A DNA stretch of 64,000 nucleotides, taken from positions 434,001 through 498,000 of the forward strand of contig NZ_CP098514.1 of the NCBI RefSeq assembly GCF_023703775.1, in the 5' to 3' direction. Within the stretch, counting starts at the first letter, position 1; each line of letters opens with the position of its first letter. The notes beneath the pieces are model-generated. The model was not told the origin of the DNA. It saw only the letters and a program-made list of their open reading frames with translations, and searched no databases. This DNA is from Haloplanus sp. GDY1. GTDB taxonomy: Archaea > Halobacteriota > Halobacteria > Halobacteriales > Haloferacaceae. Of this stretch, positions 1 to 64,000 are shown one piece after another. The position numbers were made by a program, and so were the translations under genes.

Positions 1-87
1 GATGAGGCAACGCTCGCCAGTGTCGGTGACGGGGACGCCGCTCCGTGGGAGAACGGGTACGAATGTGGACGACGGGATTGCCCGGCG

Positions 88-367
88 TTCCGGGTCGGGG
101 AGTCCCAGTCGCCTCCTCCACCCCGCGATCCTTCGAGCGACCGGCGTCCGGCGATGGGCTGCTCGCTTCCGCGCCTGACCCGGTGCCGCCGACGAACCAC
201 GACGGAGCGTCCCTGCAGACGCGCGCCGTGGACCGCTGTCCCCGAAGGACGAGGCTTCCACGTTGGCTTCCGGGGCCCGATCCGGTCTGACCGGACGCCC
301 CCGGGTTCGGTCCCCGCTGAAGACCGTAGTGCGGGCGGAGGAGCAGGGCCTAACTGCCCGACCTAGT
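88..367 (-). ncRNA. ffs: Signal recognition particle (7S) RNA
   Basis: SRP RNA is the scaffold of the particle that targets nascent proteins to the membrane. Read on the minus strand, positions 154-199 contain the conserved helix 8 core: GGTCAGG, then GGAAGCGAGCAGCC, the SRP54 binding site with its GGAA tetraloop and asymmetric loop. The 5' end (about 367 to 340) has TAGGTCGGGCAGTTAGGCC, and GGTCGGG there can pair with CCCGACC near 93-100, closing helix 1. No ORF is needed to explain the region. The ends are estimated from helix 1 and the promoter, and the 3' end may run some 20 bases further toward position 65. Confidence 0.88.
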
Positions 368-388
368 CCGTCCGATCCTATGCCGGTT

Positions 389-406
389 CCTCTTAAGGGC
401 CTTTCG
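389..406 (-). promoter_or_regulatory. Promoter of the SRP RNA
   Basis: On the minus strand CGAAAGGCCCTTAAGAGG reads as a BRE (CGAAAG) followed by a TATA-like CTTAAG centred near 395. A start 26 bases downstream falls at about 368, which matches the predicted 5' end of the SRP RNA. Confidence 0.6.
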
Positions 407-435
407 ACTCCGGGTCCTCGAGGGCCGTCGGTCGG

Positions 436-846
436 TCAGGCCAGCGTGGCCCGAGCGTAGAGTGCGGCCGCGGCGGCGACGACCCCCGCGGCGGCGACGA
501 CGACCCACCGGAAGTCCCTGATCCACGACGCCGGGAAGCCAAAGAGGGGATCGAGTGGTGCCATGAACGCCCACGAGAGCGCGACGAGGAGAGCGACGAC
601 GCCGAGAGGGACGGCGATGCCGGCCGCGGTCGTCGGATCGGTTCGGCCGCGAGCGCCCGCGAGGAAGACGACGATGCCCACGAGCGCGAACGCGAGGACG
701 GCGCCGACGCCGAGGGGGCCGCTCGTGTAGTACTGGGCCAGTTCCGCCCCCCACCCCGGGAAGAGGGCGAACGGGAGGGCGAGTGCGACGACGACGGCGA
801 GGCAGCCGGCGATGCCAAGCGCGGGGGCGGCCTGCTCGGTGCGCAT
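436..846 (-). CDS. Small haloarchaeal membrane protein (DUF7548-like)
   Basis: This 136-residue protein has about four hydrophobic helices (roughly residues 10-33, 47-65, 76-96 and 110-133) with only short loops, so it is an integral membrane protein with no soluble domain. The start MRTEQAAP was chosen because the longer reading frame upstream overlaps the divergent gene and is arginine-rich in a way typical of non-coding GC-rich DNA. It resembles a haloarchaeal DUF I remember as DUF7548. No function can be assigned. Confidence 0.7.
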   Translation of the reverse strand: MRTEQAAPALGIAGCLAVVVALALPFALFPGWGAELAQYYTSGPLGVGAVLAFALVGIVVFLAGARGRTDPTTAAGIAVPLGVVALLVALSWAFMAPLDPLFGFPASWIRDFRWVVVAAAGVVAAAAALYARATLA

Positions 847-940
847 GTCGGCTCCTGTCGCCGCCGCCGGGTTAAATCGCTCGTATCGTCGCCGCGGGAT
901 GAGCAAGGAATTTAGTCGCACGCGTTCACTGTCCACCAAC

Positions 941-1438
941 GTGACCGACATCCACGCCAACCAGCGCGTCGCCATGCTCGCGGACGCGCAGAACCTCTAT
1001 CACTCCGCTCAGAGCCTCTACTCTCGGAACATCGACTACTCGGCGCTGCTCTCGAAGGGCGTCGCCGACCGCGAACTCGTCCGGGCCATCGCCTACGTCA
1101 TCCGCGCGGATTCGCCCGAGGAGGAACGGTTCTTCGAGGCGCTGGAGGACATCGGCTTCGAGCGGAAGATCAAGGACATCAAGACGTTCGGCGACGGGAC
1201 GAAGAAGGCCGACTGGGACGTCGGCATCAGCCTCGACGCCGTCACGCTCGCGAACCACGTCGACGTGGTCGTGCTTTGTACCGGCGACGGCGACTTCTCC
1301 CGGCTCTGCTCGCACCTCCGCCACGAGGGCGTTCGCGTCGAGGTGATGGCCTTCGGCTCCTCGACGGCGGACGAACTCGTCGACGCCGCCGACTCCTTCA
1401 TGGATCTCTCCGAACGAGAGGAGACGTTCCTGCTGTAG
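941..1438 (+). CDS. NYN domain (LabA/PIN-like) protein
   Basis: This 165-residue protein matches the NYN/LabA family of PIN-like putative RNases. It has an early Asp in MLADAQNLYHS, the ADWDVGISLD segment with acidic residues, and VVLCTGDGDFSRL, which carries the paired Asp residues expected to bind metal. The GTG start at 941 was chosen because a TATA-like GAATTTAG near 910 puts the transcript start at about 938. The ATG at 899 would lie upstream of it. Its stop is one base from the stop of the convergent gene. The substrate RNA is unknown. Confidence 0.85.
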   Translation: MTDIHANQRVAMLADAQNLYHSAQSLYSRNIDYSALLSKGVADRELVRAIAYVIRADSPEEERFFEALEDIGFERKIKDIKTFGDGTKKADWDVGISLDAVTLANHVDVVVLCTGDGDFSRLCSHLRHEGVRVEVMAFGSSTADELVDAADSFMDLSEREETFLL

Positions 1439-1439
1439 C

Positions 1440-2357
1440 CTACCACTCGTCGTCGAGGACTCGCTCCTCGACCGACCGTCCGTTCCGGCGGTAGAACGCG
1501 GTGGCGTAGGTCAGCCGGAAGGCGACGAACGCCGCCGTCGCCGCCACCGAGACGAGCGAGAGCGCCACCACCTCCGGCGTCGAGAGGCCGAGCCCCGGCC
1601 CGGCACCGCTCGCGAGGGCGTCGGCCAACTGCGGCGTGCCACCGCTGCCGTTCGCGGCGCCGCCCCCGGGGGTCATCCCCCCGCCGATCGGCCCCGGAGC
1701 GTCGCCCGCCGACCCGGGGTCGGTGGTGGCGAACTGGTAGGCCGCGACGCCCGCCACCGGGAGGGACGCGAGGCCGCCGAGCAGGACCGTCACGACGGAG
1801 AACCCGAGCGTACTGACCAGGTTCGAGCGCACGAAGCCGACGCTCTCGGTGACGGCGTCGACGGGACCGGCGTCCTCGACGACGACGACGACGGGGTAGA
1901 ACTGGACGAGAAAGAGGACGGCGACGTACGCGAGCAAGGCCAGGAGGAGGACGCCGCCGCCGACGAGGGCGGCGGGGCCGGCGCTTCCGACCCCCACCAG
2001 GAGGAGCAAGGCGAGGATCACGAAGACGACGCCGAAGGCCAGTTTGATGCCCAACTCGAGGAGCGTGGCGAGGAGCAGGTCGACGTACCGAGCCTTCCCG
2101 ACGGCGGTGCCGGACCCCAGCGACGTCTCGCCGTCGAGGGCCTCCCGGGCCATCCCGACGACGCTCGCGACGACGAAGGGCGTGACGAAGAACGTCACCA
2201 CCTGGATCAGCGCCGGGGCCAGCGGAACGCCGGCCAACTGGAGCGCTCGCTGGGGCAACACCACGAGGCCGTAGAGCAACCCCCCGACGACCAGGACGGG
2301 ACACCGGGAGAGCGCGTCGGTCGCCGTCCGGAGGGACTGGATCGCGGACATACTCAT
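1440..2357 (-). CDS. Multi-pass membrane protein (DUF7847-like)
   Basis: This 305-residue integral membrane protein has about six hydrophobic segments, including long Leu/Val runs near residues 35-65, 100-160 and 200-225. A Gly/Pro/Thr-rich loop follows (residues about 225-265), then a final helix. It resembles the haloarchaeal DUF7847 family (number from memory), which often has an N-terminal SIQSL-type segment as here. Two in-frame ATG codons lie six bases apart (2357 and 2351). It is divergent from the nucleotide-binding protein at 2440. No function can be assigned. Confidence 0.7.
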   Translation of the reverse strand: MSMSAIQSLRTATDALSRCPVLVVGGLLYGLVVLPQRALQLAGVPLAPALIQVVTFFVTPFVVASVVGMAREALDGETSLGSGTAVGKARYVDLLLATLLELGIKLAFGVVFVILALLLLVGVGSAGPAALVGGGVLLLALLAYVAVLFLVQFYPVVVVVEDAGPVDAVTESVGFVRSNLVSTLGFSVVTVLLGGLASLPVAGVAAYQFATTDPGSAGDAPGPIGGGMTPGGGAANGSGGTPQLADALASGAGPGLGLSTPEVVALSLVSVAATAAFVAFRLTYATAFYRRNGRSVEERVLDDEW

Positions 2358-2439
2358 GCAGGCGGGCAACCGCCACATAACTGTGGGTGGTCGACGGCCG
2401 CGGGCGAACGCATATGGCCCCGCCGGACCACCGCCGACC

Positions 2440-2886
2440 ATGCGCGTCAGCGTCATCGGCGGCAGCACGGTGGGGGAGACGGCGGCCGAGCGGGCACGGA
2501 CCGTCGGACGGCTACTCGGATCACGGGGACACGTCGTCGTCTGTGGCGGCCTCGGCGGGGTGATGGAGGCGGCCTGTGCGGGCGCGAGCGCCGCCGGCGG
2601 CGAGACGGTGGGCATCCTCCCGTCGGCCGACCGGCGCGACGCCAACGAGCACGTCGACGTCGCCGTCGCGACGGGGATGGGTCACGCCCGGAACGCGATG
2701 GTCGTCATGAACGGGGACGCCGTCGTCGCCATCGACGGCGGCGCGGGGACGCTCTCGGAACTCGGATTCGCGGGCGTGTTCGACCGGCCGACCGCGGGGC
2801 TCGGCACCCACGACGCCCCCGGCGTCGAACCGGTCGACACGCCCGAGGAGGCCGTCGACTACGTCGAGTCGTCCGTCCAGCACTGA
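2440..2886 (+). CDS. TIGR00725-family Rossmann-fold nucleotide-binding protein
   Basis: This 148-residue protein belongs to the SLOG/LOG-like Rossmann family (TIGR00725). It begins with a beta strand and MRVSVIGGSTV, followed by GHVVVCGGLGGVMEAA, which matches the family's nucleotide-binding GGxxGxM segment. Near residue 100 is VVAIDGGAGTLSE, like the family's PGGxGTxxE motif with D in place of P. A CATATGG box at 2411 predicts a leaderless start at 2440. Its last 28 bases overlap the 3' end of trmO on the other strand. The ligand is unknown. Confidence 0.82.
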   Translation: MRVSVIGGSTVGETAAERARTVGRLLGSRGHVVVCGGLGGVMEAACAGASAAGGETVGILPSADRRDANEHVDVAVATGMGHARNAMVVMNGDAVVAIDGGAGTLSELGFAGVFDRPTAGLGTHDAPGVEPVDTPEEAVDYVESSVQH

Positions 2887-3260
2887 ACGTCGACGGTGGC
2901 CTTGAGGTCGATCACCGGGCTCCCGTCGGCCATGTCGACGCCCCGGAGGTCGAGCCGTCCCGCCTCGGCGTCGACCGCGTCGACCCGGCACTCGGAGATG
3001 CAGACCGGATTGGGGCGGGCGGGCGACCGCGAGGTGAACACGCCGCGCTCGGGATCGCGGGCAAGCGTCAGCACGGACCGGTCGGCGCGGTCGGCCCACC
3101 AGACCACGACCACGCGGTCGGCGTCGAACCCCGTCAGTCCCTCGCGGGCGGCGGGCACGAGTTCGACGACGCCGGCGGCGTCCTCGTGAAAGCCCTGCCG
3201 CGGGGCCTCGCTCGTCGTCTCGAAGGGGGTGTGGGCGGTGCCGATTGGGTCACACTCCAT
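2859..3260 (-). CDS. trmO: tRNA t6A37 N6-methyltransferase TrmO
   Basis: TrmO uses SAM to methylate N6-threonylcarbamoyladenosine at position 37 of tRNA. This 133-residue protein has the family's beta-barrel pattern: IGTAHTPFET near the start, a central VVVVWWADRADR strand, and the signature RSPARPNPVCISECRV (residues about 78-94). The length is the normal short archaeal one. Its 3' end overlaps the convergent gene by 28 bases. It lies next to dph2, which acts in another translation-related modification, but the two are separate genes. Confidence 0.88.
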   Translation of the reverse strand: MECDPIGTAHTPFETTSEAPRQGFHEDAAGVVELVPAAREGLTGFDADRVVVVWWADRADRSVLTLARDPERGVFTSRSPARPNPVCISECRVDAVDAEAGRLDLRGVDMADGSPVIDLKATVDVQCWTDDST

Positions 3261-3290
3261 GGCGATGGCAGGGTGGCCGACCGGAAAAGC

Positions 3291-4325
3291 CTACCAGGTG
3301 CCGTGGAAGGTGTCGAACGAGAGGGAGTCCAGGGGTTCGTCGCCGACGGCGATGCGGTACTCGCCCGGGGTCAGCATCGGCTTGTGGAACTGCGGGCCGT
3401 CGTCGGTCGTGATGCGCGGACAGCCCGTGTTGACGAAGGCGTCCATGTCGAAGTTGCGCAGGCGGTCCGGCGTCACCTCGTCCATCGTGATGAGGTAGGC
3501 GTCGTCGTTGTCGTCGACGATCTCCTCGGCGACCTCCCAGCGACCCTGTCCGATCTTGGTGCAGAAGATGACGCCCCACTTCTCGGCGTCCATCGCCTTG
3601 TGGACGGAGGCGTACCGCTGTTTCATGAACTGCTCGGTGTCGGCGACCGTGACCACGTTGTTGACGGGGTCGGCGATCACCACCGTCTTGTCCGGATGCT
3701 CCATCGCGAGGCCGAGCGGGTGGAACTTCCCGCCGCCGACGTAGAGCACCTGGTCCGCGTCGATGTCCGCGGAGGCGTAGTTACAGCCGAGCACCTGTCC
3801 CTCGTGGGTCAGGCGCTCGTCCCCCTTGCGGGTGTGGACGGTGTAGCCCTCGTCTTCGAGCCACTCGCGCATGTCCTCGAAGCGGTTCATGTGCTGGGCG
3901 GTGGTGACCAGGCCGACGTCCTCGTCCGGGAGTTCCGCGACGGCGTCCTCCATGATCGGGAAGGGATCGACGTTCGAGAACAGGGGGACGTAGATGATCT
4001 TGTCGGACTCTTTCATCGGCGAGTGACCGAAGTGGACGAACACGTCCGTCCGCCGCATGAGGTAGGTGTCGAGGTCGCAGGCGCCGTAGCAGGGCTGGCC
4101 GGAGAGCATGTAGGTCACGTCGTCGTCGGTGAGCGCCCGGAGGTCGTCGGCGACGGCCGGGCCGCGGCGCTTCAGCCCCTCGGGGAACTGGAGTCCGACC
4201 TTCTTGGCGTTCCGTTCCTCGACCGCCTCGACGATCCGGTCGAGTTCGTAGTCCCACTCCCGGTCGTGTTTGAGCGACATCCCCGTGTTCCGGAGGTCGC
4301 CCTCGGTGGACGCGTCCTGACTCAT
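3291..4325 (-). CDS. dph2: Diphthamide biosynthesis radical enzyme Dph2
   Basis: Archaeal Dph2 uses a 4Fe-4S cluster and SAM to attach the 3-amino-3-carboxypropyl group to the histidine of elongation factor 2, the first step of diphthamide synthesis. The 344-residue protein has three well-spaced cysteines in family positions: GQPCYGACD (about residue 92), VLGCNYASAD (about 186) and VNTGCPRI (about 311). VGLQFPEGLKRR near the start is also typical. A GTTAAAC box near 4353 predicts a transcript start just before the ATG at 4325, so translation is leaderless. It is divergent from the lipoprotein gene. Confidence 0.92.
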   Translation of the reverse strand: MSQDASTEGDLRNTGMSLKHDREWDYELDRIVEAVEERNAKKVGLQFPEGLKRRGPAVADDLRALTDDDVTYMLSGQPCYGACDLDTYLMRRTDVFVHFGHSPMKESDKIIYVPLFSNVDPFPIMEDAVAELPDEDVGLVTTAQHMNRFEDMREWLEDEGYTVHTRKGDERLTHEGQVLGCNYASADIDADQVLYVGGGKFHPLGLAMEHPDKTVVIADPVNNVVTVADTEQFMKQRYASVHKAMDAEKWGVIFCTKIGQGRWEVAEEIVDDNDDAYLITMDEVTPDRLRNFDMDAFVNTGCPRITTDDGPQFHKPMLTPGEYRIAVGDEPLDSLSFDTFHGTW

Positions 4326-4453
4326 TATCCCGTCGTTGCCGGCGAGGCCGTTTAACGTCCGCGCTTCGGGTGGGAGGCGACCGGGGTCGTCCGCCGAGCG
4401 CGTCGGTGACGCCCTCGACAGGCTTTTCGGGGAGACGGACACAACGCCGGCCG

Positions 4454-4933
4454 ATGCCAGCGCCGACCCGTCGAACGGCCCTCCAGGTCGCCGGGGGACT
4501 CCTCGCCGCCGGGCTCCCGGGCTGTCTGGGGCTCGGTTCCGGCGATCCCCCGGACCTCGGGCAACTCGAAGCCACCAATCACGACGACGAGGCACACGCC
4601 GTCCACGTGCTCTTCGTCGAGGGCGGCGAGCCGACCTACTGGAACTCGAAGCGTCTCGCGGCCGCGACAGAGGACGTGGTGCGGACGGCGACGTTCGAGG
4701 GGTATCCGACCGACACCGCGAACACGACCCTCTACGCGCGCGCTGATCGCCGGTCGGACTGGGCATCCTTCGAGTTCGCCGCACACGACGCCTCGTGTCT
4801 CGGCCTCTCCATCACCCTCGGGGAGCCCCGGGCGGGCACCGGCGAGGGCGGACGGACGCCCCCGGGCGGCGTCTCCGTCTGGTACACGACCGACACCGAC
4901 GTGTGCGATCCGTCGACCGGCACGAGGGGCTAG
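4454..4933 (+). CDS. Tat-exported lipoprotein, unknown function
   Basis: The 159-residue product starts MPAPTRRTALQVAGG, with a twin-arginine signal followed by a hydrophobic stretch and a lipobox ending GLPGC at residue 23. It should therefore be exported by Tat and lipid-anchored, as is common in haloarchaea. The mature part has a beta-rich pattern with two further cysteines (about residues 116 and 151) that could form a disulfide. No domain was recognised. Its stop codon overlaps the cetZ stop on the other strand (CTAG at 4930-4933). Confidence 0.72.
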   Translation: MPAPTRRTALQVAGGLLAAGLPGCLGLGSGDPPDLGQLEATNHDDEAHAVHVLFVEGGEPTYWNSKRLAAATEDVVRTATFEGYPTDTANTTLYARADRRSDWASFEFAAHDASCLGLSITLGEPRAGTGEGGRTPPGGVSVWYTTDTDVCDPSTGTRG

Positions 4934-6093
4934 AACAGCGGCTCGACGCCGCCCTCGCCGTCGCCGCTCCAGAGGAGGTCCCGCAGCCCCTCGGGTGCCT
5001 CGTCCTCGAGTTCCCGCATCGTCCGCTGGGTCTCGGCCGCGATCCCCTGGAGTTCCTTGATCCGGGGCACGTCGGTCACCCCCGAGAACAGCACGACCGC
5101 GGCGACGTAGTCGGAGTCGACCGGGGAGTCACCGCCGCGGACCTCCATGCTCCCGGTGATCTCCTCGATCCACCGACGCGCGCGCTCGATGCCCTTGCGG
5201 TCGAGGAACTCGGGAGGCCCGGCGACGACCAGGAGTGCCCGTTCGGCGCTGGAGAGTTCACAGGGGAGGGTCAGCCGTCCGAGCGCCGCCTTGCGGACCG
5301 TCGAGAGGATCCGGTTCGTCGAGTCGCCGACGTCCGGATCGGCGCGCTTCCGGGAGAACAGCCGTCGTTCGGGGCGGGTGACCGGCGTCGCCGCGTAGCC
5401 GACCGTCGAGACGCCCCCGCTGCCGAGCGTGTTGATGATCTCGCTCGCGTCGACGACGGACTCCGCGACCGGTCGGTCGTCGCTCACCTCGCCCGCCGAG
5501 AAGAGGACGCCGAGACGGCGTGCGATCTCCTCGTTGATGCGGCCGTAGCCGGCGTGGAGGCTCTCGCCGCCCTCCCGCCAGGCCTCGTTGTCGAAGACGA
5601 TCAGGTTGTCGACGTGCTCGACGAGCGTCATGAACGATCGGGCGGCGTTGAGCGAGTAGATGCTCCCCTCGTCCCGACCGGGGAGGATCCCCAGCCCGTA
5701 GACCGGTTCGCTGTACCGGCGCCGCAGTTCGCGAGCGATCACCGGGGCGGCACCGCTGCCGGTCCCGCCGCCGAGGCCGGCGACGACGAGGAAGGCGTCG
5801 AGTTCGTGGACCGCGACGTCGTCGACGACACCCATCACCTCGTCGACGTCCTCGCTCGCGACGTCGGCCCCGAGTTCGTTGTCGGCCCCGGTGCCGTGGC
5901 CCTTCAGCCGCGACCCGCCGATCAGTACCCGCCGTGCGAGCGGCGTGTACTCCAGGCCGAGGAGGTCCGCGCGGGCGGTGTTGACCGCGACGACGTCGTG
6001 GACGACGTTCCCCCTGGCCTCCCGGTCGTACGCCGTGATGGCCTCGATCACTTTCCCCCCGGCCTGCCCCACCCCGATCAGTGCGAGTTTCAT
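4930..6093 (-). CDS. cetZ: CetZ tubulin-family cytoskeletal GTPase
   Basis: CetZ proteins are haloarchaeal tubulin/FtsZ-superfamily GTPases that control cell shape and motility. This 387-residue protein starts MKLALIGVGQAGGKV and has the tubulin signature loop GLGGGTGSGAAPV near residue 105. NTARADL and the C-terminal domain follow the CetZ rather than the FtsZ pattern. The start was chosen at MKLALIGVG, because upstream codons encode a low-complexity extension across the promoter. It is divergent from the DUF7504-type gene at 6203. Which CetZ paralogue it is cannot be decided here. Confidence 0.9.
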   Translation of the reverse strand: MKLALIGVGQAGGKVIEAITAYDREARGNVVHDVVAVNTARADLLGLEYTPLARRVLIGGSRLKGHGTGADNELGADVASEDVDEVMGVVDDVAVHELDAFLVVAGLGGGTGSGAAPVIARELRRRYSEPVYGLGILPGRDEGSIYSLNAARSFMTLVEHVDNLIVFDNEAWREGGESLHAGYGRINEEIARRLGVLFSAGEVSDDRPVAESVVDASEIINTLGSGGVSTVGYAATPVTRPERRLFSRKRADPDVGDSTNRILSTVRKAALGRLTLPCELSSAERALLVVAGPPEFLDRKGIERARRWIEEITGSMEVRGGDSPVDSDYVAAVVLFSGVTDVPRIKELQGIAAETQRTMRELEDEAPEGLRDLLWSGDGEGGVEPLF

Positions 6094-6202
6094 GCCCGCC
6101 CACCGTACGCCGTCGCGGCGTATGAATGATCGGTCGGTGGGCGGGGCGGTCCGGCCGACGCGGGTGGCCGTCGGGTGATACGTTTTTACCATTTGATATC
6201 AT

Positions 6203-7264
6203 ATGCCCGTCCATATGGGGGGGCCACCCACGCACGTGGACGACGCGCTCGGGGACGCGTCGTCCATCCTGCTGCTGGCGTCGTCGGACAGTGATTTCGA
6301 CGACGACGCCTGCATCGACCTCCTGACGGCCGGCGATCCGGCGGAGACGAACGTCATCAGCGCGACCGTCACCGACCCGCCCGCCGAGCGGTTCGCCCTC
6401 TGGCAGCGCGAAGTGGGAGAGCAGTTGCCGGCCCGTGCCACGATCGTCGACGCCGGATGCGGTCGACAGCGCGAGGTCGCCGTCGGCGACGGGGTGATCG
6501 AGGGAGGGGAGTCGGTCGGTCTCACCGTCGACATGCTCCCCGAGAACGCGGAACCCATCGACCTCGGGATGACCCTCGCCCGCTATCTCGGCGCCTGGGA
6601 GTCGACGCCCGACTCCACGATGCTCTGTCTCCACTCGCTGACCGCGCTGCTCGAGGGATTCGACCGTGACGTCGTCATCTCCCTGGTATCGGCGCTCAAC
6701 GACCTGTGTGACACCGTCGGTGCCACGGCACACCACCACATGGATCCCGGGGCACACGACGACGAGACCGTCGCGACGTTCCGACCGCTGTACGACGCGG
6801 TGATCGAACACGTCACGGGCGACGGCTGGACGGTGACGAAGGCGCCGGCCGACGCCGACCGGCCGACCTTCCGCCAGTCCACGGCGCCGCCGGGCGGGGC
6901 GGCCGGTACCGATCCGAACCGCCCCGAGACGATTCCGATGCCGTACTCCTTCGATCAGACGCTCGACCTCATCTCGGTTCCGCGTCGTCGCACCCTCCTC
7001 TATCACCTGAAGGATCGCGGCTCCGGGACGATGTCGCTGGAGGAACTCGTGGACGCCGTGGTGACGCGGGAGCGGTCCATTCCGGTGCGGGAGACGCCCG
7101 AGTCGTCGGGTGCCGTCCGCGTGTCGCTCGTCCACTCCCACCTGCCCAAACTGGCCGACCTCGGTATCCTCGATTTCGACCCCGAGGCGTCGACGGTCCA
7201 GTACCACGGCAACCCCGCGCTGGAGTCGTTCCTCCGGTACGTGGAGACGCTCGAACTGGGGTGA
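6203..7264 (+). CDS. DUF7504-type protein with C-terminal winged-helix (DUF7344-like)
   Basis: This 353-residue protein has two parts. Residues about 1-195 look like the haloarchaeal DUF7504 region, a RecA/KaiC-like fold without a Walker A motif (ILLLASSDSDFDDDACIDLL, then LCLHSLTALLEG). Residues about 250-350 (TLDLISVPRRRTLLYHL to FLRYVETL) match the haloarchaeal winged-helix domain I know as DUF7344. Such pairs are thought to regulate transcription. A second in-frame ATG at 6215 fits the TATA-like TTTTTACC (6183-6190) equally well. It is divergent from cetZ. Confidence 0.75.
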   Translation: MPVHMGGPPTHVDDALGDASSILLLASSDSDFDDDACIDLLTAGDPAETNVISATVTDPPAERFALWQREVGEQLPARATIVDAGCGRQREVAVGDGVIEGGESVGLTVDMLPENAEPIDLGMTLARYLGAWESTPDSTMLCLHSLTALLEGFDRDVVISLVSALNDLCDTVGATAHHHMDPGAHDDETVATFRPLYDAVIEHVTGDGWTVTKAPADADRPTFRQSTAPPGGAAGTDPNRPETIPMPYSFDQTLDLISVPRRRTLLYHLKDRGSGTMSLEELVDAVVTRERSIPVRETPESSGAVRVSLVHSHLPKLADLGILDFDPEASTVQYHGNPALESFLRYVETLELG

Positions 7265-7346
7265 GCCCGTCGGCGGGTCGAGCCGCGCCCGGGCGACCGG
7301 ACGCCCGCGGGAAAGAACGTGCCTCTCCCCCCGGAACGGCGCGGCC

Positions 7347-7446
7347 GTGAACCGCCGACGATTCCTCGACGCGGTCGGCGTGGCCGGGATACCCCGTGTC
7401 GCGGGCTGTGCCGGCGTCGTCACTCCCGAGCGAGCGCCGAGGAGGA
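7347..7446 (+). pseudogene. Broken N-terminus of a Tat lipoprotein gene
   Basis: A GTG at 7347 opens a frame reading VNRRRFLDAVGVAGIPRVAGCAG, a twin-arginine signal with a lipobox-like ending (AGC). After about residue 30 the reading passes into the tRNA-fragment region and loses protein character, ending in the tRNA gene. It looks like a signal-peptide remnant left when the rest of a lipoprotein gene was lost. Confidence 0.45.
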
Positions 7447-7449
7447 TTT

Positions 7450-7517
7450 TGCGAGGGAAGAACGCTCCGAGAGCGTCTTCCGCACTCTCACGAGTGCGAG
7501 CGAAGGGATTCGAACCA
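7450..7517 (-). repeat. tRNA-Leu 3'-end fragments (att-like remnants)
   Basis: Read on the minus strand, 7517-7495 is TGGTTCGAATCCC followed by TTCGCTCGCA, a tRNA T-arm plus acceptor strand. It matches the 3' end of the adjacent tRNA-Leu at about 20 of 23 bases and in the same orientation, about 75 bases beyond it. A shorter exact match, CTTCCCTCGCA, lies at 7460-7450. Tandem 3'-end copies of this type are what integrase-mediated insertion at a tRNA leaves behind. No integrase is present. Confidence 0.5.
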
Positions 7518-7591
7518 CGGTCGGACGCGCGTCCTCCCTGCTTCAAACCCCTTCGTCGCAGCAGGACGCTCGCTCTCGCTCGCGTCCGGCA

Positions 7592-7675
7592 TGCGAGGGA
7601 AGGGATTTGAACCCTTGGACCTCTACAGGAGCGGATCTTGAGTCCGCCGCCGTTTCCGGGCTTGGCTACCCTCGC
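7592..7675 (-). tRNA. tRNA-Leu (anticodon CAA)
   Basis: On the minus strand the sequence folds as a class II tRNA of 84 bases. The acceptor GCGAGGG pairs with CCCTCGC, with discriminator A73. The D-arm is TAGCCAAGCCCGG. The anticodon stem GCGGA/TCCGC has the loop CTCAAGA, giving anticodon CAA, and a long variable arm and the T-arm GGGTTCAAATCCC follow. No intron is seen and CCA is not encoded. It reads UUG leucine codons, which are rare in this GC-rich genome. Confidence 0.95.
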
Positions 7676-7750
7676 ACGCACCCCGCCGGTAGACGGGGCC
7701 GGCGGTTCAACCCACCGATTTCCCGTCGCCGGACCGGGAACCGGACGGTG

Positions 7751-7764
7751 CGAAACGTTTATGT
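7751..7764 (+). promoter_or_regulatory. BRE/TATA promoter for the structured RNA
   Basis: CGAAAC (BRE-like) followed by GTTTATGT is one of the clearest archaeal promoters in the window. A start 26 bases downstream falls near 7784-7787, exactly where a strong hairpin begins and where there is no ORF. A partial palindrome, TATGTT and AACATA, overlaps the box. Confidence 0.55.
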
Positions 7765-7783
7765 TGTTAGGTAACATACACCA

Positions 7784-8074
7784 AGGTCCGGGAGGACCCA
7801 CGAGGGCCCACCGGACGATCTGAGTCGGTCCATCCGCACGGACGGGCTGACTGAGGTTAGGGGTAAAACTGAAGCCCCCGTAACAGGGGGACAAAGTGAA
7901 CGCCTCGAAGGAGGACCGCAGCGGGCCAGCACTCGTCCGCCATGGCGGACGGGAGGGAAGGCCGAGTACCGGACCTCGTGTAAACGGGGTTCGCGAATCT
8001 GGGCAACCAGCAAGGCCGAACGGCCCGCGGAAAACATCTCCCGTCCGGGTCCAAATCGTGGGGTTCCCCGTTTT
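7784..8074 (+). ncRNA. Candidate structured non-coding RNA, unidentified
   Basis: About 290 bases between tRNA-Leu and the histidine kinase have no supported ORF but many compact hairpins on the plus strand: GGTCC-GGGA-GGACC at 7785, CCCCC-GTAACA-GGGGG near 7880, GTCCGC-CATG-GCGGAC near 7940, CTGG-GCAA-CCAG near 8006 and GGCC-GAAC-GGCC near 8021. Two loops are GNRA on this strand only, which argues for plus-strand RNA. A clear promoter precedes it and a TTTT run at 8071 follows a GGGG/CCCC element. I looked for RNase P (GAGGAAAGTC, ACAGAA) and SRP motifs and found none. The ends are estimates. Confidence 0.45.
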
Positions 8075-8154
8075 CGACGGACGTACGTCGCGAGTACCGG
8101 CCACGGTTCGGGATATCGTTAATACCTCGCGGAGCGTCCCCCTCGGCGAGAGGA

Positions 8155-9291
8155 ATGCCCGAGAGGAGTACGCTACTGTGTCGGTCCCTGGACTCGCTGG
8201 ACGAGGTGTTCTACGTCTACGACGAACGAGAGCGGCTGGTGTTCTGGAACGACCGCCTCAACGACCTGTTCGACCTGACCGACGAGGAGATCGAGGGGCG
8301 GGAGCCGGTGGAGTTCTTCGTCGAGGCGGACCGACCGGCGGTCGAGCGAGCCGTGGCGCGAATCTTCGAGACGGGCGAGACGGTGGTGGAGGCGCGGGCG
8401 GACACGACCGCCGGCCGGATCCGGTTCGAACTCACGGGCCGGAAACTGACCGACGGGGACGGGACCGTCCTCGGCTTCTGTGGGATCGGACGGGACGTGA
8501 CGGAGCGCCGGGAGCGGGAGCGACAGCTCGCGGCGCAGAACGACCGCCTCACCGAGTTCGCCACCATCCTCGCACACGACCTTCGGAACCCGCTGGCGGT
8601 CGCACAGGGGTATCTCGATCGATTCGCCGACGGGACGACTGCCGACGGGACGGAGGCGACGGATCTGGTCCGGGTCCGCCGCTCGCTCGACCGGATCGAG
8701 CGCATCGTCGAGGACGTCCTCACCGTCGCCATCGACGGACGGGCGGTGGTCGACGCCGAGCCGGTTCCCGTCGCGACCGTCGCCCGGGACGCCTGGGCGA
8801 CGGTGGACTCCGGGGACGCGACACTGGACGTGCGGACGGCGCTGATCGTCGAGGCCGACGAGTCGCGGCTGCGACGGCTGCTGGAGAACCTGTTTCGCAA
8901 CTCCGTCGAGCAGGGCTCGACGAGCAACCAGCAGAACGCTGGTGACGCCGCCGAGCAGGGCTCGACGAGCAACCAGCAGAACGCTGGTGACGCCGCCGAG
9001 CGCGGCTCCGACGGCCGGGACTCCCCGTCCGTGACGGTGTCGGTCGTCGAGACGGCCGACGGGTTCGCCGTCGTCGACGACGGGCCGGGCATCCCCGCGG
9101 CCGACCGCGACGCGGTGTTCGAGCCCGGATTCAGCCGCTCCAGCGGGGGGACTGGCTTCGGACTCTACATCGTCCAGAGCATCGCCGAGGCACACGGGTG
9201 GCGCGTGGCCGTGACCGAGGGCTCGGCCGGCGGCGCGCGGTTCGAGTTCACGGTCGCTCCGGGGTGCGGAGATGGCGGCGCCGTCGCGTAG
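8155..9291 (+). CDS. PAS-domain sensor histidine kinase
   Basis: This 378-residue soluble kinase has an N-terminal PAS domain (residues about 10-120, with VFWNDRLNDLF and the closing GIGRDVTERR). A HisKA domain follows with the phospho-acceptor H box ILAHDLRNPL (about 142). The ATPase domain has N box LLENLFRNSVE, G1 box DDGPGIP and G2 box GTGFGLYIV. No membrane segment is seen, so it probably senses a cytoplasmic signal. A 15-residue unit is duplicated just after the N box. No response regulator is adjacent. A TTAATA box near 8118 lies upstream. Confidence 0.9.
   Translation: MPERSTLLCRSLDSLDEVFYVYDERERLVFWNDRLNDLFDLTDEEIEGREPVEFFVEADRPAVERAVARIFETGETVVEARADTTAGRIRFELTGRKLTDGDGTVLGFCGIGRDVTERRERERQLAAQNDRLTEFATILAHDLRNPLAVAQGYLDRFADGTTADGTEATDLVRVRRSLDRIERIVEDVLTVAIDGRAVVDAEPVPVATVARDAWATVDSGDATLDVRTALIVEADESRLRRLLENLFRNSVEQGSTSNQQNAGDAAEQGSTSNQQNAGDAAERGSDGRDSPSVTVSVVETADGFAVVDDGPGIPAADRDAVFEPGFSRSSGGTGFGLYIVQSIAEAHGWRVAVTEGSAGGARFEFTVAPGCGDGGAVA
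8908..8997 (+). repeat. Two perfect 45-bp tandem repeats inside the kinase gene
   Basis: Bases 8908-8952 and 8953-8997 are identical and encode two copies of EQGSTSNQQNAGDAA. They lie directly after the N box of the ATPase domain, and a degenerate third start (ERGS) follows. The unit is in frame, so copy number changes keep the gene open. Confidence 0.95.
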
Positions 9292-9350
9292 CGTCGCGCG
9301 GACGGCTGGAGGGGAGGGCTTATGGCGCTCGTATCCATAGGGCGCTCGCT

Positions 9351-9857
9351 ATGTTCGACGACACCGACCGCCGCCAGTTTCTCCAGCTCGCCGGCACGGG
9401 GACGGCGCTCTCGATGGCCGGCTGTAGCGCGCTCTCGAATCACGGCGGCGACGCCGGTGCCGGCGGCGAGGGTGGCTCCGGGAGGGCGACGGTCACGCTC
9501 GGGGTGCAACCCGATCAGGAGTCGATGCAACAGCTCCAGTCGGAGATCAGGTCCCGGATCGAATCGGGGGAGATCGACCGAATGGAGGCCCAACAGGAGT
9601 TTCGGACCCGACGGATGGAACTGACGAGGGAGGCGGTCTCGCAGTTCCGGAACCGGACGGGAAACGTCTCGATCACCGTCGACGACACGGTCGACCAGTT
9701 CGGCGTGATGCTCGTCACGGGTCGGCCCGCGGCGCTGGTGGAGTCGCTCGGGTTCGAGGAGGTAAACGGGCTCTTCCCCGCCTCGGTGTTCGAGGAGGCG
9801 CGCTCCCAGGCCGAGGGCGGGACAGCCGCGCCCGGCAACGGCACCGGGACGGCGTAG
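9351..9857 (+). CDS. Tat-exported lipoprotein, unknown function
   Basis: This 168-residue product has a Tat signal (DRRQFLQLAGTGTAL) ending in a lipobox-like MAGC at residue 24. A Gly-rich linker follows, then a helical, Gln/Glu/Arg-rich region with regular heptad-like spacing (about residues 60-110), possibly a coiled coil. A small alpha/beta segment (VSITVDDTVDQFGVMLVTG) comes next. The upstream reading frame was rejected because it overlaps the kinase gene and is arginine-rich. Function unknown. It sits tail-to-tail with the amidase gene with three bases between. Confidence 0.72.
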   Translation: MFDDTDRRQFLQLAGTGTALSMAGCSALSNHGGDAGAGGEGGSGRATVTLGVQPDQESMQQLQSEIRSRIESGEIDRMEAQQEFRTRRMELTREAVSQFRNRTGNVSITVDDTVDQFGVMLVTGRPAALVESLGFEEVNGLFPASVFEEARSQAEGGTAAPGNGTGTA

Positions 9858-9860
9858 GGG

Positions 9861-11171
9861 TTAGCCGTCCACCGCGCCGACGTCCGCGACGGCGTCCGCG
9901 AGGTCCTCGCCCCACGCCAGGAGCGACTCGTCGGCGCCGAAGGGCGCGACCGCCTGGAGGCCGAGGGGCAGGTCGCCGACCCGCCCGCAGGGAACGGTCA
10001 GGGCGGGCACGCCGCCGTGGGTCCACGGCAGGTTCATGATCGGATCGCCGGTGTCGTCGATGCCCTCCGGCGCGGGGCCGGGCGCGGCCGGCGAGAGCAG
10101 GACGTCGACGCCAGCCTCGCGCATCCGGTCCTCGATCCTGGTGCGGAACTCCCGGGCCGCGGCGCGGGCGTCCACCAGTTCGTCGACGCCGACGCCGCGA
10201 CCCACCTCGATCAGGTCGGCCGTGGTGTCGGCGAACTGGTCCCCGTGTTCGGCGTACCGCTCCGCGTGCGAGAGCGCCAGTTCGGCCGCGGTCAGGGCGT
10301 CGTGGCGGTCGTTCACCGTCTCGATGTCGTCGAGCATCGACACCCGCCGGACCTCGTAGCCGGCGTCGGCGAGCGCGTCGGCACCCGCCTCGAGGCCCGC
10401 CCGCCCGGCCGGCGTCGCCTGGTCGAGGTACGGCCCCTCGACGACGCCGAGGACCGGCCGTTCGTCCGGCCGGACCGGATCCCAGCCGTCACACAGGACC
10501 GACGCGGCCCGGGCCGCGCCGGCGACGTCGGCGGTGAACGTCCCGACGTGGTCGGCGGTCTCGGAGAAGGAGACGAGTCCCTCGCGGGGGATCCGGTCGT
10601 AGCTCGGTTTGTAGCCGACGATGCCACAGAAGGCCGCGGGCCGGATGACCGACCCGACGGTCTGCGTGCCGAGCGCGAGCGGGCACATCCCTGCCGCGAC
10701 GGCGGCCGCCGATCCGCTGGAGGAGCCGCCGGGCGTGTGCCCGAGGGCGTTCGGGTTCCGGGTCGGCGCCGGTTCGAAGTAGGCGAACTCGGTCGTGTGG
10801 GTCTTGCCGAAGTGGAGCGCACCGGCGTCGAGCAGGCGGCGCATGGCGGTCGATTCGCGGCCGGTGATGGCCGTCGGCGGCACCGACGACCCGGCGAGCG
10901 TCGGGAAGCCGTCGACGTGGAAGATGTCCTTGACCCCGACCGGAACGCCGAACAGCGGCGGTCTGGTGGCGGGGTCGTCGTACCGGGTCGCGAGCGCGTC
11001 GGCCTCGCGGCGGAGCCGCGTCCGGCGACCGGACTCGGGGACGAGCGCCTGCACCTCCTCCTCCGCGGCGTCGATGCGCGCCACGCAGTCGTCGATCAGC
11101 GCCGTCGGCGAGCGCTCGCCCGCCCTGAGTGCGGAAACCAGCGGTTCGAGGGGTCGTCTATCGGTCAGCAT
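9861..11171 (-). CDS. Amidase-signature family hydrolase
   Basis: This 436-residue protein has the full amidase-signature Ser-cis-Ser-Lys apparatus: the catalytic Lys in VPVGVKDIF (about residue 80), the Gly/Ser loop GGSSSGSAAAVAAG (about 150) and the nucleophile Ser in TQTVGSVIRPAAFCG (about 175). The T-V-G-S variant fits general amidases rather than GatA, and no gatB or gatC is nearby. It hydrolyses an amide of unknown identity in the cytoplasm. The start at 11171 gives the usual length. Confidence 0.85.
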   Translation of the reverse strand: MLTDRRPLEPLVSALRAGERSPTALIDDCVARIDAAEEEVQALVPESGRRTRLRREADALATRYDDPATRPPLFGVPVGVKDIFHVDGFPTLAGSSVPPTAITGRESTAMRRLLDAGALHFGKTHTTEFAYFEPAPTRNPNALGHTPGGSSSGSAAAVAAGMCPLALGTQTVGSVIRPAAFCGIVGYKPSYDRIPREGLVSFSETADHVGTFTADVAGAARAASVLCDGWDPVRPDERPVLGVVEGPYLDQATPAGRAGLEAGADALADAGYEVRRVSMLDDIETVNDRHDALTAAELALSHAERYAEHGDQFADTTADLIEVGRGVGVDELVDARAAAREFRTRIEDRMREAGVDVLLSPAAPGPAPEGIDDTGDPIMNLPWTHGGVPALTVPCGRVGDLPLGLQAVAPFGADESLLAWGEDLADAVADVGAVDG

Positions 11172-11444
11172 CGCTTCGAACTCACACGCCGGAAGGATAA
11201 CGCTTCGGTCGCCGGCGAGCCGTCACGTCGGCGGCCGGTCGTCGGCCGTCCCCGCGTTTCGGGAGCCGGGGACGAACGCGGCGTGAGGTTTCGGATCCGA
11301 ACTCTCGGAGCGTTCTACGACGGACGTGCGGATTTCTCCCCCAAATTCGGACCGGTATCACAACCACAATCCAGTTGAGTCGGGGAGCCGTACGTTCGGG
11401 GCGATGTACTCGCCCGACGCCGTCGATCACGGGAGGTGGATCGC

Positions 11445-12674
11445 GTGACAGTCGCCGAGTCGCTGATCGAGGGGCTCCGCCTGGCCGCCGAGATGGGCTG
11501 GGAGACGTGGTGGGCGCTGGTTCTCGGGTTCACCATCGCCGGCGCGGTGGAGACGTTCGTGAGCGAGGAGAAGATGTCGGCCGTCCTCGGCGGGAGCGGG
11601 TGGCGAGAACTCGGCCTGGGGACGCTGTTCGGCGCCGCCTCGTCGTCGTGTTCGTTCGGCGCGGTGGCGACCACGAAGTCGCTGTTCAAGAAGGGCGCCT
11701 CGCCCGTCGCGAGCCTCGCGGCCTTCCAGTTCGCGTCGACCAACCTCGTGATCGAACTCGGACTGGTGATGTGGATCCTGCTCGGCTGGCAGTTCGTCCT
11801 CGCGGACTACGTCGCCGGCCTCCTCCTCATCGGCCTGCTGGCGGCGACGTTCGCGTTCGTCGTCCCGGACGCGTGGTTCGCGGCGGCGCGCGAGCATCTC
11901 CGCTCCGCCGAGGGGGTTCGTGACCCCGCCTGTGGGATGGAGGTCGATCCGACGGCCGACGACACCGTCGAACTGGAGACCGAGAGCGGCACCGAGTACT
12001 TCTGCTCGGAGTCGTGTAAGGAGGCCTACGCCGAGTCCCGGCGCCAGTCGGACGCGTCGTGGCGCGACCGTCTGCTGACCCGCGACGGCTGGCGTCTCGC
12101 CTCGAAGAACGCCCTCGGCGAGTGGAACATGCTGTGGACGGACATCGTCGCCGGCTTCCTGATCGCGGGGCTGATCGGCGCGTTCGTCCCCCGGGCGTGG
12201 TGGACGACGCTGTTCGGCGTCGGCGCCGAGGGGACGCTGACGTGGGTGGTCGCCAGCGCCGTCGTCGGCGTCGCCGTCGGCGTCGTCACCTTCGTCTGCT
12301 CGGTCGGAAACGTCCCCTTCGCGGTGATCCTCTGGTCGAACGGCATCGCATTCGGCGGCGTGATGAGCTTCATCTTCGCCGACCTGATCGTGCCGACCAT
12401 CACGGACGCCTACCGGCGGTACTACGGCCTCCGGATGGCGGCGGTCCTGTTCGTCAGCATCTTCGTCACGGCCGTCGTCTCGGGCGTCGCCGTCCACTAC
12501 CTCTGGGCCGGCATCGGGCTGATCCCGCCCGCGGGCGAGGCCGGCGGCACCGCCCCCAGCGGCTACACGACCTACCTCAACGCCGCGTTCACGTTCCTCT
12601 TTCTCGGACAGGTGTACGTTGGCCAGGTGAGCGACGCGGGCGAGGCCGACGACGCGGCGGAACACCCCGCCTAG
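11445..12674 (+). CDS. Permease (ArsP/SO_0444-like) with internal YHS metal domain
   Basis: This 409-residue membrane protein has two halves of four or five helices each, in the PF03773-type permease pattern (GAASSSCSFGAVATTKSLFKKG and FVCSVGNVPFAVILW). The hydrophilic loop between them carries a YHS domain, DPACGMEVDP to YFCSESCKEAY (residues about 160-200), with paired cysteines for metal. This points to efflux of a soft metal or metalloid such as Cu, Zn or As. GTG 11445 was chosen because GGAGGTG at 11432-11438 is an ideal Shine-Dalgarno site 6 bases upstream. Its stop overlaps the MscS stop. Confidence 0.82.
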   Translation: MTVAESLIEGLRLAAEMGWETWWALVLGFTIAGAVETFVSEEKMSAVLGGSGWRELGLGTLFGAASSSCSFGAVATTKSLFKKGASPVASLAAFQFASTNLVIELGLVMWILLGWQFVLADYVAGLLLIGLLAATFAFVVPDAWFAAAREHLRSAEGVRDPACGMEVDPTADDTVELETESGTEYFCSESCKEAYAESRRQSDASWRDRLLTRDGWRLASKNALGEWNMLWTDIVAGFLIAGLIGAFVPRAWWTTLFGVGAEGTLTWVVASAVVGVAVGVVTFVCSVGNVPFAVILWSNGIAFGGVMSFIFADLIVPTITDAYRRYYGLRMAAVLFVSIFVTAVVSGVAVHYLWAGIGLIPPAGEAGGTAPSGYTTYLNAAFTFLFLGQVYVGQVSDAGEADDAAEHPA

Positions 12675-13618
12675 CGGTTCCGGCCCACCGGGAACTGGAC
12701 GCGCTCGGGGTGGTCGGTGAAGCGGTCGACGATCCCACGGTAGAGGTCGTTCCGGACGCGGGTGCCCCGCCGCGGGTGGACGAGATACCGCAGTCGGAGT
12801 TCGATCCACGACTCCCGCTGGACGACGTTGACCGTCGGCCGGTCGTTCACGTCGAGTTCGACCGGCGTCTCGGCGAGGCGGTCGCGATACTCCGCGACGT
12901 GGGTCGCCATCTCGTCGCCGATCCGCTCGTCGGCCACCTCGACCATCAGGTCGGTCGCGAAGGCCAGATCCGTCTCGTAGGCGACCTGCACCGAGAGTTC
13001 GTTCCAGACGTGTGGCACGCCCTCGCCGTAGAAGTTGACGACGTGCGAGGAGAGCACGACGCTGTTTGGCACGGTGACGATGCGCCCCGAGGGCTGGTTG
13101 CTGGAGACGAGTTCGCCGTCGATCTCCCACACCTCGGTCGTGAAGAAGTCGATCGAGGCCACGTCGCCTCTGGTGTCCTCGATGGCGACGCGGTCGCCCA
13201 CCTGGTAGGGGCGCTTGGTGACGATGTAGAGCCACCCGATCAGCGAGAAGAGGGGTTGCTGGAGCGCGAACGTGACGGCGACGCCGACGACGCCCAGCGA
13301 GAAGAGGACGCTCAGCCAGTTGCGCGTGACGACGCCGAAGGCCGCGACCAGGGTGAGGACGCCGAAGACGAGACGGAGGCCGGTCCGGACGTCGTGGCGC
13401 CGGCGCTTGTTCGCGGTGCGGGCGAGCAGCGCGCCGCCGACGAGGCGGTAGGCCCCGTAGCCGGCGAGTGCGATGGCGGCGACCGACAGCACCAGCAGGG
13501 TCGGCCCCCCGAGGGCCACGCCGAGGACCGTCTCGTCGAGGCCGAATCGTCGAACCACGCGCGATCCGACGTAGAGGACGAGTGCGGCGAGGAGCGATAC
13601 GAGTCCGGTGTGACGCAT
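12671..13618 (-). CDS. MscS-family mechanosensitive channel
   Basis: This 315-residue protein has three or four N-terminal membrane helices (residues about 7-25, 35-55 and 80-115). The MscS pore and beta domain follow (VAVTFALQQPLFSLIGWLY, then VGDRVAIEDTRGDVASIDFF and VTVPNSVVLSS), with an alpha/beta C-terminal domain. Such channels release solutes on hypo-osmotic shock. The start MRHTGLVSLL was preferred over a longer frame that covers the promoter. A second, distinct MscS gene lies at 24681. Confidence 0.85.
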   Translation of the reverse strand: MRHTGLVSLLAALVLYVGSRVVRRFGLDETVLGVALGGPTLLVLSVAAIALAGYGAYRLVGGALLARTANKRRRHDVRTGLRLVFGVLTLVAAFGVVTRNWLSVLFSLGVVGVAVTFALQQPLFSLIGWLYIVTKRPYQVGDRVAIEDTRGDVASIDFFTTEVWEIDGELVSSNQPSGRIVTVPNSVVLSSHVVNFYGEGVPHVWNELSVQVAYETDLAFATDLMVEVADERIGDEMATHVAEYRDRLAETPVELDVNDRPTVNVVQRESWIELRLRYLVHPRRGTRVRNDLYRGIVDRFTDHPERVQFPVGRNR

Positions 13619-13706
13619 ACCCCTACGCCGTCGCGCGGCCTCGAAAAACCTCGGGTAGCGGACACGAACACAAGAATCACGTGTCCGGGCGTGGACAGGC
13701 CCGGAT

Positions 13707-14195
13707 ATGGACTCCCGACCCTCCCTCCAGTCGGTACTGATCGGCGTCGGTATCGTCCTCGTCGTCGCTTCGGCGGTTCCGGTCGGCAACTCGGTGGACT
13801 CCGACTACGTCCACCGGGCTGAACCGGCCGAGAACGGCACGCTCGCGTTCGGCATCGAGTACGAGGAGTCGGACGTCATCGCTCACGAGAACCTCTCGGA
13901 GCGGGGTCGGGAGGTCGTCGCCCGCGCTGTGGCGGACTCGCCGTACGTGGTCGAGGACGAGTCGGCGACCGCGCCCGAGTTCGAGTACACCAGCGATCAC
14001 GTCGCCCTGAACCAGGGCCTCTACGCCGTCCGCTATCGCGGGGAGACGTACTCGCTGCTGACGGAGCAGCGAAGCGAGGGGTTCAACGTGGCTCGGCTGG
14101 CCCTCGGCATCGCGCTCTCGGCGGCTCGACCCCTCGGCGTCCTGTTCCTGGTCACGGGGGTCGGCCTGACGGCGTGGCGCCGGTACCGCGAGTGA
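13707..14195 (+). CDS. Haloarchaeal membrane-anchored protein, unknown function
   Basis: This 162-residue protein has an N-terminal membrane helix (about residues 9-27) and a C-terminal helix (about 132-155). Between them is an extracytoplasmic domain of roughly 100 residues with strands and helices (YVHRAEPAENGTL, LYAVRYRGETYSLLTEQ). This layout is common among haloarchaeal envelope proteins, possibly DUF7979 (from memory). Function unknown. Confidence 0.65.
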   Translation: MDSRPSLQSVLIGVGIVLVVASAVPVGNSVDSDYVHRAEPAENGTLAFGIEYEESDVIAHENLSERGREVVARAVADSPYVVEDESATAPEFEYTSDHVALNQGLYAVRYRGETYSLLTEQRSEGFNVARLALGIALSAARPLGVLFLVTGVGLTAWRRYRE

Positions 14196-14198
14196 CCG

Positions 14199-15500
14199 TC
14201 AGCCACCGATCCCCGACCGCGATTCGCGCCGGTGCAGAGCGAGGGCGGCGAGCGTGGCGAGCAGTCCCGCGGCCGCCGCGATGCCGAAGGCGACGCGGTA
14301 GCCGACGACGGTGTACACCCGGGCGCCGTTGAGCACCTCGCCGGTCCAGTAGGCGTCGAGGACGGCGCCGAGCAGCGCGGGGAGCGTCGCGGCGCCGAGG
14401 TAGCCGAAGCCGTTGACCACGCCCGTGACCGTCCCCGCCACCGACGGGTCGTGGCGCTCCTTGCCGACGGTGAACACGAGGGCGACGCCGCCGTTGGTGA
14501 GGAGCGCGACGAAGAAGACGGCCCCGACGACGGCCAGCGGCGGGACGAGGACGAGGGCGGCGTAGGCGGCGGTGAAGAGCAGCGCCGACGCGACGACGAG
14601 TTCCGTCCGCCGGCCGAGGCGGTCGGAGAGCGCGCCGAGCAAGGGCGACCCGAGGACGAACCCGACGTTGCCGACGAGGACGAACGTCGACGCCCGCGCG
14701 AGCGAGACGGCGTAGGTGTCGACGAGGAAGGGCACGCCCCAGAGCCCGAGGACGGTGAAGTTGACGCCGAGCACGCAGAACAGGACGACGCCCATCAGCC
14801 ACGTCTCGCGCTCCGCGACGACGGTTCGGACGTTCCCGACCACCTCGGCCAGCGAGGCGGCGCCCGCGCCGACGTCGGCGTCGCCGCCCGTCGCGCGCCA
14901 GTCCGGCATCTCGACGCCCGCACGACCGGGCGTATCGCGGACGAAGGCGGCGATGCCGAGGGTGAGGACGGCGGTGGCGGCGGCCGCGACGAGGGTCGCC
15001 GATCGCCAGCCGACGGCCTCGGTGGCGAGCGCCAGCGGCGTCGTCGCGAGGATGCCGCCGAGCCCCGCGGCGGCGACGGTGTAGCCCGTCATGGTCGCGT
15101 ACTGATCCGCGCGAAACCAGTTCGCACAGAACCGGAGCGTCCCGATGTAGAGGACGCTCCCCCCGAGGCCGACGACGGCGCGAGCGAGGAAGGCGGCCGC
15201 GAGCGACCCGCTCGTGGCGAACCAGCCGACGCCGAGGGTCAGCAGGCCGAGCCCGGCGGCGCCGACCCGCCGCGGGCCGTAGCGGTCGACGATCAGCCCC
15301 GCCGGGAGCTGGAGCGGCGCGTAGACGTAGAAAAACGAGGCGTGGAGGGCGCCGAGTTCGGCGCCCGTCGCGTCGAAGGTGCGGGCGAGCGAGTCCGCGA
15401 GGACGGCCGTCGCCGTCCGGTGGAAGTTGACGAACAGGAAGCCCGCGGCGAGCAGGGTCCAGAGCCCGGCGCGACGCTGTCGGGGCGAGAGGGCGGACAC
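14199..15500 (-). CDS. MFS transporter
   Basis: This 433-residue protein has 12 predicted membrane helices in two groups of six, with a hydrophilic central loop (about residues 195-225). The MFS motif A region appears as GLIVDRYGPRRVG after helix 2 and as GALSDRLGRRTEL in the second half. It resembles sugar-phosphate and organic-anion carriers (FRADQYATMTGYTVAAAGLGG), but the substrate cannot be told. It is downstream of the CDC48 operon on the same strand and separated from it by 80 bases. Confidence 0.87.
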   Translation of the reverse strand: MSALSPRQRRAGLWTLLAAGFLFVNFHRTATAVLADSLARTFDATGAELGALHASFFYVYAPLQLPAGLIVDRYGPRRVGAAGLGLLTLGVGWFATSGSLAAAFLARAVVGLGGSVLYIGTLRFCANWFRADQYATMTGYTVAAAGLGGILATTPLALATEAVGWRSATLVAAAATAVLTLGIAAFVRDTPGRAGVEMPDWRATGGDADVGAGAASLAEVVGNVRTVVAERETWLMGVVLFCVLGVNFTVLGLWGVPFLVDTYAVSLARASTFVLVGNVGFVLGSPLLGALSDRLGRRTELVVASALLFTAAYAALVLVPPLAVVGAVFFVALLTNGGVALVFTVGKERHDPSVAGTVTGVVNGFGYLGAATLPALLGAVLDAYWTGEVLNGARVYTVVGYRVAFGIAAAAGLLATLAALALHRRESRSGIGG

Positions 15501-15581
15501 ACTCCCTCTCGCGGAGTGACGGTCAAATAGCGACCGGTTCGTCGGCGTCGCGGGTGGCGACGCGGCGGCCCGCGTCGCCGA

Positions 15582-17852
15582 TCAGTGGAACGTGCGGCTG
15601 GCCTCGGTCTCGGTGGCCACGTCGCCCTCGTCGGTCGCGAACCGCTGTTCGATCTCGCGGTAGCGCTCGCGCACGTCGTCGGAGACGCTCGCGGTCACCT
15701 CGTCGAGGGCCTGCTCGAAGTGGTCCATCGTGACGCGGACGTTCCCGACGGAGTCGCCGATCTCCTCGGGCGAGACGCTGTTGATGAACTCCCGGGACGC
15801 CGCCATCGACGCCTCGCGACAGACCGCCTCGATGTCGGCGCCGACGTAGTTCTCGGTGCGGCGCGCGAGGCGGTCGAGGTCCACGTCGTCGGCCAGCGGC
15901 TTGCTCCGGGTGTGGACCTCGAAGATGGCGCGGCGGGCCTCCTCGTCGGGAACGGGCACGTGGACGTGCCGGTCCAGGCGGCCCGGGCGCAGGAGCGCGG
16001 AGTCGATCAGGTCCGGCCGGTTCGAGGTGGCGATCACCACGACGTCCTCCAAGGTCTCCAGCCCGTCGAGTTCGGTCAGGAGTTGGGAGACGACGCGCTC
16101 GGAGACGCCGGAGTCGCCGGTGTTGCGGCCCCGCTCGGTCGCGATGGCGTCGATCTCGTCGAAGAAGATGACGGTCGGCGCGTTCTCGCGGGCCTTGCTG
16201 AAGATCTCGCGGACCCCCTTCTCCGATTCCCCGACGTACTTGTCGAGGAGTTCGGGGCCCTTCACCGAGATGAAGTTGGACTCGGCCTCGTTCGCCACCG
16301 CCTTGGCGAGCAGGGTCTTCCCGGTGCCCGGCGGGCCGTACATGAGCACGCCCTTCGCGGACTCCATGTCCATGGCCTCGAACACCTCGGGGTAGTCGAG
16401 CGGCCACTGGATGGTCTCGCGGAGGCGCTCTTTCGTGTCTTCCAGTCCGCCGACGTCCGCCCAGGTGACGTCGGGAACCTCGACGAACACCTCCCGGAGC
16501 GCCGAGGGTTCGATGCCCTTCATCGCCTCCTGGAAGTCGTCTTCCCCCACCTCGAGGGATTCGAGGATCTCGGCGTCGATCTCCTCCGCTTCGAGGTCGA
16601 TCTGCGGACGGATGCGCCGGAGCGCGTTCATCGCGGCCTCCTTGGCGAGGCTCTCGATGTCGGCGCCGACGAACCCGTGGGTCGACTCCGCGAAGGCGTC
16701 GATGTCGACGTCCTCGGCGAGCGGCATGTTCCGGGTGTGGACCTGCAGGATCTCCCGGCGGCCGTCGCGGTCGGGGACGCCGATCTCGATCTCGCGGTCG
16801 AAGCGACCGCCGCGGCGGAGCGCGGGGTCGATGGCGTCGACGCGGTTGGTCGCGCCGATCACGACCACCTCGCCGCGCTCCTCGAGGCCGTCCATCAGCG
16901 AGAGCAACTGCGCGACGACGCGGCGTTCCACGTCCCCGCCCGCCTCCTCGCGCTTGGGCGCGATGGAGTCGAGTTCGTCGATGAAGATGATCGCGGGAGC
17001 GTTCTCCTCGGCCTCCTCGAAGGCCTCGCGGAGTTGCTCCTCGCTCTCGCCGTAGTACTTCGACATGATCTCCGGGCCGGAGATGGTGTGGAAGTGGGCG
17101 TCGATCTCGTTGGCGACGGCCTTGGCGATCAGCGTCTTGCCCGTGCCCGGCGGGCCGTGCAGGAGCACGCCCTTGGGCGGGTCGATGCCCAGCCGCCGGA
17201 ACAGCTCGGGGTGGCGCATCGGCAGTTCGATCATCTCGCGAACCTGTTCGAGTTCGCGATCCAGGCCGCCGATGTCCTCGTAGGTCACGTCCGGCGTGCC
17301 CGCGGTCGACCCCTCGGCTTCGGTCTCGCGGATCTGTTCGGCGGGCTTCTCGCTGATCTGCACCTCGGTCGAGTCGGTGACGACGACCGTGCCCGAGGGC
17401 TCGGTGTCGGCCACCTTCAGCGGCAGGGCCTTGTTCCCGCGGCCGCCCATGAAGCCGAAGCCGAAGGGGATCCGGAGGGTCTGGCCCTTCGTGATCGGCT
17501 TGTCGGTGAGCTTGTCGCGGAGGTAGTGGCCGATGTCGCCCCGAATGCCGATCTGCTGGGGTAGCGCGACCGTCACCCGGTCGGCCTGTTTCACGTCCGC
17601 CTTCTCGACGTCGACGCGGTCGTCGATGCCGACGTTGGCCTGCTGGCGGAGCTGCCCGTCGATGCGGATGACGCCGGAGCCCTGATCCTCGGGCAGGCCC
17701 GGCCACACGCGCGCGACGGCGGTGCCGTCCTTGCCCTCGATGCGGATGTAGTCGCCGACGTCGAGATCCATCTCCGCCGCGGCCGCGCGGTCGATGGCGG
17801 CGAGTCCGCGGCCGGCGTCTTTCTGTTTCAGTGGTTTGACGACGAGTTTCAT
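15582..17852 (-). CDS. CDC48/VCP-type AAA+ ATPase
   Basis: This 756-residue protein has the CDC48 N domain (residues about 1-180) and two AAA+ modules, D1 and D2. Both Walker A sites are GPPGTGKT, with Walker B IIFIDELD in D1 and VIFFDEID in D2, and sensor motifs GATNRVD and ATSNRPD. It is a hexameric unfoldase that feeds proteins to the archaeal proteasome. The proteasome beta gene is also in this window, at 52665. Its start overlaps the stop of the small upstream gene as ATGA, so the two are translationally coupled. Confidence 0.95.
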
Positions 17853-18088
17853 TGTGTACCCCTCACGACGAGTACGCCGTTGTTCGTGTCAACGCTTTCG
17901 ACCGATCCGGGAACCTCGAACTCCAGTTCGGTCTCCCCGTCGACCAGCACGATGGCCGTCTCGCCGGCGATGTCGGCAGTCAGGCGGTCGTCCGCGACGC
18001 CGACGTCGGCGGCGATCACCCACCCGTCCTCGTAGTCGTACCGGCGGACGATCCGCTCGTCCTCACCGGCGTGTTGCTGTCTCACCAT
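17849..18088 (-). CDS. Small Hsp20-like protein coupled to CDC48 (DUF7127-like)
   Basis: This 79-residue protein is almost all beta strand ([39 protein letters not shown]). The last phrase is the HSP20-like strand pair, with GVLVV close to the GVLTV motif. It resembles a haloarchaeal family I know as DUF7127. The ATG at 18088 was chosen because the TATA-like TTAAATAG predicts a transcript start near 18097. The stop overlaps the CDC48 start (ATGA), which suggests a joint role, perhaps as an adaptor or chaperone. That role is inference. Confidence 0.75.
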
Positions 18089-18115
18089 GTCAGTTCCTAA
18101 CCCCACGTTAGCTAT

Positions 18116-18132
18116 CTATCTATTTAAGGATT
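18116..18132 (-). promoter_or_regulatory. Promoter of the DUF7127-CDC48 operon
   Basis: On the minus strand CGAAATCCTTAAATAG reads as BRE plus TATA box, about 30 bases upstream of the ATG at 18088. TAGATAGATAG follows, a short tetranucleotide repeat between the box and the start. Confidence 0.6.
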
Positions 18133-18242
18133 TCGTTGGATAATCGCCATACGGTGTCGGGGTCGCGCGAGCGAGTGAAATTGCGGTTCACACGAATCGG
18201 ACGGCGGGCGGGGTTTATTGCCCCTCCCGCGCTACCGCCTGT

Positions 18243-19025
18243 ATGGAGACGGTCACACACCACGGCCGGACGACGGCCTACCGGCGACACGACCGTGGCG
18301 GGGGCGGGGAGCCGGTGGTTTTGATCCACGGGAGCGGCGGCTCGCACGGTGTCTGGAAGTCGCAGGCCCGCCTCGCCGACGAGCGTCCCGTCATCGCCCT
18401 CGACCTGAGTGGCCACGGCGAGAGCGAGGACGTGGACGCCGCGCCGGGGTACGAGACGCTGTCGGCGTACGTCGACGACGTACTCGCCGTCCTCCGGGCG
18501 ACGGACGCCCGCGTCCTCTGTGGCAACTCGCTCGGCGGGGCGGTCGCCCTGACGCTCGTCTTCGAACGCGACGACGTCGACCTCTCGGGGCTGATCCTCG
18601 CGGGGACGGGGGCCAAACTCGCCGTCCTCGACGACCTCCTGCGGTGGCTCCGGACGGACTTCGAGCGGGCGATCGAGTTCCTCCACGGGCCGGACCGGCT
18701 CTTTCACGACCCCGACGACCGGCTGGTGGCCGTCTCCCGGGAGTCGCTCCACGAGGCGGGGCAAGCCGTGACCTACCGCGACTTCCGGACCTGCCACGAG
18801 TTCGACGTTCGCGGGGAACTGGACGGCGTCGACGTCCCGACGCTGGCCCTCGTCGGGGAACACGACGCCCTGACGCCGCCGTGGTACCACGAGACGCTCG
18901 CGGCGTCGATTCCGGACGCCGAGTGGACGACCGTCCCCGACGCGGCCCACCTCGCGATGCTGGAGCGGCCGGCGGCGTTCAACGAGGCCGTCACCGCGTT
19001 TCTGGATCGAATCGCCACGCATTAG
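18243..19025 (+). CDS. Alpha/beta hydrolase
   Basis: This 260-residue alpha/beta hydrolase has the oxyanion segment VVLIHGSGGSHGVW, the nucleophile elbow GNSLGG (Ser about residue 98), an acid in VGEHDALTP (about 209) and the catalytic His in DAAHLAM (about 236), so the triad is complete. No signal peptide is seen. Substrate unknown. It could be an esterase or a C-C hydrolase. A GTTTATT box near 18213 predicts leaderless translation from 18243. The DUF5822 gene follows on the same strand. Confidence 0.88.
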   Translation: METVTHHGRTTAYRRHDRGGGGEPVVLIHGSGGSHGVWKSQARLADERPVIALDLSGHGESEDVDAAPGYETLSAYVDDVLAVLRATDARVLCGNSLGGAVALTLVFERDDVDLSGLILAGTGAKLAVLDDLLRWLRTDFERAIEFLHGPDRLFHDPDDRLVAVSRESLHEAGQAVTYRDFRTCHEFDVRGELDGVDVPTLALVGEHDALTPPWYHETLAASIPDAEWTTVPDAAHLAMLERPAAFNEAVTAFLDRIATH

Positions 19026-19049
19026 CGCGTCGGCCGCGAACCCGTGGGC

Positions 19050-19319
19050 GTGCCACACCGCGTCGAGCGAACCGACCCCGACGGCGTCGACTTCGGGTGG
19101 GTGATGCAGGTGACGTTCGTCGTCACCATCGTCGCCGGCGCACCCCTCGTGGCGGCGCTCTCGACGACGACGACGCTGCCCACGTGGGGCGCCCGCGCCG
19201 CCTTCGCCGTCCGGGTTGGGGCGCTCGTCTGGTTCTGCACCGCGGTCCTCGCCTACGCGTACGCCCGCCGTTCCGTGAGCGGGGAGACGGCCGACGGCGC
19301 CGGGGAGCCGGACCGGTAA
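19050..19319 (+). CDS. DUF5822-like small membrane protein
   Basis: This protein of about 89 residues has the phrase TDPDGVDFGWVMQVTFVVTI near its start and two membrane helices (about residues 18-38 and 50-68). It matches the haloarchaeal DUF5822 family as I remember it. GTG 19050 gives the family-like start MPHRVERTDPDG. GTG 19044 is also possible. It lies 24 bases after the hydrolase stop and probably shares its transcript. Function unknown. Confidence 0.72.
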   Translation: MPHRVERTDPDGVDFGWVMQVTFVVTIVAGAPLVAALSTTTTLPTWGARAAFAVRVGALVWFCTAVLAYAYARRSVSGETADGAGEPDR

Positions 19320-19366
19320 CTGCGTCCAGCCGGAAGCTCTTTGCCACGGACACGACACCACTCGGT

Positions 19367-20215
19367 ATGATCGACGAGACCATCGAGGAGATCCGTCGGA
19401 TGCAGACCCACAGTTCGTCGGTGGTCGCGGTCAAGGCCACCGCCGCGCTCCGGGAGCTCCTCGACAGGGACTACCGCAACGTCGAGGCCTACGAGCGCGA
19501 CCTGGAACGCAACGCCGGGGCGCTCCGCCGGGCCAACCCCTCCCACGCCTCGCTCCACAAGGCGATGCGGGAGGTCGTCGACGGCGTCCTCGGGGAGGCC
19601 CGAACCGTCGAGGAGGCGAAGGCCCGAACCCGGCAGGTGATCGACCGGGTCACCGAGGACATCGAGACCGGCAAGCGACGGGCGGCCGCCGAGGCCGCCG
19701 AGACGTTCGAGGACGGCGAGACCTTCCTCACCCACGACTTCTCCTCGACCGTGCTGGAGGCCATCGAGACGGCCGCCGCCGACGGCTGCCACCTCACGGG
19801 ATACGTCACCGAGGCGCGGCCGCGCTACCTCGGCCGGAAAACCGCCCGCCGCCTCGCCGAGATGGACCGCGTCGATCCGCACCTCGCCGTCGACAGCGCC
19901 GCCGGCTACCTGCTGGATCGGTGTGACCGGGTGATCGTCGGCATGGACTGCATCGTCGAGGACACCCTCTACAACCGCGTCGGCACGTTCCCCCTCGCGG
20001 CCGCCGCCGACGTGGCCGACGTCCCCGTCACGGTCGTCGGCTCGCAGTCGAAGATCATCGAGGACGACTTCGTCTTCGAGAACGAGTCCCGGCCGCCCGC
20101 GGAGGTGATCCGCGAACCCGTCGAGGGCGTCGAGATCGAGAACCCCGCATACGACGCGACGCCGATGTCGCTCATCGACGAGGTGGTCACGGATCGGGGC
20201 ACCTACGACGACTGA
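19367..20215 (+). CDS. eIF2B alpha / ribose-1,5-bisphosphate isomerase family protein
   Basis: This 282-residue protein has the eIF2B-alpha/MtnA/R15Pi fold: a helical N-terminal domain (IDETIEEIRRMQTHSSSVVAVKA) and a Rossmann-like C-terminal domain with CDRVIVGMDCIVED (the conserved Asp, about residue 193) and VPVTVVGSQSKI. Family R15P isomerases have a catalytic Cys in a TxCxS loop. Here the equivalent segment is FLTHDFSST, with Asp where Cys is expected. It may therefore be a non-isomerase member. Its stop abuts the GNAT stop. Confidence 0.78.
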   Translation: MIDETIEEIRRMQTHSSSVVAVKATAALRELLDRDYRNVEAYERDLERNAGALRRANPSHASLHKAMREVVDGVLGEARTVEEAKARTRQVIDRVTEDIETGKRRAAAEAAETFEDGETFLTHDFSSTVLEAIETAAADGCHLTGYVTEARPRYLGRKTARRLAEMDRVDPHLAVDSAAGYLLDRCDRVIVGMDCIVEDTLYNRVGTFPLAAAADVADVPVTVVGSQSKIIEDDFVFENESRPPAEVIREPVEGVEIENPAYDATPMSLIDEVVTDRGTYDD

Positions 20216-20692
20216 CTACCGGCGGATCAGTTCCGAGAGCCGGTCGCGCAGCCGTTCGTCGGGGCCGAGACGCAGGTAGAACGCGTCGCCGTCGTCCTCG
20301 TAGTAGCTCTCGATCCGCCGCTTGATCTCGAAGCCGACGGACTCGTAGAAGGCGAGCGCCCGGTCGTTCGTCGCGCGGGCGTGACAGGTGACCGTCCGGT
20401 GTTCCTCGGCCACCTCCGCGACGAGTCGTCGGCCGTGGCCCTCGCCCCGCCGGTCGGGGGCGACGGCCAGAAAGAGGATGTAGCCGTCCCGCCGGGCCGT
20501 GGCGAAGCCGACGAGGTCCTCGTCGAAGTAGAGCAGGTGGGTCTTCGCCCGCCGGTAGGCGTCCATGAAGAAGCGCTTTCGCTGTTTGAGGACGCCCTCG
20601 GTGCGGCGGATCTCCTCTTTGAGCTCCCAGGCCTCGTCGGCGTGGTCGGCCGCCCCGGGGCCATCGACGCGTTTCTCGACGGTAACGCTCAC
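20216..20692 (-). CDS. GNAT-family N-acetyltransferase
   Basis: This 158-residue protein has the GNAT acetyl-CoA site: LFLAVAPDRRGEGHGRRLVAEV is the motif A region with RxxGxG/A, followed by motif B NDRALAFYESVGFEIK. GTG 20692 was chosen because GTTATAATAC near 20720 predicts a transcript start at about 20693. The longer ATG frame at 20743 would precede the promoter. The substrate could be a protein N-terminus or a small amine, and cannot be told from sequence. Confidence 0.83.
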   Translation of the reverse strand: MSVTVEKRVDGPGAADHADEAWELKEEIRRTEGVLKQRKRFFMDAYRRAKTHLLYFDEDLVGFATARRDGYILFLAVAPDRRGEGHGRRLVAEVAEEHRTVTCHARATNDRALAFYESVGFEIKRRIESYYEDDGDAFYLRLGPDERLRDRLSELIRR

Positions 20693-20767
20693 TACACGGG
20701 TGCTAAGGGAGTCCGGTATTATAACTTCACCGTCGGTGACCATCGTCGCCGGCTTCGCCCGCGGCGC

Positions 20768-22123
20768 TCAGAACGCCCGGTCGAGGTAGTCCGACTCCCA
20801 TCCACCCTCGTCGTCGACCGACGCCTCCCACTCGCTGCGCTTGACCTCGAGGTAGCAGCCCAACAGCTCCTCGCCCATCGCCGATTCGAGGACGTCGTCG
20901 TCCGCGAGGGCGTCCAGCGCCTCCGAGAGCGTGGTCGGGAGCCGTTCGATCCCGCGTTCGGCGCGTTCCGAGTCGTCGAGCGTCCCGGGGTCGCGGTTCA
21001 GCGGCTCGCCGGGGTCGAGTCCGCGCTCGATGCCGTCCAGCCCGGCCGCGACGAGCGCCAACTGCGCGAGGTAGGGGTTGGCCGTGTTGTCCGCGGGCTT
21101 GAACTCGACGCGGGTCGTCGCCTCCGGGGCGCTCCGGTCGATCGACGGCACCCGGACGGCCGCCTCGCGGTTGTCCTCGCCCCAGCAGGTGTAGGCCGAC
21201 GCCCACATCCCCGGCGCGAGGCGGTCGTAGGACTCGACGGTGGGGGCCGTCACCGCGACCAGCGCCGGCGCGTGTTCGAGCAGGCCGCCGACGAACGCCC
21301 GGCCCGCCTGCGAGAGGGGGTACGGCCCGTCGGCGTCGGGGTCGTGGAGGACGTTCTCGCCGTCCCGCCACAGCGAGAGGTGGACGTGACAGCCGGTCCC
21401 GGGGAGTTCGGGGAAGGGCTTGGGCCGGAAGGTGGCGTCGATGCCGTGGTCCGCGGCGACCGCGCGGACGGTCTCCGTGAACCGGACGTGGTTGTCCGCG
21501 GCGGCGACGCCCGTGTCGTGATCGATCACGAGTTCCTGCTGGCCGGGGCCGTACTCGGGGTAGTAGGCCGCCAGCCCCATGCCCTGTGCCTTGAGCGCGT
21601 CCACGGTGTCGAGGACGACGTCGTGGGCGCTCCGCATCCCGTCCGTCGAGAAGCAGGTGGTGTCGTCGAGGGGGACCGTCTCGCCGTCGTCGGTCGTCCG
21701 GGTGTAGTAGAACTCGCTCTCGTAGGCCAGTTCGGGCGCGTACCCCTCGCTCGACAGGTCGTCCAGATACCGGCGGAGCTGCGCCCGCGGCCCCGCGGCC
21801 CAGGGCTCGCCGTCCAGGTCGTGCAGATCCGCCAGCACGAGCGCGGCGCGGTCGGCGTACGGCAGGGGGGTGAACGTCTCCGGATCGGGCACGATCCGCA
21901 CCTCGCCCGCGGGACCGAAGCGGCCCTCTCCGGCCAGCAGGTCCAGCGCGTTGAACGACTGCATCGCGTGGGTGACGTTCGTACCGTCGGCGAGCACCCC
22001 GGGTAGCGACTCCCGGTCGACGACCCGCCCCCGCGGCACGCCGCTGTTGTTGACGAAGACGACGCGGACCAGTTCCACGTCCTCGGCGTCCGCACGCTGG
22101 AGGACGTCCTCGGTGTCAGTCAT
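20768..22123 (-). CDS. Glutamine synthetase-family (PuuA-like) ligase
   Basis: This 451-residue protein has the glutamine-synthetase fold. Its metal and substrate motifs are YESEFYY, GTGCHVHLSLW, the ATP-binding region NREAAVRVP and VEFKPADNTANPYL. In classic GS the last motif is ExR. Here Arg is replaced by Lys. The N-terminal VNNSGVPRGRVVDRESL is typical of gamma-glutamylpolyamine synthetase-like members. It probably joins glutamate to an amine other than ammonia, which is inference. A GATAATG box near 22146 predicts a leaderless start at 22123. Confidence 0.82.
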   Translation of the reverse strand: MTDTEDVLQRADAEDVELVRVVFVNNSGVPRGRVVDRESLPGVLADGTNVTHAMQSFNALDLLAGEGRFGPAGEVRIVPDPETFTPLPYADRAALVLADLHDLDGEPWAAGPRAQLRRYLDDLSSEGYAPELAYESEFYYTRTTDDGETVPLDDTTCFSTDGMRSAHDVVLDTVDALKAQGMGLAAYYPEYGPGQQELVIDHDTGVAAADNHVRFTETVRAVAADHGIDATFRPKPFPELPGTGCHVHLSLWRDGENVLHDPDADGPYPLSQAGRAFVGGLLEHAPALVAVTAPTVESYDRLAPGMWASAYTCWGEDNREAAVRVPSIDRSAPEATTRVEFKPADNTANPYLAQLALVAAGLDGIERGLDPGEPLNRDPGTLDDSERAERGIERLPTTLSEALDALADDDVLESAMGEELLGCYLEVKRSEWEASVDDEGGWESDYLDRAF

Positions 22124-22238
22124 GTGCTGACACGGGGCGTGATACCCCATTATCCCGGCGGCTATCGGCAAATTCGTCTCCTTTCTCGGACGGCAAACCG
22201 TTTTGGCCCCGCCCGTCCTCGTTCCGACGACGCCACCG

Positions 22239-22649
22239 ATGAGCTTCGAACTCCGACCCCACACCGCCGACGTCGCCGTCGCGGCGTCGGGGGAGTCCCT
22301 CGGCGAGACGTTCGCCGCCGTCGCCGACGGCCTCGCGGCCGCCACCTGCGACGAGATCCCCGAGACGGGCGAGCGCTTCTCGCTCTCCGTCCGCGCCGAG
22401 GGACTGGAGGCCCTGCTGTTCGACTACCTCGATCAACTGATCTACGAACGCGACGTGCGGGGCGTCCTCCCCGTCGCCAACGAGGCGACGGTCCGGGAGG
22501 CGGACGGGGCGTGGGTGATCGAGGCCAGCGCCCGGGGCGTGCCGTTCGCGGACGTCACCGCTCGGGACGTGAAGGCGGTGACCTACTCCGAGATGCGCGT
22601 CGAGCGAACCGACGACGGGTGGGAGGCGTACGTCGTCCTCGACGTGTAG
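22239..22649 (+). CDS. Archease, activator of RtcB RNA ligase
   Basis: Archease promotes RtcB guanylylation and multiple turnover. The 136-residue protein has the family signature FELRPHTADVAVAASGES at the start, with the conserved metal-binding Asp, and ends in VKAVTYSEMRVERTDDGWEAYVVLDV, also conserved. ATG 22239 gives the normal length. The rtcB gene begins 35 bases downstream on the same strand, the classic archaeal pair for tRNA splicing and RNA repair. Confidence 0.93.
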   Translation: MSFELRPHTADVAVAASGESLGETFAAVADGLAAATCDEIPETGERFSLSVRAEGLEALLFDYLDQLIYERDVRGVLPVANEATVREADGAWVIEASARGVPFADVTARDVKAVTYSEMRVERTDDGWEAYVVLDV

Positions 22650-22684
22650 TAACGTATTCCCGCGTCGATCCCCTCGGCTCACAC

Positions 22685-24175
22685 ATGACCACGCGCGAGT
22701 TCGACGGGATCACCCTCGAACGGGTCCGGGAACACGTCTGGGAGATTCCGCGGGAGGGCGACATGCGCGTCCCCGCGCGGGTGCTGGCGAGCGAGTCGCT
22801 GCTGGAGCAGATCGGCGACGACAAGACGCTCCAGCAACTCAAGAACGCGACTCACCTGCCCGGCATGACCGGCCACGCCGTCTGCATGCCCGACGGCCAC
22901 CAGGGGTACGGCTTCCCCGTCGGCGGCGTGGGGGCGACGGACGCGAAAACCGGCTGTATATCGCCTGGAGCGGTTGGTTACGATATCAATTGCGGCGTAA
23001 GAATGATGCGAACCAACCTCACCTACGACGACGTGCGGGGCCACGAGGAGGAACTCGTCGAGGCCCTCTTCGCGAACGTCCCCTCGGGGCTCGGCGGGGG
23101 CGGCATCGTCGAGGGCGACAGGGACACCGTCGAGGCGGTCCTCTCCCGCGGCGTCGACTGGGCGCTCGAGGAAGGGTGGGCCGTCCCCGACGACCTGGAG
23201 CACTGCGAGGACGAGGGCCGCCGGCCCGACGCGGACCCCGACGCCGTCTCGCAGAAGGCGAAGGACCGCGGGAAAAACCAGTTGGGGAGTCTGGGGAGCG
23301 GTAACCACTTCCTCGAGGTTCAGCGGGTGACCGACGTCTACCGCGAGGACGTGGCCGACGCGTACGGCCTCGAACCCGATCAGGTCGTCGTCCTGATCCA
23401 CTGTGGCAGTCGGGGGCTGGGCCACCAGACCTGCACCGACTACCTCCGGAAAATCGAGAAGCGACACGGCGACCTGCTGGCGGAGTTGCCCGACAAGGAA
23501 CTCGCCGCCGCGCCCGCGGGGTCGGAGCTCGCCGAGGCGTACTACGGGGCGATGTGTGCCTGCATCAACTTCGCGTGGGTGAACCGCCAGCTGATCATGC
23601 ACCGGGTCCGGCAGGTGTTCGAGCGGGTCTTCGACCGCTCGTGGGAGTCGATGGACATGCACCTGCTGTACGACGTGGCCCACAACATCGCGAAAAAGGA
23701 GGTCCACGAGGTCGGGGGCGACCCGGCGGGAGGCGGCGACGCCGACCGCGAGGAGCGCGAACTCTACGTCCACCGGAAGGGCGCGACGCGGGCGTTCCCT
23801 GCCGGCCACCCCGAGGTGCCCACGGCCTACCGCGACGTCGGCCAGCCGATCATCATCCCCGGGAGCATGGGCGCCGGGAGCTACGTCCTCCGGGGCGGCG
23901 AGGCGTCGATGGACCTCACCTTCGGCTCGACGGCCCACGGCGCCGGCCGACTCATGAGCCGGACGCAGGCGAAAAACGAGTTCTGGGGGGAGACGGTTCG
24001 GGACGAACTCCGGGATCAGCAACACGTCTACGTCAAGGCCCAGAGCGGCGCGACGGTGGCAGAGGAGGCCCCCGGCGTCTACAAGGACGTCGACGAGGTG
24101 GTCCGCGTCTCGGACGAACTGGGCATCGGCGACAAGGTGGCGCGGACGTATCCGGTCTGTAACATCAAGGGTTAG
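22685..24175 (+). CDS. rtcB: tRNA-splicing RNA ligase RtcB
   Basis: RtcB joins 2',3'-cyclic phosphate and 5'-OH RNA ends using GTP and Mn. The 496-residue protein has the metal and active-site motifs: MPDGHQGYGFPVGG, GYDINCGVR (Asp and Cys), GSGNHFLE, HCGSRGLGHQ, and the C-terminal HGAGRLMSR containing the guanylylated His. The gene is uninterrupted. Codons over GYDINCGVR (22944-23012) are strikingly AT-rich compared with the rest of the gene. This is where RtcB inteins sit in some archaea. Its stop overlaps the stop of the convergent gene. Confidence 0.95.
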   Translation: MTTREFDGITLERVREHVWEIPREGDMRVPARVLASESLLEQIGDDKTLQQLKNATHLPGMTGHAVCMPDGHQGYGFPVGGVGATDAKTGCISPGAVGYDINCGVRMMRTNLTYDDVRGHEEELVEALFANVPSGLGGGGIVEGDRDTVEAVLSRGVDWALEEGWAVPDDLEHCEDEGRRPDADPDAVSQKAKDRGKNQLGSLGSGNHFLEVQRVTDVYREDVADAYGLEPDQVVVLIHCGSRGLGHQTCTDYLRKIEKRHGDLLAELPDKELAAAPAGSELAEAYYGAMCACINFAWVNRQLIMHRVRQVFERVFDRSWESMDMHLLYDVAHNIAKKEVHEVGGDPAGGGDADREERELYVHRKGATRAFPAGHPEVPTAYRDVGQPIIIPGSMGAGSYVLRGGEASMDLTFGSTAHGAGRLMSRTQAKNEFWGETVRDELRDQQHVYVKAQSGATVAEEAPGVYKDVDEVVRVSDELGIGDKVARTYPVCNIKG

Positions 24176-24564
24176 TCCTCGTTCCCGGCAGTGTCGTCCC
24201 GGTCGGCCGGCGTCCCCGTCCCGGAGTCCGTCGAGCGCCGCGCCTCGCGTCGCCGGAACGCGAAATACGCCAGTGCGGCGACCCCGAGGAGGGTGAGCGT
24301 GAGGCCGTCCTCGGGGACGGCGCCCAGCCAGACGGCACGAAGCAGGTCCGCGAGGCCGAGCGCGAGCAACAGGAGGCCGGCGGCCAGCACCCAGGTCCCC
24401 GCGTCCTGGCGCGTGGCCGGGTACTGCCCCGACTCGATGAGTTTCATCTCCTTGCGATGCTCGGCGTAGAGGATGGCCCCGAAGAAGGCGAGACCGATGA
24501 GGAGGACCGATCCGATCACCGCGAGGCCGACGACGTCCCCTCCGGGGACCTGTAACGGGGTCAT
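24172..24564 (-). CDS. Small membrane protein, unknown function
   Basis: This 130-residue protein has an N-terminal membrane helix (about residues 12-33), a short basic/acidic loop with HRKEMKLIESGQYP, two further helices (about 58-75 and 84-102) and a polar, Arg/Asp-rich tail. The loop phrase resembles that of small membrane proteins of the DUF6249 type seen in bacteria, but this is only a resemblance. Function unknown. The start at 24564 lies next to a plausible promoter in the divergent region shared with the channel gene. Confidence 0.65.
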   Translation of the reverse strand: MTPLQVPGGDVVGLAVIGSVLLIGLAFFGAILYAEHRKEMKLIESGQYPATRQDAGTWVLAAGLLLLALGLADLLRAVWLGAVPEDGLTLTLLGVAALAYFAFRRREARRSTDSGTGTPADRDDTAGNED

Positions 24565-24680
24565 GCGTTCCGTACGACCTGTCAGTTCATAAATGCCGAT
24601 GTCGGTCGAGCCGCGGAGACACGCCGGACGACCGAAACGTCACAAGTAGTTAAGATGAATCGCCGGCAACCGACTGTCGT

Positions 24681-25562
24681 ATGTTCCCACTTCAACAGGG
24701 GTTCGCGCTCGATCCGGAGGCGTACGTCCCGCCGGTCGTGAGCGCGGTCACGACCGTCGTGTTGTTCCTCGCCGTCTTCGTGATCGTCTACCTGGTTGGA
24801 ACGTCGGTCGTGGCTCGGGTCGTCAGGGAGTCGCTCGAACGCCGCGAGTTCGAGGAGACGCTCGTCGGCCTCGCGGTGAGTACGGCGGTGGCGATCACCG
24901 GGGTTCTCGCGGTCGCCCTGGCCGCGACGGTCGCCGGGTTCGGGATCGTCCTCGCGGCGTTCGCGACGCTCGCGGGTGCGCTCGCACTCGCCGTCGGCTT
25001 CGCCGCACAGGACCTCATCGCCAACTTCGTCGCCGGCGTGTTCATCATCCAGGACGAACCGTTCACGGCCGGCGACTGGATCGAATGGGGTGGGAACGAC
25101 GGCGTCGTTCGGGAGATCCACCTGCGCGTGACGAAACTCGATACGTTCGACAACCAGTTGGTCACCGTCCCGAACGCCGACCTGGCCAACGCGGCGGTGG
25201 TGAACAACGTGGCGAACGACAGGCGGCGGGTCTCGGTCGACTTCGGCATCGGCTACGGCGACGACATCGAGCGGGCACGGGCGGCCATCGTCGACGAGGG
25301 TGCGGGAGTCGACGGCGCCCTCGACGCCCCCGAACCGACGGCGCCCGTCACGGGACTGGGCGACTCGGCGGTCGTCCTCTCCGGGCGACTCTGGATCGAC
25401 CCCCGGGAACACGGCTACGGCGCCGTTCGGGCGCGGTTCGTCGAGGCGGTCAAGGAGCGATTCGACGCCGAGGGAATCGACATGCCGTACCCCCACACGG
25501 AGCTCACGGGCGGGGTCGATGTGACGGGGGTCGGTGGGATCGAGTCGGCGACCGGCGACTGA
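24681..25562 (+). CDS. MscS-family mechanosensitive channel
   Basis: This 293-residue protein has three N-terminal membrane helices, the third being the Ala/Gly-rich pore helix (AFATLAGALALAVGFAAQDLIANFVAG). The beta domain (FTAGDWIEWGGNDGVVREIHLRVTKL and VTVPNADLANAAV) and an alpha/beta C-terminus follow. It is the more typical of the two MscS genes in the window, with the GxxxG-like spacing of pore-helix Gly and Ala residues. It works as a safety valve on osmotic downshift. Confidence 0.9.
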   Translation: MFPLQQGFALDPEAYVPPVVSAVTTVVLFLAVFVIVYLVGTSVVARVVRESLERREFEETLVGLAVSTAVAITGVLAVALAATVAGFGIVLAAFATLAGALALAVGFAAQDLIANFVAGVFIIQDEPFTAGDWIEWGGNDGVVREIHLRVTKLDTFDNQLVTVPNADLANAAVVNNVANDRRRVSVDFGIGYGDDIERARAAIVDEGAGVDGALDAPEPTAPVTGLGDSAVVLSGRLWIDPREHGYGAVRARFVEAVKERFDAEGIDMPYPHTELTGGVDVTGVGGIESATGD

Positions 25563-25573
25563 GCGATCCGGGG

Positions 25574-25873
25574 TTACGGATCGAGTCGGACGTACTCGCT
25601 CTCCGGCCGCGGCTCGACCGGTTCGCCCCCCTCGAAGCGGACGTAGCTCAGATAGAAGGGGTCGCCACACCCGGACTCGTCGTCGCGGAGGGTGCCGTCC
25701 TCGCCGCAGACGAACCGGACGCCGTCCGCGGCCTCCACGTCCCCGTCGGCGTCGACGTAGGTCCACCCCTCCAGCGGGTAGGGGGTCACCGACTTGTCGG
25801 CCAGGTACCCCTCGCGTTCGAGTTCGACGACCGCCTCGCACCGCGGACAGTGGTAGGTGACCGGGTAGCCCAT
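25574..25873 (-). CDS. Zinc-binding small protein, unknown function
   Basis: This 99-residue protein starts MGYPVTYHCPRCEAVVELE, a CxxC knuckle, and has two more cysteines in FVCGEDGT and SGCGDPF (about residues 56 and 69), enough for one zinc site. The rest is acidic and strand-rich. It is a haloarchaeal-type small zinc protein of no known function. Confidence 0.68.
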   Translation of the reverse strand: MGYPVTYHCPRCEAVVELEREGYLADKSVTPYPLEGWTYVDADGDVEAADGVRFVCGEDGTLRDDESGCGDPFYLSYVRFEGGEPVEPRPESEYVRLDP

Positions 25874-25992
25874 ACCGATCGTAGGGGCGAGACGGACTTA
25901 TACTGCGGGCTGGCGGTCGGCGTGTACGGTACAGCGGGCGCCAGCCGCCTCCTTCCCGAACGATTAACCCCCTGGCCGACCTCCGGACGGGC

Positions 25993-26766
25993 GTGTCCTG
26001 GAACACCGTCACGCTCGAGGTTTCCGACGATGTCGCCCGTCTCACGGTCGACCGTCCCGACGCGCTGAACGCGATGAACACCGAGACGCTGGACGAGATC
26101 GCCGAGGCGATCGCGGCGGCCGAATCGGAGGCGGCGCGCGTGCTGATCCTCACGGGGGCCGGCGACGACGCGTTCATCGCCGGCGCCGACATCGACTACA
26201 TGAAGGAGTTCTCGACGCCCGAGGCGCTGGCCTACGCCGAGCGGGGACAGGGGATCGTTCGCGACCTGATCGAGTTCCCCGGCGTCACCATCGCCGCCAT
26301 CAACGGCTACGCCTTCGGCGGCGGCTGCGAGTTCGCCCTCGCCTGCGACCTGCGGGTGGCGAGCGAGCGCGCCGTCATCGGCCAGACCGAGATCGACCTG
26401 GGCATCATCCCCGGCTGGGGCGGCACCCAGCTCCTCCAGCGGCTCGTCCCCGACGAGACGGCCCGGCGGCTGATCTTCTTCGGCGACCGCCTCGACGCGT
26501 CCGACGCCTACGAGCGGGGGCTGGTCGGCGACGTCGTCGCGCACGACGACCTCTACGACCACGTCGACGAGATGGCGGCCGAACTGGCGTCGAAGCCGCG
26601 CCACGCCCTCCACGCCGCGAAGGAGGCGCTGAACGCCTACCACGAGACCGGCGGCGAGGGCGGCCTCACCGTGGAGCGACGGGCCTGGAGCGGCCTGTTC
26701 GGCACGCCCGACCAGCGCGAGGGGATGGCGGCCTTCGTCGAGAAGCGCGACCCCGAGTTCGAGTGA
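25993..26766 (+). CDS. Enoyl-CoA hydratase/isomerase family protein
   Basis: This 257-residue crotonase-fold enzyme has both catalytic glutamates of true hydratases: AFGGGCEFALACD (about residue 114) and QTEIDLGIIPGWGGTQ (about 134). The oxyanion-hole segment is AFIAGADIDYMKEF. It hydrates 2-enoyl-CoA, and the substrate chain is unknown. The start is GTG, reading MSWNTVTLEV. No other beta-oxidation genes are adjacent. Confidence 0.87.
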   Translation: MSWNTVTLEVSDDVARLTVDRPDALNAMNTETLDEIAEAIAAAESEAARVLILTGAGDDAFIAGADIDYMKEFSTPEALAYAERGQGIVRDLIEFPGVTIAAINGYAFGGGCEFALACDLRVASERAVIGQTEIDLGIIPGWGGTQLLQRLVPDETARRLIFFGDRLDASDAYERGLVGDVVAHDDLYDHVDEMAAELASKPRHALHAAKEALNAYHETGGEGGLTVERRAWSGLFGTPDQREGMAAFVEKRDPEFE

Positions 26767-26797
26767 TCGCGGGCGGGGACGCGAACTCAGTACTCAG

Positions 26798-26887
26798 TCA
26801 CCTCCCCCAGCCCCGACTCCCGATGGCGTCGGCCATCCGCGCGAGGCCGAGCGCGAGCCCCCGCCGGTCCGGATCCAGCACGCCCAT
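26798..26887 (-). pseudogene. Remnant of an MFS transporter N-terminus
   Basis: A 29-codon minus-strand ORF begins MGVLDPDRRGLALGLARM and continues ADAIG. This is the hallmark start of a haloarchaeal MFS group (usually followed by NSFL and the first membrane helix). Directly after ADAIG the similarity stops, and SRGWGR and a stop follow. It reads as the first exon-like scrap of a deleted transporter gene in the 220-base gap between the hydratase and DUF5789 genes. Confidence 0.4.
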
Positions 26888-26988
26888 CTCGGCCCCGGTT
26901 CCGGCCCCACGCGCATCACGGTCGCGCTCGCGGCGCGTCCCGCCGGCTCGGGCCTACCTCTAAGTGTCGAGGGGTCCAACGCCCCGGC

Positions 26989-27246
26989 ATGGGCGAACGC
27001 ATCAAACTGAATCGCGTCGAGTCGGCCTTCGAGCGACTCGACTACCCGGTCACTCGCGACGACGCCGCCGCGGAGTTCGCCGACGTGACCGTACTGTTCG
27101 CGGACGGGGAGTCGAACCTCGGGGAACTCGTCTCCGAACTCGGGAGCGACGCCTTCCACGGCCCGGACGAACTGTTCGCGGAACTCCAGAACGTCCTCCC
27201 GGTGGAGGCCGTCGGCGAACCGGGACAGTCCGAGGGCGACGCCTGA
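26989..27246 (+). CDS. DUF5789-family small protein
   Basis: This 85-residue acidic protein matches the haloarchaeal DUF5789 pattern: an early SAFERLDYPVTRDDAAAEFADVTV and a later helix pair around DELFAELQNVLPVEAVG. It is likely a small soluble all-alpha or alpha/beta domain. Function unknown. A related protein is encoded at 38879-39205. A CTCTAAG box near 26957 predicts leaderless translation from 26989. Confidence 0.78.
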   Translation: MGERIKLNRVESAFERLDYPVTRDDAAAEFADVTVLFADGESNLGELVSELGSDAFHGPDELFAELQNVLPVEAVGEPGQSEGDA

Positions 27247-27298
27247 GCCCGGCGTATCCGTGGGTTAAAGACCGTCGAGCGTCAGGGTTCGAGCCACC

Positions 27299-27616
27299 AT
27301 GGAGTTCTGCGACGAATGCGGATCGATGATGCAGACGGAGGACGGCGTGTGGGTCTGTACGCAGTGTGGTCACGAGACGCCGCGCGACGCCGCGGCGGAG
27401 GCGGGCATGGTCACGACGCAGGCCCAGGAGGAGTCGGAGATCATCGAGTCCGGCGGCGAGTCGAGCGGCCTCCCGACGACGAGCGCCGACTGCCCGGAGT
27501 GTGACAACGACGAAGCCTACTGGTACATGCAGCAGATCCGCGCCGCCGACGAGTCCGAGACCCGCTTTTTCGTCTGTACCGAGTGCGAACACAAGTGGCG
27601 CGAAGACGACCACTGA
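27299..27616 (+). CDS. Transcription factor S (TFIIS-like cleavage factor)
   Basis: TFS rescues backtracked RNA polymerase by stimulating RNA cleavage. The 105-residue protein has an N-terminal zinc ribbon (EFCDECGSMM to WVCTQCGHE) and a C-terminal TFIIS ribbon (ADCPECDNDEAYWYMQQIRAADE to FVCTECEHKWRE). The RAADE acidic pair, equivalent to the catalytic Asp-Glu of TFIIS, is intact, so it is an active cleavage factor. It lies 52 bases after the DUF5789 gene. Confidence 0.93.
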   Translation: MEFCDECGSMMQTEDGVWVCTQCGHETPRDAAAEAGMVTTQAQEESEIIESGGESSGLPTTSADCPECDNDEAYWYMQQIRAADESETRFFVCTECEHKWREDDH

Positions 27617-27730
27617 CCCCGCTCCTCGCGCGTCGGTCGACCGGTGTGCCCGCGGCGCTCGCGCCGGCGTGACGGCGACCGAGCGGCCGGTCGCCCAAGG
27701 TATATGGTGGCCGACGCCGTTCACGCGACG

Positions 27731-28321
27731 ATGGTCTCGCCGCCGTCGGTCCCGAGCGAGCGACTGGCCGGCTGGCGACTGGCGACCGACGCCACCGAGA
27801 CGCCGTTTTCGGCGGCGGGGCTCACCGTCACCGCCCGCATCCTGCTGTACGAGGACGACCGACTCCGCGAAACCGTCCGGGAGCGGACCGGTCTCGACCG
27901 AAGCTGGCGGTTCTTCCTCGCCGCCCGACTCGAACTCGCCCCGTCGCCGCCGGTGACGGGCGCGCTCCGCGGTCTCGTCGCGAGTCGCGCGAGTCGCGGG
28001 TTCGCCGACCGCCTCGTCGACCGGGGGTTCACCGCCGTCGACCGGGCCGAGCGCCGGTCGCTCCGGGTCGGCGACGCGGACGCGCGCCTGTTCCGATACG
28101 ACGCCCGGTGTCCGGTCGGGGGCGTGACCCTCGCCGTCGACGGCTGGCTCGCGGTGTGGGCGCCAGACCGGGCGTTCAGGCTCGCCGGCGGCGCCTACCC
28201 GCGGGGCGTGGCCGCCGTCGACGGGTCGGTCGAGGACGACGTCGGTGAGCGCCTCGGCGCCACCCTCGACCCCGAGACGTTCCGCGCGGACCTGTTCGGA
28301 CTGATCCGCGGGACGGGTTAA
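27731..28321 (+). CDS. Haloarchaeal protein, possibly DUF6517-related
   Basis: This 196-residue protein has no signal peptide. It has two halves rich in strands, ending in GVTLAVDGWLAVWAPDRAF followed by LAGGAYP. That closing pattern resembles the end of DUF6517 proteins, which are usually lipoproteins. The resemblance is from memory and weak. The ATG at 27731 was chosen because the GTATATGG box at 27700 predicts a transcript start near 27727. Its stop overlaps the stop of the next convergent gene (TTAA). Confidence 0.6.
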   Translation: MVSPPSVPSERLAGWRLATDATETPFSAAGLTVTARILLYEDDRLRETVRERTGLDRSWRFFLAARLELAPSPPVTGALRGLVASRASRGFADRLVDRGFTAVDRAERRSLRVGDADARLFRYDARCPVGGVTLAVDGWLAVWAPDRAFRLAGGAYPRGVAAVDGSVEDDVGERLGATLDPETFRADLFGLIRGTG

Positions 28322-28638
28322 TCAAGCAGGGAACACAGGAGGCCGCCGAGGCTGATCCGTGCGGGGTCGACACCGAGGGCGCGCGAGAGGCGGCCGGGTT
28401 CGTGTGCCGGTCCCGCCCGCGCGACGCTGTGGCCGCGGACCCGGAGGTCGAGGGTGACGTCGGCGTCGCGCAGGTGGTCGAGGACGGTCCGGCCCCCGGA
28501 CGACAGCGCCCTCGCCGCGGCGAGCGACGGTGCCCGGACGACAACGAGGTCGCCGTACCCCCGGATCGACACCGTGGCGTCGCCGACGTCGACGGTCAGG
28601 TCGGCGTACACGTCGAGCGGACGATCCGGGTCGCTCAC
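28318..28638 (-). CDS. Small protein of unknown function
   Basis: This 106-residue protein has alternating strands (LDVYADLTVDVGDATVSIRGY, LVVVRAP) and a helix, then a Gly/Leu-rich end. The start GTG overlaps the stop of the upstream gene by four bases (GTGA), so the two are co-translated and probably act together. No family recognised. Confidence 0.6.
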   Translation of the reverse strand: MSDPDRPLDVYADLTVDVGDATVSIRGYGDLVVVRAPSLAAARALSSGGRTVLDHLRDADVTLDLRVRGHSVARAGPAHEPGRLSRALGVDPARISLGGLLCSLLD

Positions 28639-28856
28639 TCGCGCTCGCGCTCGCGGGTCCGGATGCGGACGGTGCCGTCGAGGCGCCAGCGCGCGTGGTC
28701 GGCGTCGGGACCCATCCGATCCGGGACGCGGATCTCCAGGTCGTCGAACTCGTAGGTGATCTCGGCACCGCGGCCGGTGAGTCGCTCGTACAGTCCCACC
28801 GCCAGTTCGGGCCAGGTTCGCACGTCGTCGATCTCGGCGCCGCGCTCCCGACTCAT
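28635..28856 (-). CDS. Small protein of unknown function, coupled to the next gene
   Basis: This 73-residue protein has a helix (WPELAVGLYERLTGRG) followed by three strands (AEITYEFDDLEIRVPD, ARWRLDGTVRIRT). Its pattern resembles the strand-rich part of its downstream partner, so the pair may form a heterodimer. The ATG at 28856 was preferred over 28877, which adds only a low-complexity lead. No family recognised. Confidence 0.6.
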   Translation of the reverse strand: MSRERGAEIDDVRTWPELAVGLYERLTGRGAEITYEFDDLEIRVPDRMGPDADHARWRLDGTVRIRTRERERE

Positions 28857-28916
28857 ACCCGCCGGTTCGGCGGCCACGTACTTATACGGTCGGCACGGTC
28901 GACGGCTCCGGACCGC

Positions 28917-29645
28917 CTACAGCAGGCGGGCGACCGTGAGGTAGCCGGTGTGGCCGACGCCGCGGGTGTCCGGCCGCGACCCGCGCTCGTCGAACGTCAT
29001 CCGCCGCTGGATCGTCTCGTGGGTCTCCACGTCGGTCAGGCCGACGTCCTCGGCGGCGGCGACGGCGTCGCGCGTCCCCTCGACGAACGGCGAGTAGACG
29101 ACGACGAACCCGCCGCTTTCGAGGAGGTCCGGCGCCCGCCGGACGACGGACGGCGCGTCCGCGGTGTCGAGGGTGCAGAGGTCGAACCCCGGTCCCTCGG
29201 CCAGTTCGTCGAGCGCGTCGGTCACGTCGCCCGTCCGCACGTCGACCCGGTCCTCGACGCCGGCGAGGCGCATGTTCTCCCGGGCCACCGCCGCGAACTC
29301 GGGGTCGCACTCGTAGGTCCGCACCGTCGCCTCGATGCGGCCGAGGTAGGCCGCGAGGACGCCCGTCCCGGTGCCCGCATCGAGGACCCGGTCGCCGGCC
29401 GCGGCGCCCGTCATGCCGATCACCAGCCCCACGTCCCGGGGCATCATCGGCGCCCCCGTCCGCTCGAAGTGATCGAACAGGTCCGGGCCCCGCGGCTCGC
29501 GGACGACGAACTCCTCGCCGAGGTGGGTCTCGAGTCGGTCCCCCGGTTCCACGTCCTCGGGGACGGTCAGGACGCCGAGGTCGGTCTGGAGTTCCTCGCC
29601 GGGCGCCCGGAGGTACTCCCGGTCGCCGCGGACCAGCAGGATCAC
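28917..29645 (-). CDS. trmI: tRNA (adenine-N1)-methyltransferase TrmI
   Basis: TrmI methylates N1 of adenosines 57/58 in the tRNA T-loop using SAM. The 242-residue protein has an N-terminal small barrel (residues about 1-70), then the Rossmann methyltransferase core with [17 protein letters not shown] (motif I), [16 protein letters not shown] (motif II) and [11 protein letters not shown]. The motif IV order fits TrmI. It overlaps the NAC gene by four bases and is expressed with it. Confidence 0.88.
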
Positions 29646-30037
29646 TCCAGTCGGGCGACGGCCGCCGCCAGGTCGCCGTCGGCCGCTTCGAGGGCCTCGC
29701 GGGCCGCGTCTTCGCTCGCGCCGGCCCGCATCGCGACGAGTTCCACGTCGTCCTGGGGGATGCCGTCGTCGTCCGCCTCGTCCGCCCCGTCGTCACCCGC
29801 CTCGACGGCGCCGGCCGTCCCGGTGCCGGCCGGGCGACTCTCGGGTTCGCCGACGACCTGGTAGGTCTCCTGGCCCTGGGCGTCCATGCGCGTCACCTGG
29901 ACGTCCGAGAAGACGAGTTCCTCGTCGGCCGTCCGGATGACGACCTCCTCGGCGTCGAGTTCGGACACGTCGATGCCCATCTGTTTCATCATCTGTTTCA
30001 TCTTCCGTGGATTCATGCCGCCGCCGCCACCAAACAT
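29642..30037 (-). CDS. Nascent polypeptide-associated complex protein (NAC)
   Basis: Archaeal NAC is a homodimer at the ribosome exit tunnel. The 131-residue protein starts [21 protein letters not shown], with the basic ribosome-binding segment. A NAC barrel ([24 protein letters not shown]), an acidic linker and a C-terminal UBA domain ([22 protein letters not shown]) follow. The box GCTTTTGCC near 30062 predicts a leaderless start at 30037. Its 3' end overlaps trmI. Confidence 0.94.
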
Positions 30038-30138
30038 GGGTCGAGGGTGGGGATGTGGCGGCAAAAGCATGGCGAAGGACCGCCGTCCCGGGTCGACGCC
30101 CGGCGTCGTGCGCCGCCGCGGCGGTCGCTCCGCGGGGA

Positions 30139-30909
30139 CTACACGTGTGACTTCGGCATCAGGTCCGCGAACGTCTGGGCGTCGAGCCACTCGCAGAGCT
30201 GGCAGAGCTGGTCGCTCGCCGCCTCGAACATCCGCTCGCCCTTCTCGGCGGTGGCGTCGGTCTGGTCGCCGAGGACGCCGTTGCCGGTGTTGTCGGCGGC
30301 GTCGTAGAACGTCCGTGCGCCGTGTCTGATCGTGTCGGCCGCCTCCACGTCGGGAACGCCGCCGTCCCGCGCCTCGGCCAGGCGGTCCTCGCGGACGAGC
30401 TCCGGGCGGAGGTGCTGGATCATCGCCGTCTCCTTCGGTCCCCCGTGCGGGCCGTTCTGTTCGAACAGGTCGTCGACGAGTTCGGGGATGCTGTCGTTCC
30501 ACATCCACTCGACTGCGTAGAGTTCCTCGTCGTCGCGGAGTCGGCGACCCACCTCGCGCAGGTGTTCGACGTTGCCGCCGTGGGCGTTGACGTAGATCAC
30601 GCGGTCGATGCCGTGGTAGGCGAGGTTGCGCGTGAACGACTCCACGTAGTCGCGGAACTCGGGGGCGTCGACCCACATGGTGCCGGTGAACTGGCGGTGG
30701 TGGGGGCTGACGCCGACGTTGATCGTCGGGGTCCGGAGGAAGCCGGTGCGGCGGGCCGCCTCGCTGGCGAAGGCCTCGGCGATGAGGTGGTCGGTCGCCA
30801 GCGGGAGGTGGGGGCCGTGCTGTTCGGTCGATCCGAGGGGCACGAGCGCGAGCGACTCGTCGTCGAAGTAGTCGTCCAGTTCCGGCCAGGTCTCGTCTGC
30901 GAGGTACAT
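30139..30909 (-). CDS. Creatininase-family amidohydrolase (ArfB-like)
   Basis: This 256-residue metal-dependent amidohydrolase has the family's metal ligands in [20 protein letters not shown] (Glu, His, Asp) and in VNAHGGN. A later glutamate sits in [11 protein letters not shown]. Archaeal members include ArfB, the formamide hydrolase of riboflavin and F420 synthesis, and this is the most likely role here. No neighbouring gene confirms it. The normal length and complete ligands suggest an active enzyme. Confidence 0.82.
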
Positions 30910-30958
30910 CCTACCCGTACCGCGGGCGGGCGGACCCTTAACGTGTGTGACCCGCGGC

Positions 30959-31336
30959 TCAGCCCGCCCGCCCGGTCAGGCGGTCCCGGCGCCGTTCGAA
31001 CTCCTCGTCGTCGAGGTCGCCGGCGGCGTACCGCTCGCGAAGGGTCGCGCGGGCGCCGTCGTCGGCCGTCCCGTCGCCGCCCGCGCGGGCCGTCAGGTAC
31101 AGGGCCGCGGCGACCAGGCCGACGATCAGGAGGGCGGTCAGGAGCACGAGCCACCAGCCACCGACGCCGAGGCCGGCGCCGCCCATACCCATTCCGCCGG
31201 TCGGTCCGGCGCCCCAGTGGGGGCCGCCACCCCAGTGGGGGCCGTGCGGGCCGGGGCCGTGCGGGCCGGGGCCGTGTGGCCCGGGGTGCCACTGTGCCAG
31301 TGGGGCGATACCGGGGATCTGGATGGGTAGTTGCAT
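30959..31336 (-). CDS. SHOCT-domain membrane protein with His/Pro/Gly-rich N-terminus
   Basis: This 125-residue protein starts [16 protein letters not shown], followed by a tandem [17 protein letters not shown] region (residues about 20-38) rich in His. Gly/Met follows, then one membrane helix (about 58-80) and a C-terminal SHOCT domain ([20 protein letters not shown]). The His-rich repeat could bind metal, which is inference. At DNA level the repeat is a 12-base tandem unit. It is divergent from the mutase gene, so the two may share control. Confidence 0.75.
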
Positions 31337-31463
31337 CGTGCTCACCTCGATTATAGGTCCGTTCGCGGCGGGCTTAACTGCCGGCGCCGCTTCCCGAGTT
31401 CCGGGAATCGGCTGTGAACGTCGCCCTCGAAGGCTTAAGGTCGCGGCGGCCCTCCCCCCGGCC

Positions 31464-33143
31464 ATGTTCGACCCCGACGACCTCGAACGGATCCGCGAGG
31501 CCAAGGCGGAGTGGGAGGCCGACTCCTACGGGCCGACCGTGGACCGGTTCGGGGAGCGAACGGACACCTTCACGACCGACACCGGCGGGCAGGAGGTCGA
31601 CCCGCTCTACACCCCCGCGGACGTGGCCGACCTGGACTACCGGGAGGACGTGGGGTTCCCGGGCGAGGAGCCCTACACTCGGGGCGTCTACTCGACGATG
31701 TACCGCGGTCGGCTGTGGACCATGCGCCAGTACGCGGGCATGGGGACCGCGAGCGAGACCAACGAGCGGTTCAACTACCTGCTCGACGAGGGGCAGACGG
31801 GGCTGTCGATGGCCTTCGACCTGCCGACGCAGATGGGGTACGACTCCGACGCCGCGATGGCGGCGGGCGAGGTGGGGAAGTCCGGCGTCGCCATCGACAG
31901 CCTGCGGGACATGGAGACGGTGTTCGACGGCATTCCGCTCTCGGAGGTGTCGACGAGCATGACGATCAACGCGCCCGCCGCCATCCTGCTGGCGATGTAC
32001 GTCGCCATCGGCGACCAGCAGGGGGTCGACCGCTCGGAGCTCCGGGGCACGATCCAGAACGACATCATGAAGGAGTACATCGCGCGCAACCTCTACATCT
32101 ACCCGCCGGAGCCCTCCATGCGCCTCATCACCGACATCTTCGAGTTCTGTGCCGAGGAGACGCCGAAGTTCAACACCATCTCCATCTCGGGCTATCACAT
32201 CCGCGAGGCGGGGTCGACCGCCGCCCAGGAGATCGCCTTCACCCTCGGCAACGGCATCGAGTACGTGAACGCCGCCCTCGACGCCGGCCTCGACGTCGAC
32301 GAGTTCGCGCCACAGCTCTCCTTTTTCTTCAACGCCCACAACAACATCTTCGAGGAGGTGGCGAAGTTCCGGGCCGCCCGACGCATGTGGGCACGGATCA
32401 TGGAGGAGCGCTTCGGTGCCGAGAACCCGAAGTCCAAGCAGTTGAAGTTCCACACCCAGACCGGCGGATCGACGCTGACCGCCCAGCAGATCGACAACAA
32501 CGTCGTCCGGGTGGCCTACCAGGCGCTCGCGGCGGTGCTGGGGGGCACCCAGAGCCTCCACACCAACGGCAAGGACGAGGCGCTCTCCCTGCCGACGGAA
32601 CAGAGCGTCCGGACGGCGCTCAGAACGCAGCAGATCCTCGCCCACGAGTCGGGCGCCGCCGACACCATCGACCCCCTCGCCGGGAGCTACTACGTCGAGT
32701 CGCTGACCGACGACCTGGAGCGCGAGGCCTTCGACCTGCTGGCGGAGGTCGACGAGCGCGGCGGGATGCTGGAAGCCGTGAAGTCCCAGTGGGTCCAGGG
32801 CCAGATTCAGGACGTGGCCTTCGACCGGCAACAGGAGATCGAGGAGGGCGAGCGGATCATCGTCGGCGTCAACGAGTTCCGGGTCGAGGACGAGGACCCC
32901 GAGGTCGACCTGGAGGAGGTGACCGAGGAGGACGAGCGCCGGCAGGTCGACCGCCTGGAGACGGTTCGCGCGGAGCGCGACGACGAGGACGTCGAGGCGG
33001 CGCTCTCGGCGCTCCGTGAGACCGCCCGCGGCGACGACAACCTCCTCCCGCCCATCGTTGACGCGGTGAAGGCCTACGCGACCGTCGGCGAGATATCGAA
33101 CGTCCTCCGCGACGAGTTCGGGGAGTACCAGCCGGGCCGGTAG
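31464..33143 (+). CDS. Methylmalonyl-CoA mutase, large (catalytic) subunit
   Basis: This enzyme interconverts methylmalonyl-CoA and succinyl-CoA with coenzyme B12. The 559-residue protein covers the TIM-barrel catalytic domain only ([54 protein letters not shown]). The B12-binding domain is a separate small subunit in archaea, and it is not in this window. The ATG at 31464 was chosen because the CTTAAGG box near 31435 predicts leaderless translation. The matching epimerase is at 33879. Confidence 0.94.
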
Positions 33144-33165
33144 TCGATCCGGACACGCGCCGCGA

Positions 33166-33333
33166 TCAGGGGGAGACGATCAGCGACCGATCCCCGCGGT
33201 CCAGCCGGTCGATGTACTCGTCGATCACGGTGCTCTTCCGGTGTTCCACCATCAGGTGGATCCGAAGCTCCGCTGGATTCGGCATCCCCGTCCGGCAGAG
33301 CGGACAGTCGACCCCGTCCGAATCATTCATCAT
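33166..33333 (-). CDS. 55-residue C2H2 zinc-finger protein
   Basis: A 56-codon minus-strand ORF encodes MMNDSDGVDCPLC, with a second pair HLMVEH about 13 residues later. This makes one Cys-x2-Cys / His-x4-His zinc finger, and an acidic/basic tail follows. A CCTATAATACC box at 33355-33365 puts the transcript start at about 33335, so ATG 33333 or 33330 is leaderless. It is short enough to be missed by automated calls. Haloarchaea carry many single-finger proteins, some regulatory. The target is unknown. Confidence 0.68.
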   Translation of the reverse strand: MMNDSDGVDCPLCRTGMPNPAELRIHLMVEHRKSTVIDEYIDRLDRGDRSLIVSP

Positions 33334-33446
33334 CTTTCATTATGATATCTGATCCACCGGTATTATAGGTTGTGGTGGCCGTCGAGCGGGCGGGTAGCCT
33401 CCCGGGTAGGAACAACGTTTTATCGCCACCGTCCATTCTCCGGGTG

Positions 33447-33758
33447 ATGAGCGAGACCGGATCACCGGGCGACGAACTCGACCGAGACACGATCACGGGC
33501 AACGAGATCGCCAACTGGCTGAACGCGCACGGCCCCGACTGGGTGCTGCGGATCGAGCCGCTGGGGGAGGATCCGGAGTATCTCGGGTTCGTCGACGGTC
33601 GGTTCAAACTCTTCAAGGACGACGAGACGATTCCCATCGCGCTGCACTACATCTCGGATCTCGCCGACCGCGCACGGACCGTCGAGAGCGTCCCCGTCGA
33701 GGAGTCGCCCTTCTCGACGGCGGACGACGAAGACGAGGACGCGGACGACGAGTCCTGA
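33447..33758 (+). CDS. Small acidic protein of unknown function
   Basis: This 103-residue protein has a helix around ITGNEIANWLNAHG and strands WVLRIEPLGEDPEYLGFVDGRFKLF, with an acidic tail of about 12 Asp/Glu residues at the end. No family was recognised. ACGTTTTATCG near 33415 is a clear promoter, placing the transcript start near 33443. It lies between the mutase and epimerase genes but has its own promoter, so a shared role is uncertain. Confidence 0.62.
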   Translation: MSETGSPGDELDRDTITGNEIANWLNAHGPDWVLRIEPLGEDPEYLGFVDGRFKLFKDDETIPIALHYISDLADRARTVESVPVEESPFSTADDEDEDADDES

Positions 33759-33878
33759 CACGGTTTATTGTCAGTCGTCAGTTCGCCGCGACGATCCGGC
33801 GAACCACCGGGACGCAGTTACGATCGTCCGTACGACTCCCCACGCAGGCTATTTGTCCGCGCGCCCGGGAGTGGGCGT

Positions 33879-34268
33879 ATGCGCTTCGATCACGTCGGCA
33901 TCGCCACGCACGACGCCGACCAGTTGACCGACCTGTTCGGGACCCTCCTCGACGCCCCGGTCGCCCACCGGGAGCCGTTCGACGGCCTCGACGTCCGCTT
34001 TCTGGACTTGGGGAACGGGTACCTGGAACTGCTGGAACCGACCGAGGACGAGGGACCGGTCGCCCGCTCGCTCGACCGGTCGGGGCCCGGCGTCCACCAC
34101 GTCGCGTTCGCGACGGCGGACGTGGCGGCCGCCCTCGACGTCGCCCGGGACCACGGGATCGACCTCGTCGACGAGGAACCGCGGCCGGGCGCCTGGGGTC
34201 ACGACGTCGCCTTCCTCCATCCCGAGTCGACGGGCGGCGTCCTCGTGGAGTTCGTCGAGCACGAATGA
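33879..34268 (+). CDS. mce: Methylmalonyl-CoA epimerase
   Basis: This enzyme converts (S)- to (R)-methylmalonyl-CoA for the mutase. The 129-residue protein has the VOC fold with its metal ligands: His in MRFDHVGIATHD, Glu or Gln in YLELLEP, His in GVHHVAFA and the final Glu in VLVEFVE. Length matches the family. It overlaps menE by four bases (ATGA) and lies 0.7 kb from the mutase gene, so the propionyl-CoA to succinyl-CoA steps are clustered. Confidence 0.9.
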   Translation: MRFDHVGIATHDADQLTDLFGTLLDAPVAHREPFDGLDVRFLDLGNGYLELLEPTEDEGPVARSLDRSGPGVHHVAFATADVAAALDVARDHGIDLVDEEPRPGAWGHDVAFLHPESTGGVLVEFVEHE

Positions 34269-35746
34269 ACGACCCGCTCACCCACCGGGTCGACGTGCGT
34301 CCGGACGCGACGGCGCTGATCGACGCCGACGCCGACGAGCGGTGGACGGTCGCCGACCTCGATACCGCAGTGGACCGAACCGCCGGCCGACTCGCGGCCC
34401 TCGGCGTCCGCGCAGGCGACCGACTCGGGGTCGTCCTCCCGACCGGTCCGGCGACCGTCCGGGTGATCCACGCGGCGATCCGGCTGGGCGCCACGCTCGT
34501 CCCCCTCGATCCCCGACTCACGCCCGACGAACTCGCCGACCGACTGGAGCGGGCCGAGGTGACGACGCTCGTCTGTGACGCCTCGACGGCGACCGCGGCG
34601 GTCGAGGCGGCCGACGGGTCGTCGTCCGTGCCCGTCGTCTCGGTCGACGGCGACGCGGACGGCGGGGCCGCCCTCGACGCGCGCTCGCCCGACCCGGTCG
34701 TCCCGCACGACTGGCGGCGCGACGCGACGGTTGTCGTCCCCTTCACCTCCGGGACGACGGGCGATCCGAAGGGGGTGCGGCTGACCCTCGGCAACCTCCT
34801 CGCGAGCGCCGTCGCCTCCGCGTTCCGCCTCGGTCTCGACCGCGCGGAGACGTGGCACGTCGCGCTCCCGCTCCACCACGTCGGCGGGTTCACGCCCGTC
34901 TTCCGGGGACCGCTGTACGGCATGACGGTCGTCCTCCGGGCGTCGTTCGACGCCGACGCCGTCGCCGCCGACTTCGACCGCTACGACGTGACGGCCACGT
35001 CGCTGGTGCCGACGACCCTCTCCCGCCTGCTCGACGCGACGGAGGGATCGCTCGGGGAGTCCCTGCGGGCAGTCCTGCTCGGCGGCGCGCCGGCGACCGA
35101 GTCGCTCCTCGACCGATCCGCGGCGCGCGACGTGCCGGTCTGTCCCACCTACGGCATGACGGAGACGGCCTCACAGGTCGCGACGGCCACCCCCGAGGAG
35201 GCGCGGGCGCACCCCGGCACCGTCGGCCGGCCGCTGTTCCGGACCGCGGTGACCGTCCGCGACGAGGCCGGCGACGAGCGCCCGAGCGGCGATCCCGGCG
35301 AACTCGTCGTCTCCGGGCCGACGGTGACGCCGGGCTACCTCGACGGTCGCGGCGACGCGTTCGGGCCCGACGGTCTCCGAACCGGCGACGTCGGCTATCG
35401 CGACGACGACGGACGCCTGTGGGTGATCGGCCGGGTCGACGACCTGATCGTCACGGGCGGCGAGAACGTCGCGCCCGCGGAGGTGGCCGACCGCCTCCGC
35501 GCTCACCCCGACGTGGCCGACGCGGCGGTCGTGGGCCTGCCGGACGAGGAGTGGGGCGAACGCGTCGCCGCGCTGGTCGTCCCGCGCGAGGGTGCGGCCC
35601 CCTCGGCCGACGCCCTCGACGCGCACTGCCGGACGCGACTGGCGGGGTACAAGGTGCCGCGGACGATCCGCTTCGCCGACGCGATCCCGCGGACCGACTC
35701 GGGGACGGTGCGCCGGGAGGCGGTGCGGGACCGGCTCCGCGACTAG
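34265..35746 (+). CDS. menE: o-Succinylbenzoate-CoA ligase (MenE)
   Basis: MenE makes OSB-CoA from o-succinylbenzoate, CoA and ATP in menaquinone synthesis. The 493-residue AMP-binding enzyme has VVPFTSGTTGDPKGV (P loop), HHVGGFTPVFR (the HHxGG motif common in MenE), LLGGAP, YGMTETASQ, the hinge VDDLIVTGGENVAPAEV, and a C-terminal Lys in GTVRREAV-type context. The start overlaps mce. No other men genes are in the window. It may act on another acid, but the HHVGG motif supports MenE. Confidence 0.82.
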   Translation: MNDPLTHRVDVRPDATALIDADADERWTVADLDTAVDRTAGRLAALGVRAGDRLGVVLPTGPATVRVIHAAIRLGATLVPLDPRLTPDELADRLERAEVTTLVCDASTATAAVEAADGSSSVPVVSVDGDADGGAALDARSPDPVVPHDWRRDATVVVPFTSGTTGDPKGVRLTLGNLLASAVASAFRLGLDRAETWHVALPLHHVGGFTPVFRGPLYGMTVVLRASFDADAVAADFDRYDVTATSLVPTTLSRLLDATEGSLGESLRAVLLGGAPATESLLDRSAARDVPVCPTYGMTETASQVATATPEEARAHPGTVGRPLFRTAVTVRDEAGDERPSGDPGELVVSGPTVTPGYLDGRGDAFGPDGLRTGDVGYRDDDGRLWVIGRVDDLIVTGGENVAPAEVADRLRAHPDVADAAVVGLPDEEWGERVAALVVPREGAAPSADALDAHCRTRLAGYKVPRTIRFADAIPRTDSGTVRREAVRDRLRD

Positions 35747-35770
35747 CCGGCGACGGAGCGGAGGGGCGGT

Positions 35771-38065
35771 TCAGTCGTCCTCGGGGAGGACGCGACTGGA
35801 GATGGCGCTCGATCCGGGCACGCTCGCGGGCATCGAGGTGTCACGGAGCGCGAACCGTTGTTTCACGGTGTCCCAGACGAAGACGGCGGTCCCGAGGATG
35901 AGGAGGGTGTCGCCGGGCAGGCGCGCCCAGAACAGCAGTTGGATCAGGTCGCGGTTGTAGAACGCCAGGCTCCGGGCGGCGTCGTAGTTGGCGGTGAAGG
36001 CGGTTTCGAGTTGCAGGAAGCCCACCGGGAGGACGGAGCCGAACACCATGATCGCGAGGCCGGCGTTCCAGAGCCAGAAGGCCCACTTCAGCCGCCTGGG
36101 GTTCCACTCCCCCGGCGCGACCGAGATGCGGAGCATGTAGGTGACCATGCCGAGCGCGAGCAAGCCGAAGGCGCCGAACATGGCCGCGTGGGCGTGGCCG
36201 ACCGTCAGGTAGGTGCCGTGCTCGTAGTAGTTGATGATCGGGAGGTTGATGAAGAAGCCGAGTACGCCGGCGCCGACGAAGTTCCAGACGCCCGACGCGA
36301 TGATGAACGCGAAGGGCAGCGAGTAGGGGAACGACTCGCCGGCGGTGGCGAGCGCGCGGTACTCGTTGAGCGCCTCGAAGAGGATGAGCACGAGCGGGAT
36401 GAGTTCGAGCGTCGAGAAGACGGAGCCGAAGGGGAGCCAGATGTCGGGCTGGCCGATCCACCAGTAGTGGTGGGAGACGCCGATGACGCCCGAGCCCATC
36501 ACGAACAGCGCCTCGAACATGACCGCCTTCTCGGCGGAGCGGCGCTTGAGCAGGTTCATCGACACCAGCGTGATGCCGACGATGGCGACGATGAAGAACT
36601 CGAAGGCGCCCTCGACCCACATGTGGACCACCCACCACCGCCAGAACTCGGTGACGACGATGTTGGTCTGGGGGGTGTAGAACAGCCCCGCCGTGAACAG
36701 CAGGGCGATGGAGCCGCCGGCATAGAGGATCATGTGTGCGAGGCCGAAGGGTTCCTCGCGGTCGAGCAGGGGCTTGAACCCGCGGGCGACGAGCCCCGCC
36801 CAGAGGACGAAGCCGGCGAGCAGGCCGACCTGCCAGAGGCGGCCCACCTCCAGATACTCCAGCCCCTCGTTGCCGATGATCCACCAGAGGTCGCCGTCGA
36901 TGTAGCCGTTGGCGCCGAGCCAGATGCCGGCGAAGCCGCCCACGACGACGACCAGCAGGGCGCCGATCAGCACGTGAACGTACCGCTTCTGGTTCGGGGG
37001 TTCCGTCCCCGTCAGGAGCGGCGGGAGGAAGAGGCCGGCGCCGAGCCACAGGGTGGCGATCCAGAGCACCCCGAGGTCGATGTGGTAGGTCTTCGCGAGC
37101 GCGAACGGCAGGAGGCTCAACACGTCGATCCCGAGGAGTTCGCCGACGCCGAAGAAGCCGTCGCGCTCGACGTAGTAGTGGGCCAGCAACCCGCCGAGCA
37201 ACACCTGTCCGAGGAAAAGCGCCGCCCCGATGGGGATGAAGCGGGTCGCCGCCCGCTGACTCGGCAGGAGGTCGATGTCGTCGGGGTGGGGGATCGACAC
37301 TCCCTCGGTCTCCGGTTCGGGGAGTTCGACCGACTTGTAGAGCCAGACGCCGATCCCCGCCCCGGCGACGAGCAACACCATGGCGATCACGCTCCAGGTC
37401 ATCGTCCCCGCGGTCGGTTCGTTGCCGGCGAGGGGGGCGTAGGGCCAGTCGTTGGTGTAGGTGTGATCCGTCCCCGGCCGTTCGGTGTGGGAGATCCACG
37501 CCGTCCAGAGGGCGAAGTCGGCGAAGGCCCGTGCCTCGTCGGCGGATTCGATGGTGCCCGCCGGGAGCCCGTGTTCGCGACTCCCCTCGTGGTACCGCTC
37601 GACGTAGTCCGCACGCACCTGCCGGTGGGCGTACGCCTCCGCCGCGGAGTACTCCACCGGCGCAGTCGTGTCCGTGGAGGCGAGGTCCGCCTCCACGAGG
37701 CGGTCGACCGCGGCCTGTTCGGCCCCGGTCAGCGCGTCGTAGTCGCTGCCGTAGCGTTGCTCCGCGTAGTAGCCCTGCATGTACCGGATCTTCCGGTCCA
37801 GCGCGTCCGCGGTGTAGTCGCTGCCGAAGTACGCGCCGTTGCCGAGGATCGATCCGTGGTTCATCAGCGCGTCGGACTGGAAGACGGTCTTACCCTCGCG
37901 GATCGCGTCACCGGTCGCGACCGTCTCGCCGTCCGGGCCGACGAACTCCTGTGGGATGGGCGGGGCCTGCTGGTAGGAGTACCAGGCCCCCGCGCCCATC
38001 ACGACGAGGTTGCCGACGAACACGACGAGCAGCAGTTTCGCGAGCGTCTGTCTGCGTACCTTCAT
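35771..38065 (-). CDS. norZ: Quinol-dependent nitric oxide reductase (qNOR)
   Basis: This enzyme reduces two NO to N2O using quinol. The 764-residue protein is the fused type. Residues about 1-215 form an N-terminal helix and an extracytoplasmic cytochrome-c-like domain without a haem CxxCH motif. About 13 membrane helices follow with the NorB core: VVHMWVEGAFEFF (with the essential Glu), VIGVSHHYWWIG and YLTVGHAHAAMFG (haem and FeB His ligands). The start ATG 38065 fits a TM signal anchor. It is divergent from the HTH gene with two palindromes between them. Confidence 0.93.
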   Translation of the reverse strand: MKVRRQTLAKLLLVVFVGNLVVMGAGAWYSYQQAPPIPQEFVGPDGETVATGDAIREGKTVFQSDALMNHGSILGNGAYFGSDYTADALDRKIRYMQGYYAEQRYGSDYDALTGAEQAAVDRLVEADLASTDTTAPVEYSAAEAYAHRQVRADYVERYHEGSREHGLPAGTIESADEARAFADFALWTAWISHTERPGTDHTYTNDWPYAPLAGNEPTAGTMTWSVIAMVLLVAGAGIGVWLYKSVELPEPETEGVSIPHPDDIDLLPSQRAATRFIPIGAALFLGQVLLGGLLAHYYVERDGFFGVGELLGIDVLSLLPFALAKTYHIDLGVLWIATLWLGAGLFLPPLLTGTEPPNQKRYVHVLIGALLVVVVGGFAGIWLGANGYIDGDLWWIIGNEGLEYLEVGRLWQVGLLAGFVLWAGLVARGFKPLLDREEPFGLAHMILYAGGSIALLFTAGLFYTPQTNIVVTEFWRWWVVHMWVEGAFEFFIVAIVGITLVSMNLLKRRSAEKAVMFEALFVMGSGVIGVSHHYWWIGQPDIWLPFGSVFSTLELIPLVLILFEALNEYRALATAGESFPYSLPFAFIIASGVWNFVGAGVLGFFINLPIINYYEHGTYLTVGHAHAAMFGAFGLLALGMVTYMLRISVAPGEWNPRRLKWAFWLWNAGLAIMVFGSVLPVGFLQLETAFTANYDAARSLAFYNRDLIQLLFWARLPGDTLLILGTAVFVWDTVKQRFALRDTSMPASVPGSSAISSRVLPEDD

Positions 38066-38106
38066 CACGTTCCGAGGTTCGGCCCGGCGTCGTGTTGGGC
38101 GTTGGT

Positions 38107-38120
38107 CCGAACATATTCGG
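38107..38120. promoter_or_regulatory. Operator-like palindrome 1 (CCGAACATATTCGG)
   Basis: CCGAAC-AT-ATTCGG is a near-perfect inverted repeat in the norZ/HTH divergent promoter. A second copy with the same consensus lies 53 bp away, about five helical turns. It sits 42 bases upstream of the norZ ATG. Confidence 0.7.
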
Positions 38121-38159
38121 GTCCGTTCCCGGGATCTGGGGACCTTCCGGCGACTGAAT

Positions 38160-38173
38160 CCGAACGTGTTCGG
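38160..38173. promoter_or_regulatory. Operator-like palindrome 2 (CCGAACGTGTTCGG)
   Basis: CCGAAC-GT-GTTCGG is a perfect inverted repeat, next to a TAAATC box for the HTH gene. It shares the consensus CCGAACRTRTTCGG with palindrome 1. It resembles the CGAAC/GTTCG half-sites reported for haloarchaeal anaerobic regulators, but the spacing here is two bases. Confidence 0.75.
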
Positions 38174-38216
38174 GTAAATCCCCGTGGCGGTGGACGGCGT
38201 CCGTCCGCCTAGGGTC

Positions 38217-38882
38217 ATGCCATACGCCAAGCTCACCATCGACCTGCCGTCGGCCATCTGGATCGGCGAGCTCTCGCGGGAGTTCCCGTCGACGACGTTC
38301 CGGGTCCTCTCGGCGGTGCCCTCGGGGGACGCCGGCTTCGGCCTGCTGGAGATCGAGAGCGAGGAGATGCCCGCCGTCCTCGACGGGTTGGAGGACCGGG
38401 CGGGGATCGACTCGGTGCAGCTGATGCAGCGCACCGACGACACCGCCATCGTCCAGTTCGAGACGAGCGAACCGCTCCTCCTGCTGTCGATTCGGGAGTC
38501 GGGGGCGCCACTCGAACTGCCGCTGACGATCCGGGACGGACAGGCGGTCGTCGAACTCACGGCCTCGCGGGACCGCCTCTCGGCGTTCGGCCAGCAACTG
38601 GAGACGTTCGGCATGTCCTACACCCTCAACCGGGTGTACGACGCCTCGGAGCCGCCGGACCTGCTCACCGACCAGCAGCGGCGGCTGCTGGTGACGGCCG
38701 TCGAGATGGGGTACTACGACACGCCGCGGGAGAGCACGCTGACCGAGGTGGCCGACGAGGCCGACCTGGCGAAGTCGACGGCGAGCGTCACGCTCCACCG
38801 TGCCGAGGAGCGCGTGATCAAGGAGTTCGTCGCCGACCGACTGGACGTGGCGCTCGACGAGTCGCCGCGGGCCGTGAGCTAG
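38217..38882 (+). CDS. HTH-10 (Bat-like) transcriptional regulator
   Basis: This 221-residue protein has a C-terminal Bat-type HTH-10 domain (LTDQQRRLLVTAVEMGYYDTPRE, then TLTEVADEADLAKSTASVTLHRAEERVI). Its N-terminal half has two strand-rich sensor-like repeats. Divergent placement from norZ with shared palindromes suggests it controls NO reductase. Unlike NarO-type anaerobic regulators, this protein contains no cysteine at all, so it cannot hold an Fe-S cluster by cysteine ligands. Its stop overlaps the convergent stop (CTAG). Confidence 0.85.
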   Translation: MPYAKLTIDLPSAIWIGELSREFPSTTFRVLSAVPSGDAGFGLLEIESEEMPAVLDGLEDRAGIDSVQLMQRTDDTAIVQFETSEPLLLLSIRESGAPLELPLTIRDGQAVVELTASRDRLSAFGQQLETFGMSYTLNRVYDASEPPDLLTDQQRRLLVTAVEMGYYDTPRESTLTEVADEADLAKSTASVTLHRAEERVIKEFVADRLDVALDESPRAVS

Positions 38883-39205
38883 AAGGGGAGCATCGCCCGG
38901 AGCCGCCCGAGCAGGCTGCCGCTCGCCGACACGCGGTACTCCTCGAAGACGGGGTGGAGCAGGTCGAGGAGTTCCTGTTCGGACTCGAAGGTCCGCTTCG
39001 GGAGCGCCTCCATCGCCTCCGAGAGCGCGACGCTGTTGCCCGAGGCGTCGTACGGCACGGCCGGGTCGCCGAGGGCGCGGACGACCTCCTCCCTGGTGGC
39101 CGGGTACTCGATGTCCGCCCCGTCGAGGTGGCCGACCAGTGCGGCGATGCCGAACTCGACCGCATCCGGTGACGACGTGTCCTGCTGTGGCGGCCTGGCT
39201 GCCAT
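38879..39205 (-). CDS. DUF5789-family small protein
   Basis: This 108-residue protein matches the haloarchaeal DUF5789 pattern: VEFGIAALVGHLDGADIEYPATREEVVRALGD, then NSVALSEAMEALPKRTFESEQELLDLLH. It is probably a small helical domain. The start ATG 39205 gives MAARPPQQD. Function unknown. It lies tail-to-tail with the Bat-like regulator gene. Confidence 0.78.
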   Translation of the reverse strand: MAARPPQQDTSSPDAVEFGIAALVGHLDGADIEYPATREEVVRALGDPAVPYDASGNSVALSEAMEALPKRTFESEQELLDLLHPVFEEYRVSASGSLLGRLRAMLPF

Positions 39206-39289
39206 TACCGGGCCTTGTCGGCGCACCACTAAAAACGACCGCCCTTCGGATCGCGACGGGTATATCCCGCCGGCACCCGTGGCACCGCT

Positions 39290-39499
39290 ATGACCGAGTA
39301 CACGACGGTTTCCATCCCGAAGGAACTCGGCGACCGCGTCGAGGAGACCATCGAGGGCACCAGCTTCTCCAGCACGAGCGACCTGGTTCGCTTTCTCCTC
39401 CGGAGCATCGTCATCCAGCACCAGCGCCGCGGCGAACTGACCGAGGCGGAGTTCGAGGAGATCGCCGACCAGTTGGCCGACCTCGGCTACCTCGACTGA
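39290..39499 (+). CDS. Ribbon-helix-helix (CopG-like) DNA-binding protein
   Basis: This 69-residue protein starts MTEYTTVSIPKELGDRVEE, a ribbon-helix-helix strand and helix, then a second helix STSDLVRFLLRSIVIQHQ and an acidic tail. It probably binds DNA as a dimer. It resembles the small haloarchaeal RHH regulators related to CdrS, but the orthologue cannot be decided. The TATATCCC box near 39262 predicts a leaderless start. The target is unknown. Confidence 0.8.
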   Translation: MTEYTTVSIPKELGDRVEETIEGTSFSSTSDLVRFLLRSIVIQHQRRGELTEAEFEEIADQLADLGYLD

Positions 39500-39516
39500 G
39501 CGTCCACCCGACCTCG

Positions 39517-39616
39517 GCTTCCCGACTGCCCGGCTCCCCCGACTGCCCGGCTTCCCGACTGCCCGGCTCCCCCGACTGCCCGGCTCCCCCGACTGCCCGG
39601 CTACCCCGACTGCCCG
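39517..39616. repeat. Six-copy 16/17-bp tandem repeat at the folD 3' end
   Basis: Units of GCTTCCCGACTGCCCG (16) and GCTCCCCCGACTGCCCG (17) run from 39517 to 39616. The last unit holds the final codons and stop of folD, read on the minus strand, so the array appears to have grown out of the gene's end. It lies in the gap between folD and the convergent RHH gene. Confidence 0.9.
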
Positions 39617-40482
39617 CCCACCTCGACGCCCGCCCCGGCGGCGCTGACCCGGACGACGTTGTCGAGCAGACAGGCCATCGTCAGCGGCCCGACCCCGCCG
39701 GGGACGGGCGTCACCGCCGCCGCCCGCTCCCCGACGCTCTCGGCGTCGACGTCGCCGACGACGCCTCCGTCGACCCGGTTGACGCTCACGTCCACGACCA
39801 CGACGCCGGGGGAGACCATCGAGCCGTCGATCAGTCCGGGCGTCCCCGCGGCGGTGACGAGGAGGTCGGCCGCGCGGGTCCGCTCGGCCAGGTCCCGGGT
39901 CCGCGAGTGACAGACGGTGACCGTGGCGTCGCGCCGACAGCACAGGTGCGCGAGGGGGACGCCGATGGCCGTCCCGCGGCCGACGACGACGGCGTCCCGT
40001 CCGGCGACCGTCACGTCGTGGGCGTCGAGCAACCGATCGACCGCACGGGACGTCACCGGGCGCACGCGCGGATCGCCCGCGACCAGTCGCCCGACGTTCT
40101 CCGGGTGGAAGCAGTCCACGTCCTTCTCGGGGGGGACGCGCCGTCGCACCTCGCTCTCGTCGACGTGATCCGGGAGGGGAATCTGGACGAACAGCGCGGT
40201 CACCGCCGGGTCCGCGCCGAGGTCGGCGACGGTTCGGTAGACCCGCTCCGCGGGCGCGTCGGGCGGGAGGTCGACCCGGCGGCTGTCGATCCCGACCTCC
40301 GAACACAGGTCGTGTTTCCGGTCCATGAACGCCCGATCCGCGGGGTCGTCGCTCACGAGGACCGTCGCCAGGGACGGATCGACGCCCGCCGCCCGGCAGT
40401 CGTCCAGGCGGTCGAGCGCGGCCTCCCGGAGGGCGTCCGCGGGACCGCGGCCGGCGAGTCGTCGGGGCTCGGACACGGTCAC
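39601..40482 (-). CDS. folD: Methylenetetrahydrofolate dehydrogenase/cyclohydrolase FolD
   Basis: FolD interconverts methylene-, methenyl- and formyl-tetrahydrofolate with NADP. The 293-residue protein has the catalytic Lys segment FMDRKHDLC (about residue 54), VQIPLPDHV, the NADP-binding VVGRGTAIGVPLAHL and the end motif PGGVGPLTMACLLDN. The start GTG 40482 overlaps the stop of the upstream gene (GTGA), so it is the last gene of a three-gene operon with overlaps throughout. Confidence 0.9.
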   Translation of the reverse strand: MTVSEPRRLAGRGPADALREAALDRLDDCRAAGVDPSLATVLVSDDPADRAFMDRKHDLCSEVGIDSRRVDLPPDAPAERVYRTVADLGADPAVTALFVQIPLPDHVDESEVRRRVPPEKDVDCFHPENVGRLVAGDPRVRPVTSRAVDRLLDAHDVTVAGRDAVVVGRGTAIGVPLAHLCCRRDATVTVCHSRTRDLAERTRAADLLVTAAGTPGLIDGSMVSPGVVVVDVSVNRVDGGVVGDVDAESVGERAAAVTPVPGGVGPLTMACLLDNVVRVSAAGAGVEVGGQSG

Positions 40483-40916
40483 TCGGGGACGGATTCGGCG
40501 GGCGGTTCGGCGTCGACCACCGTCAGCGGGAGACGTCGGCCCCGGCGGTCGAAGGCGAGCAACTCCTCCCACGGCGGCACCGCGAGCAACACGACGCCGG
40601 CCAGGTCGTCGCGGCGGGTGAGTTCCGCCGGCCCCTGGGGGTGGGTGAGAAAACGGGCCCGCCCCCGACCGGCGGGCGTACCGAGGTCGACGCCGAACAC
40701 GTCGCTGACGGCCCGGCCCGCCGCGGGGAGGTAGACGTGGCTGAGGATCGGCGTCTCCGGGTCGACGCCCAGATCCGTCTCGAACTCCCCGGCCGGCGTC
40801 GCGTCGAGGACGGCGTTCACCCGCGAGGGCTCGGCGTCGACGGCGCGTTCGAGCAGCATCTCGACGAGGCCACGGGTCGCGTACACCGGGACCCCGTCGG
40901 CGTCCGCGCGGGTCAC
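40479..40916 (-). CDS. Conserved-looking protein of unknown function in the folD operon
   Basis: This 145-residue protein has a helix near LVEMLLERAVDAEPSRVNAV, then FETDLGVDPETPILSHVYLPAAGRAVSDVFGVDLG and strands around DDLAGVVLLAVPPWEELLAF. No catalytic motif recognised. GTGA overlaps at both ends (with the upstream degenerate MBL gene and with folD) show tight co-translation. A role linked to folate metabolism is possible but unproven. Confidence 0.65.
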   Translation of the reverse strand: MTRADADGVPVYATRGLVEMLLERAVDAEPSRVNAVLDATPAGEFETDLGVDPETPILSHVYLPAAGRAVSDVFGVDLGTPAGRGRARFLTHPQGPAELTRRDDLAGVVLLAVPPWEELLAFDRRGRRLPLTVVDAEPPAESVPE

Positions 40917-41590
40917 CCCAGCACCATCTCGCGGATCATCTTCGCGTACGCGGCGGGCAGTCGGCGGCGGGCACCGTCGAGGGCGTCCCTGAGCGCGGCG
41001 GTCGCGTCCTCGAAGACGCCCTCGCCGTGGCCGACGAGAATCCGCTCCGGCGAGAGGTCGCCCAGCGCCCGCCGCGGCGGGACGGGGCGAAGCATGGGAT
41101 GGACGCCGAGACGTTCCGACCCGGCGCGGAAGAAGGAGGCGGTGCCGACCGCCTCGGGCACCAGGAGCGTGTCGTCGGTGTGGAGCGCGGCCTCCTGCCA
41201 CGGCGGGAGCGAGGCGTCGCGGACCCGCCGGACGCGGTAGCCCGAGTCGCCGAGTTCGGATCCGAAGCGCTCGACCGGCGCGTCGACGTCCGACGCCACC
41301 CCCTCCATCCACTCGGGGACGTACACCGGCACGTCGTGTCGGGTCGCGACCGCCCCGGCGTCGCGTTCGTGTCGGTCGAGACAGATCGCGACCCCGACGA
41401 CGTCGCCCAGGTCCGCGAGCAGGTCGTCCACGCCCGGCGCGTCGACCGGGTCGATCACCCACACCTCGTCGTCGGCGGCGAGGGCGTGGCTCGCCCGCTG
41501 CATCCGCTCGTCGGGATAGGCGATCCAGCCGACGCCGCCGTCCCAGCGGTCGATCTCCCGTACGTCCGCGCGACCGCCCTTCAGTGGCAT
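40913..41590 (-). CDS. Metallo-beta-lactamase-like protein without the zinc motif
   Basis: This 225-residue protein follows the MBL-fold order: DEVWVIDPVDAPGVDDLLADLG, then ICLDRHERDAGAVATRHDVPVYVPEW, then ERILVGHGEGVF near the end. The HxHxDH motif of active members is reduced to DRHERDAG, so it probably binds metal poorly or not at all. It is the first gene of an overlapping trio with folD. The role is unknown. Confidence 0.68.
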   Translation of the reverse strand: MPLKGGRADVREIDRWDGGVGWIAYPDERMQRASHALAADDEVWVIDPVDAPGVDDLLADLGDVVGVAICLDRHERDAGAVATRHDVPVYVPEWMEGVASDVDAPVERFGSELGDSGYRVRRVRDASLPPWQEAALHTDDTLLVPEAVGTASFFRAGSERLGVHPMLRPVPPRRALGDLSPERILVGHGEGVFEDATAALRDALDGARRRLPAAYAKMIREMVLG

Positions 41591-41709
41591 ACCGACCCCT
41601 GGGTCGGGACGCGCATAAACCCTCGATCCGCGGGGCCGGGCGACCGTCGTCCCGCGACGGGGCAGGGCACGGGACGGGAGTTAACCCCTCCCCGCCCCTA
41701 TCGGGCTCC

Positions 41710-42411
41710 GTGCTCACCCGACTGTCCCACCTGGCGTTGGAGGTGACCGACCTCGACGCGGCCCGCGGGTTCTACGCCGATCGGTTCGGCCTGACTCCCG
41801 TCGCGGCGTCGGACCGGGAGGTGGTCCTCCCGGTCGGCGAGACGGACCTGTGCCTGCGGCGGCCGGACGGCCTCCCGCGGGGCGGCCTCCACACGCACTT
41901 CGCGTTCTCGGCTGCCCCGGGAACGGGTGACGGGTGGCGAGCGCGACTGGCCGACCTCGACCCCGAGACGGCGACCTTCGGGGACGTCGAGTCGCTGTAC
42001 GTCTACGATCCGGACGGCAACTGCGTCGAGGTCGGTGGGCTCGATCCGGCCGACGGGGACGGGACGGAGGCCGACCCCGGCCCGCCGACGGGGATCTTCG
42101 AGGTGGTCCTGGAGGTGGCCGCCCTCGACGCGGCGGTCGAGCGGTTCGAGGCGCTCGGCTTCGACCCGGTCGACCGCGGGTCGGCGCGCCGGCGGATGCG
42201 GCTCCGGGGGCCGATGGACCTCGAACTCTGGGAGCCACACCTGGGGATCGCGGACGCCCGCGGGGGCGTCCACGTCGACCTGGGGTTCGAGACGGCCGAT
42301 CCCGACGCGGCGGCCGCGGCGCTGGCGCCGTGGACGGCCGAACGGGTCGCCCTCGACGACGGGGTTCGGGTTCGCGACGCCGACGGCCACTGGCTCACGT
42401 TCCGGCGTTAG
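41710..42411 (+). CDS. Double-domain VOC/glyoxalase-like protein
   Basis: This 233-residue protein contains two VOC domains. The first (residues about 1-115) has LSHLALEVTDLDAARGFYADRFGL and YVYDPDGNCVEVGG. The second (about 128-230) has GIFEVVLEVAALDAAVERFEALGF and VRVRDADGHWLTFRR. Two-domain VOC proteins include catechol dioxygenases and dioxygenase-like or binding proteins. Few metal ligands remain in the second half. The start is GTG, 120 bases from the divergent MBL-like gene. Substrate unknown. Confidence 0.8.
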   Translation: MLTRLSHLALEVTDLDAARGFYADRFGLTPVAASDREVVLPVGETDLCLRRPDGLPRGGLHTHFAFSAAPGTGDGWRARLADLDPETATFGDVESLYVYDPDGNCVEVGGLDPADGDGTEADPGPPTGIFEVVLEVAALDAAVERFEALGFDPVDRGSARRRMRLRGPMDLELWEPHLGIADARGGVHVDLGFETADPDAAAAALAPWTAERVALDDGVRVRDADGHWLTFRR

Positions 42412-42701
42412 GAGAGTCGGTCGGTGTCGATGCCGACGCCGGGCGGCGTCACGACGAGGAAGCCACGGAAGCGCATCAGCGTCCCGCCGGCGTCCCTGAC
42501 CTCGCGGGCGAAGCCGGCGGCGAGGCGGTTCAGATCCCCCTCGACGTTCAACACGAGGATCTTGCCGGCCTCGACGGCCCCGATCCACTCGTCGGGGTCG
42601 GTGCCCCCGTCGAGGACGCCGAGGACGACCTCGGACCCGCCGTCGTCACCGCCCTCCAGTTGCTCCTCCGCGTTCCGGAGGTCGAGGTCGAACTCGCTCA
42701 T
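42408..42701 (-). CDS. DUF5779-family small protein
   Basis: This 97-residue protein matches the haloarchaeal DUF5779 family as I remember it: MSEFDLDLRNAEEQLE, then VVLGVLDGGTDPDEWI, then ILVLNVEGDLNRLAAGFAREV and FLVVTPPGVGIDTDRLS. It is a small alpha/beta protein of no known function. Its stop overlaps that of the VOC gene (TTAG). Confidence 0.78.
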   Translation of the reverse strand: MSEFDLDLRNAEEQLEGGDDGGSEVVLGVLDGGTDPDEWIGAVEAGKILVLNVEGDLNRLAAGFAREVRDAGGTLMRFRGFLVVTPPGVGIDTDRLS

Positions 42702-42799
42702 GGCTCTACGCTCGTGGGGCCGAGAGAAAAGCGTTCGGGCGTCCTCCGGGTCCCGCTCGCCGACGTCCGCCGGGCGGATGGCGGGACACCGGCGGCGAC

Positions 42800-43186
42800 T
42801 CACGGGGAGCCTCGGTCGGGATCGAACTCGCCGCGGCGGAGCCCCCGCCGGACCGGTTCGTGTTCGGCGTCGGTCGGCGGCGGCGCGGCCACCACGAGCG
42901 CCTCCAGTCGCGACCCCTCGTCGGCCCGGATCCCGCGCTCGGTGTCGGCGGGGACGACGACGACGTCGCCGGCGTCGACCCGGCGGTCGGTGTCCCCGTC
43001 GCGGACGACGCCCGTGCCGGACCTGATCGTGACGACCAGGTCGCTCCCCGGCGCGTGGACCGGAATGAACTGCCCGGGTTCGAAGAAGGCACAGATCACC
43101 TTCGCCCGGTCGCTCCGGAAGGCGACGTTCGCGGCGAACTCCTCGTCGTCGTAGTCGCGTTCGGCGTCGAAGTCGACCCGTGGCAT
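42800..43186 (-). CDS. Cupin-domain protein
   Basis: This 128-residue single-domain cupin has the first motif degenerate around CAFFEPGQFIPVHAPGSD and strands typical of the barrel: VVTIRSGTGVVRDGDTDRRVDAGDVVVVPADTERG, where PADTERG is the second cupin motif. Metal binding is uncertain because several His ligands are lacking. No substrate clue. It is divergent from leuA with a 240-base gap. Confidence 0.8.
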   Translation of the reverse strand: MPRVDFDAERDYDDEEFAANVAFRSDRAKVICAFFEPGQFIPVHAPGSDLVVTIRSGTGVVRDGDTDRRVDAGDVVVVPADTERGIRADEGSRLEALVVAAPPPTDAEHEPVRRGLRRGEFDPDRGSP

Positions 43187-43261
43187 GGGCCGACCTCGTC
43201 GCGCCAGGGCCGGGAGGGTTGTGCCGAACGTGTGCGGCCCTGCGGTGTCGGCCGGAGCGCC

Positions 43262-43330
43262 CCGCCGAATCGACCGCGGGACCGTCGACGGCTGGTCACC
43301 TCTCTCGGTGCCGAGAGGTGTGAATCGGCG
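43262..43330. promoter_or_regulatory. Nested inverted repeats upstream of the leuA promoter
   Basis: CCGCCGA at 43262-43268 is complementary to TCGGCGG at 43324-43330. Between them an 8-bp perfect inverted repeat, CACCTCTC / GAGAGGTG, spans 43297-43320. It lies 60 bases upstream of the leuA TATA box and outside any gene, so it could be an operator for leuA or a terminator-like element. No transcript is assigned. Confidence 0.4.
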
Positions 43331-43390
43331 GACTCGACGGGGTGACGACCGAACGAATCAGGTGGGTGATAGCCGAGGCCACAGGGACAA

Positions 43391-43399
43391 GCTTTTATA

Positions 43400-43400
<1 letters not shown>
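43391..43400 (+). promoter_or_regulatory. TATA box of leuA
   Basis: GCTTTTATAG is a good TATA box. Its predicted start (about 43422) lies 4 bases before the ATG of a 25-codon ORF and downstream of any GTG in the leuA frame. Confidence 0.65.
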
Positions 43401-44647
<1,247 letters not shown>

Positions 44648-44714
44648 TGGCCGGCCCCCCGTTCGCTCCACCCGTGGAGCGGCGGGTGGTTCCCTCGACG
44701 GCCGAGCCGGACGG

Positions 44715-44727
44715 AAACAGTTATACG
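44715..44727 (+). promoter_or_regulatory. Promoter of the ilvB leader
   Basis: AAACAGTTATACG is a TATA box centred near 44722, preceded by GGACGG/AAAC as BRE. A transcript start near 44748 lies 5 bases before the ATG of the 36-codon leader ORF and 240 bases before ilvB. Confidence 0.6.
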
Positions 44728-44752
44728 CTCGGAGCGGGACCGAACGGGTACG

Positions 44753-44863
44753 ATGCGAGGGTCCGACGTCGACGACCGCACTCAGGCTGCGAGCGCCGGC
44801 CCCGTCGGGGGTCGACAGCGCCGGGTCAGCGGTCGGATCGGGCCCATTGTAGGGGCTCTATAG
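44753..44863 (+). CDS. Leader ORF 1 of the ilv operon (36 aa)
   Basis: The ATG at 44753 is at the predicted transcript start, so the ORF is leaderless. The 36-residue peptide ends RIGPIVGAL before TAG. Its last nine codons use ATC, ATT, GTA and CTA for Ile, Ile, Val and Leu. ATT, GTA and CTA are rare in this GC-rich genome. A perfect hairpin covers the stop codon. The clustering of branched-chain codons in front of a branched-chain amino acid operon is the sign of an attenuation leader peptide. This is inference from layout. No homologue is recognised. Confidence 0.5.
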   Translation: MRGSDVDDRTQAASAGPVGGRQRRVSGRIGPIVGAL

Positions 44864-44868
44864 CCCCT
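44851..44868 (+). promoter_or_regulatory. Hairpin over the stop codon of leader ORF 1
   Basis: AGGGGCT-CTAT-AGCCCCT is a perfect 7-bp stem with a four-base loop. The 5' arm starts within the GTA codon and the TAG stop lies at the loop/3' arm junction. A ribosome stalled on the Ile, Val or Leu codons would cover it. No U-run follows, so it is not a simple intrinsic terminator. CTCTATAG could also act as a second TATA box. Confidence 0.5.
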
Positions 44869-44928
44869 CACCCCACCATCCTCTCCGACGAACGTACCGT
44901 ACGCAGGGAGCCAGACGGCCACTCGACC

Positions 44929-44991
44929 ATGACCCACACACATCGACAGCGACTGAGGTATCGTCACCGACCGACGGAGGCACGACCATGA
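44929..44991 (+). CDS. Leader ORF 2, overlapping the ilvB start (20 aa)
   Basis: ATG 44929 opens 20 codons reading MTHTHRQRLRYRHRPTEARP. Its TGA (44989-44991) overlaps the ilvB ATG as ATGA, so translation of ilvB could be coupled to it. The peptide is very basic and His/Arg-rich, unlike the proteome. The ilvB Shine-Dalgarno site lies inside it. It could also be a chance ORF. Confidence 0.35.
   Translation: MTHTHRQRLRYRHRPTEARP
44976..44980 (+). promoter_or_regulatory. Shine-Dalgarno site of ilvB
   Basis: GGAGG stands 7 bases before ATG 44988. Most genes in the window look leaderless, so a canonical Shine-Dalgarno site supports a transcript with a long 5' leader. Confidence 0.65.
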
Positions 44992-46757
44992 GCGAACGAA
45001 CGACCAAACAGCGGGAGACGGAGGAAGCGACGGACGCCGAGGCCGGCGACGGCGACGCGACCCCGACGCAGGTCACGTCCGGCGCCACGTCCGCCGTGCG
45101 CGCCCTCGAGAACGCCGGCATCGAGACCATGTTCGGCGTGCAGGGCGGCGCCATCATGCCGGTGTACGACGCCCTCTGGGACTCGGACATCGATCACGTG
45201 ATGATGGCCCACGAACAGGGGGCGGCCCACGCCGCCGACGCCTACAACGTGGTGTCGGGGCGTCCGGGCGTCTGCCTGGCGACGTCGGGGCCCGGCGCGA
45301 CCAACCTCGTGACGGGCATCGCCGACGCCAACATGGACTCGGACGCGGTGGTGGCGCTGACCGGCCAGGTCCCACAGGACATGGTCGGCAGCGACGCCTT
45401 CCAGGAGACGGACACGACGGGCATCACCGCCCCCATCACGAAGAACAACTACTTCGCGAGCGACGCCGACACCGTCGGCGACACCGTCGGCGAGGCGGTG
45501 GCGCTCGCGGGGAGCGGCCGTCCGGGGCCGACGCTCGTCGACCTCCCGAAGGACGTGACCAACGGCGAGACGGACCGCGAACCCGGGATGCCACAGACGC
45601 CGGAGACGTACACGCCACAGGACGAGGCCGACGAGGCGGCCGTCGCGACGGCGGCCGGCGCCATCGAGGCGGCCGAGCGGCCCCTCCTCCTGTTCGGCGG
45701 GGGCGTCGTGAAGGCCGAGGCCAGCGAGGAGGCGCGGGCCTTCGCGACCGAGTACGAGATCCCGGTCGTGACGACCATGCCCGGCATCGGCACCATGCCC
45801 GAGGATCACGACCTGTGTCTGTCGTGGGCGGGCATGCACGGCACCGGCTACGCCAACATGGCGATCAACCACACCGACCTGCTGATCGCCGTCGGCACGC
45901 GGTTCGACGACCGCCTCACGGGCGGCATCGAGACGTTCGCGCCGGAGGCCGAGGTGGTCCACGTCGACATCGATCCCGCGGAGATCAGCAAGAACGTCCA
46001 CGCGGACTACCCGCTGATCGGCGACGCGGGTCGCGTCCTCGAACAGCTCGACGACGCGATGGAGGCGGGCCCGGACGCCGAGGCGTGGCGCGAGCAGTGC
46101 CGGACGTGGCGGGAGGAGTATCCGATGGACTACAAGGCGCCGGACGACGAACCCCTCAAGCCGCAGTTCGTCGTCGAGGCGCTGGACGAGGCCACGAGCG
46201 ACGAGGCCATCGTCACCTCGGGCGTCGGCCAACACCAGATGTGGGCGTCCCAGTACTGGACGTTCCGCGAGCCGCGCAAGTGGGTCTCCTCTCACGGCCT
46301 CGGGACGATGGGCTACGGGCTCCCCGCGGCCATCGGCGCCCGACTGGCTTCCGACGGCGGCGAGGAGGTCGTCTGCGTCGACGGCGACGGCTCCTTCCTG
46401 ATGACGGTTCAGGAGCTCTCGGTCGCGGTTCGGGAGGACCTCGACATCACCGTCGCCATCCTGAACAACGAGTACATCGGGATGGTGCGCCAGTGGCAGG
46501 ACGCCTTCTTCGAGGGGCGTCACATGGCCGCCGGCTACAGCTGGATCCCGGAGTTCGACAAGCTGGCGGAGGCCTTCGGCGCCCGCGGCTGGCGCGTCGA
46601 CGACTACGACGAGGTGGCCGACGCCGTCGAGGAGGCGCTGGCCTACGACGGCCCCTCGGTGATCGACTTCCACATCGATCCCGCGGAGAACGTCTACCCG
46701 ATGGTGCCGAGCGGCGGTGCGAACGACAAGTTCGCCCTCTCGGAGGAGCAACTATGA
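44988..46757 (+). CDS. ilvB: Acetolactate synthase, large (catalytic) subunit
   Basis: This enzyme condenses pyruvate to acetolactate, the first common step of valine and leucine synthesis. The 589-residue ThDP enzyme has the glutamate in HEQGAAHAADAY, LATSGPGATNLVTG, and the cofactor site CVDGDGSFLMTVQEL to ILNNEYIGMVRQWQ. A variable acidic N-terminus of about 30 residues precedes the core. The start is supported by the Shine-Dalgarno site and the ATGA overlap. The small subunit gene overlaps its stop by four bases. Confidence 0.95.
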   Translation: MSERTTKQRETEEATDAEAGDGDATPTQVTSGATSAVRALENAGIETMFGVQGGAIMPVYDALWDSDIDHVMMAHEQGAAHAADAYNVVSGRPGVCLATSGPGATNLVTGIADANMDSDAVVALTGQVPQDMVGSDAFQETDTTGITAPITKNNYFASDADTVGDTVGEAVALAGSGRPGPTLVDLPKDVTNGETDREPGMPQTPETYTPQDEADEAAVATAAGAIEAAERPLLLFGGGVVKAEASEEARAFATEYEIPVVTTMPGIGTMPEDHDLCLSWAGMHGTGYANMAINHTDLLIAVGTRFDDRLTGGIETFAPEAEVVHVDIDPAEISKNVHADYPLIGDAGRVLEQLDDAMEAGPDAEAWREQCRTWREEYPMDYKAPDDEPLKPQFVVEALDEATSDEAIVTSGVGQHQMWASQYWTFREPRKWVSSHGLGTMGYGLPAAIGARLASDGGEEVVCVDGDGSFLMTVQELSVAVREDLDITVAILNNEYIGMVRQWQDAFFEGRHMAAGYSWIPEFDKLAEAFGARGWRVDDYDEVADAVEEALAYDGPSVIDFHIDPAENVYPMVPSGGANDKFALSEEQL

Positions 46758-47344
46758 GCGGTGGACTGGAGGGTCCCGCACCGGAGGAGCGTCCGGACCC
46801 GGAGGGGCGGCGCAACTCCCAGGGGATCCGGATCGACCCCGAGGCGGAGGCGGAGCCGGAGAGCCGGCGGGCCGTCCTCTCGGCGCTCGTGGAACACGAG
46901 CCCGGGGTGCTGGCGAACGTCTCCGGACTGTTCCGCCGCCGGCAGTTCAATATCGAAAGCCTCACGGTGGGTCCGACCACCGATGGGGACCGGGCCCGGA
47001 TCACGCTCGAAATCGAGGAGCCCCGACCGGGCATCGAACAGGCGAAAAAACAGCTGCAGAAGCTCGTCCCGGTCATCGCCGTCACGGAACTCGAACCCAC
47101 CGCCATCCGGCGCGAACTCGCGCTGATCAAGGTGGACGGGAGCGCGCCGGATCAGGTCGGCGCGGTGGCGGAGATGTACGACGGCAAGACCGTCGACGTC
47201 TCCCAGGAGTCGGTGACGGTCGAGATCACGGGAAGCGAGCAGAAGATCGACGCCGCAGTCGAGACGTTCGGGCGGTTCGGCATCCACGAAATCGTCCGAA
47301 CCGGCACCGCGGCGCTCGAACGCGGCACCCGCAAGACGACATAA
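46754..47344 (+). CDS. ilvN: Acetolactate synthase, regulatory subunit
   Basis: The small subunit binds valine and stimulates IlvB. The 196-residue protein has an acidic 35-residue lead, then an ACT domain ([33 protein letters not shown]) and the C-terminal domain (ELALIKVDG, then [31 protein letters not shown]). Its start overlaps the ilvB stop as ATGA. This ACT domain is the only recognisable feedback site in the locus, because LeuA lacks its own. Confidence 0.92.
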
Positions 47345-47351
47345 CACAACC

Positions 47352-48392
47352 ATGACAGACGAATTCACCGTTCCGGTATACTACGACGACGACGCGGACA
47401 GTGACGCAATCGCCGGCAAGACCGTGGCCGTCCTGGGCTACGGCAGTCAGGGCCACGCCCACGCCCAGAACCTCGACGACAGCGGGATCGACGTGGTCGT
47501 GGGGCTCCGGAAGTCCTCGGACTCGTGGGCGCAGGCCGAGAACGACGGCCTGCGCGTGGCCACCCCGGACGACGCCGTCGCGGAGGCGGACGTCGTCTCG
47601 ATGCTCGTCCCCGACACCGTCCAGCCGGCGGTGTTCGAGGCCATCAGCGACGGACTGGAGGCCGGCGACACCCTCCAGTTCGCCCACGGTTTCAACATCC
47701 ACTACAACCAGATCCAGCCCCCCGAGGGCGTCGACGTGACGATGATCGCCCCCAAGACGCCGGGTCACCTCCTGCGACGCAACTACGTCGAGGACACGGG
47801 CACGCCGGCCCTGCTCGCCGTCTACCAGAACACGACGGGCGAGGCGAAGGCGGAGGCGCTGGCGTACGCGCAGGCCCTCGGCTGCACCCGCGCGGGCGTC
47901 GTCGAGACGACGTTCCAGGAGGAAGTCGAGACGGACCTGTTCGGCGAACAGGCCATCCTCTGTGGCGGCATCACGGCGCTCATCAAGCACGGCTACGAGA
48001 CGCTCGTCGACGCGGGCTACAGCCCGGAGATGGCGTACTTCGAGTGTCTCAACGAGATGAAGCTCATCGTCGACCTGATGTACGAGGGCGGCATGAGCGA
48101 GATGTGGGACTCGGTGTCCGACACCGCCGAGTACGGCGGCCTCAAGGTCGGCCCCGAAATCGTCGACGAGGGCGTCCGCGAGAACATGGACGAGGCGCTC
48201 GAGGCCGTCCAGAACGGCGACTTCGCTCGCGACTGGATCCTCGAGAACCAGGCGGACCGCCCGCGCTACACCCAGCTTCGCCAGGCCGACAAGAACCACG
48301 ACATCGAGGAGGTCGGTGCCCGACTGCGCGCGCTCTTCTCCTGGGCCGACGAGGAGGCCCCGGAGGAGGCAGAGGCCCCGGCAGATGACTGA
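47352..48392 (+). CDS. ilvC: Ketol-acid reductoisomerase
   Basis: IlvC isomerises and reduces acetolactate with NADPH and Mg. The 346-residue class I enzyme has [17 protein letters not shown] (nucleotide site), [18 protein letters not shown], and the metal-binding [13 protein letters not shown] and [18 protein letters not shown]. The acidic, Glu-rich tail is haloarchaeal. It lies 7 bases after ilvN. Its last 8 bases overlap a small ORF. Confidence 0.95.
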
Positions 48393-48558
48393 TCGGGACC
48401 GGACGGACGCGGAGCCACGCGCCGGTTCGGACGCCGGCGACGAGTCGACGGGCCGCATGCGGGACGTCTCGCACACGCCGCCACACGGCGAGGGAACGAA
48501 CGGCGTCTGGTCGCGCGGCGACGAGGCGGCGCGGCCGGACGAACGGACGGACCGATGA
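48385..48558 (+). CDS. 57-residue protein between ilvC and leuC
   Basis: This very polar 57-residue protein overlaps the ilvC stop by 8 bases and the leuC start by four (ATGA), so it is embedded in the operon's translational coupling chain. After a charged lead it has the phrase [18 protein letters not shown], the kind of ordered motif that suggests real selection. No function is known. It could be a small subunit or regulator for an operon enzyme. Confidence 0.6.
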
Positions 48559-49973
48559 GCCAGGGCACGCTCTACGACAAGGTGTGGGACCGACACAAGG
48601 TGGCCGACCTGCCGAACGGGCAGGATCAGCTGTTCATCGGCCTGCACCTCATCCACGAGGTGACCAGCCCGCAGCCGTTCTCGGAGCTGCGAGAGCGGGG
48701 CATCGAGGTGCCCTACCCCGAGCGCAACGTCGCCACGGTGGATCACATCGTGCCGACGCGGCCGGAGGGCCGGGAGCGCCCGCTGGCCGACGAGTCCGCC
48801 GAGGGGATGCTCACGGCCTTGGAGCGCAACACCTCCGAGGCGGGCATCCAGTTCTACGGGCTGGACTCCGAGAAACAGGGGATCACCCACGTCGTCGCCC
48901 CGGAACTGGGGCTGACCCAGCCGGGGATGACCGTCGTCTGTGGCGACTCCCACACCGCCACCCACGGCGCCTTCGGCGCCATCGCGTTCGGCATCGGCAC
49001 GAGCCAGGTGCGGGACGTCCTCGCCTCGCAGTGTGTCGCGGCCGACAAGGCCGACGTGCGGCGGATCGAGGTCGACGGCACCCTGGGTCCGGGCGTCCAC
49101 TCGAAGGACCTGATCCTGAAGATCATCGCCGAACTCGGCGTCGACGGCGGCGTCGGCTACGTCTACGAGTACGGCGGCGAGGCGGTCCACGACCTCTCGA
49201 TGGAGGAACGGCTCGCGGTCTGCAACATGTCCATCGAGGGCGGCGCCCGCGCGGGCTACATCAACCCCGACGAGACCACCTACGAGTTCCTGCGGGGCCG
49301 CGAGTTCGCCCCCGAGGGCGAGGCCTTCGAGGAGCGCAAGGCGTACTGGGAGTCCATCAGCAGCGACGCGGACGCCGAGTACGACGACGTGGTCCACCTG
49401 GACGCCGACGACCTGGAGCCGATGGTCACGTGGGGGACGACCCCCGGACAGGCCGTCGGCATCGGCGAACGGGTTCCGGCGCCCGAGGACCTGCCGGAGG
49501 GGAAACGCGAGGCCGCGCGAACCGCCCAGGAGCACACGGGCGTCACTCCCGGCGAGCGGATGGCGGGCTACGACATCGACGTGGCCTTCCTCGGCACGTG
49601 TACGAACGGTCGCGTGAGCGACTTCCGCGAGGCCGCCGCGGTGCTGGAGGGCCGCGAGGTCCACGACGACGTCCGCGCGCTCGCGGTGCCCGGCTCCCAG
49701 ACGGTGAAGTCGAAACTCGAAGCGGAGGGCGTCGACGAGATCTTTCGCGCCGCCGGCTTCGACTGGCGCGAGGCCGGCTGTTCGATGTGTCTGGCGATGA
49801 ACGACGACTCGCTGGAGGGCGACGAGCGGTGTGCCTCCTCGTCGAACCGCAACTACGTGGGTCGACAGGGGAGCAAGGACGGCCGGACCGTGCTGATGAG
49901 TCCGGCGATGGTCGCCGCCGCCGCGGTGGCGGGCGAAGTGACCGACGTGCGGGATCTGGGGGTGGTCGCGTGA
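48555..49973 (+). CDS. leuC: 3-Isopropylmalate dehydratase, large subunit
   Basis: LeuC with LeuD isomerises 2- to 3-isopropylmalate using a 4Fe-4S cluster. The 472-residue aconitase-family protein has [17 protein letters not shown], the cluster cysteine in [12 protein letters not shown], and CSMCLAMN with two more cysteine ligands. Then [23 protein letters not shown] closes the active site. It overlaps leuD by four bases (GTGA). Confidence 0.95.
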
Positions 49974-50602
49974 GCGACCCCGACCCCGACTCCGACGCCG
50001 GCGTCGACGAGATGAAAGTCCGGCGCGTCGCGGGCACGGGCGTCCCCGTCCGCGGCGACGACATCGACACCGACCAGATCATCCCGGCGCGCTTCCTCAA
50101 GACGACGACCTGGGAGGGACTGGACGAGTACGCCTTCTACGACGCCCGTCGCGACGACGACGGCGAACTCAACGACCACCCGTTCAACGAGTACAAGGGC
50201 GCGAACGTCCTCGTCGTCAACGACAACTTCGGCTGTGGCTCCTCGCGGGAGCACGCGCCGCGGGCGCTCGCTCGCTGGGGCGTCGAGGCCATCGTCGGCG
50301 AGTCCTTCGCGGAAATCTTCGCCGACAACTGCAAGTCGCTCGGCATCCCGGCGGCGACGACGGACGCGGAGACGGTCGAAGAGCTCCAGACGTTCATCGA
50401 GGAGAATCCCGACGCGGGGATCGAACTCGACGTGGTCGACGAGACGGTCACCTACGACGGGAAGACCGTCGACGTCGACATCGACGAGGCGATGCGCGGC
50501 GCGCTGGTGCAGGGCATCTGGGACACGGTCGCCCTGCTCCGGTCGAACATGGACGCCATCGACGAGACGGCGGCGGACCTGCCGTACGTCGACTCGCGAT
50601 GA
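49970..50602 (+). CDS. leuD: 3-Isopropylmalate dehydratase, small subunit
   Basis: The 210-residue swivel-domain subunit has [15 protein letters not shown] near the start and [17 protein letters not shown], with [17 protein letters not shown]. It is the LeuD/aconitase-C fold. The GTG at 49970 overlaps the leuC stop, giving an acidic 14-residue lead before [11 protein letters not shown] start at the later ATG would also keep the fold. Confidence 0.92.
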
Positions 50603-51585
50603 GCGGGACCGTCGCGGTGATCCCGGGCGACGGGATCGGTCACGAGGTGGTGCCCGCGGCCCTTCGCGTGTTGGACGCGGTCGCCGACTTCGAGTTCGTC
50701 CACGTCGAGGCCGGCGACGCCGTCGCCGAGCGGACGGGGACGCCGCTGCCCGAGGAGACGGTCGACGCCGTGACGAGCGCCGACGCGACGCTGTTCGGCG
50801 CGACCGGCGAAACCTCGGCCGACGTGATCCTCCCGCTCCGGGACGCGGTGGACTCCTTCGTCAACGTGCGCCCGGCGCGGACGTATCCGGGCGTCGAGGC
50901 GGTCCAGCCCGAGACCGACCTGGTGATCCTCCGGGAGAACACCGAGGGGGTGTACGCGGGCATCGAGAACCGCCTCTCCGAGGACGTCTCGACGCTGACG
51001 CGGCTGGTGACGCAGTCCGCCTCCCGCCGTCTCGGCGAGTTCGCCTGCGATTACGTCGCCGACAGTGGGAGCGAGGGCTTCACGGTCGCGCACAAGAACA
51101 ACGTGATGCGCGTCACCGACGGTCTGTTCGTGGACGCCGTCCGCGAGGTGGCGGCCGAGCGCGGCGTCGACGTCGACGACCAGTACATGGACGCGATGGC
51201 GACGGGGCTCGCGATGGACCCCGAGCAGTACGACGTGATCGTCTGCCCGAACCTGGCCGGCGACATGCTCTCGGATCTGGCGGCCGGCCTGGTCGGCGGC
51301 CTCGGCCTCCTGCCGAGCGCGAACGTCGGCTCGGAGCGGGGCATCTTCGAACCCGTCCACGGCTGTGCGCCGGACATCGCGGGCGAGGGCGTCGCCAACC
51401 CGACGGCGACCGTCCTCTCGGCCGCGATGCTGCTCGACTTTCTCGACCACGGCGAGGCGGCGACGGCGGTGCGGACGGCCGTCGAGGCGACGCTCGCGGA
51501 CGGGCCGCGGACGCCCGACCTCGGCGGTGCGGCGACCACCGAGGAGTTCACCACCGCGGTCGTCGACCGCCTCCCCGGGGATTAA
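50599..51585 (+). CDS. leuB: 3-Isopropylmalate dehydrogenase
   Basis: LeuB oxidatively decarboxylates 3-isopropylmalate with NAD. The 328-residue protein has [29 protein letters not shown], the metal-binding [33 protein letters not shown], and [18 protein letters not shown]. It overlaps leuD by four bases. The latter motifs fit isopropylmalate rather than isocitrate dehydrogenase, as does the operon. Confidence 0.92.
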
Positions 51586-51611
51586 GAGGCCGCACCGCCT
51601 TCGATCGGTGT

Positions 51612-51761
51612 ATGCCACGGATCCACCTCGACGAGGAGACCGTCGAACGGCTCGACGGCCTCCGTCAGGAAGACGAAGAGTACGACGAGATCATCACGGA
51701 ACTCATCAACATCTACGAGGCCGAGGAGCTGACGCTGTTCCACAGCGGCGACGAAGTTTAA
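51612..51761 (+). CDS. DUF7557-like small protein
   Basis: This 49-residue protein starts MPRIHLDEETVERLDGLR and ends ITELINIYEAEELTLFHSGDEV, an antitoxin-like ribbon-helix layout (possibly DUF7557, from memory). No toxin gene is adjacent. Its stop overlaps the stop of the DUF5799-like gene (TTAA). It may be a small regulator, which is inference. Confidence 0.7.
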   Translation: MPRIHLDEETVERLDGLRQEDEEYDEIITELINIYEAEELTLFHSGDEV

Positions 51762-52198
51762 CCGTCGCGGTACGCCTCGCGCACGTCCGCCCACTTGCCC
51801 TGCTCTTCGAGTCGCGTCTGGAGTTCGTCGGCGTACTCGCCGACGAGTCGTTCGGCTTCGTCGAGCCGATCCTCCTCGTCCCCGTCACCGAGGCCCAGCG
51901 CGCCACGGACGGCGTCGAGGACGCCCGTCCCGCTGTCCTGGCGGCTTCTCTCCCCACCCGGAGCGGGACCGGCCCCCTGCCCCACCTTCTTCAGTTCGGG
52001 CATCATCTGTGCCAGGTTCTCGGTGTCGGGGACGATCCGCGCCCGCTCCGGATCCTCCGGATGTTCGATTTCGAACTCGACGGCGGTCATGATCAACCCC
52101 CACTCCTGGTTCGTGAACTCCGAGGCCCGGACCCGCTCGCTGAACTCCCGGTCGACGGCCATCCGGTCGCCGACGATCCTGTCGGTCCAGTTCGACAT
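51758..52198 (-). CDS. DUF5799-like protein
   Basis: This 146-residue protein matches a haloarchaeal family remembered as DUF5799: MSNWTDRIVGDRMAVDREF, then SEFTNQEWGLIMTAVEFEIE, then ARIVPDTENLAQMMPEL. A Gly/Pro-rich linker and a C-terminal helical region follow. It is soluble and acidic. Function unknown. Confidence 0.74.
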   Translation of the reverse strand: MSNWTDRIVGDRMAVDREFSERVRASEFTNQEWGLIMTAVEFEIEHPEDPERARIVPDTENLAQMMPELKKVGQGAGPAPGGERSRQDSGTGVLDAVRGALGLGDGDEEDRLDEAERLVGEYADELQTRLEEQGKWADVREAYRDG

Positions 52199-52406
52199 GC
52201 GAGTCGCTACGACGAGCCGACGTATCAGGGTTTCCCACGCCGTCGCGCGTACGCGGCCTCGATCATCCGCATAACTTACGCGTGAGACGGGAATACCGCA
52301 TCCCCGGGATAGCCGGATCCGGGGCGTGTGCGGTCGCGCACGCCCGGCGACGGCGCATCGACGATAATCGGCAGACGGCGACGCTATTACGATCACCGCG
52401 ATGGCG

Positions 52407-52419
52407 GAAAGCTTATATA
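52407..52419 (+). promoter_or_regulatory. Promoter of the 55-residue membrane peptide gene
   Basis: AAAGCTTATATAC is a strong TATA box with a purine-rich lead. The predicted start (about 52441) lies just before ATG 52449. Confidence 0.6.
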
Positions 52420-52448
52420 CACCGGCCGCTCCAGGCACGTTCAGGCAG

Positions 52449-52616
52449 ATGCTCGACTCACTGTATCGCGCCGGCGTGTTCACCGTGTATCAGGCGACCC
52501 TCGTGGCCGGCATCGTGTTGATGCCGCTGGCCCTGCTCGCGGGTCGACTCGGCGTCTCCGTCCCTCTCGGGGACCTCGTGGCGGCGGCGGGGCGCGCCTA
52601 CGAGAACGCCAAGTGA
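52449..52616 (+). CDS. Small single-helix membrane protein (55 aa)
   Basis: This 55-residue protein has one membrane helix (FTVYQATLVAGIVLMPLALLAG, about residues 10-32) and a short polar tail (VAAAGRAYENAK). It has a strong promoter of its own and is 48 bases before the proteasome beta gene. Small haloarchaeal membrane proteins of this kind have no assigned function. The longer frame from 52401 overlaps the TATA box and was rejected. Confidence 0.65.
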   Translation: MLDSLYRAGVFTVYQATLVAGIVLMPLALLAGRLGVSVPLGDLVAAAGRAYENAK

Positions 52617-52664
52617 CCGTCGGGAAGGGTTGCATTTATCAGCGCGCCCCCGCAAGGGCAGGTG

Positions 52665-53402
52665 ATGCGTACCCCGACGAATCAGGATTTCTCACGGACA
52701 CAGGAGCGTCTCGACGGCGGCGACCGGCCGGTGTTCGGCCCGGAGATCGGCGAGTTCACGAACACCGACGAGCGCCTCGCCGCGGCCGACGACGAGGACA
52801 AGGAGATGAAAACCGGCACGACGACCGTCGGGCTCTCCACCGAGAACGGCGTCGTGATGGCGACGGACATGCGCGCGAGCGCGGGCCGGATGGTCTCCAG
52901 CAAGGACGTCCAGAAAGTCGAGCAGATCCACCCGAACGCGGCGCTCACCATCGCCGGGTCGGTGTCGGCCGCCCAGTCGCTCATCCGGTCGCTCCGCTCG
53001 GAGACGAGCCTCTACGAGACCCGCCGCGGCAAGGACATGAGCATGGAGGCGCTCTCGACGCTCACGAGCAACTTCCTGCGCTCGGGGGCTTTCTTCATCG
53101 TCTCGCCACTCCTCGGCGGCGTCGACGAGGACGGCGCCCACGTCTACAGCCTCGACCCCCTCGGCGGCATGATGGAGGAGGACTACGCCGTCTCCGGATC
53201 CGGCAGCCAGTACGCCCTCGGTGTCCTCGAACAGGAGTACGACGAGGGGCTCTCCGTCGACGAGGCGAAGTCCGTCGCCGCCCACGCCATCCAGAGCGCG
53301 GTCGAGCGCGACCTGGCCTCCGGGAACGGCATCAACGTCGCCGTCGTCACCGACGAGGGCGTCGAGATCACGAAGCACAAGGACTTCGAGTCGCTGCTGT
53401 AA
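52665..53402 (+). CDS. psmB: Proteasome beta subunit
   Basis: The beta subunit is the peptidase of the 20S proteasome. The 245-residue precursor has a 51-residue propeptide ending ...EMKTG, then the catalytic N-terminal Thr in TTTVGLSTENGVVMATD (Thr52), followed by the conserved SGSGSQYALGVLE and a normal C-terminus. A GCATTTATC box near 52632 predicts ATG 52665. GTG 52662 was not preferred. CDC48 (15582) is a likely partner unfoldase. Confidence 0.93.
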   Translation: MRTPTNQDFSRTQERLDGGDRPVFGPEIGEFTNTDERLAAADDEDKEMKTGTTTVGLSTENGVVMATDMRASAGRMVSSKDVQKVEQIHPNAALTIAGSVSAAQSLIRSLRSETSLYETRRGKDMSMEALSTLTSNFLRSGAFFIVSPLLGGVDEDGAHVYSLDPLGGMMEEDYAVSGSGSQYALGVLEQEYDEGLSVDEAKSVAAHAIQSAVERDLASGNGINVAVVTDEGVEITKHKDFESLL

Positions 53403-53441
53403 TCGGGATCGCCGTCCGCGGCCGCTCCGTCCTCTCGACCG

Positions 53442-54989
53442 TCACTCCGCGAGCCAGTCCGCGAAGGAGCCGTCCAGCAGCGTCTCCGTCTGGTTCGCCA
53501 CGTACGTCCGCTGCATCGCGGGGATGGCCGTCTCAAGCGGTTCGCCGTCGTCGATACGGGCACGCACCCGGTCGCGTTTCCACCCCGCGGGCGTGACGCC
53601 CGCCTCCACCCGCGCCCGGAGGGGCGCGACGTAGGATTCGGCTTCCTCGGTCGAACAGCCCGCCGAGCGGAGCCCCTCGACCGCGTGGGAGAGCAGGTCG
53701 TCGTAGATGACCTCTGGATCGGTCGTCTCGTCGCCGGCGTTGGTGAGCCAGCGCTGCTCGCTCGCGGCGCCGCGGCGCGCCGCCCGGTAGAAGTTCTCGC
53801 GGGCGACCGCCCAGTCCTGCCCGATCACCGGGTGCTCGTGGCGGGGGAGGCTCTCCATCAGCCCGGCGAAGGTCGCGAGGAAGGCGATGGAGTCGCGGAC
53901 GGTCGGCTGGGCGGCGATGGGGCGGAACTCGATGCGGGCGTTGGCCGAGGAGCGGTCGGCGCCGTCGAACACCGGCCGCACCCAGCGCCAGAACGTGCCG
54001 TGTTTGCGACGGAGCGTGGCGAACTTGTCGTCGAAGCGGTCGCCGCTCTCGACCGGCATCGGGACGACCGTCGGGTCGTTGGCGACGCGGTCGACGGCCT
54101 CCTCGACGGTGTCCAGATCCTCGGGGAACCGCACCTTCTCCGCGTCGTCGGTGTTGAGGACGGACTCGAAGACGAAGATGCGGTTCTCCGCGCGGGCGTC
54201 CTCGACGACCGCCTCGGGGTCGACGCCCTCGTCGTAGAGGTCCGGCGGGAAGAAGGGTGAGTTGACCCCGAGAGCCAGGAGCGGCCCCGCCACCCGCAGG
54301 GCGTAGTTGTGATACGTCGGCAGGTCGGGCGCGTGGGGCACCTGGTAGTGGGGCTGGATGGACGTGATGAGGCTCTCGGGCATCACGGTGTCCGCTTCGA
54401 GGCTGACGTGGGGCGCCTCGACGACGAAGGGGGTCGGCGCGTTCGGCCCGTTGGCCATCGCGTGGTAGCGCACCGCGTCCGTCATGTTCGTGGCGATCCG
54501 GACCCCCGAGTCCGAGATGCTGTCGGTCAGGTAGCGCCGCGCCGTCTCGCCCGAGGGCGGGATGGTCCAGATGCCGTCGCTGACGAGGCGCATCCCCTCG
54601 ATCCGGGTCGTCTGCAGTGCCGAGGAGAGATGCGAGCGGACGCCCGCGGCCTGCGCCCTGAGCCCCTCGGCGTTCAGCGGCTGGGGGCTCGTCGTCATCT
54701 CGGCGTTGTGCAGGCCGAGTTCCTTCTCGAAGCGGATGAGTTCGAGCAGTCGGCGCGGCACGCGGACGAGTTCCGAGCCGGCGTCGTCGTCGTCGCCGTC
54801 CCGCCGCCACCGGCCGTCGGCGACCGCGTAGAACTCGTACTCCAGTCCGACGATGGAGCGGTGGTTGTCGAAGGTCCCGTCCTTGAGTTCGGACTTCACC
54901 ACCTCCGCGTCCGCCTGTGCCTGCGCGCGGAACTCGGAGACGTCCACGTCGAGGACGTCCCGCACCCGCGCCGCCAGGTCAGCGTTCAT
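53442..54989 (-). CDS. GCS2-family carboxylate-amine ligase
   Basis: This 515-residue protein has IVGLEYEFYAVADGRW near residue 45, AEMTTSPQPLNAEGL, and NARIEFRPIAAQPTVRDSIAFLATFAGL, which together match the glutamate-cysteine ligase type 2 (GCS2/YbdK) fold with its Glu metal ligands. Haloarchaeal gamma-glutamylcysteine synthase is shorter (about 360), so this longer version could be a different ligase. Product unknown. No other thiol genes are nearby. The ATG at 54989 gives a helical N-terminal extension of about 40 residues. Confidence 0.78.
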   Translation of the reverse strand: MNADLAARVRDVLDVDVSEFRAQAQADAEVVKSELKDGTFDNHRSIVGLEYEFYAVADGRWRRDGDDDDAGSELVRVPRRLLELIRFEKELGLHNAEMTTSPQPLNAEGLRAQAAGVRSHLSSALQTTRIEGMRLVSDGIWTIPPSGETARRYLTDSISDSGVRIATNMTDAVRYHAMANGPNAPTPFVVEAPHVSLEADTVMPESLITSIQPHYQVPHAPDLPTYHNYALRVAGPLLALGVNSPFFPPDLYDEGVDPEAVVEDARAENRIFVFESVLNTDDAEKVRFPEDLDTVEEAVDRVANDPTVVPMPVESGDRFDDKFATLRRKHGTFWRWVRPVFDGADRSSANARIEFRPIAAQPTVRDSIAFLATFAGLMESLPRHEHPVIGQDWAVARENFYRAARRGAASEQRWLTNAGDETTDPEVIYDDLLSHAVEGLRSAGCSTEEAESYVAPLRARVEAGVTPAGWKRDRVRARIDDGEPLETAIPAMQRTYVANQTETLLDGSFADWLAE

Positions 54990-55080
54990 ACCCTCCCCTG
55001 CACGATACATCGTCTTCAATCCGGTGTTCCGGGAACCCAACCCGTCGCGCTTAACCTCCCCGCGGCCGGACCTCGCCCCG

Positions 55081-56736
55081 ATGGACTTCGCCGACTTCGC
55101 CGACCGACTCGCCGACGTCGAGGCCGAATCCGCGGACCTCGAAACCACGGCGCTGGTCGCGACGCTGCTCGCCGACGCGGACGAGGACCTGCCCGTCGTC
55201 GTCCGGCTCCTGCTCGGGCGGGTCGTCCCCGCGTGGGACTCCACGACGCTCGACGTGGGGCCGCGCCTCTGTCACGAGGCGCTCGCGCGTGCCGCCGGCC
55301 CGAACGTCACCGCCGACGACGTCGACGACCGGCTCGCCGAGGAGGGGGAGATCGGAACCGTCGCCGAATCCCTCGACACCGGCGGGCAGCGGGGGCTCGA
55401 CGCCTTCGGGGCGTCCGCCCCCGACCCCCTCACCGTCGCCGAGGTGAACGACCGCCTGGGGGACCTGGCCGCCGCCGACGGGTCGGGGAGTCAGGACCGC
55501 AAGGTCGACGTCCTGTTCGGCCTGTTCAACCGTGCCGACCCGCTCTCGGCTCGGTATCTTGCCCGCCTCGTCCTCTCGGAGATGCGGATCGGCGTCGGCG
55601 AGGGGACGATCAGGGACGCCGTCGCCGAGGCGTTCGACGTTCCCGTCGAGGCCGTCGAGCGCGCGCTCCAGGTGACGAACGACTACGGGGCGGTGGCGGT
55701 CCGCGCCCGCGACGAGGGGGAGGCGGGGCTCGCCGACGTCGACCTCTCGGTCGGCCGGCCGGTGCGCGCCATGCTCGCCCAGACGGGGACGGCCGCCGAC
55801 GCCCTCGAGGCGTGGGAGGCGGTCGCCGTCGAGACCAAATACGACGGCGCGCGGGTGCAGGTCCACCACGACCCGGCGGACGGGACGGCCGTCTACTCCC
55901 GGAACATGGCGGACGTGACCGACGCCCTCCCCGAACTCGTCGAGTCCGTCGAGGAACGGGTGGCGGTGCCGGTCATCCTCGACGGCGAGGCCATCGCGGT
56001 GGACGACGCGGGCGATCCGCTCCCCTTCCAGGAGGTGCTCCGACGGTTCCGCCGGAAACACGACGTGGCGCGGATGCGCGACGAGGTGGGCGTCGAACTG
56101 CGGGCGTTCGACTGCCTGCACGCCGACGGGACGGACCTGCTCGATGCGCCGCTCCGGGAACGGCGCGAGCGGCTGGGCGAGGTGCTCTCGACGGGTGTCT
56201 CCCCCCTCGCGATCACCGACGACCCCGACGCCATCGCGGCCCGCGAGGCCGACGCCCTCGACGCGGACCACGAGGGGATCATGCTCAAGGACCCGGACTC
56301 GACGTACACGCCGGGCAAGCGGGGGCGGAACTGGCTGAAGCGCAAGCCCGACGTGGAGACCCTGGACCTCGTGGTCACGGGCGCGGAGTGGGGTGAGGGA
56401 CGGCGGGCGAACCACCTCGGCACCTTCCTCCTGTCGGCGCGCGACGGAGCGGACGACGCGTTCGCGACCATCGGTAAGGTGGCGACGGGCGTCTCCGACG
56501 AGCGACTGGCCGAGTTGAGCGAGACGCTCGAACCGCTGATCCGCCGACAGGACGGCACCGAGGTGGAGATCGAACCCTCGGTCGTCTTCGAGGTGGGCTA
56601 CGAGGAGATCCAGGAGTCGCCGACCTACGAGTCGGGCTACGCCCTCCGGTTCCCGCGGTTCGTCGCCGTTCGGGAGGACAAAGGCCCAGCCGACGCCGAC
56701 TCGCTCGACCGGATCGAGCGACTGGCGAGGGAGTGA
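55081..56736 (+). CDS. lig: ATP-dependent DNA ligase
   Basis: This ligase seals nicks in DNA using ATP. The 551-residue protein has the helical DNA-binding N-terminal domain (residues about 1-200), the adenylation domain with motif I ETKYDGARVQVH (Lys about 250), motif III ELRAFDCLHADG, motif IV DHEGIMLKD and motif V WLKRKP. The OB-fold C-terminus follows. ATG 55081 is the first codon after the promoter region. It is the typical archaeal length. Confidence 0.94.
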   Translation: MDFADFADRLADVEAESADLETTALVATLLADADEDLPVVVRLLLGRVVPAWDSTTLDVGPRLCHEALARAAGPNVTADDVDDRLAEEGEIGTVAESLDTGGQRGLDAFGASAPDPLTVAEVNDRLGDLAAADGSGSQDRKVDVLFGLFNRADPLSARYLARLVLSEMRIGVGEGTIRDAVAEAFDVPVEAVERALQVTNDYGAVAVRARDEGEAGLADVDLSVGRPVRAMLAQTGTAADALEAWEAVAVETKYDGARVQVHHDPADGTAVYSRNMADVTDALPELVESVEERVAVPVILDGEAIAVDDAGDPLPFQEVLRRFRRKHDVARMRDEVGVELRAFDCLHADGTDLLDAPLRERRERLGEVLSTGVSPLAITDDPDAIAAREADALDADHEGIMLKDPDSTYTPGKRGRNWLKRKPDVETLDLVVTGAEWGEGRRANHLGTFLLSARDGADDAFATIGKVATGVSDERLAELSETLEPLIRRQDGTEVEIEPSVVFEVGYEEIQESPTYESGYALRFPRFVAVREDKGPADADSLDRIERLARE

Positions 56737-56791
56737 CTCTCGACGGGGGACCGCCCCCGCGACGGCCACCACCGTCCGTGCCACACCACCG

Positions 56792-56831
56792 ATTAACGGC
56801 CGGTTACTGACATTAATCGGCCGGTAACTCG
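56792..56831. repeat. Imperfect direct repeat upstream of the SipW-type gene
   Basis: ATTAACGGCCGGTTACT (56792-56808) and ATTAATCGGCCGGTAACT (56812-56829) are two near-identical 17-18-base elements, spaced about 20 bases apart, in the 195-base gap after the ligase gene. They also contain GTTAC/GTAAC and GGCCGG self-complementary parts. Two side-by-side copies two helical turns apart suggest a regulator site for the surface protein gene. Confidence 0.55.
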
Positions 56832-56930
56832 TCCGAGGCCGTTGCTAACGATGCAATAGCTAACACACATACATGTGATGTGATTGACCACCGGACGATA
56901 CGGCGGCGCGTCGCCGACCCGGGACAACAC

Positions 56931-59105
56931 ATGACGGACGAAAAATTCGAACTCTCTCGGCGGAAGGCGCTGGCCGCACTCGGTACGATCGGTGTGGCCT
57001 CGGCTGGCGCGGGGCTCGGTACCTCCGCGTACTTCAGCGATCAGGAAACGTTCGAGAACAACCGACTGGTGGCTGGCGAACTCGATCTGAAGGTCAGCTG
57101 GGAGGAACATTACTCCGACTGGATGGGCGACGAGACGGCCTTCGCCGAGATGCCCGAGAGCGGTCAGGAACCGGAACTCTCCTTACCTGCACCGACCAGC
57201 GAGGGACGGGACATCGAACTGGTGTTCAGCGATCGGTCGGCGTTCATGGACGCGACGCTACAGGAGGCTTTCCCCGAGGGCGGACTCGATCCGGACGAGG
57301 ACCCCTGCGAGGTGCTCGCGGACGTGCCCGACGACCTCCCGTCTCCGGTCATCGACCTCGAAGACGTGAAGCCGGGTGACTTCGGTGAAGTCACCTTCGA
57401 CTTCGCCGCCTGCACCAATCCGGCGTATCTCTGGTTCAACGGCGGGCTCATCGACGAGGCCGAGAACGGCCTGACCGAGGCCGAGGCCGACGATCCGGAC
57501 GAGGACGATTCCATGGGCGGCGGTGGGGGCGGTGGCGGTGGGGGCGGTGGCGGCGGAGGTGGGGGCGGCCCCTTCACCGTCACACCCGGCGCGTCTGGGA
57601 CGGAACTCGCCGACGCGCTCGTTCCAGCCGGGAGCAACCTCACCATCACGGACGCGACGTACTCCGGTGTCCCGGACGCAAACGGGACGTTCACCGGCGG
57701 CACGGACACGTACGGTCTCGACAGCGGGATCATCCTCAGTTCGGGTCTCGCGACCAACATCCAGGAGGGGGCTGACGGTCCGGACAACAACAACGACGGG
57801 ATCAGCGAGAGCCACGGAACGCCGGGGGATAGCGACCTCCTCGCCATCGCGGACGAGACGGTCACCGAAACGAACGACGCGGCGGTACTCGAGTTCGACT
57901 TCGAGGTTCCCGAAGGCGAGAACCAGGTGTTTTTCAACTTCGTGTTCGGCTCCGACGAGTACAACGAGTACGTCGACGATTTCAACGACGTGTTCGGGTT
58001 CTTCGTCAACCCCGACGAGGGAACGCCGGCGGAGACCAACGTCGCGCTGGCCAACGGCGAACCGGTGTCGATCAACACGATCAACACGATGGACAACCCG
58101 GGACTGTTCAACAATAACGACCCGTCCGACACCGCCACGCCGTTCGCGACGGAGGCCGACGGCTTCACCGACGTCCTGCAGGTGCAGGCGGACGTCAACC
58201 CGGGCGAGGAGAACACGTTCAAACTCGCCATCGCGGACGCGAACGACACCGCGCTCGACTCCTGGGTGCTCATCGAGGGTGAGAGTCTGACGACCGATCC
58301 CGGCGGCGACAGCGAACTGCCGGACGCACTCCAGGTTCGCGCGTGGTACGACACCGGCAGCGGCGTCGGTGACAACATCAAGCAGGACGACGAGGAGATC
58401 ATCGTCGAGGGGTCGCTCCGGCAGGTGCTCTCCGAGCTGTCGATGGGCAACGGCGTCCCCCTCGACGGGAACGCCTCGGACTCGGAAGACGACGGCTCGG
58501 ATCGGGCCTGCTACACCCCCGCACCGGACGTTCACTACGTGGCCTTCCAGTGGTGGCTCCCGATCGATCACGGCAACGAGGTGCAGTCCGACTCCGTCGA
58601 ATTCGACCTCGGGTTCTACGCCGAGCAGTGCCGTCACAACGACGGCAGCGGCATGAACGACGAGCCCGTCGACGATGGCGACGGTGACGGCAACGGCGAC
58701 GGAAACGGCAACGGCGACGTCGGCCCCTCCTTCGACGTTTACCCGGGTGACGCCGACGATGAACTCGTCGCGGAGTTCACGGTCGACGCCGAGGACGACG
58801 GCGAATCCCTGACCGGGATCACGCTCGATCACATCGGCGGGACCGACATCAGCGACACCGGCGCCGGCGATGTCGACGTCGAACTCAATGGCACCAACGT
58901 CGACGGCGACGTGGACGACGTCTCGGGGACGAACGACGGGACGACACTCGAGATCACCCTCGGCGGCAGCAGTGGCCTCTCGACCGGCGACACCGTCACC
59001 GTCACCTACGGCGACGTGGGGAGCCGGGACGACACGACCGACGTGACCGGCAGCATCAACGGCGACGGCCCGGCGACCGACCCCGAACCGCTCGTCGAGG
59101 AGTAG
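56931..59105 (+). CDS. SipW-type exported protein with inserted choice-of-anchor L domain
   Basis: This 724-residue protein has a SipW-dependent-type signal (SRRKALAALGTIGVASAGAG, then SAYFSDQETFENNRL) like TasA-family secreted proteins. Residues about 45-195 and about 470-570 are the two halves of a TasA-like domain (VKPGDFGEVTFDF; later YDTGSGVGDNIKQDDEEI, VEFDLGFYAEQCRHNDG). Between them sit an 18-Gly run (residues 196-213) and a domain matching choice-of-anchor L (ITDATYSGVPDANGTFTGGTDTYGLDSGIILSSG). A Gly/Asp linker and a beta-rich C-terminal domain follow. It is a cell-surface protein. No SipW peptidase gene is in the window. Confidence 0.82.
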   Translation: MTDEKFELSRRKALAALGTIGVASAGAGLGTSAYFSDQETFENNRLVAGELDLKVSWEEHYSDWMGDETAFAEMPESGQEPELSLPAPTSEGRDIELVFSDRSAFMDATLQEAFPEGGLDPDEDPCEVLADVPDDLPSPVIDLEDVKPGDFGEVTFDFAACTNPAYLWFNGGLIDEAENGLTEAEADDPDEDDSMGGGGGGGGGGGGGGGGGGPFTVTPGASGTELADALVPAGSNLTITDATYSGVPDANGTFTGGTDTYGLDSGIILSSGLATNIQEGADGPDNNNDGISESHGTPGDSDLLAIADETVTETNDAAVLEFDFEVPEGENQVFFNFVFGSDEYNEYVDDFNDVFGFFVNPDEGTPAETNVALANGEPVSINTINTMDNPGLFNNNDPSDTATPFATEADGFTDVLQVQADVNPGEENTFKLAIADANDTALDSWVLIEGESLTTDPGGDSELPDALQVRAWYDTGSGVGDNIKQDDEEIIVEGSLRQVLSELSMGNGVPLDGNASDSEDDGSDRACYTPAPDVHYVAFQWWLPIDHGNEVQSDSVEFDLGFYAEQCRHNDGSGMNDEPVDDGDGDGNGDGNGNGDVGPSFDVYPGDADDELVAEFTVDAEDDGESLTGITLDHIGGTDISDTGAGDVDVELNGTNVDGDVDDVSGTNDGTTLEITLGGSSGLSTGDTVTVTYGDVGSRDDTTDVTGSINGDGPATDPEPLVEE

Positions 59106-59182
59106 TCGCTTCCTCTGGGTGCCGGGAGCGATCCAGCCCGTCGGTCGCCGTCCCTTTGTACCGCCGCGGCGTCGGTTCCGGC

Positions 59183-59947
59183 ATGGTCGTTCACTTCGAT
59201 ACCCTCTCGATCCGCTGGCTCGGCTACGCCACTACCCGCCTCTCCGACGGCGAGACGGTCGTCTACACCGACCCCGGTCGCTACGGCGTGCTGTCCGGCG
59301 ACTGGGAGCCCCCCGCGGACGTCGACACCCGTCACCCCGCCGGCCCCGCCTACGACGCCCGCGACGGCGACCTGGTGCTCGTCACCCACGACCACCACTA
59401 CGATCCGGACGGGATTCGCCGCGTCGCGGCGCCGGACGCCACGCTCGTCGTCTACGAGGGCGTGGACGCCGAACGCGCCGGTCGCCCGCCGACGCCGGAG
59501 ACGCTCGCGGCCGAGGCGGGCTATGACCTGATCCGGATCGGCGAGCGGGAACGGATCGAGGCGGCCGGCGTCCCGGTTCGGAGCCTCCCGGCGTACAACG
59601 ATCCCGAGGGTCCCCACGCGGACCCCGACGGCTCGGTCACCCACCCGGAGGGGTTCGGGGTCGGCTACCGGTTCGTCGTCGACGGCGTGCCGGTCCTCTG
59701 GCCCGGCGACAGCGACGTCCTGCCGGTCCACGACGGCCTCGACGTCTCCCTGTTCCTCGCGAACGTCTCGGGGTCGGTGTGTATGGATCGCGAGGCGGCG
59801 GCCGCGCTCGCGGAACGGCTCGATCCGGATCTGGTCCTCCCGATCCACTACGACACCCAGGCGTTCCTCCGGGCGGATTCGGAGGCCTTCGCGGCCGACG
59901 TGGCCGGCCGGGGCGTGCCGGTCGTCCTCGACGAGGGCTGGGACTGA
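59183..59947 (+). CDS. MBL-fold metal-dependent hydrolase (UlaG-like)
   Basis: This 254-residue MBL-fold protein has THDHHYDPDG for the HxHxDH-type metal site, PGDSDVLPVHDG, and PIHYD near the end. It fits the UlaG-like lactonase/hydrolase group, which is cytoplasmic. The substrate is unknown. It is convergent with the next gene (7 bases between stops). A GCATGG start context at 59183 was chosen to remove an unlikely GTG-type lead. Confidence 0.83.
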   Translation: MVVHFDTLSIRWLGYATTRLSDGETVVYTDPGRYGVLSGDWEPPADVDTRHPAGPAYDARDGDLVLVTHDHHYDPDGIRRVAAPDATLVVYEGVDAERAGRPPTPETLAAEAGYDLIRIGERERIEAAGVPVRSLPAYNDPEGPHADPDGSVTHPEGFGVGYRFVVDGVPVLWPGDSDVLPVHDGLDVSLFLANVSGSVCMDREAAAALAERLDPDLVLPIHYDTQAFLRADSEAFAADVAGRGVPVVLDEGWD

Positions 59948-59953
59948 GGCGGG

Positions 59954-60472
59954 TCAGGCGTCGACGTCGGCGGCCGTCCGATCCGTCGTCTCCTCCCCTT
60001 CGCCCCAGTCGCCGATCCGCTGGAACCCGACGCCGGCGTCCTCGAGGATGCCGACCAGCGTCGCGTTCCCGCGCGGGACGTCGATGAACTCCCCGGAGAC
60101 GTGGGCGTCGGGATGCTCGGCGGGTTCGGGTTCGAAGTGGGCCGCCAGTTCCAGGCCGTCGGGGTGGACGTACCCGCGGATGTGGGTCTGCCACCACTCC
60201 AGGCCGGAAGGATGGTCGCGGACGTACCGCACTCGGCGGAGGTTGACGATCTCGTTGCGGTAACTGTAGGACATCTCCCACCCCGGCTCGAAGAACCGCT
60301 CGCCGAGAAACGCCTCCGCCTCCGGTTCGTCCATCGCGACGACGACGGCCGGGTTCTCCGGTTTCGGCTTCGAGAAGAACGTCTTGCGGACCCACCAGAA
60401 CGATCGCTTGAGCGCGCGGAGCGGCGTCTCGGGCAGGTGCCTGAGTCGCTCGATGTCGAGTTCGAAGACCAT
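59954..60472 (-). CDS. Haloarchaeal conserved protein, unknown function
   Basis: This 172-residue protein has MVFELDIERLRHLPETPLRALKRSFWWVRKTFF, a basic helix with Trp residues, then VVVAMDEPEAEAFLGERFFEPGWEMSYSYRNEIVNLRRVRYV and an acidic, mixed C-terminal region with GNATLVGILEDAGVGFQRIGDW. It is a well-formed soluble alpha/beta protein, but I do not recognise the family. It lies 42 bases after top6A on the same strand and may be co-transcribed with it. Confidence 0.68.
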   Translation of the reverse strand: MVFELDIERLRHLPETPLRALKRSFWWVRKTFFSKPKPENPAVVVAMDEPEAEAFLGERFFEPGWEMSYSYRNEIVNLRRVRYVRDHPSGLEWWQTHIRGYVHPDGLELAAHFEPEPAEHPDAHVSGEFIDVPRGNATLVGILEDAGVGFQRIGDWGEGEETTDRTAADVDA

Positions 60473-60513
60473 ACCGCCCGATACGACCCCGAGGGGAATA
60501 AGTGTGCGTGAGG

Positions 60514-61602
60514 CTACAACACGCCCATCTCGTCCAGTCGGGTCGGCAGGTACTCGTCGGTGACGAAATCGAGGCCGCGGGAGGCCAGCGCCTGCTGTTC
60601 GGCCTTCTTGCCGATGTCCAGTTGGAGTTCGATCTGCTCCGTCCAGTAGTCGGTGGTAAAGCGGGGGTCCTCCAGTTCGGACTCGAGGGCGTTCACGTCG
60701 GAGTCGGCGAGCGGGTCGGTCGGCAGGTCGTACTCGACGATGTCCTCGGGCTGGATGCCGACGAACTGCGCCTCGGGCGTCGCGAGATACTCCGAGAGGT
60801 GGGCACTCTTGATCGACCCGTAGGCGACGGAGCCGTAGATCCGGTAGGACCAGGGGTCGCCGTCGGTGAAGACCACGACGGGCAAGTCGAGTTCGTCGTG
60901 GAGGCGCTTGGTGATGCGGCGGGTCGCCCGCGCCGGCTGTCCCTTGAGGTGGACGATCAGCGCGTCGTAGTCGGTGTCGAAGCCGTTCTCGACGAGGCGG
61001 TCCCGCATGCCGCCGGTCTCGACACAGAGGATGAAGTCGACGTCGTGATCCAGGAAGTCGATGGTGTCGGGGTTGTTGGGGATCTGGTAGCCCCCCTCGC
61101 CGACGTCCTCCTGACAGTGGATTTCGCGCTCGCCGCGCCGGGTCTGTTCCCGCAACTCCAGCGGGCCCATCAGGGTCGCGCCCGACTCCTCGGGGCGCAT
61201 GTGGAAGTCCTCGCGGGTCACCTCCGAGACGATTTCGAGGTCCTCGATCAACTGGTTGGACTCGTCCTGATCGGAGAACGCCGCCTCGTCGGCGTCCCAC
61301 GACTCCGAGAGGTAGTAGAGTTCACGGAGGGTCGAGGAGCGGCCCTCCTCCAGTTGCCGGGCGAGGAAGTCGATGGTGTAGGTGGCCTTGAGCAGTTTGC
61401 GCGCGCCCTGCACCGAGTTGGCCGACCGCGTCGAGGTGCGGTCGCCGTAGACCCACACGCCGCTCTCCTCGTCGTACTCGATGTTGCTCTTGGTCCGCGT
61501 CGGGAGGGTCATCTCGGGCACCTCCCCTCGCTCGAACTGGTCGTAGAACTCCGCCGCGAGGTCGATCAGCTTCCGTCTGGCGCGTTCGTCCTGTGTGCTC
61601 AT
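60514..61602 (-). CDS. top6A: DNA topoisomerase VI subunit A
   Basis: Topo VI relaxes supercoils by double-strand passage. The A subunit is Spo11-like. The 362-residue protein has the catalytic Tyr region [12 protein letters not shown] (about residue 97), and the Toprim metal site with [10 protein letters not shown] and [16 protein letters not shown]. The start [11 protein letters not shown] gives normal length. The B subunit gene ends one base upstream, so the two are one transcript. Confidence 0.95.
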
Positions 61603-61603
61603 G

Positions 61604-64000
61604 TTAGGCGTTCACCGTGAGTTTCTCGCTCTCGACGCCCTCGACGTCGACGTCGAAGGTCGCCCCCTCGCCCACCTCGTAGGTGAGCGTCGCCGTCTCG
61701 CCCGCCGACACCGACGGGGACCACTGCACGAACCACTCGTCGTCCAGGTCGACGACCGACGCGCCGTCGCTCACCGCCGTCGGTTCGGCGGAGACGATGT
61801 CGGTCACCTCCGGCGTCTCCTTGCGATCCGAGTGGTTCCGCACCGCGAGCGTGACCGTGCCGTCCTCCACGGCGCGCTCGACGATGACGTTGTTCATGAT
61901 GCGCCCGAGCGCCCCGTCGATGTTCGGCCGCTCGCGACCGGTCACCGCCGCGAGCTTGTCCGCCATCTCGGGCAGGATCTCCCCCAGCACCTCCTGCTTG
62001 CGGCGGCGCTTCTCCAGCGATCGCCGGCGGTTGAGATACGACTTCAGTTCCCGGGCGGCCTCGCGGATGGCGAGTTCTATCTCGTCCTCGATTTCGGGGA
62101 CGTTCGCCACCGCGTCCTTCGACTCGCTGGTGAAGGGCACGTTCGTCGAGGCGACGTGGACCATGATCACGGCGGGCCCGGAGGGGAGCCCCCGGCCGCC
62201 CGGCTGGTCGAGGCCGTAATTCCGCCACCCGATCTCCTTCACCACGTCCGTGATGGCACACGCCCCGCGCTGGTAGACGAGGGGGACGCGGTTGGCAAAG
62301 CGCATCACGTCCGCCGAGCCCTCGCCCTCCAGGTCGCCGCCGTAGGCGATTCCCGCCTCGACGATGAAGGGGTCGCCGCCGTGGACCTCGGCGTCGCGGG
62401 TCGCCGCCGCGAAGAAGTCGGCGTCGAACTCCTTCCGGAGCCCCGCCTCGACGAGGTCCGCGGTGATGGGCGAGAGACAGTCCGTGGGCGGCGCGAGGAT
62501 GTCCGTCTCCCGCATCGCGTCGAGGAGTTCGGAGGCGGTGTCGCGGTCGTCCGCCACCGCCGTCACCTTCGGGAGGTCGTCGGGTACGGTCCGCATCACG
62601 GCCCAGCACGACTCGACGACGTTCCCGCGGGCGGTGTCGCCGAGGGTGGCGTCCTCGGCCTCCTCGACCCGGTCGGCCGAGCGGTCCACGTACTCGGCGA
62701 GTTCGTCGCGGGTCGCCCGGTGACGCGGGTCCTCGCTCTCCGCGAACTTCCCGGCGAGGCGCTCGGCCAGTCCCCGCACCGTCGCGTCGTCCTTCCGGGT
62801 GCTCGTCGCGTCGTCGACGCGGTCGTACAGCGAGGCGGCCAGGAGGTCGGCGCGGGTCACCTCCCCCCACGCCGCGTCGACGGCGTTCCCGCGGACGGTC
62901 GAGCCGAACGTCTCCCCGAACTCCTCCTCGGCCGCGTCGGCGAGGTTGTCGACGACGTCGACGAGTTCGTGGTGGGCGAGGCGCTCCCGGTCGCCGACCG
63001 TCTCCGCGACGCGGCCGGCGAACCAGTCGGTCGCCTCGGCGCTCTTGTTGGCGACGGCCCCCAGGACGGCGTCCTCGACGTCCGCGTCGGCACGCGGCCC
63101 CGGCGTCGTCCACGCCATCTCGCGACCGAAGTAGTTGTCGCGGAAGCGGTCACACACCTTGGTCGCCGTCTTCCCGCCCACGCGGGTGAACTCCCCCTGC
63201 AGGAACCCCGAGACCGAGTACGAGTCCGTCGCGTCGAGCATCTTCAGCAACGTCCCGAGTTCGACGCCGTGAGGGTGGGGTCGGATCTCCTCCGTCTCGG
63301 CGGGCAACTGGTCGGTCCCCCGCTCGAACTTCAGGGGCTCGTCCAGCCCCGGCTCCCGGAGTTCGACCCGCGCGTGGGGGTTGACGACCGCGGTGTGTTT
63401 GATGTAGTCGTGAAGCTGGGTGCGAGCGCGCATGTTCGCCTCCATCTCCAGTTCGATCCGCGTCCCGTGGGGGCGGTCCCAGGCGGTGGTTCGCTCCTCC
63501 CTGATCTCCGGTTCGTTGTCGTCGGTGTCGACGATCAGTTCGAAGTACTGGGCCTCGGCGCTCCCCTGCGTTCGGCTGGTGATCTTCGCGGGTTTGCCGG
63601 AGGTGAGCTGCGAGTAGAGAACCGCGGCGGAGATCCCGATCCCCTGCTGACCGCGGGCCTGTTCTCGGGCGTGAAATCGAGAGCCGTACAGCAGTTTCCC
63701 GAACACGCGCGGAATCTGCTCTCTCGTGATGCCGGGCCCGTTGTCCTCGACGACGAGTTTGTAGTAGTCGCCCGCCTCGGTGATCTCGACGTAGATGTCG
63801 GGCGCGATGCCGGCCTCCTCCGTGGCGTCGAGGGCGTTGTCCACCGCCTCCTTGACGGCGGTGACCAGCCCCCGGGCCCCGGAGTCGAACCCGAGCATGT
63901 GTTTGTTCTTCTCGAAGAACTCGGCGATGGAGATGGCCCGCTGGTTCTCGGCCAGCTCCTCGGCGATGCCCCCCTCCTCGCCGAGCGTCGACTGGAACGA
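61604..64000 (-). CDS. top6B: DNA topoisomerase VI subunit B (5' end beyond the window)
   Basis: The B subunit carries the GHKL ATPase. The frame runs off the right edge, so the N-terminus is missing. Visible are [37 protein letters not shown] (N box), [14 protein letters not shown] (G1), [14 protein letters not shown] (G2), the H2TH-like and transducer regions, and an Ig-like C-terminal domain of about 85 residues ([17 protein letters not shown] to the end). A long acidic helical insertion is present at about residues 290-400 of the visible part. Stop TAA 61604 is one base before the A subunit start. Confidence 0.95.

What the first reader, a model, noticed from the sequence alone, without database searches (positions are those of the whole stretch)
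22944..23012. Abrupt AT-rich codon patch over the RtcB active site: a possible intein co-conversion scar
Seen: about 23 codons (GAC GCG AAA through CGA) suddenly use ATA, CCT, GGA, GTT, GGT, GAT, AAT, GTA, AGA and CGA, while the codons on either side use GC-ending choices. The patch encodes GCISPGAVGYDINCGVR. Known: inteins interrupt RtcB at DINCG in some archaea (M. jannaschii and P. horikoshii), and homing endonucleases co-convert flanking sequence. Inference: this strain once carried an intein there, or received the flank from a carrier, and now has an intein-free allele.
Basis: partly seen in the sequence, partly recalled or inferred. Interest (0 to 1): 0.65.

Follow-up and report, generated by a model that had tools for sequence, protein, structure and literature searches.

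The report
Recoded patch at vacant intein site
A salt-loving archaeon carries, exactly where a selfish protein-intron (intein) inserts into the RtcB gene of its sister species, a 70-base stretch whose silent letters match distant relatives, and similar silent patches mark vacant intein sites in a second gene; this looks like the footprint of, and perhaps natural resistance to, a gene that copies itself into its own cut site.

Summary
Codons ~87-110 of rtcB are the most unusual true coding stretch of the 64 kb window (31.9 bits over expectation; whole-window resampling 99% = 27.7). They surround the vacant intein site DIN102|C103.

The intein is real and near: three sister Haloplanus species and about 40 other haloarchaea carry it. 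But the patch does not look like the carriers' flank. Occupied alleles nearly always read ATC AAC | TGC; vacant alleles often read ATT/ATA AAT (within-genus permutation P = 1e-4 at codon 102).

G000's codons 92-106 match intein-free alleles of another family at 43 of 45 bases, while the rest of the gene follows Haloplanus. Of 12,067 distant allele pairs, the strongest sharing of rare codons falls on this site. AT-ending codons around it vary as a block, more than anywhere else in the gene.

The pattern recurs at two polB intein sites, not at a third.

Best reading: a homing-site conversion tract of vacant type, made when endonuclease breaks were repaired from foreign intein-free DNA, possibly kept because it alters the target. 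Resistance to cutting is untested. The 'intein scar' idea is partly supported: site and mobility yes, carrier origin of the core no.

The parts
22685..24175 (+). rtcB, RNA-splicing ligase RtcB, 496 aa, intein-free
   Evidence: ORF; Pfam PF01139 2e-164; PDB relatives such as P. horikoshii RtcB 1uc2, E 1.8e-155
22943..23014 (+). AT-shifted tract, codons 87-110, differing from all 11 sister Haloplanus alleles at both ends (codons 87-88 and 109-110 shared with none)
   Evidence: codon comparison; bits over expectation
22958..23002 (+). codons 92-106, 43 of 45 bases identical to intein-free alleles of another family (L211-L213)
22990..22991 (+). vacant intein insertion point, between N102 and the catalytic C103
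   Evidence: 477-aa insertions at exactly this point in L031-L033 and other alleles
22985..22990 (+). codons 101-102 (ATC AAT): core codons that differ most between vacant (often AT) and occupied (nearly always ATC AAC) alleles; in G000 only codon 102 is of the vacant type
   Evidence: within-genus permutation P=0.00045 and 0.0001; independent pairs median P 0.04-0.06

Best explanation
The patch is a short (about 45-70 bp) conversion tract of vacant type, centred on the homing site of the haloarchaeal RtcB intein. Proposed mechanism: the LAGLIDADG endonuclease in the intein cuts vacant rtcB alleles at DIN|C; when the break is repaired from intein-free DNA of another haloarchaeal lineage (haloarchaea exchange DNA readily) instead of from an intein-bearing copy, a small synonymous segment is swapped in. 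Repeated over time, this makes the site a local recombination hotspot with block-like synonymous haplotypes; those that alter the core of the target are likely to persist because they are cut less well. Shown: the patch, its foreign affinity, the intein at the same point in sister species, the vacant/occupied codon difference, block structure, and recurrence at two polB sites. Inferred: that breaks drove it, and that the recoded core resists cleavage.
For: Inside codons 92-106 G000 shares 87% of codons with family f4 genus g62 and 42% with Haloplanus; outside, 39-50% and 67-68%. Of 12,067 distant pairs the five strongest rare-codon sharings all involve G000 at codons 91-94, and 214 of the top 300 pairs lie at this site. 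AT3 block correlation is the highest of the gene around the insertion point: 0.228, elsewhere mean -0.001, sd 0.030, max 0.164. N102 has the highest AT fraction of all Asn codons in vacant alleles (0.42; next 0.24). Occupied alleles are depleted of AT at 101/102, but not at 93-97. Replication: polB-c is the top AT window of polB (rank 1 of 794), AT at A620/Y621/T624 in 44/41/31% of 61 vacant and 0 of 18 occupied alleles (within-genus P 0.0015, 0.0003, 0.07); polB-b has the highest block correlation of polB (0.394; mean 0.017, sd 0.07), and N575 is AAT in 21% of 52 vacant and 0 of 21 occupied alleles. The endonuclease region is at least as constrained as the splicing region. The matching alleles are themselves GC-rich outside the patch (AT3 0.04-0.21), so the AT bias is not simply an AT-rich donor.
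Against: No donor of the whole 87-110 tract was found; only 92-106 is shared. Genera with known carriers are only marginally richer in AT-type vacant alleles (P = 0.077). Some occupied alleles have an AT core (L035, L241, L244), and many vacant GC-type alleles persist. polB-a shows no signal. The upstream control at polB-c was not clean (P = 0.018). The independent-pairs test on the tree is weak (median P 0.039, range 0.003-0.23). Two marker choices (AAA109, GCT569) were made after seeing the data. No cleavage was measured.
Confidence: 0.58

Rival explanations
1. One reading: G000 once carried the intein, or received its flank from a carrier, and the AT codons are the carrier's co-converted flank left after intein loss.
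For: The intein is in sister species. Outer AT codons GTT GGT TAC are shared with carriers L221 and L225. At polB-b carriers do carry AT-rich outer flanks (GCT569 76%, ATT573 67%; vacant 35%, 27%). GGA95 tends to go with the intein (median P 0.07).
Against: Carriers have GAC ATC AAC at the core; G000 and its best matches, all vacant, have GAT ATY AAT. Few carriers have an AT core. No intein remnant in G000 by search.
Confidence: 0.14
2. Mutational footprint: the endonuclease cut the site repeatedly and error-prone repair left clustered substitutions, of which only synonymous ones survived.
For: Clustering at the insertion point; the analogous proposal for mobile introns of fungal mitochondria (PMC5378118).
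Against: G000's combination of AT and GC codons is shared at 43 of 45 bases with a distant genus and nearly so with Natronococcus, which independent mutation would not give.
Confidence: 0.1
3. Conserved nucleotide signal (RNA structure, translation pausing or a regulator site) over the RtcB active site.
For: TGT91 and GGA95 are AT-ending in most alleles, with or without intein (0.88/0.94 and 0.66/0.94 in vacant/occupied).
Against: The AT core is polymorphic within genera, occurs as at least two different haplotypes, depends on intein state, and the same happens at polB-b and polB-c.
Confidence: 0.09
4. Ordinary drift or a chance run of rare codons.
For: Rare codons occur and the window is long; other stretches of rare codons exist in the scan.
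Against: Beyond the 99th percentile of whole-window resampling and shared with distant genera.
Confidence: 0.03

Closest known systems
SNP gradients at mobile self-splicing introns of fungal mitochondria (Repar and Warnecke 2017, PMC5378118)
   Same: Excess, mostly synonymous variation next to homing sites; mechanisms proposed are foreign co-conversion or error-prone repair
   Different: Here inteins in archaeal chromosomal genes; comparison between species; vacant and occupied alleles differ at the core codons; a foreign match was found, whereas that study found no donors
Haloarchaeal mcm alleles resistant to intein MCM-d, and carriage of the last N-extein codon with inteins (PMC10643990)
   Same: Flank of the insertion site differs between empty and occupied alleles; the last N-extein codon can move with the intein
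   Different: There the difference is an amino acid (Pro/Ser) that blocks splicing; here it is synonymous
polB intein homing in Haloferax volcanii (Naor et al. 2011, PMC3024317)
   Same: Active homing by gene conversion in haloarchaea; changes next to the insertion point lowered homing from 90% to 27%
   Different: Those changes were non-synonymous; single synonymous changes were said to be tolerated, so several at once, as here, are untested
Function-preserving drive-resistant alleles known from synthetic homing gene drives (own knowledge; reviews listed)
   Same: Target recoding that keeps the protein would protect an essential gene
   Different: Natural, between species, perhaps horizontally shared; resistance not demonstrated

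Membership tests
Vacant allele of an intein homing site | Homologous genes carry an intein at exactly this point | tested here: met
   About 477 aa inserted between codons 102 and 103 in three Haloplanus species and many others
Vacant allele of an intein homing site | The inserted element has an intein splicing domain | tested here: met
   Pfam Intein_splicing 4e-10, starts CLPG, ends SN|C
Vacant allele of an intein homing site | The intein encodes a homing endonuclease | tested here: inconclusive
   Size, LAGLIDADG-like motifs read by eye, and constraint on the region; Pfam gave no LAGLIDADG hit
Intein co-conversion scar | Flank matches that of intein-bearing alleles better than that of intein-free alleles | tested here: not met
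   Nearest matches are vacant; carriers are GC at the core
Intein co-conversion scar | Flank is foreign to the species' own gene | tested here: met
   Codons 92-106: 42% shared with sisters, 87% with g62
Homing-resistant allele | Target recoded while the protein is kept | tested here: met
   Core changes are synonymous: GAT, AAT, GTA, AGA
Homing-resistant allele | Endonuclease fails to cut the recoded site | not testable with these tools
   Needs a cleavage or homing assay
Conserved nucleotide element | Same nucleotides in all homologues whether or not inteins occur | tested here: not met
   AT core in 27-42% of vacant and few occupied alleles

The most novel reading that the evidence does not exclude
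Vacant intein sites in haloarchaea carry natural, function-preserving, multi-codon synonymous resistance alleles against homing endonucleases, and these spread between families as conversion tracts of well under 100 bases; G000's rtcB patch is one of them.
Probability: 0.33. Interest if true: 0.82.

Novelty: new variant of a known kind. Interest (0 to 1): 0.62.

Why it matters
How host genes escape natural homing drives is an open question that also bears on synthetic gene drives. Homing endonucleases are thought to tolerate synonymous changes in their targets (PMC3024317; the wobble-position point in PMC3943268), so a repeated synonymous difference between vacant and occupied alleles at three sites in two core genes suggests either that recoding several codons does protect, or that breaks at these sites promote exchange of tiny DNA tracts between distant species. 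Both readings can be tested in Haloferax.

Tried and rejected
Viral donor: no rtcB motif or relative in viral contigs; among phage records only Halorubrum virus BJ1 record AM491333 is near (77% identity), and its patch was not read. AT-rich donor genome: the matching alleles are GC-rich elsewhere. Exposed versus unexposed genera: only a trend, P 0.077. First codon table for intein-bearing alleles had codon 102 taken from the intein's last Asn; corrected, and only corrected data were used for the vacant/occupied tests from then on. An AT-elevated region at codons 436-446 of rtcB is a mix of unrelated codon preferences, not a block. polB codons 360-373 owe their AT excess to near-fixed GAA codons, not to a block. 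polB-a gave no signal. Literature: no paper on RtcB inteins of haloarchaea in the held library; RtcB is not in the 24 intein alleles of Soucy et al. 2014 (PMC4071816).

Full report
OBSERVATION. The gene is rtcB, window 22685-24175 (+), 496 aa. GC drops to 0.51 in 22940-23008. Measured against the codon usage of the window's genes, codons 91-109 carry 31.9 bits more surprise than expected (z = 5.0); in 500 synonymous resamplings of all window genes the maximum averaged 20.8 with a 99th percentile of 27.7. Higher values in that scan came from over-extended or out-of-frame open frames (22400, 43400, 4566) or one with a doubtful start (52259).

THE INTEIN IS REAL AND CLOSE. The window's genome (G000) is taken to be a Haloplanus: the same-genus genomes found by search include contigs identical in length to a named H. 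ruber record. Of 170 genomes of its family, 165 have a match to the protein. Three of the same genus (G069, G070, G075) have an insertion of 477 residues between N102 and the catalytic C103, starting CLPG or CLTG and ending SN. Pfam recognises the splicing domain (4e-10). Its middle region, with LAGLIDADG-like motifs read by eye (Pfam gave no hit), is at least as constrained as the splicing parts. A search of 392 genomes of the order found 44 with a match to this intein; those fetched sit at the same rtcB point. The element changes state about 35 times on the gene tree.

THE PATCH IS FOREIGN, AND ITS RELATIVES ARE VACANT. Over codons 92-106 G000 shares 87% of its codons with three alleles of genus g62 in another family (43 of 45 bases) and 80% with L216, an allele whose patch equals that of a Natronococcus (L171), but 42% with its Haloplanus sisters; outside the patch the order is reversed. 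Codons 87-88 and 109-110 match no sister, which puts the tract at 22943-23014. Among 12,067 distant pairs of vacant alleles the five strongest cases of rare-codon sharing anywhere in the gene are G000 with these alleles at this place, and 214 of the top 300 pairs fall at codons 84-105. All these alleles are GC-rich elsewhere (AT3 0.04-0.21), so the donor was not simply an AT-rich genome.

THE SITE AS A WHOLE IS UNUSUAL. In 171 vacant alleles N102 is the most AT-ending Asn of the gene (0.42, next 0.24), and C91, G95, R106 and T110 also rank first among their residues. In 62 divergent alleles the AT state of codons around the insertion point varies as a block (mean partial correlation 0.228; elsewhere -0.001, sd 0.030, maximum 0.164).

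VACANT AND OCCUPIED ALLELES DIFFER AT THE CORE. Occupied alleles nearly always have ATC AAC | TGC. Shuffling state within genera gives 5 AT at codon 102 among 32 occupied alleles where 13.5 are expected (P = 0.0001), 3 against 9.5 at codon 101 (P = 0.0005), and no depletion at codons 93-97 (P = 0.95). Independent pairs on the tree agree in direction (10.3 against 2.1 pairs, median P 0.039, range 0.003-0.23). Among alleles with the downstream marker AAA109, 32 of 35 vacant but 1 of 12 occupied ones are AT at 101/102. The outer flank behaves differently: GGA95 is commoner in carriers and the AGA...AAA ACA stretch is about as common. Either the intein carries a few bases of GC-type core with it, as reported for the last N-extein codon of mcm inteins (PMC10643990), or only GC-core alleles can be invaded. 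The present data do not separate these two.

REPLICATION IN A SECOND GENE. In polB the most AT-shifted window of 30 intein-free alleles is exactly the polB-c site YGD|TDS (rank 1 of 794); A620, Y621 and T624 are AT-ending in 44, 41 and 31% of 61 vacant alleles and in none of 18 occupied ones, with within-genus P of 0.0015, 0.0003 and 0.07 (its upstream control was not clean, P = 0.018). At polB-b (VKVIMN|S) the block correlation is the highest of that gene (0.394; mean 0.017, sd 0.07). There carriers have AT-rich outer flanks (GCT569, GTT572, ATT573) more often than vacant alleles, yet N575 is AAT in none of 21 carriers, in 21% of 52 vacant alleles, and in 11 of 17 vacant alleles with the AT haplotype. 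polB-a shows nothing.

INTERPRETATION. The simplest account that covers foreign affinity, block structure, position and the vacant/occupied difference is homing-associated gene conversion: the endonuclease breaks vacant alleles, and repair from foreign intein-free DNA swaps in a short synonymous tract. Selection for tracts that alter the target would explain why the core is AT in vacant alleles, since in GC-rich genomes almost any synonymous departure is towards A or T. That selective step is inference. A conserved nucleotide signal is disfavoured because the AT core is polymorphic, has several forms and depends on intein state. TGT91 and GGA95, common to most alleles, remain unexplained.

RELATION TO THE LITERATURE. 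Repar and Warnecke (PMC5378118) saw SNP density rise towards mobile introns in fungal mitochondria, proposed foreign co-conversion or error-prone repair, and found no donors. Naor et al. (PMC3024317) showed active polB homing in Haloferax and state that single synonymous changes are tolerated; PMC3943268 notes tolerance at wobble positions for I-AniI. The held library contained no description of the present pattern among the papers that the searches listed, but most subscription papers are not in it. RtcB is absent from the list of 24 haloarchaeal intein alleles of 2014 (PMC4071816).

LIMITS. Sampling is one genome per species; alleles are related; several contrasts were chosen after looking; no donor of the full tract was found; some carriers have an AT core and many vacant alleles have a GC core; genera with carriers are only marginally richer in AT cores (P = 0.077). 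Cleavage resistance is untested.

Noticed in passing
window 22955-22972 (codons 91-96) and the same codons in other rtcB loci: TGT91 and GGA95 are AT-ending in most haloarchaeal rtcB genes with or without intein (GGA95 is the most AT-ending of 51 Gly sites). This is a separate, unexplained nucleotide preference just upstream of the homing site.
   Followed up: partly
G000 contig C1:1498957-1502943 (L253): The window's own genome carries an intein in polB at VKVIMN|SLYG (site b), while its YGD|TDS site is vacant with AT-type codons (GGA GAT | ACG GAT TCT).
   Followed up: yes
L254 (G077) polB codons 568-582; L308 (G070): Vacant polB-b alleles of other Haloplanus species show the same kind of abrupt AT patch (GCT GTC AAA GTA ATT ATG AAT TCT TTA TAT GGT) as rtcB in the window.
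   Followed up: yes
genomes G006, G007, G098-G100, G159-G161: Several near-complete genomes of the family have no match or only a very weak one (E about 1e-4 to 1e-6) to this RtcB; in family f4, 29 of 80 genomes lack the active-site DNA pattern. They may use a diverged ligase.
   Followed up: no
inteins of L031 (Haloplanus) and L042-L045 (genus g21): The L031 intein is closer in its endonuclease region to inteins of genus g21 (pN about 0.08-0.09) than to the other Haloplanus inteins (pN about 0.12), which suggests transfer between genera.
   Followed up: partly
window 22241-22649: The small gene directly upstream of rtcB (MSFELRPHTADVAVAASGES...) looks like archease, the known RtcB partner; recognised by eye, not tested.
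   Followed up: no
phage record AM491333.1 (Halorubrum virus BJ1), 5903-7408: A record filed under a halovirus encodes a full-length RtcB 77% identical to the window's; it may be host flank of a provirus.
   Followed up: no
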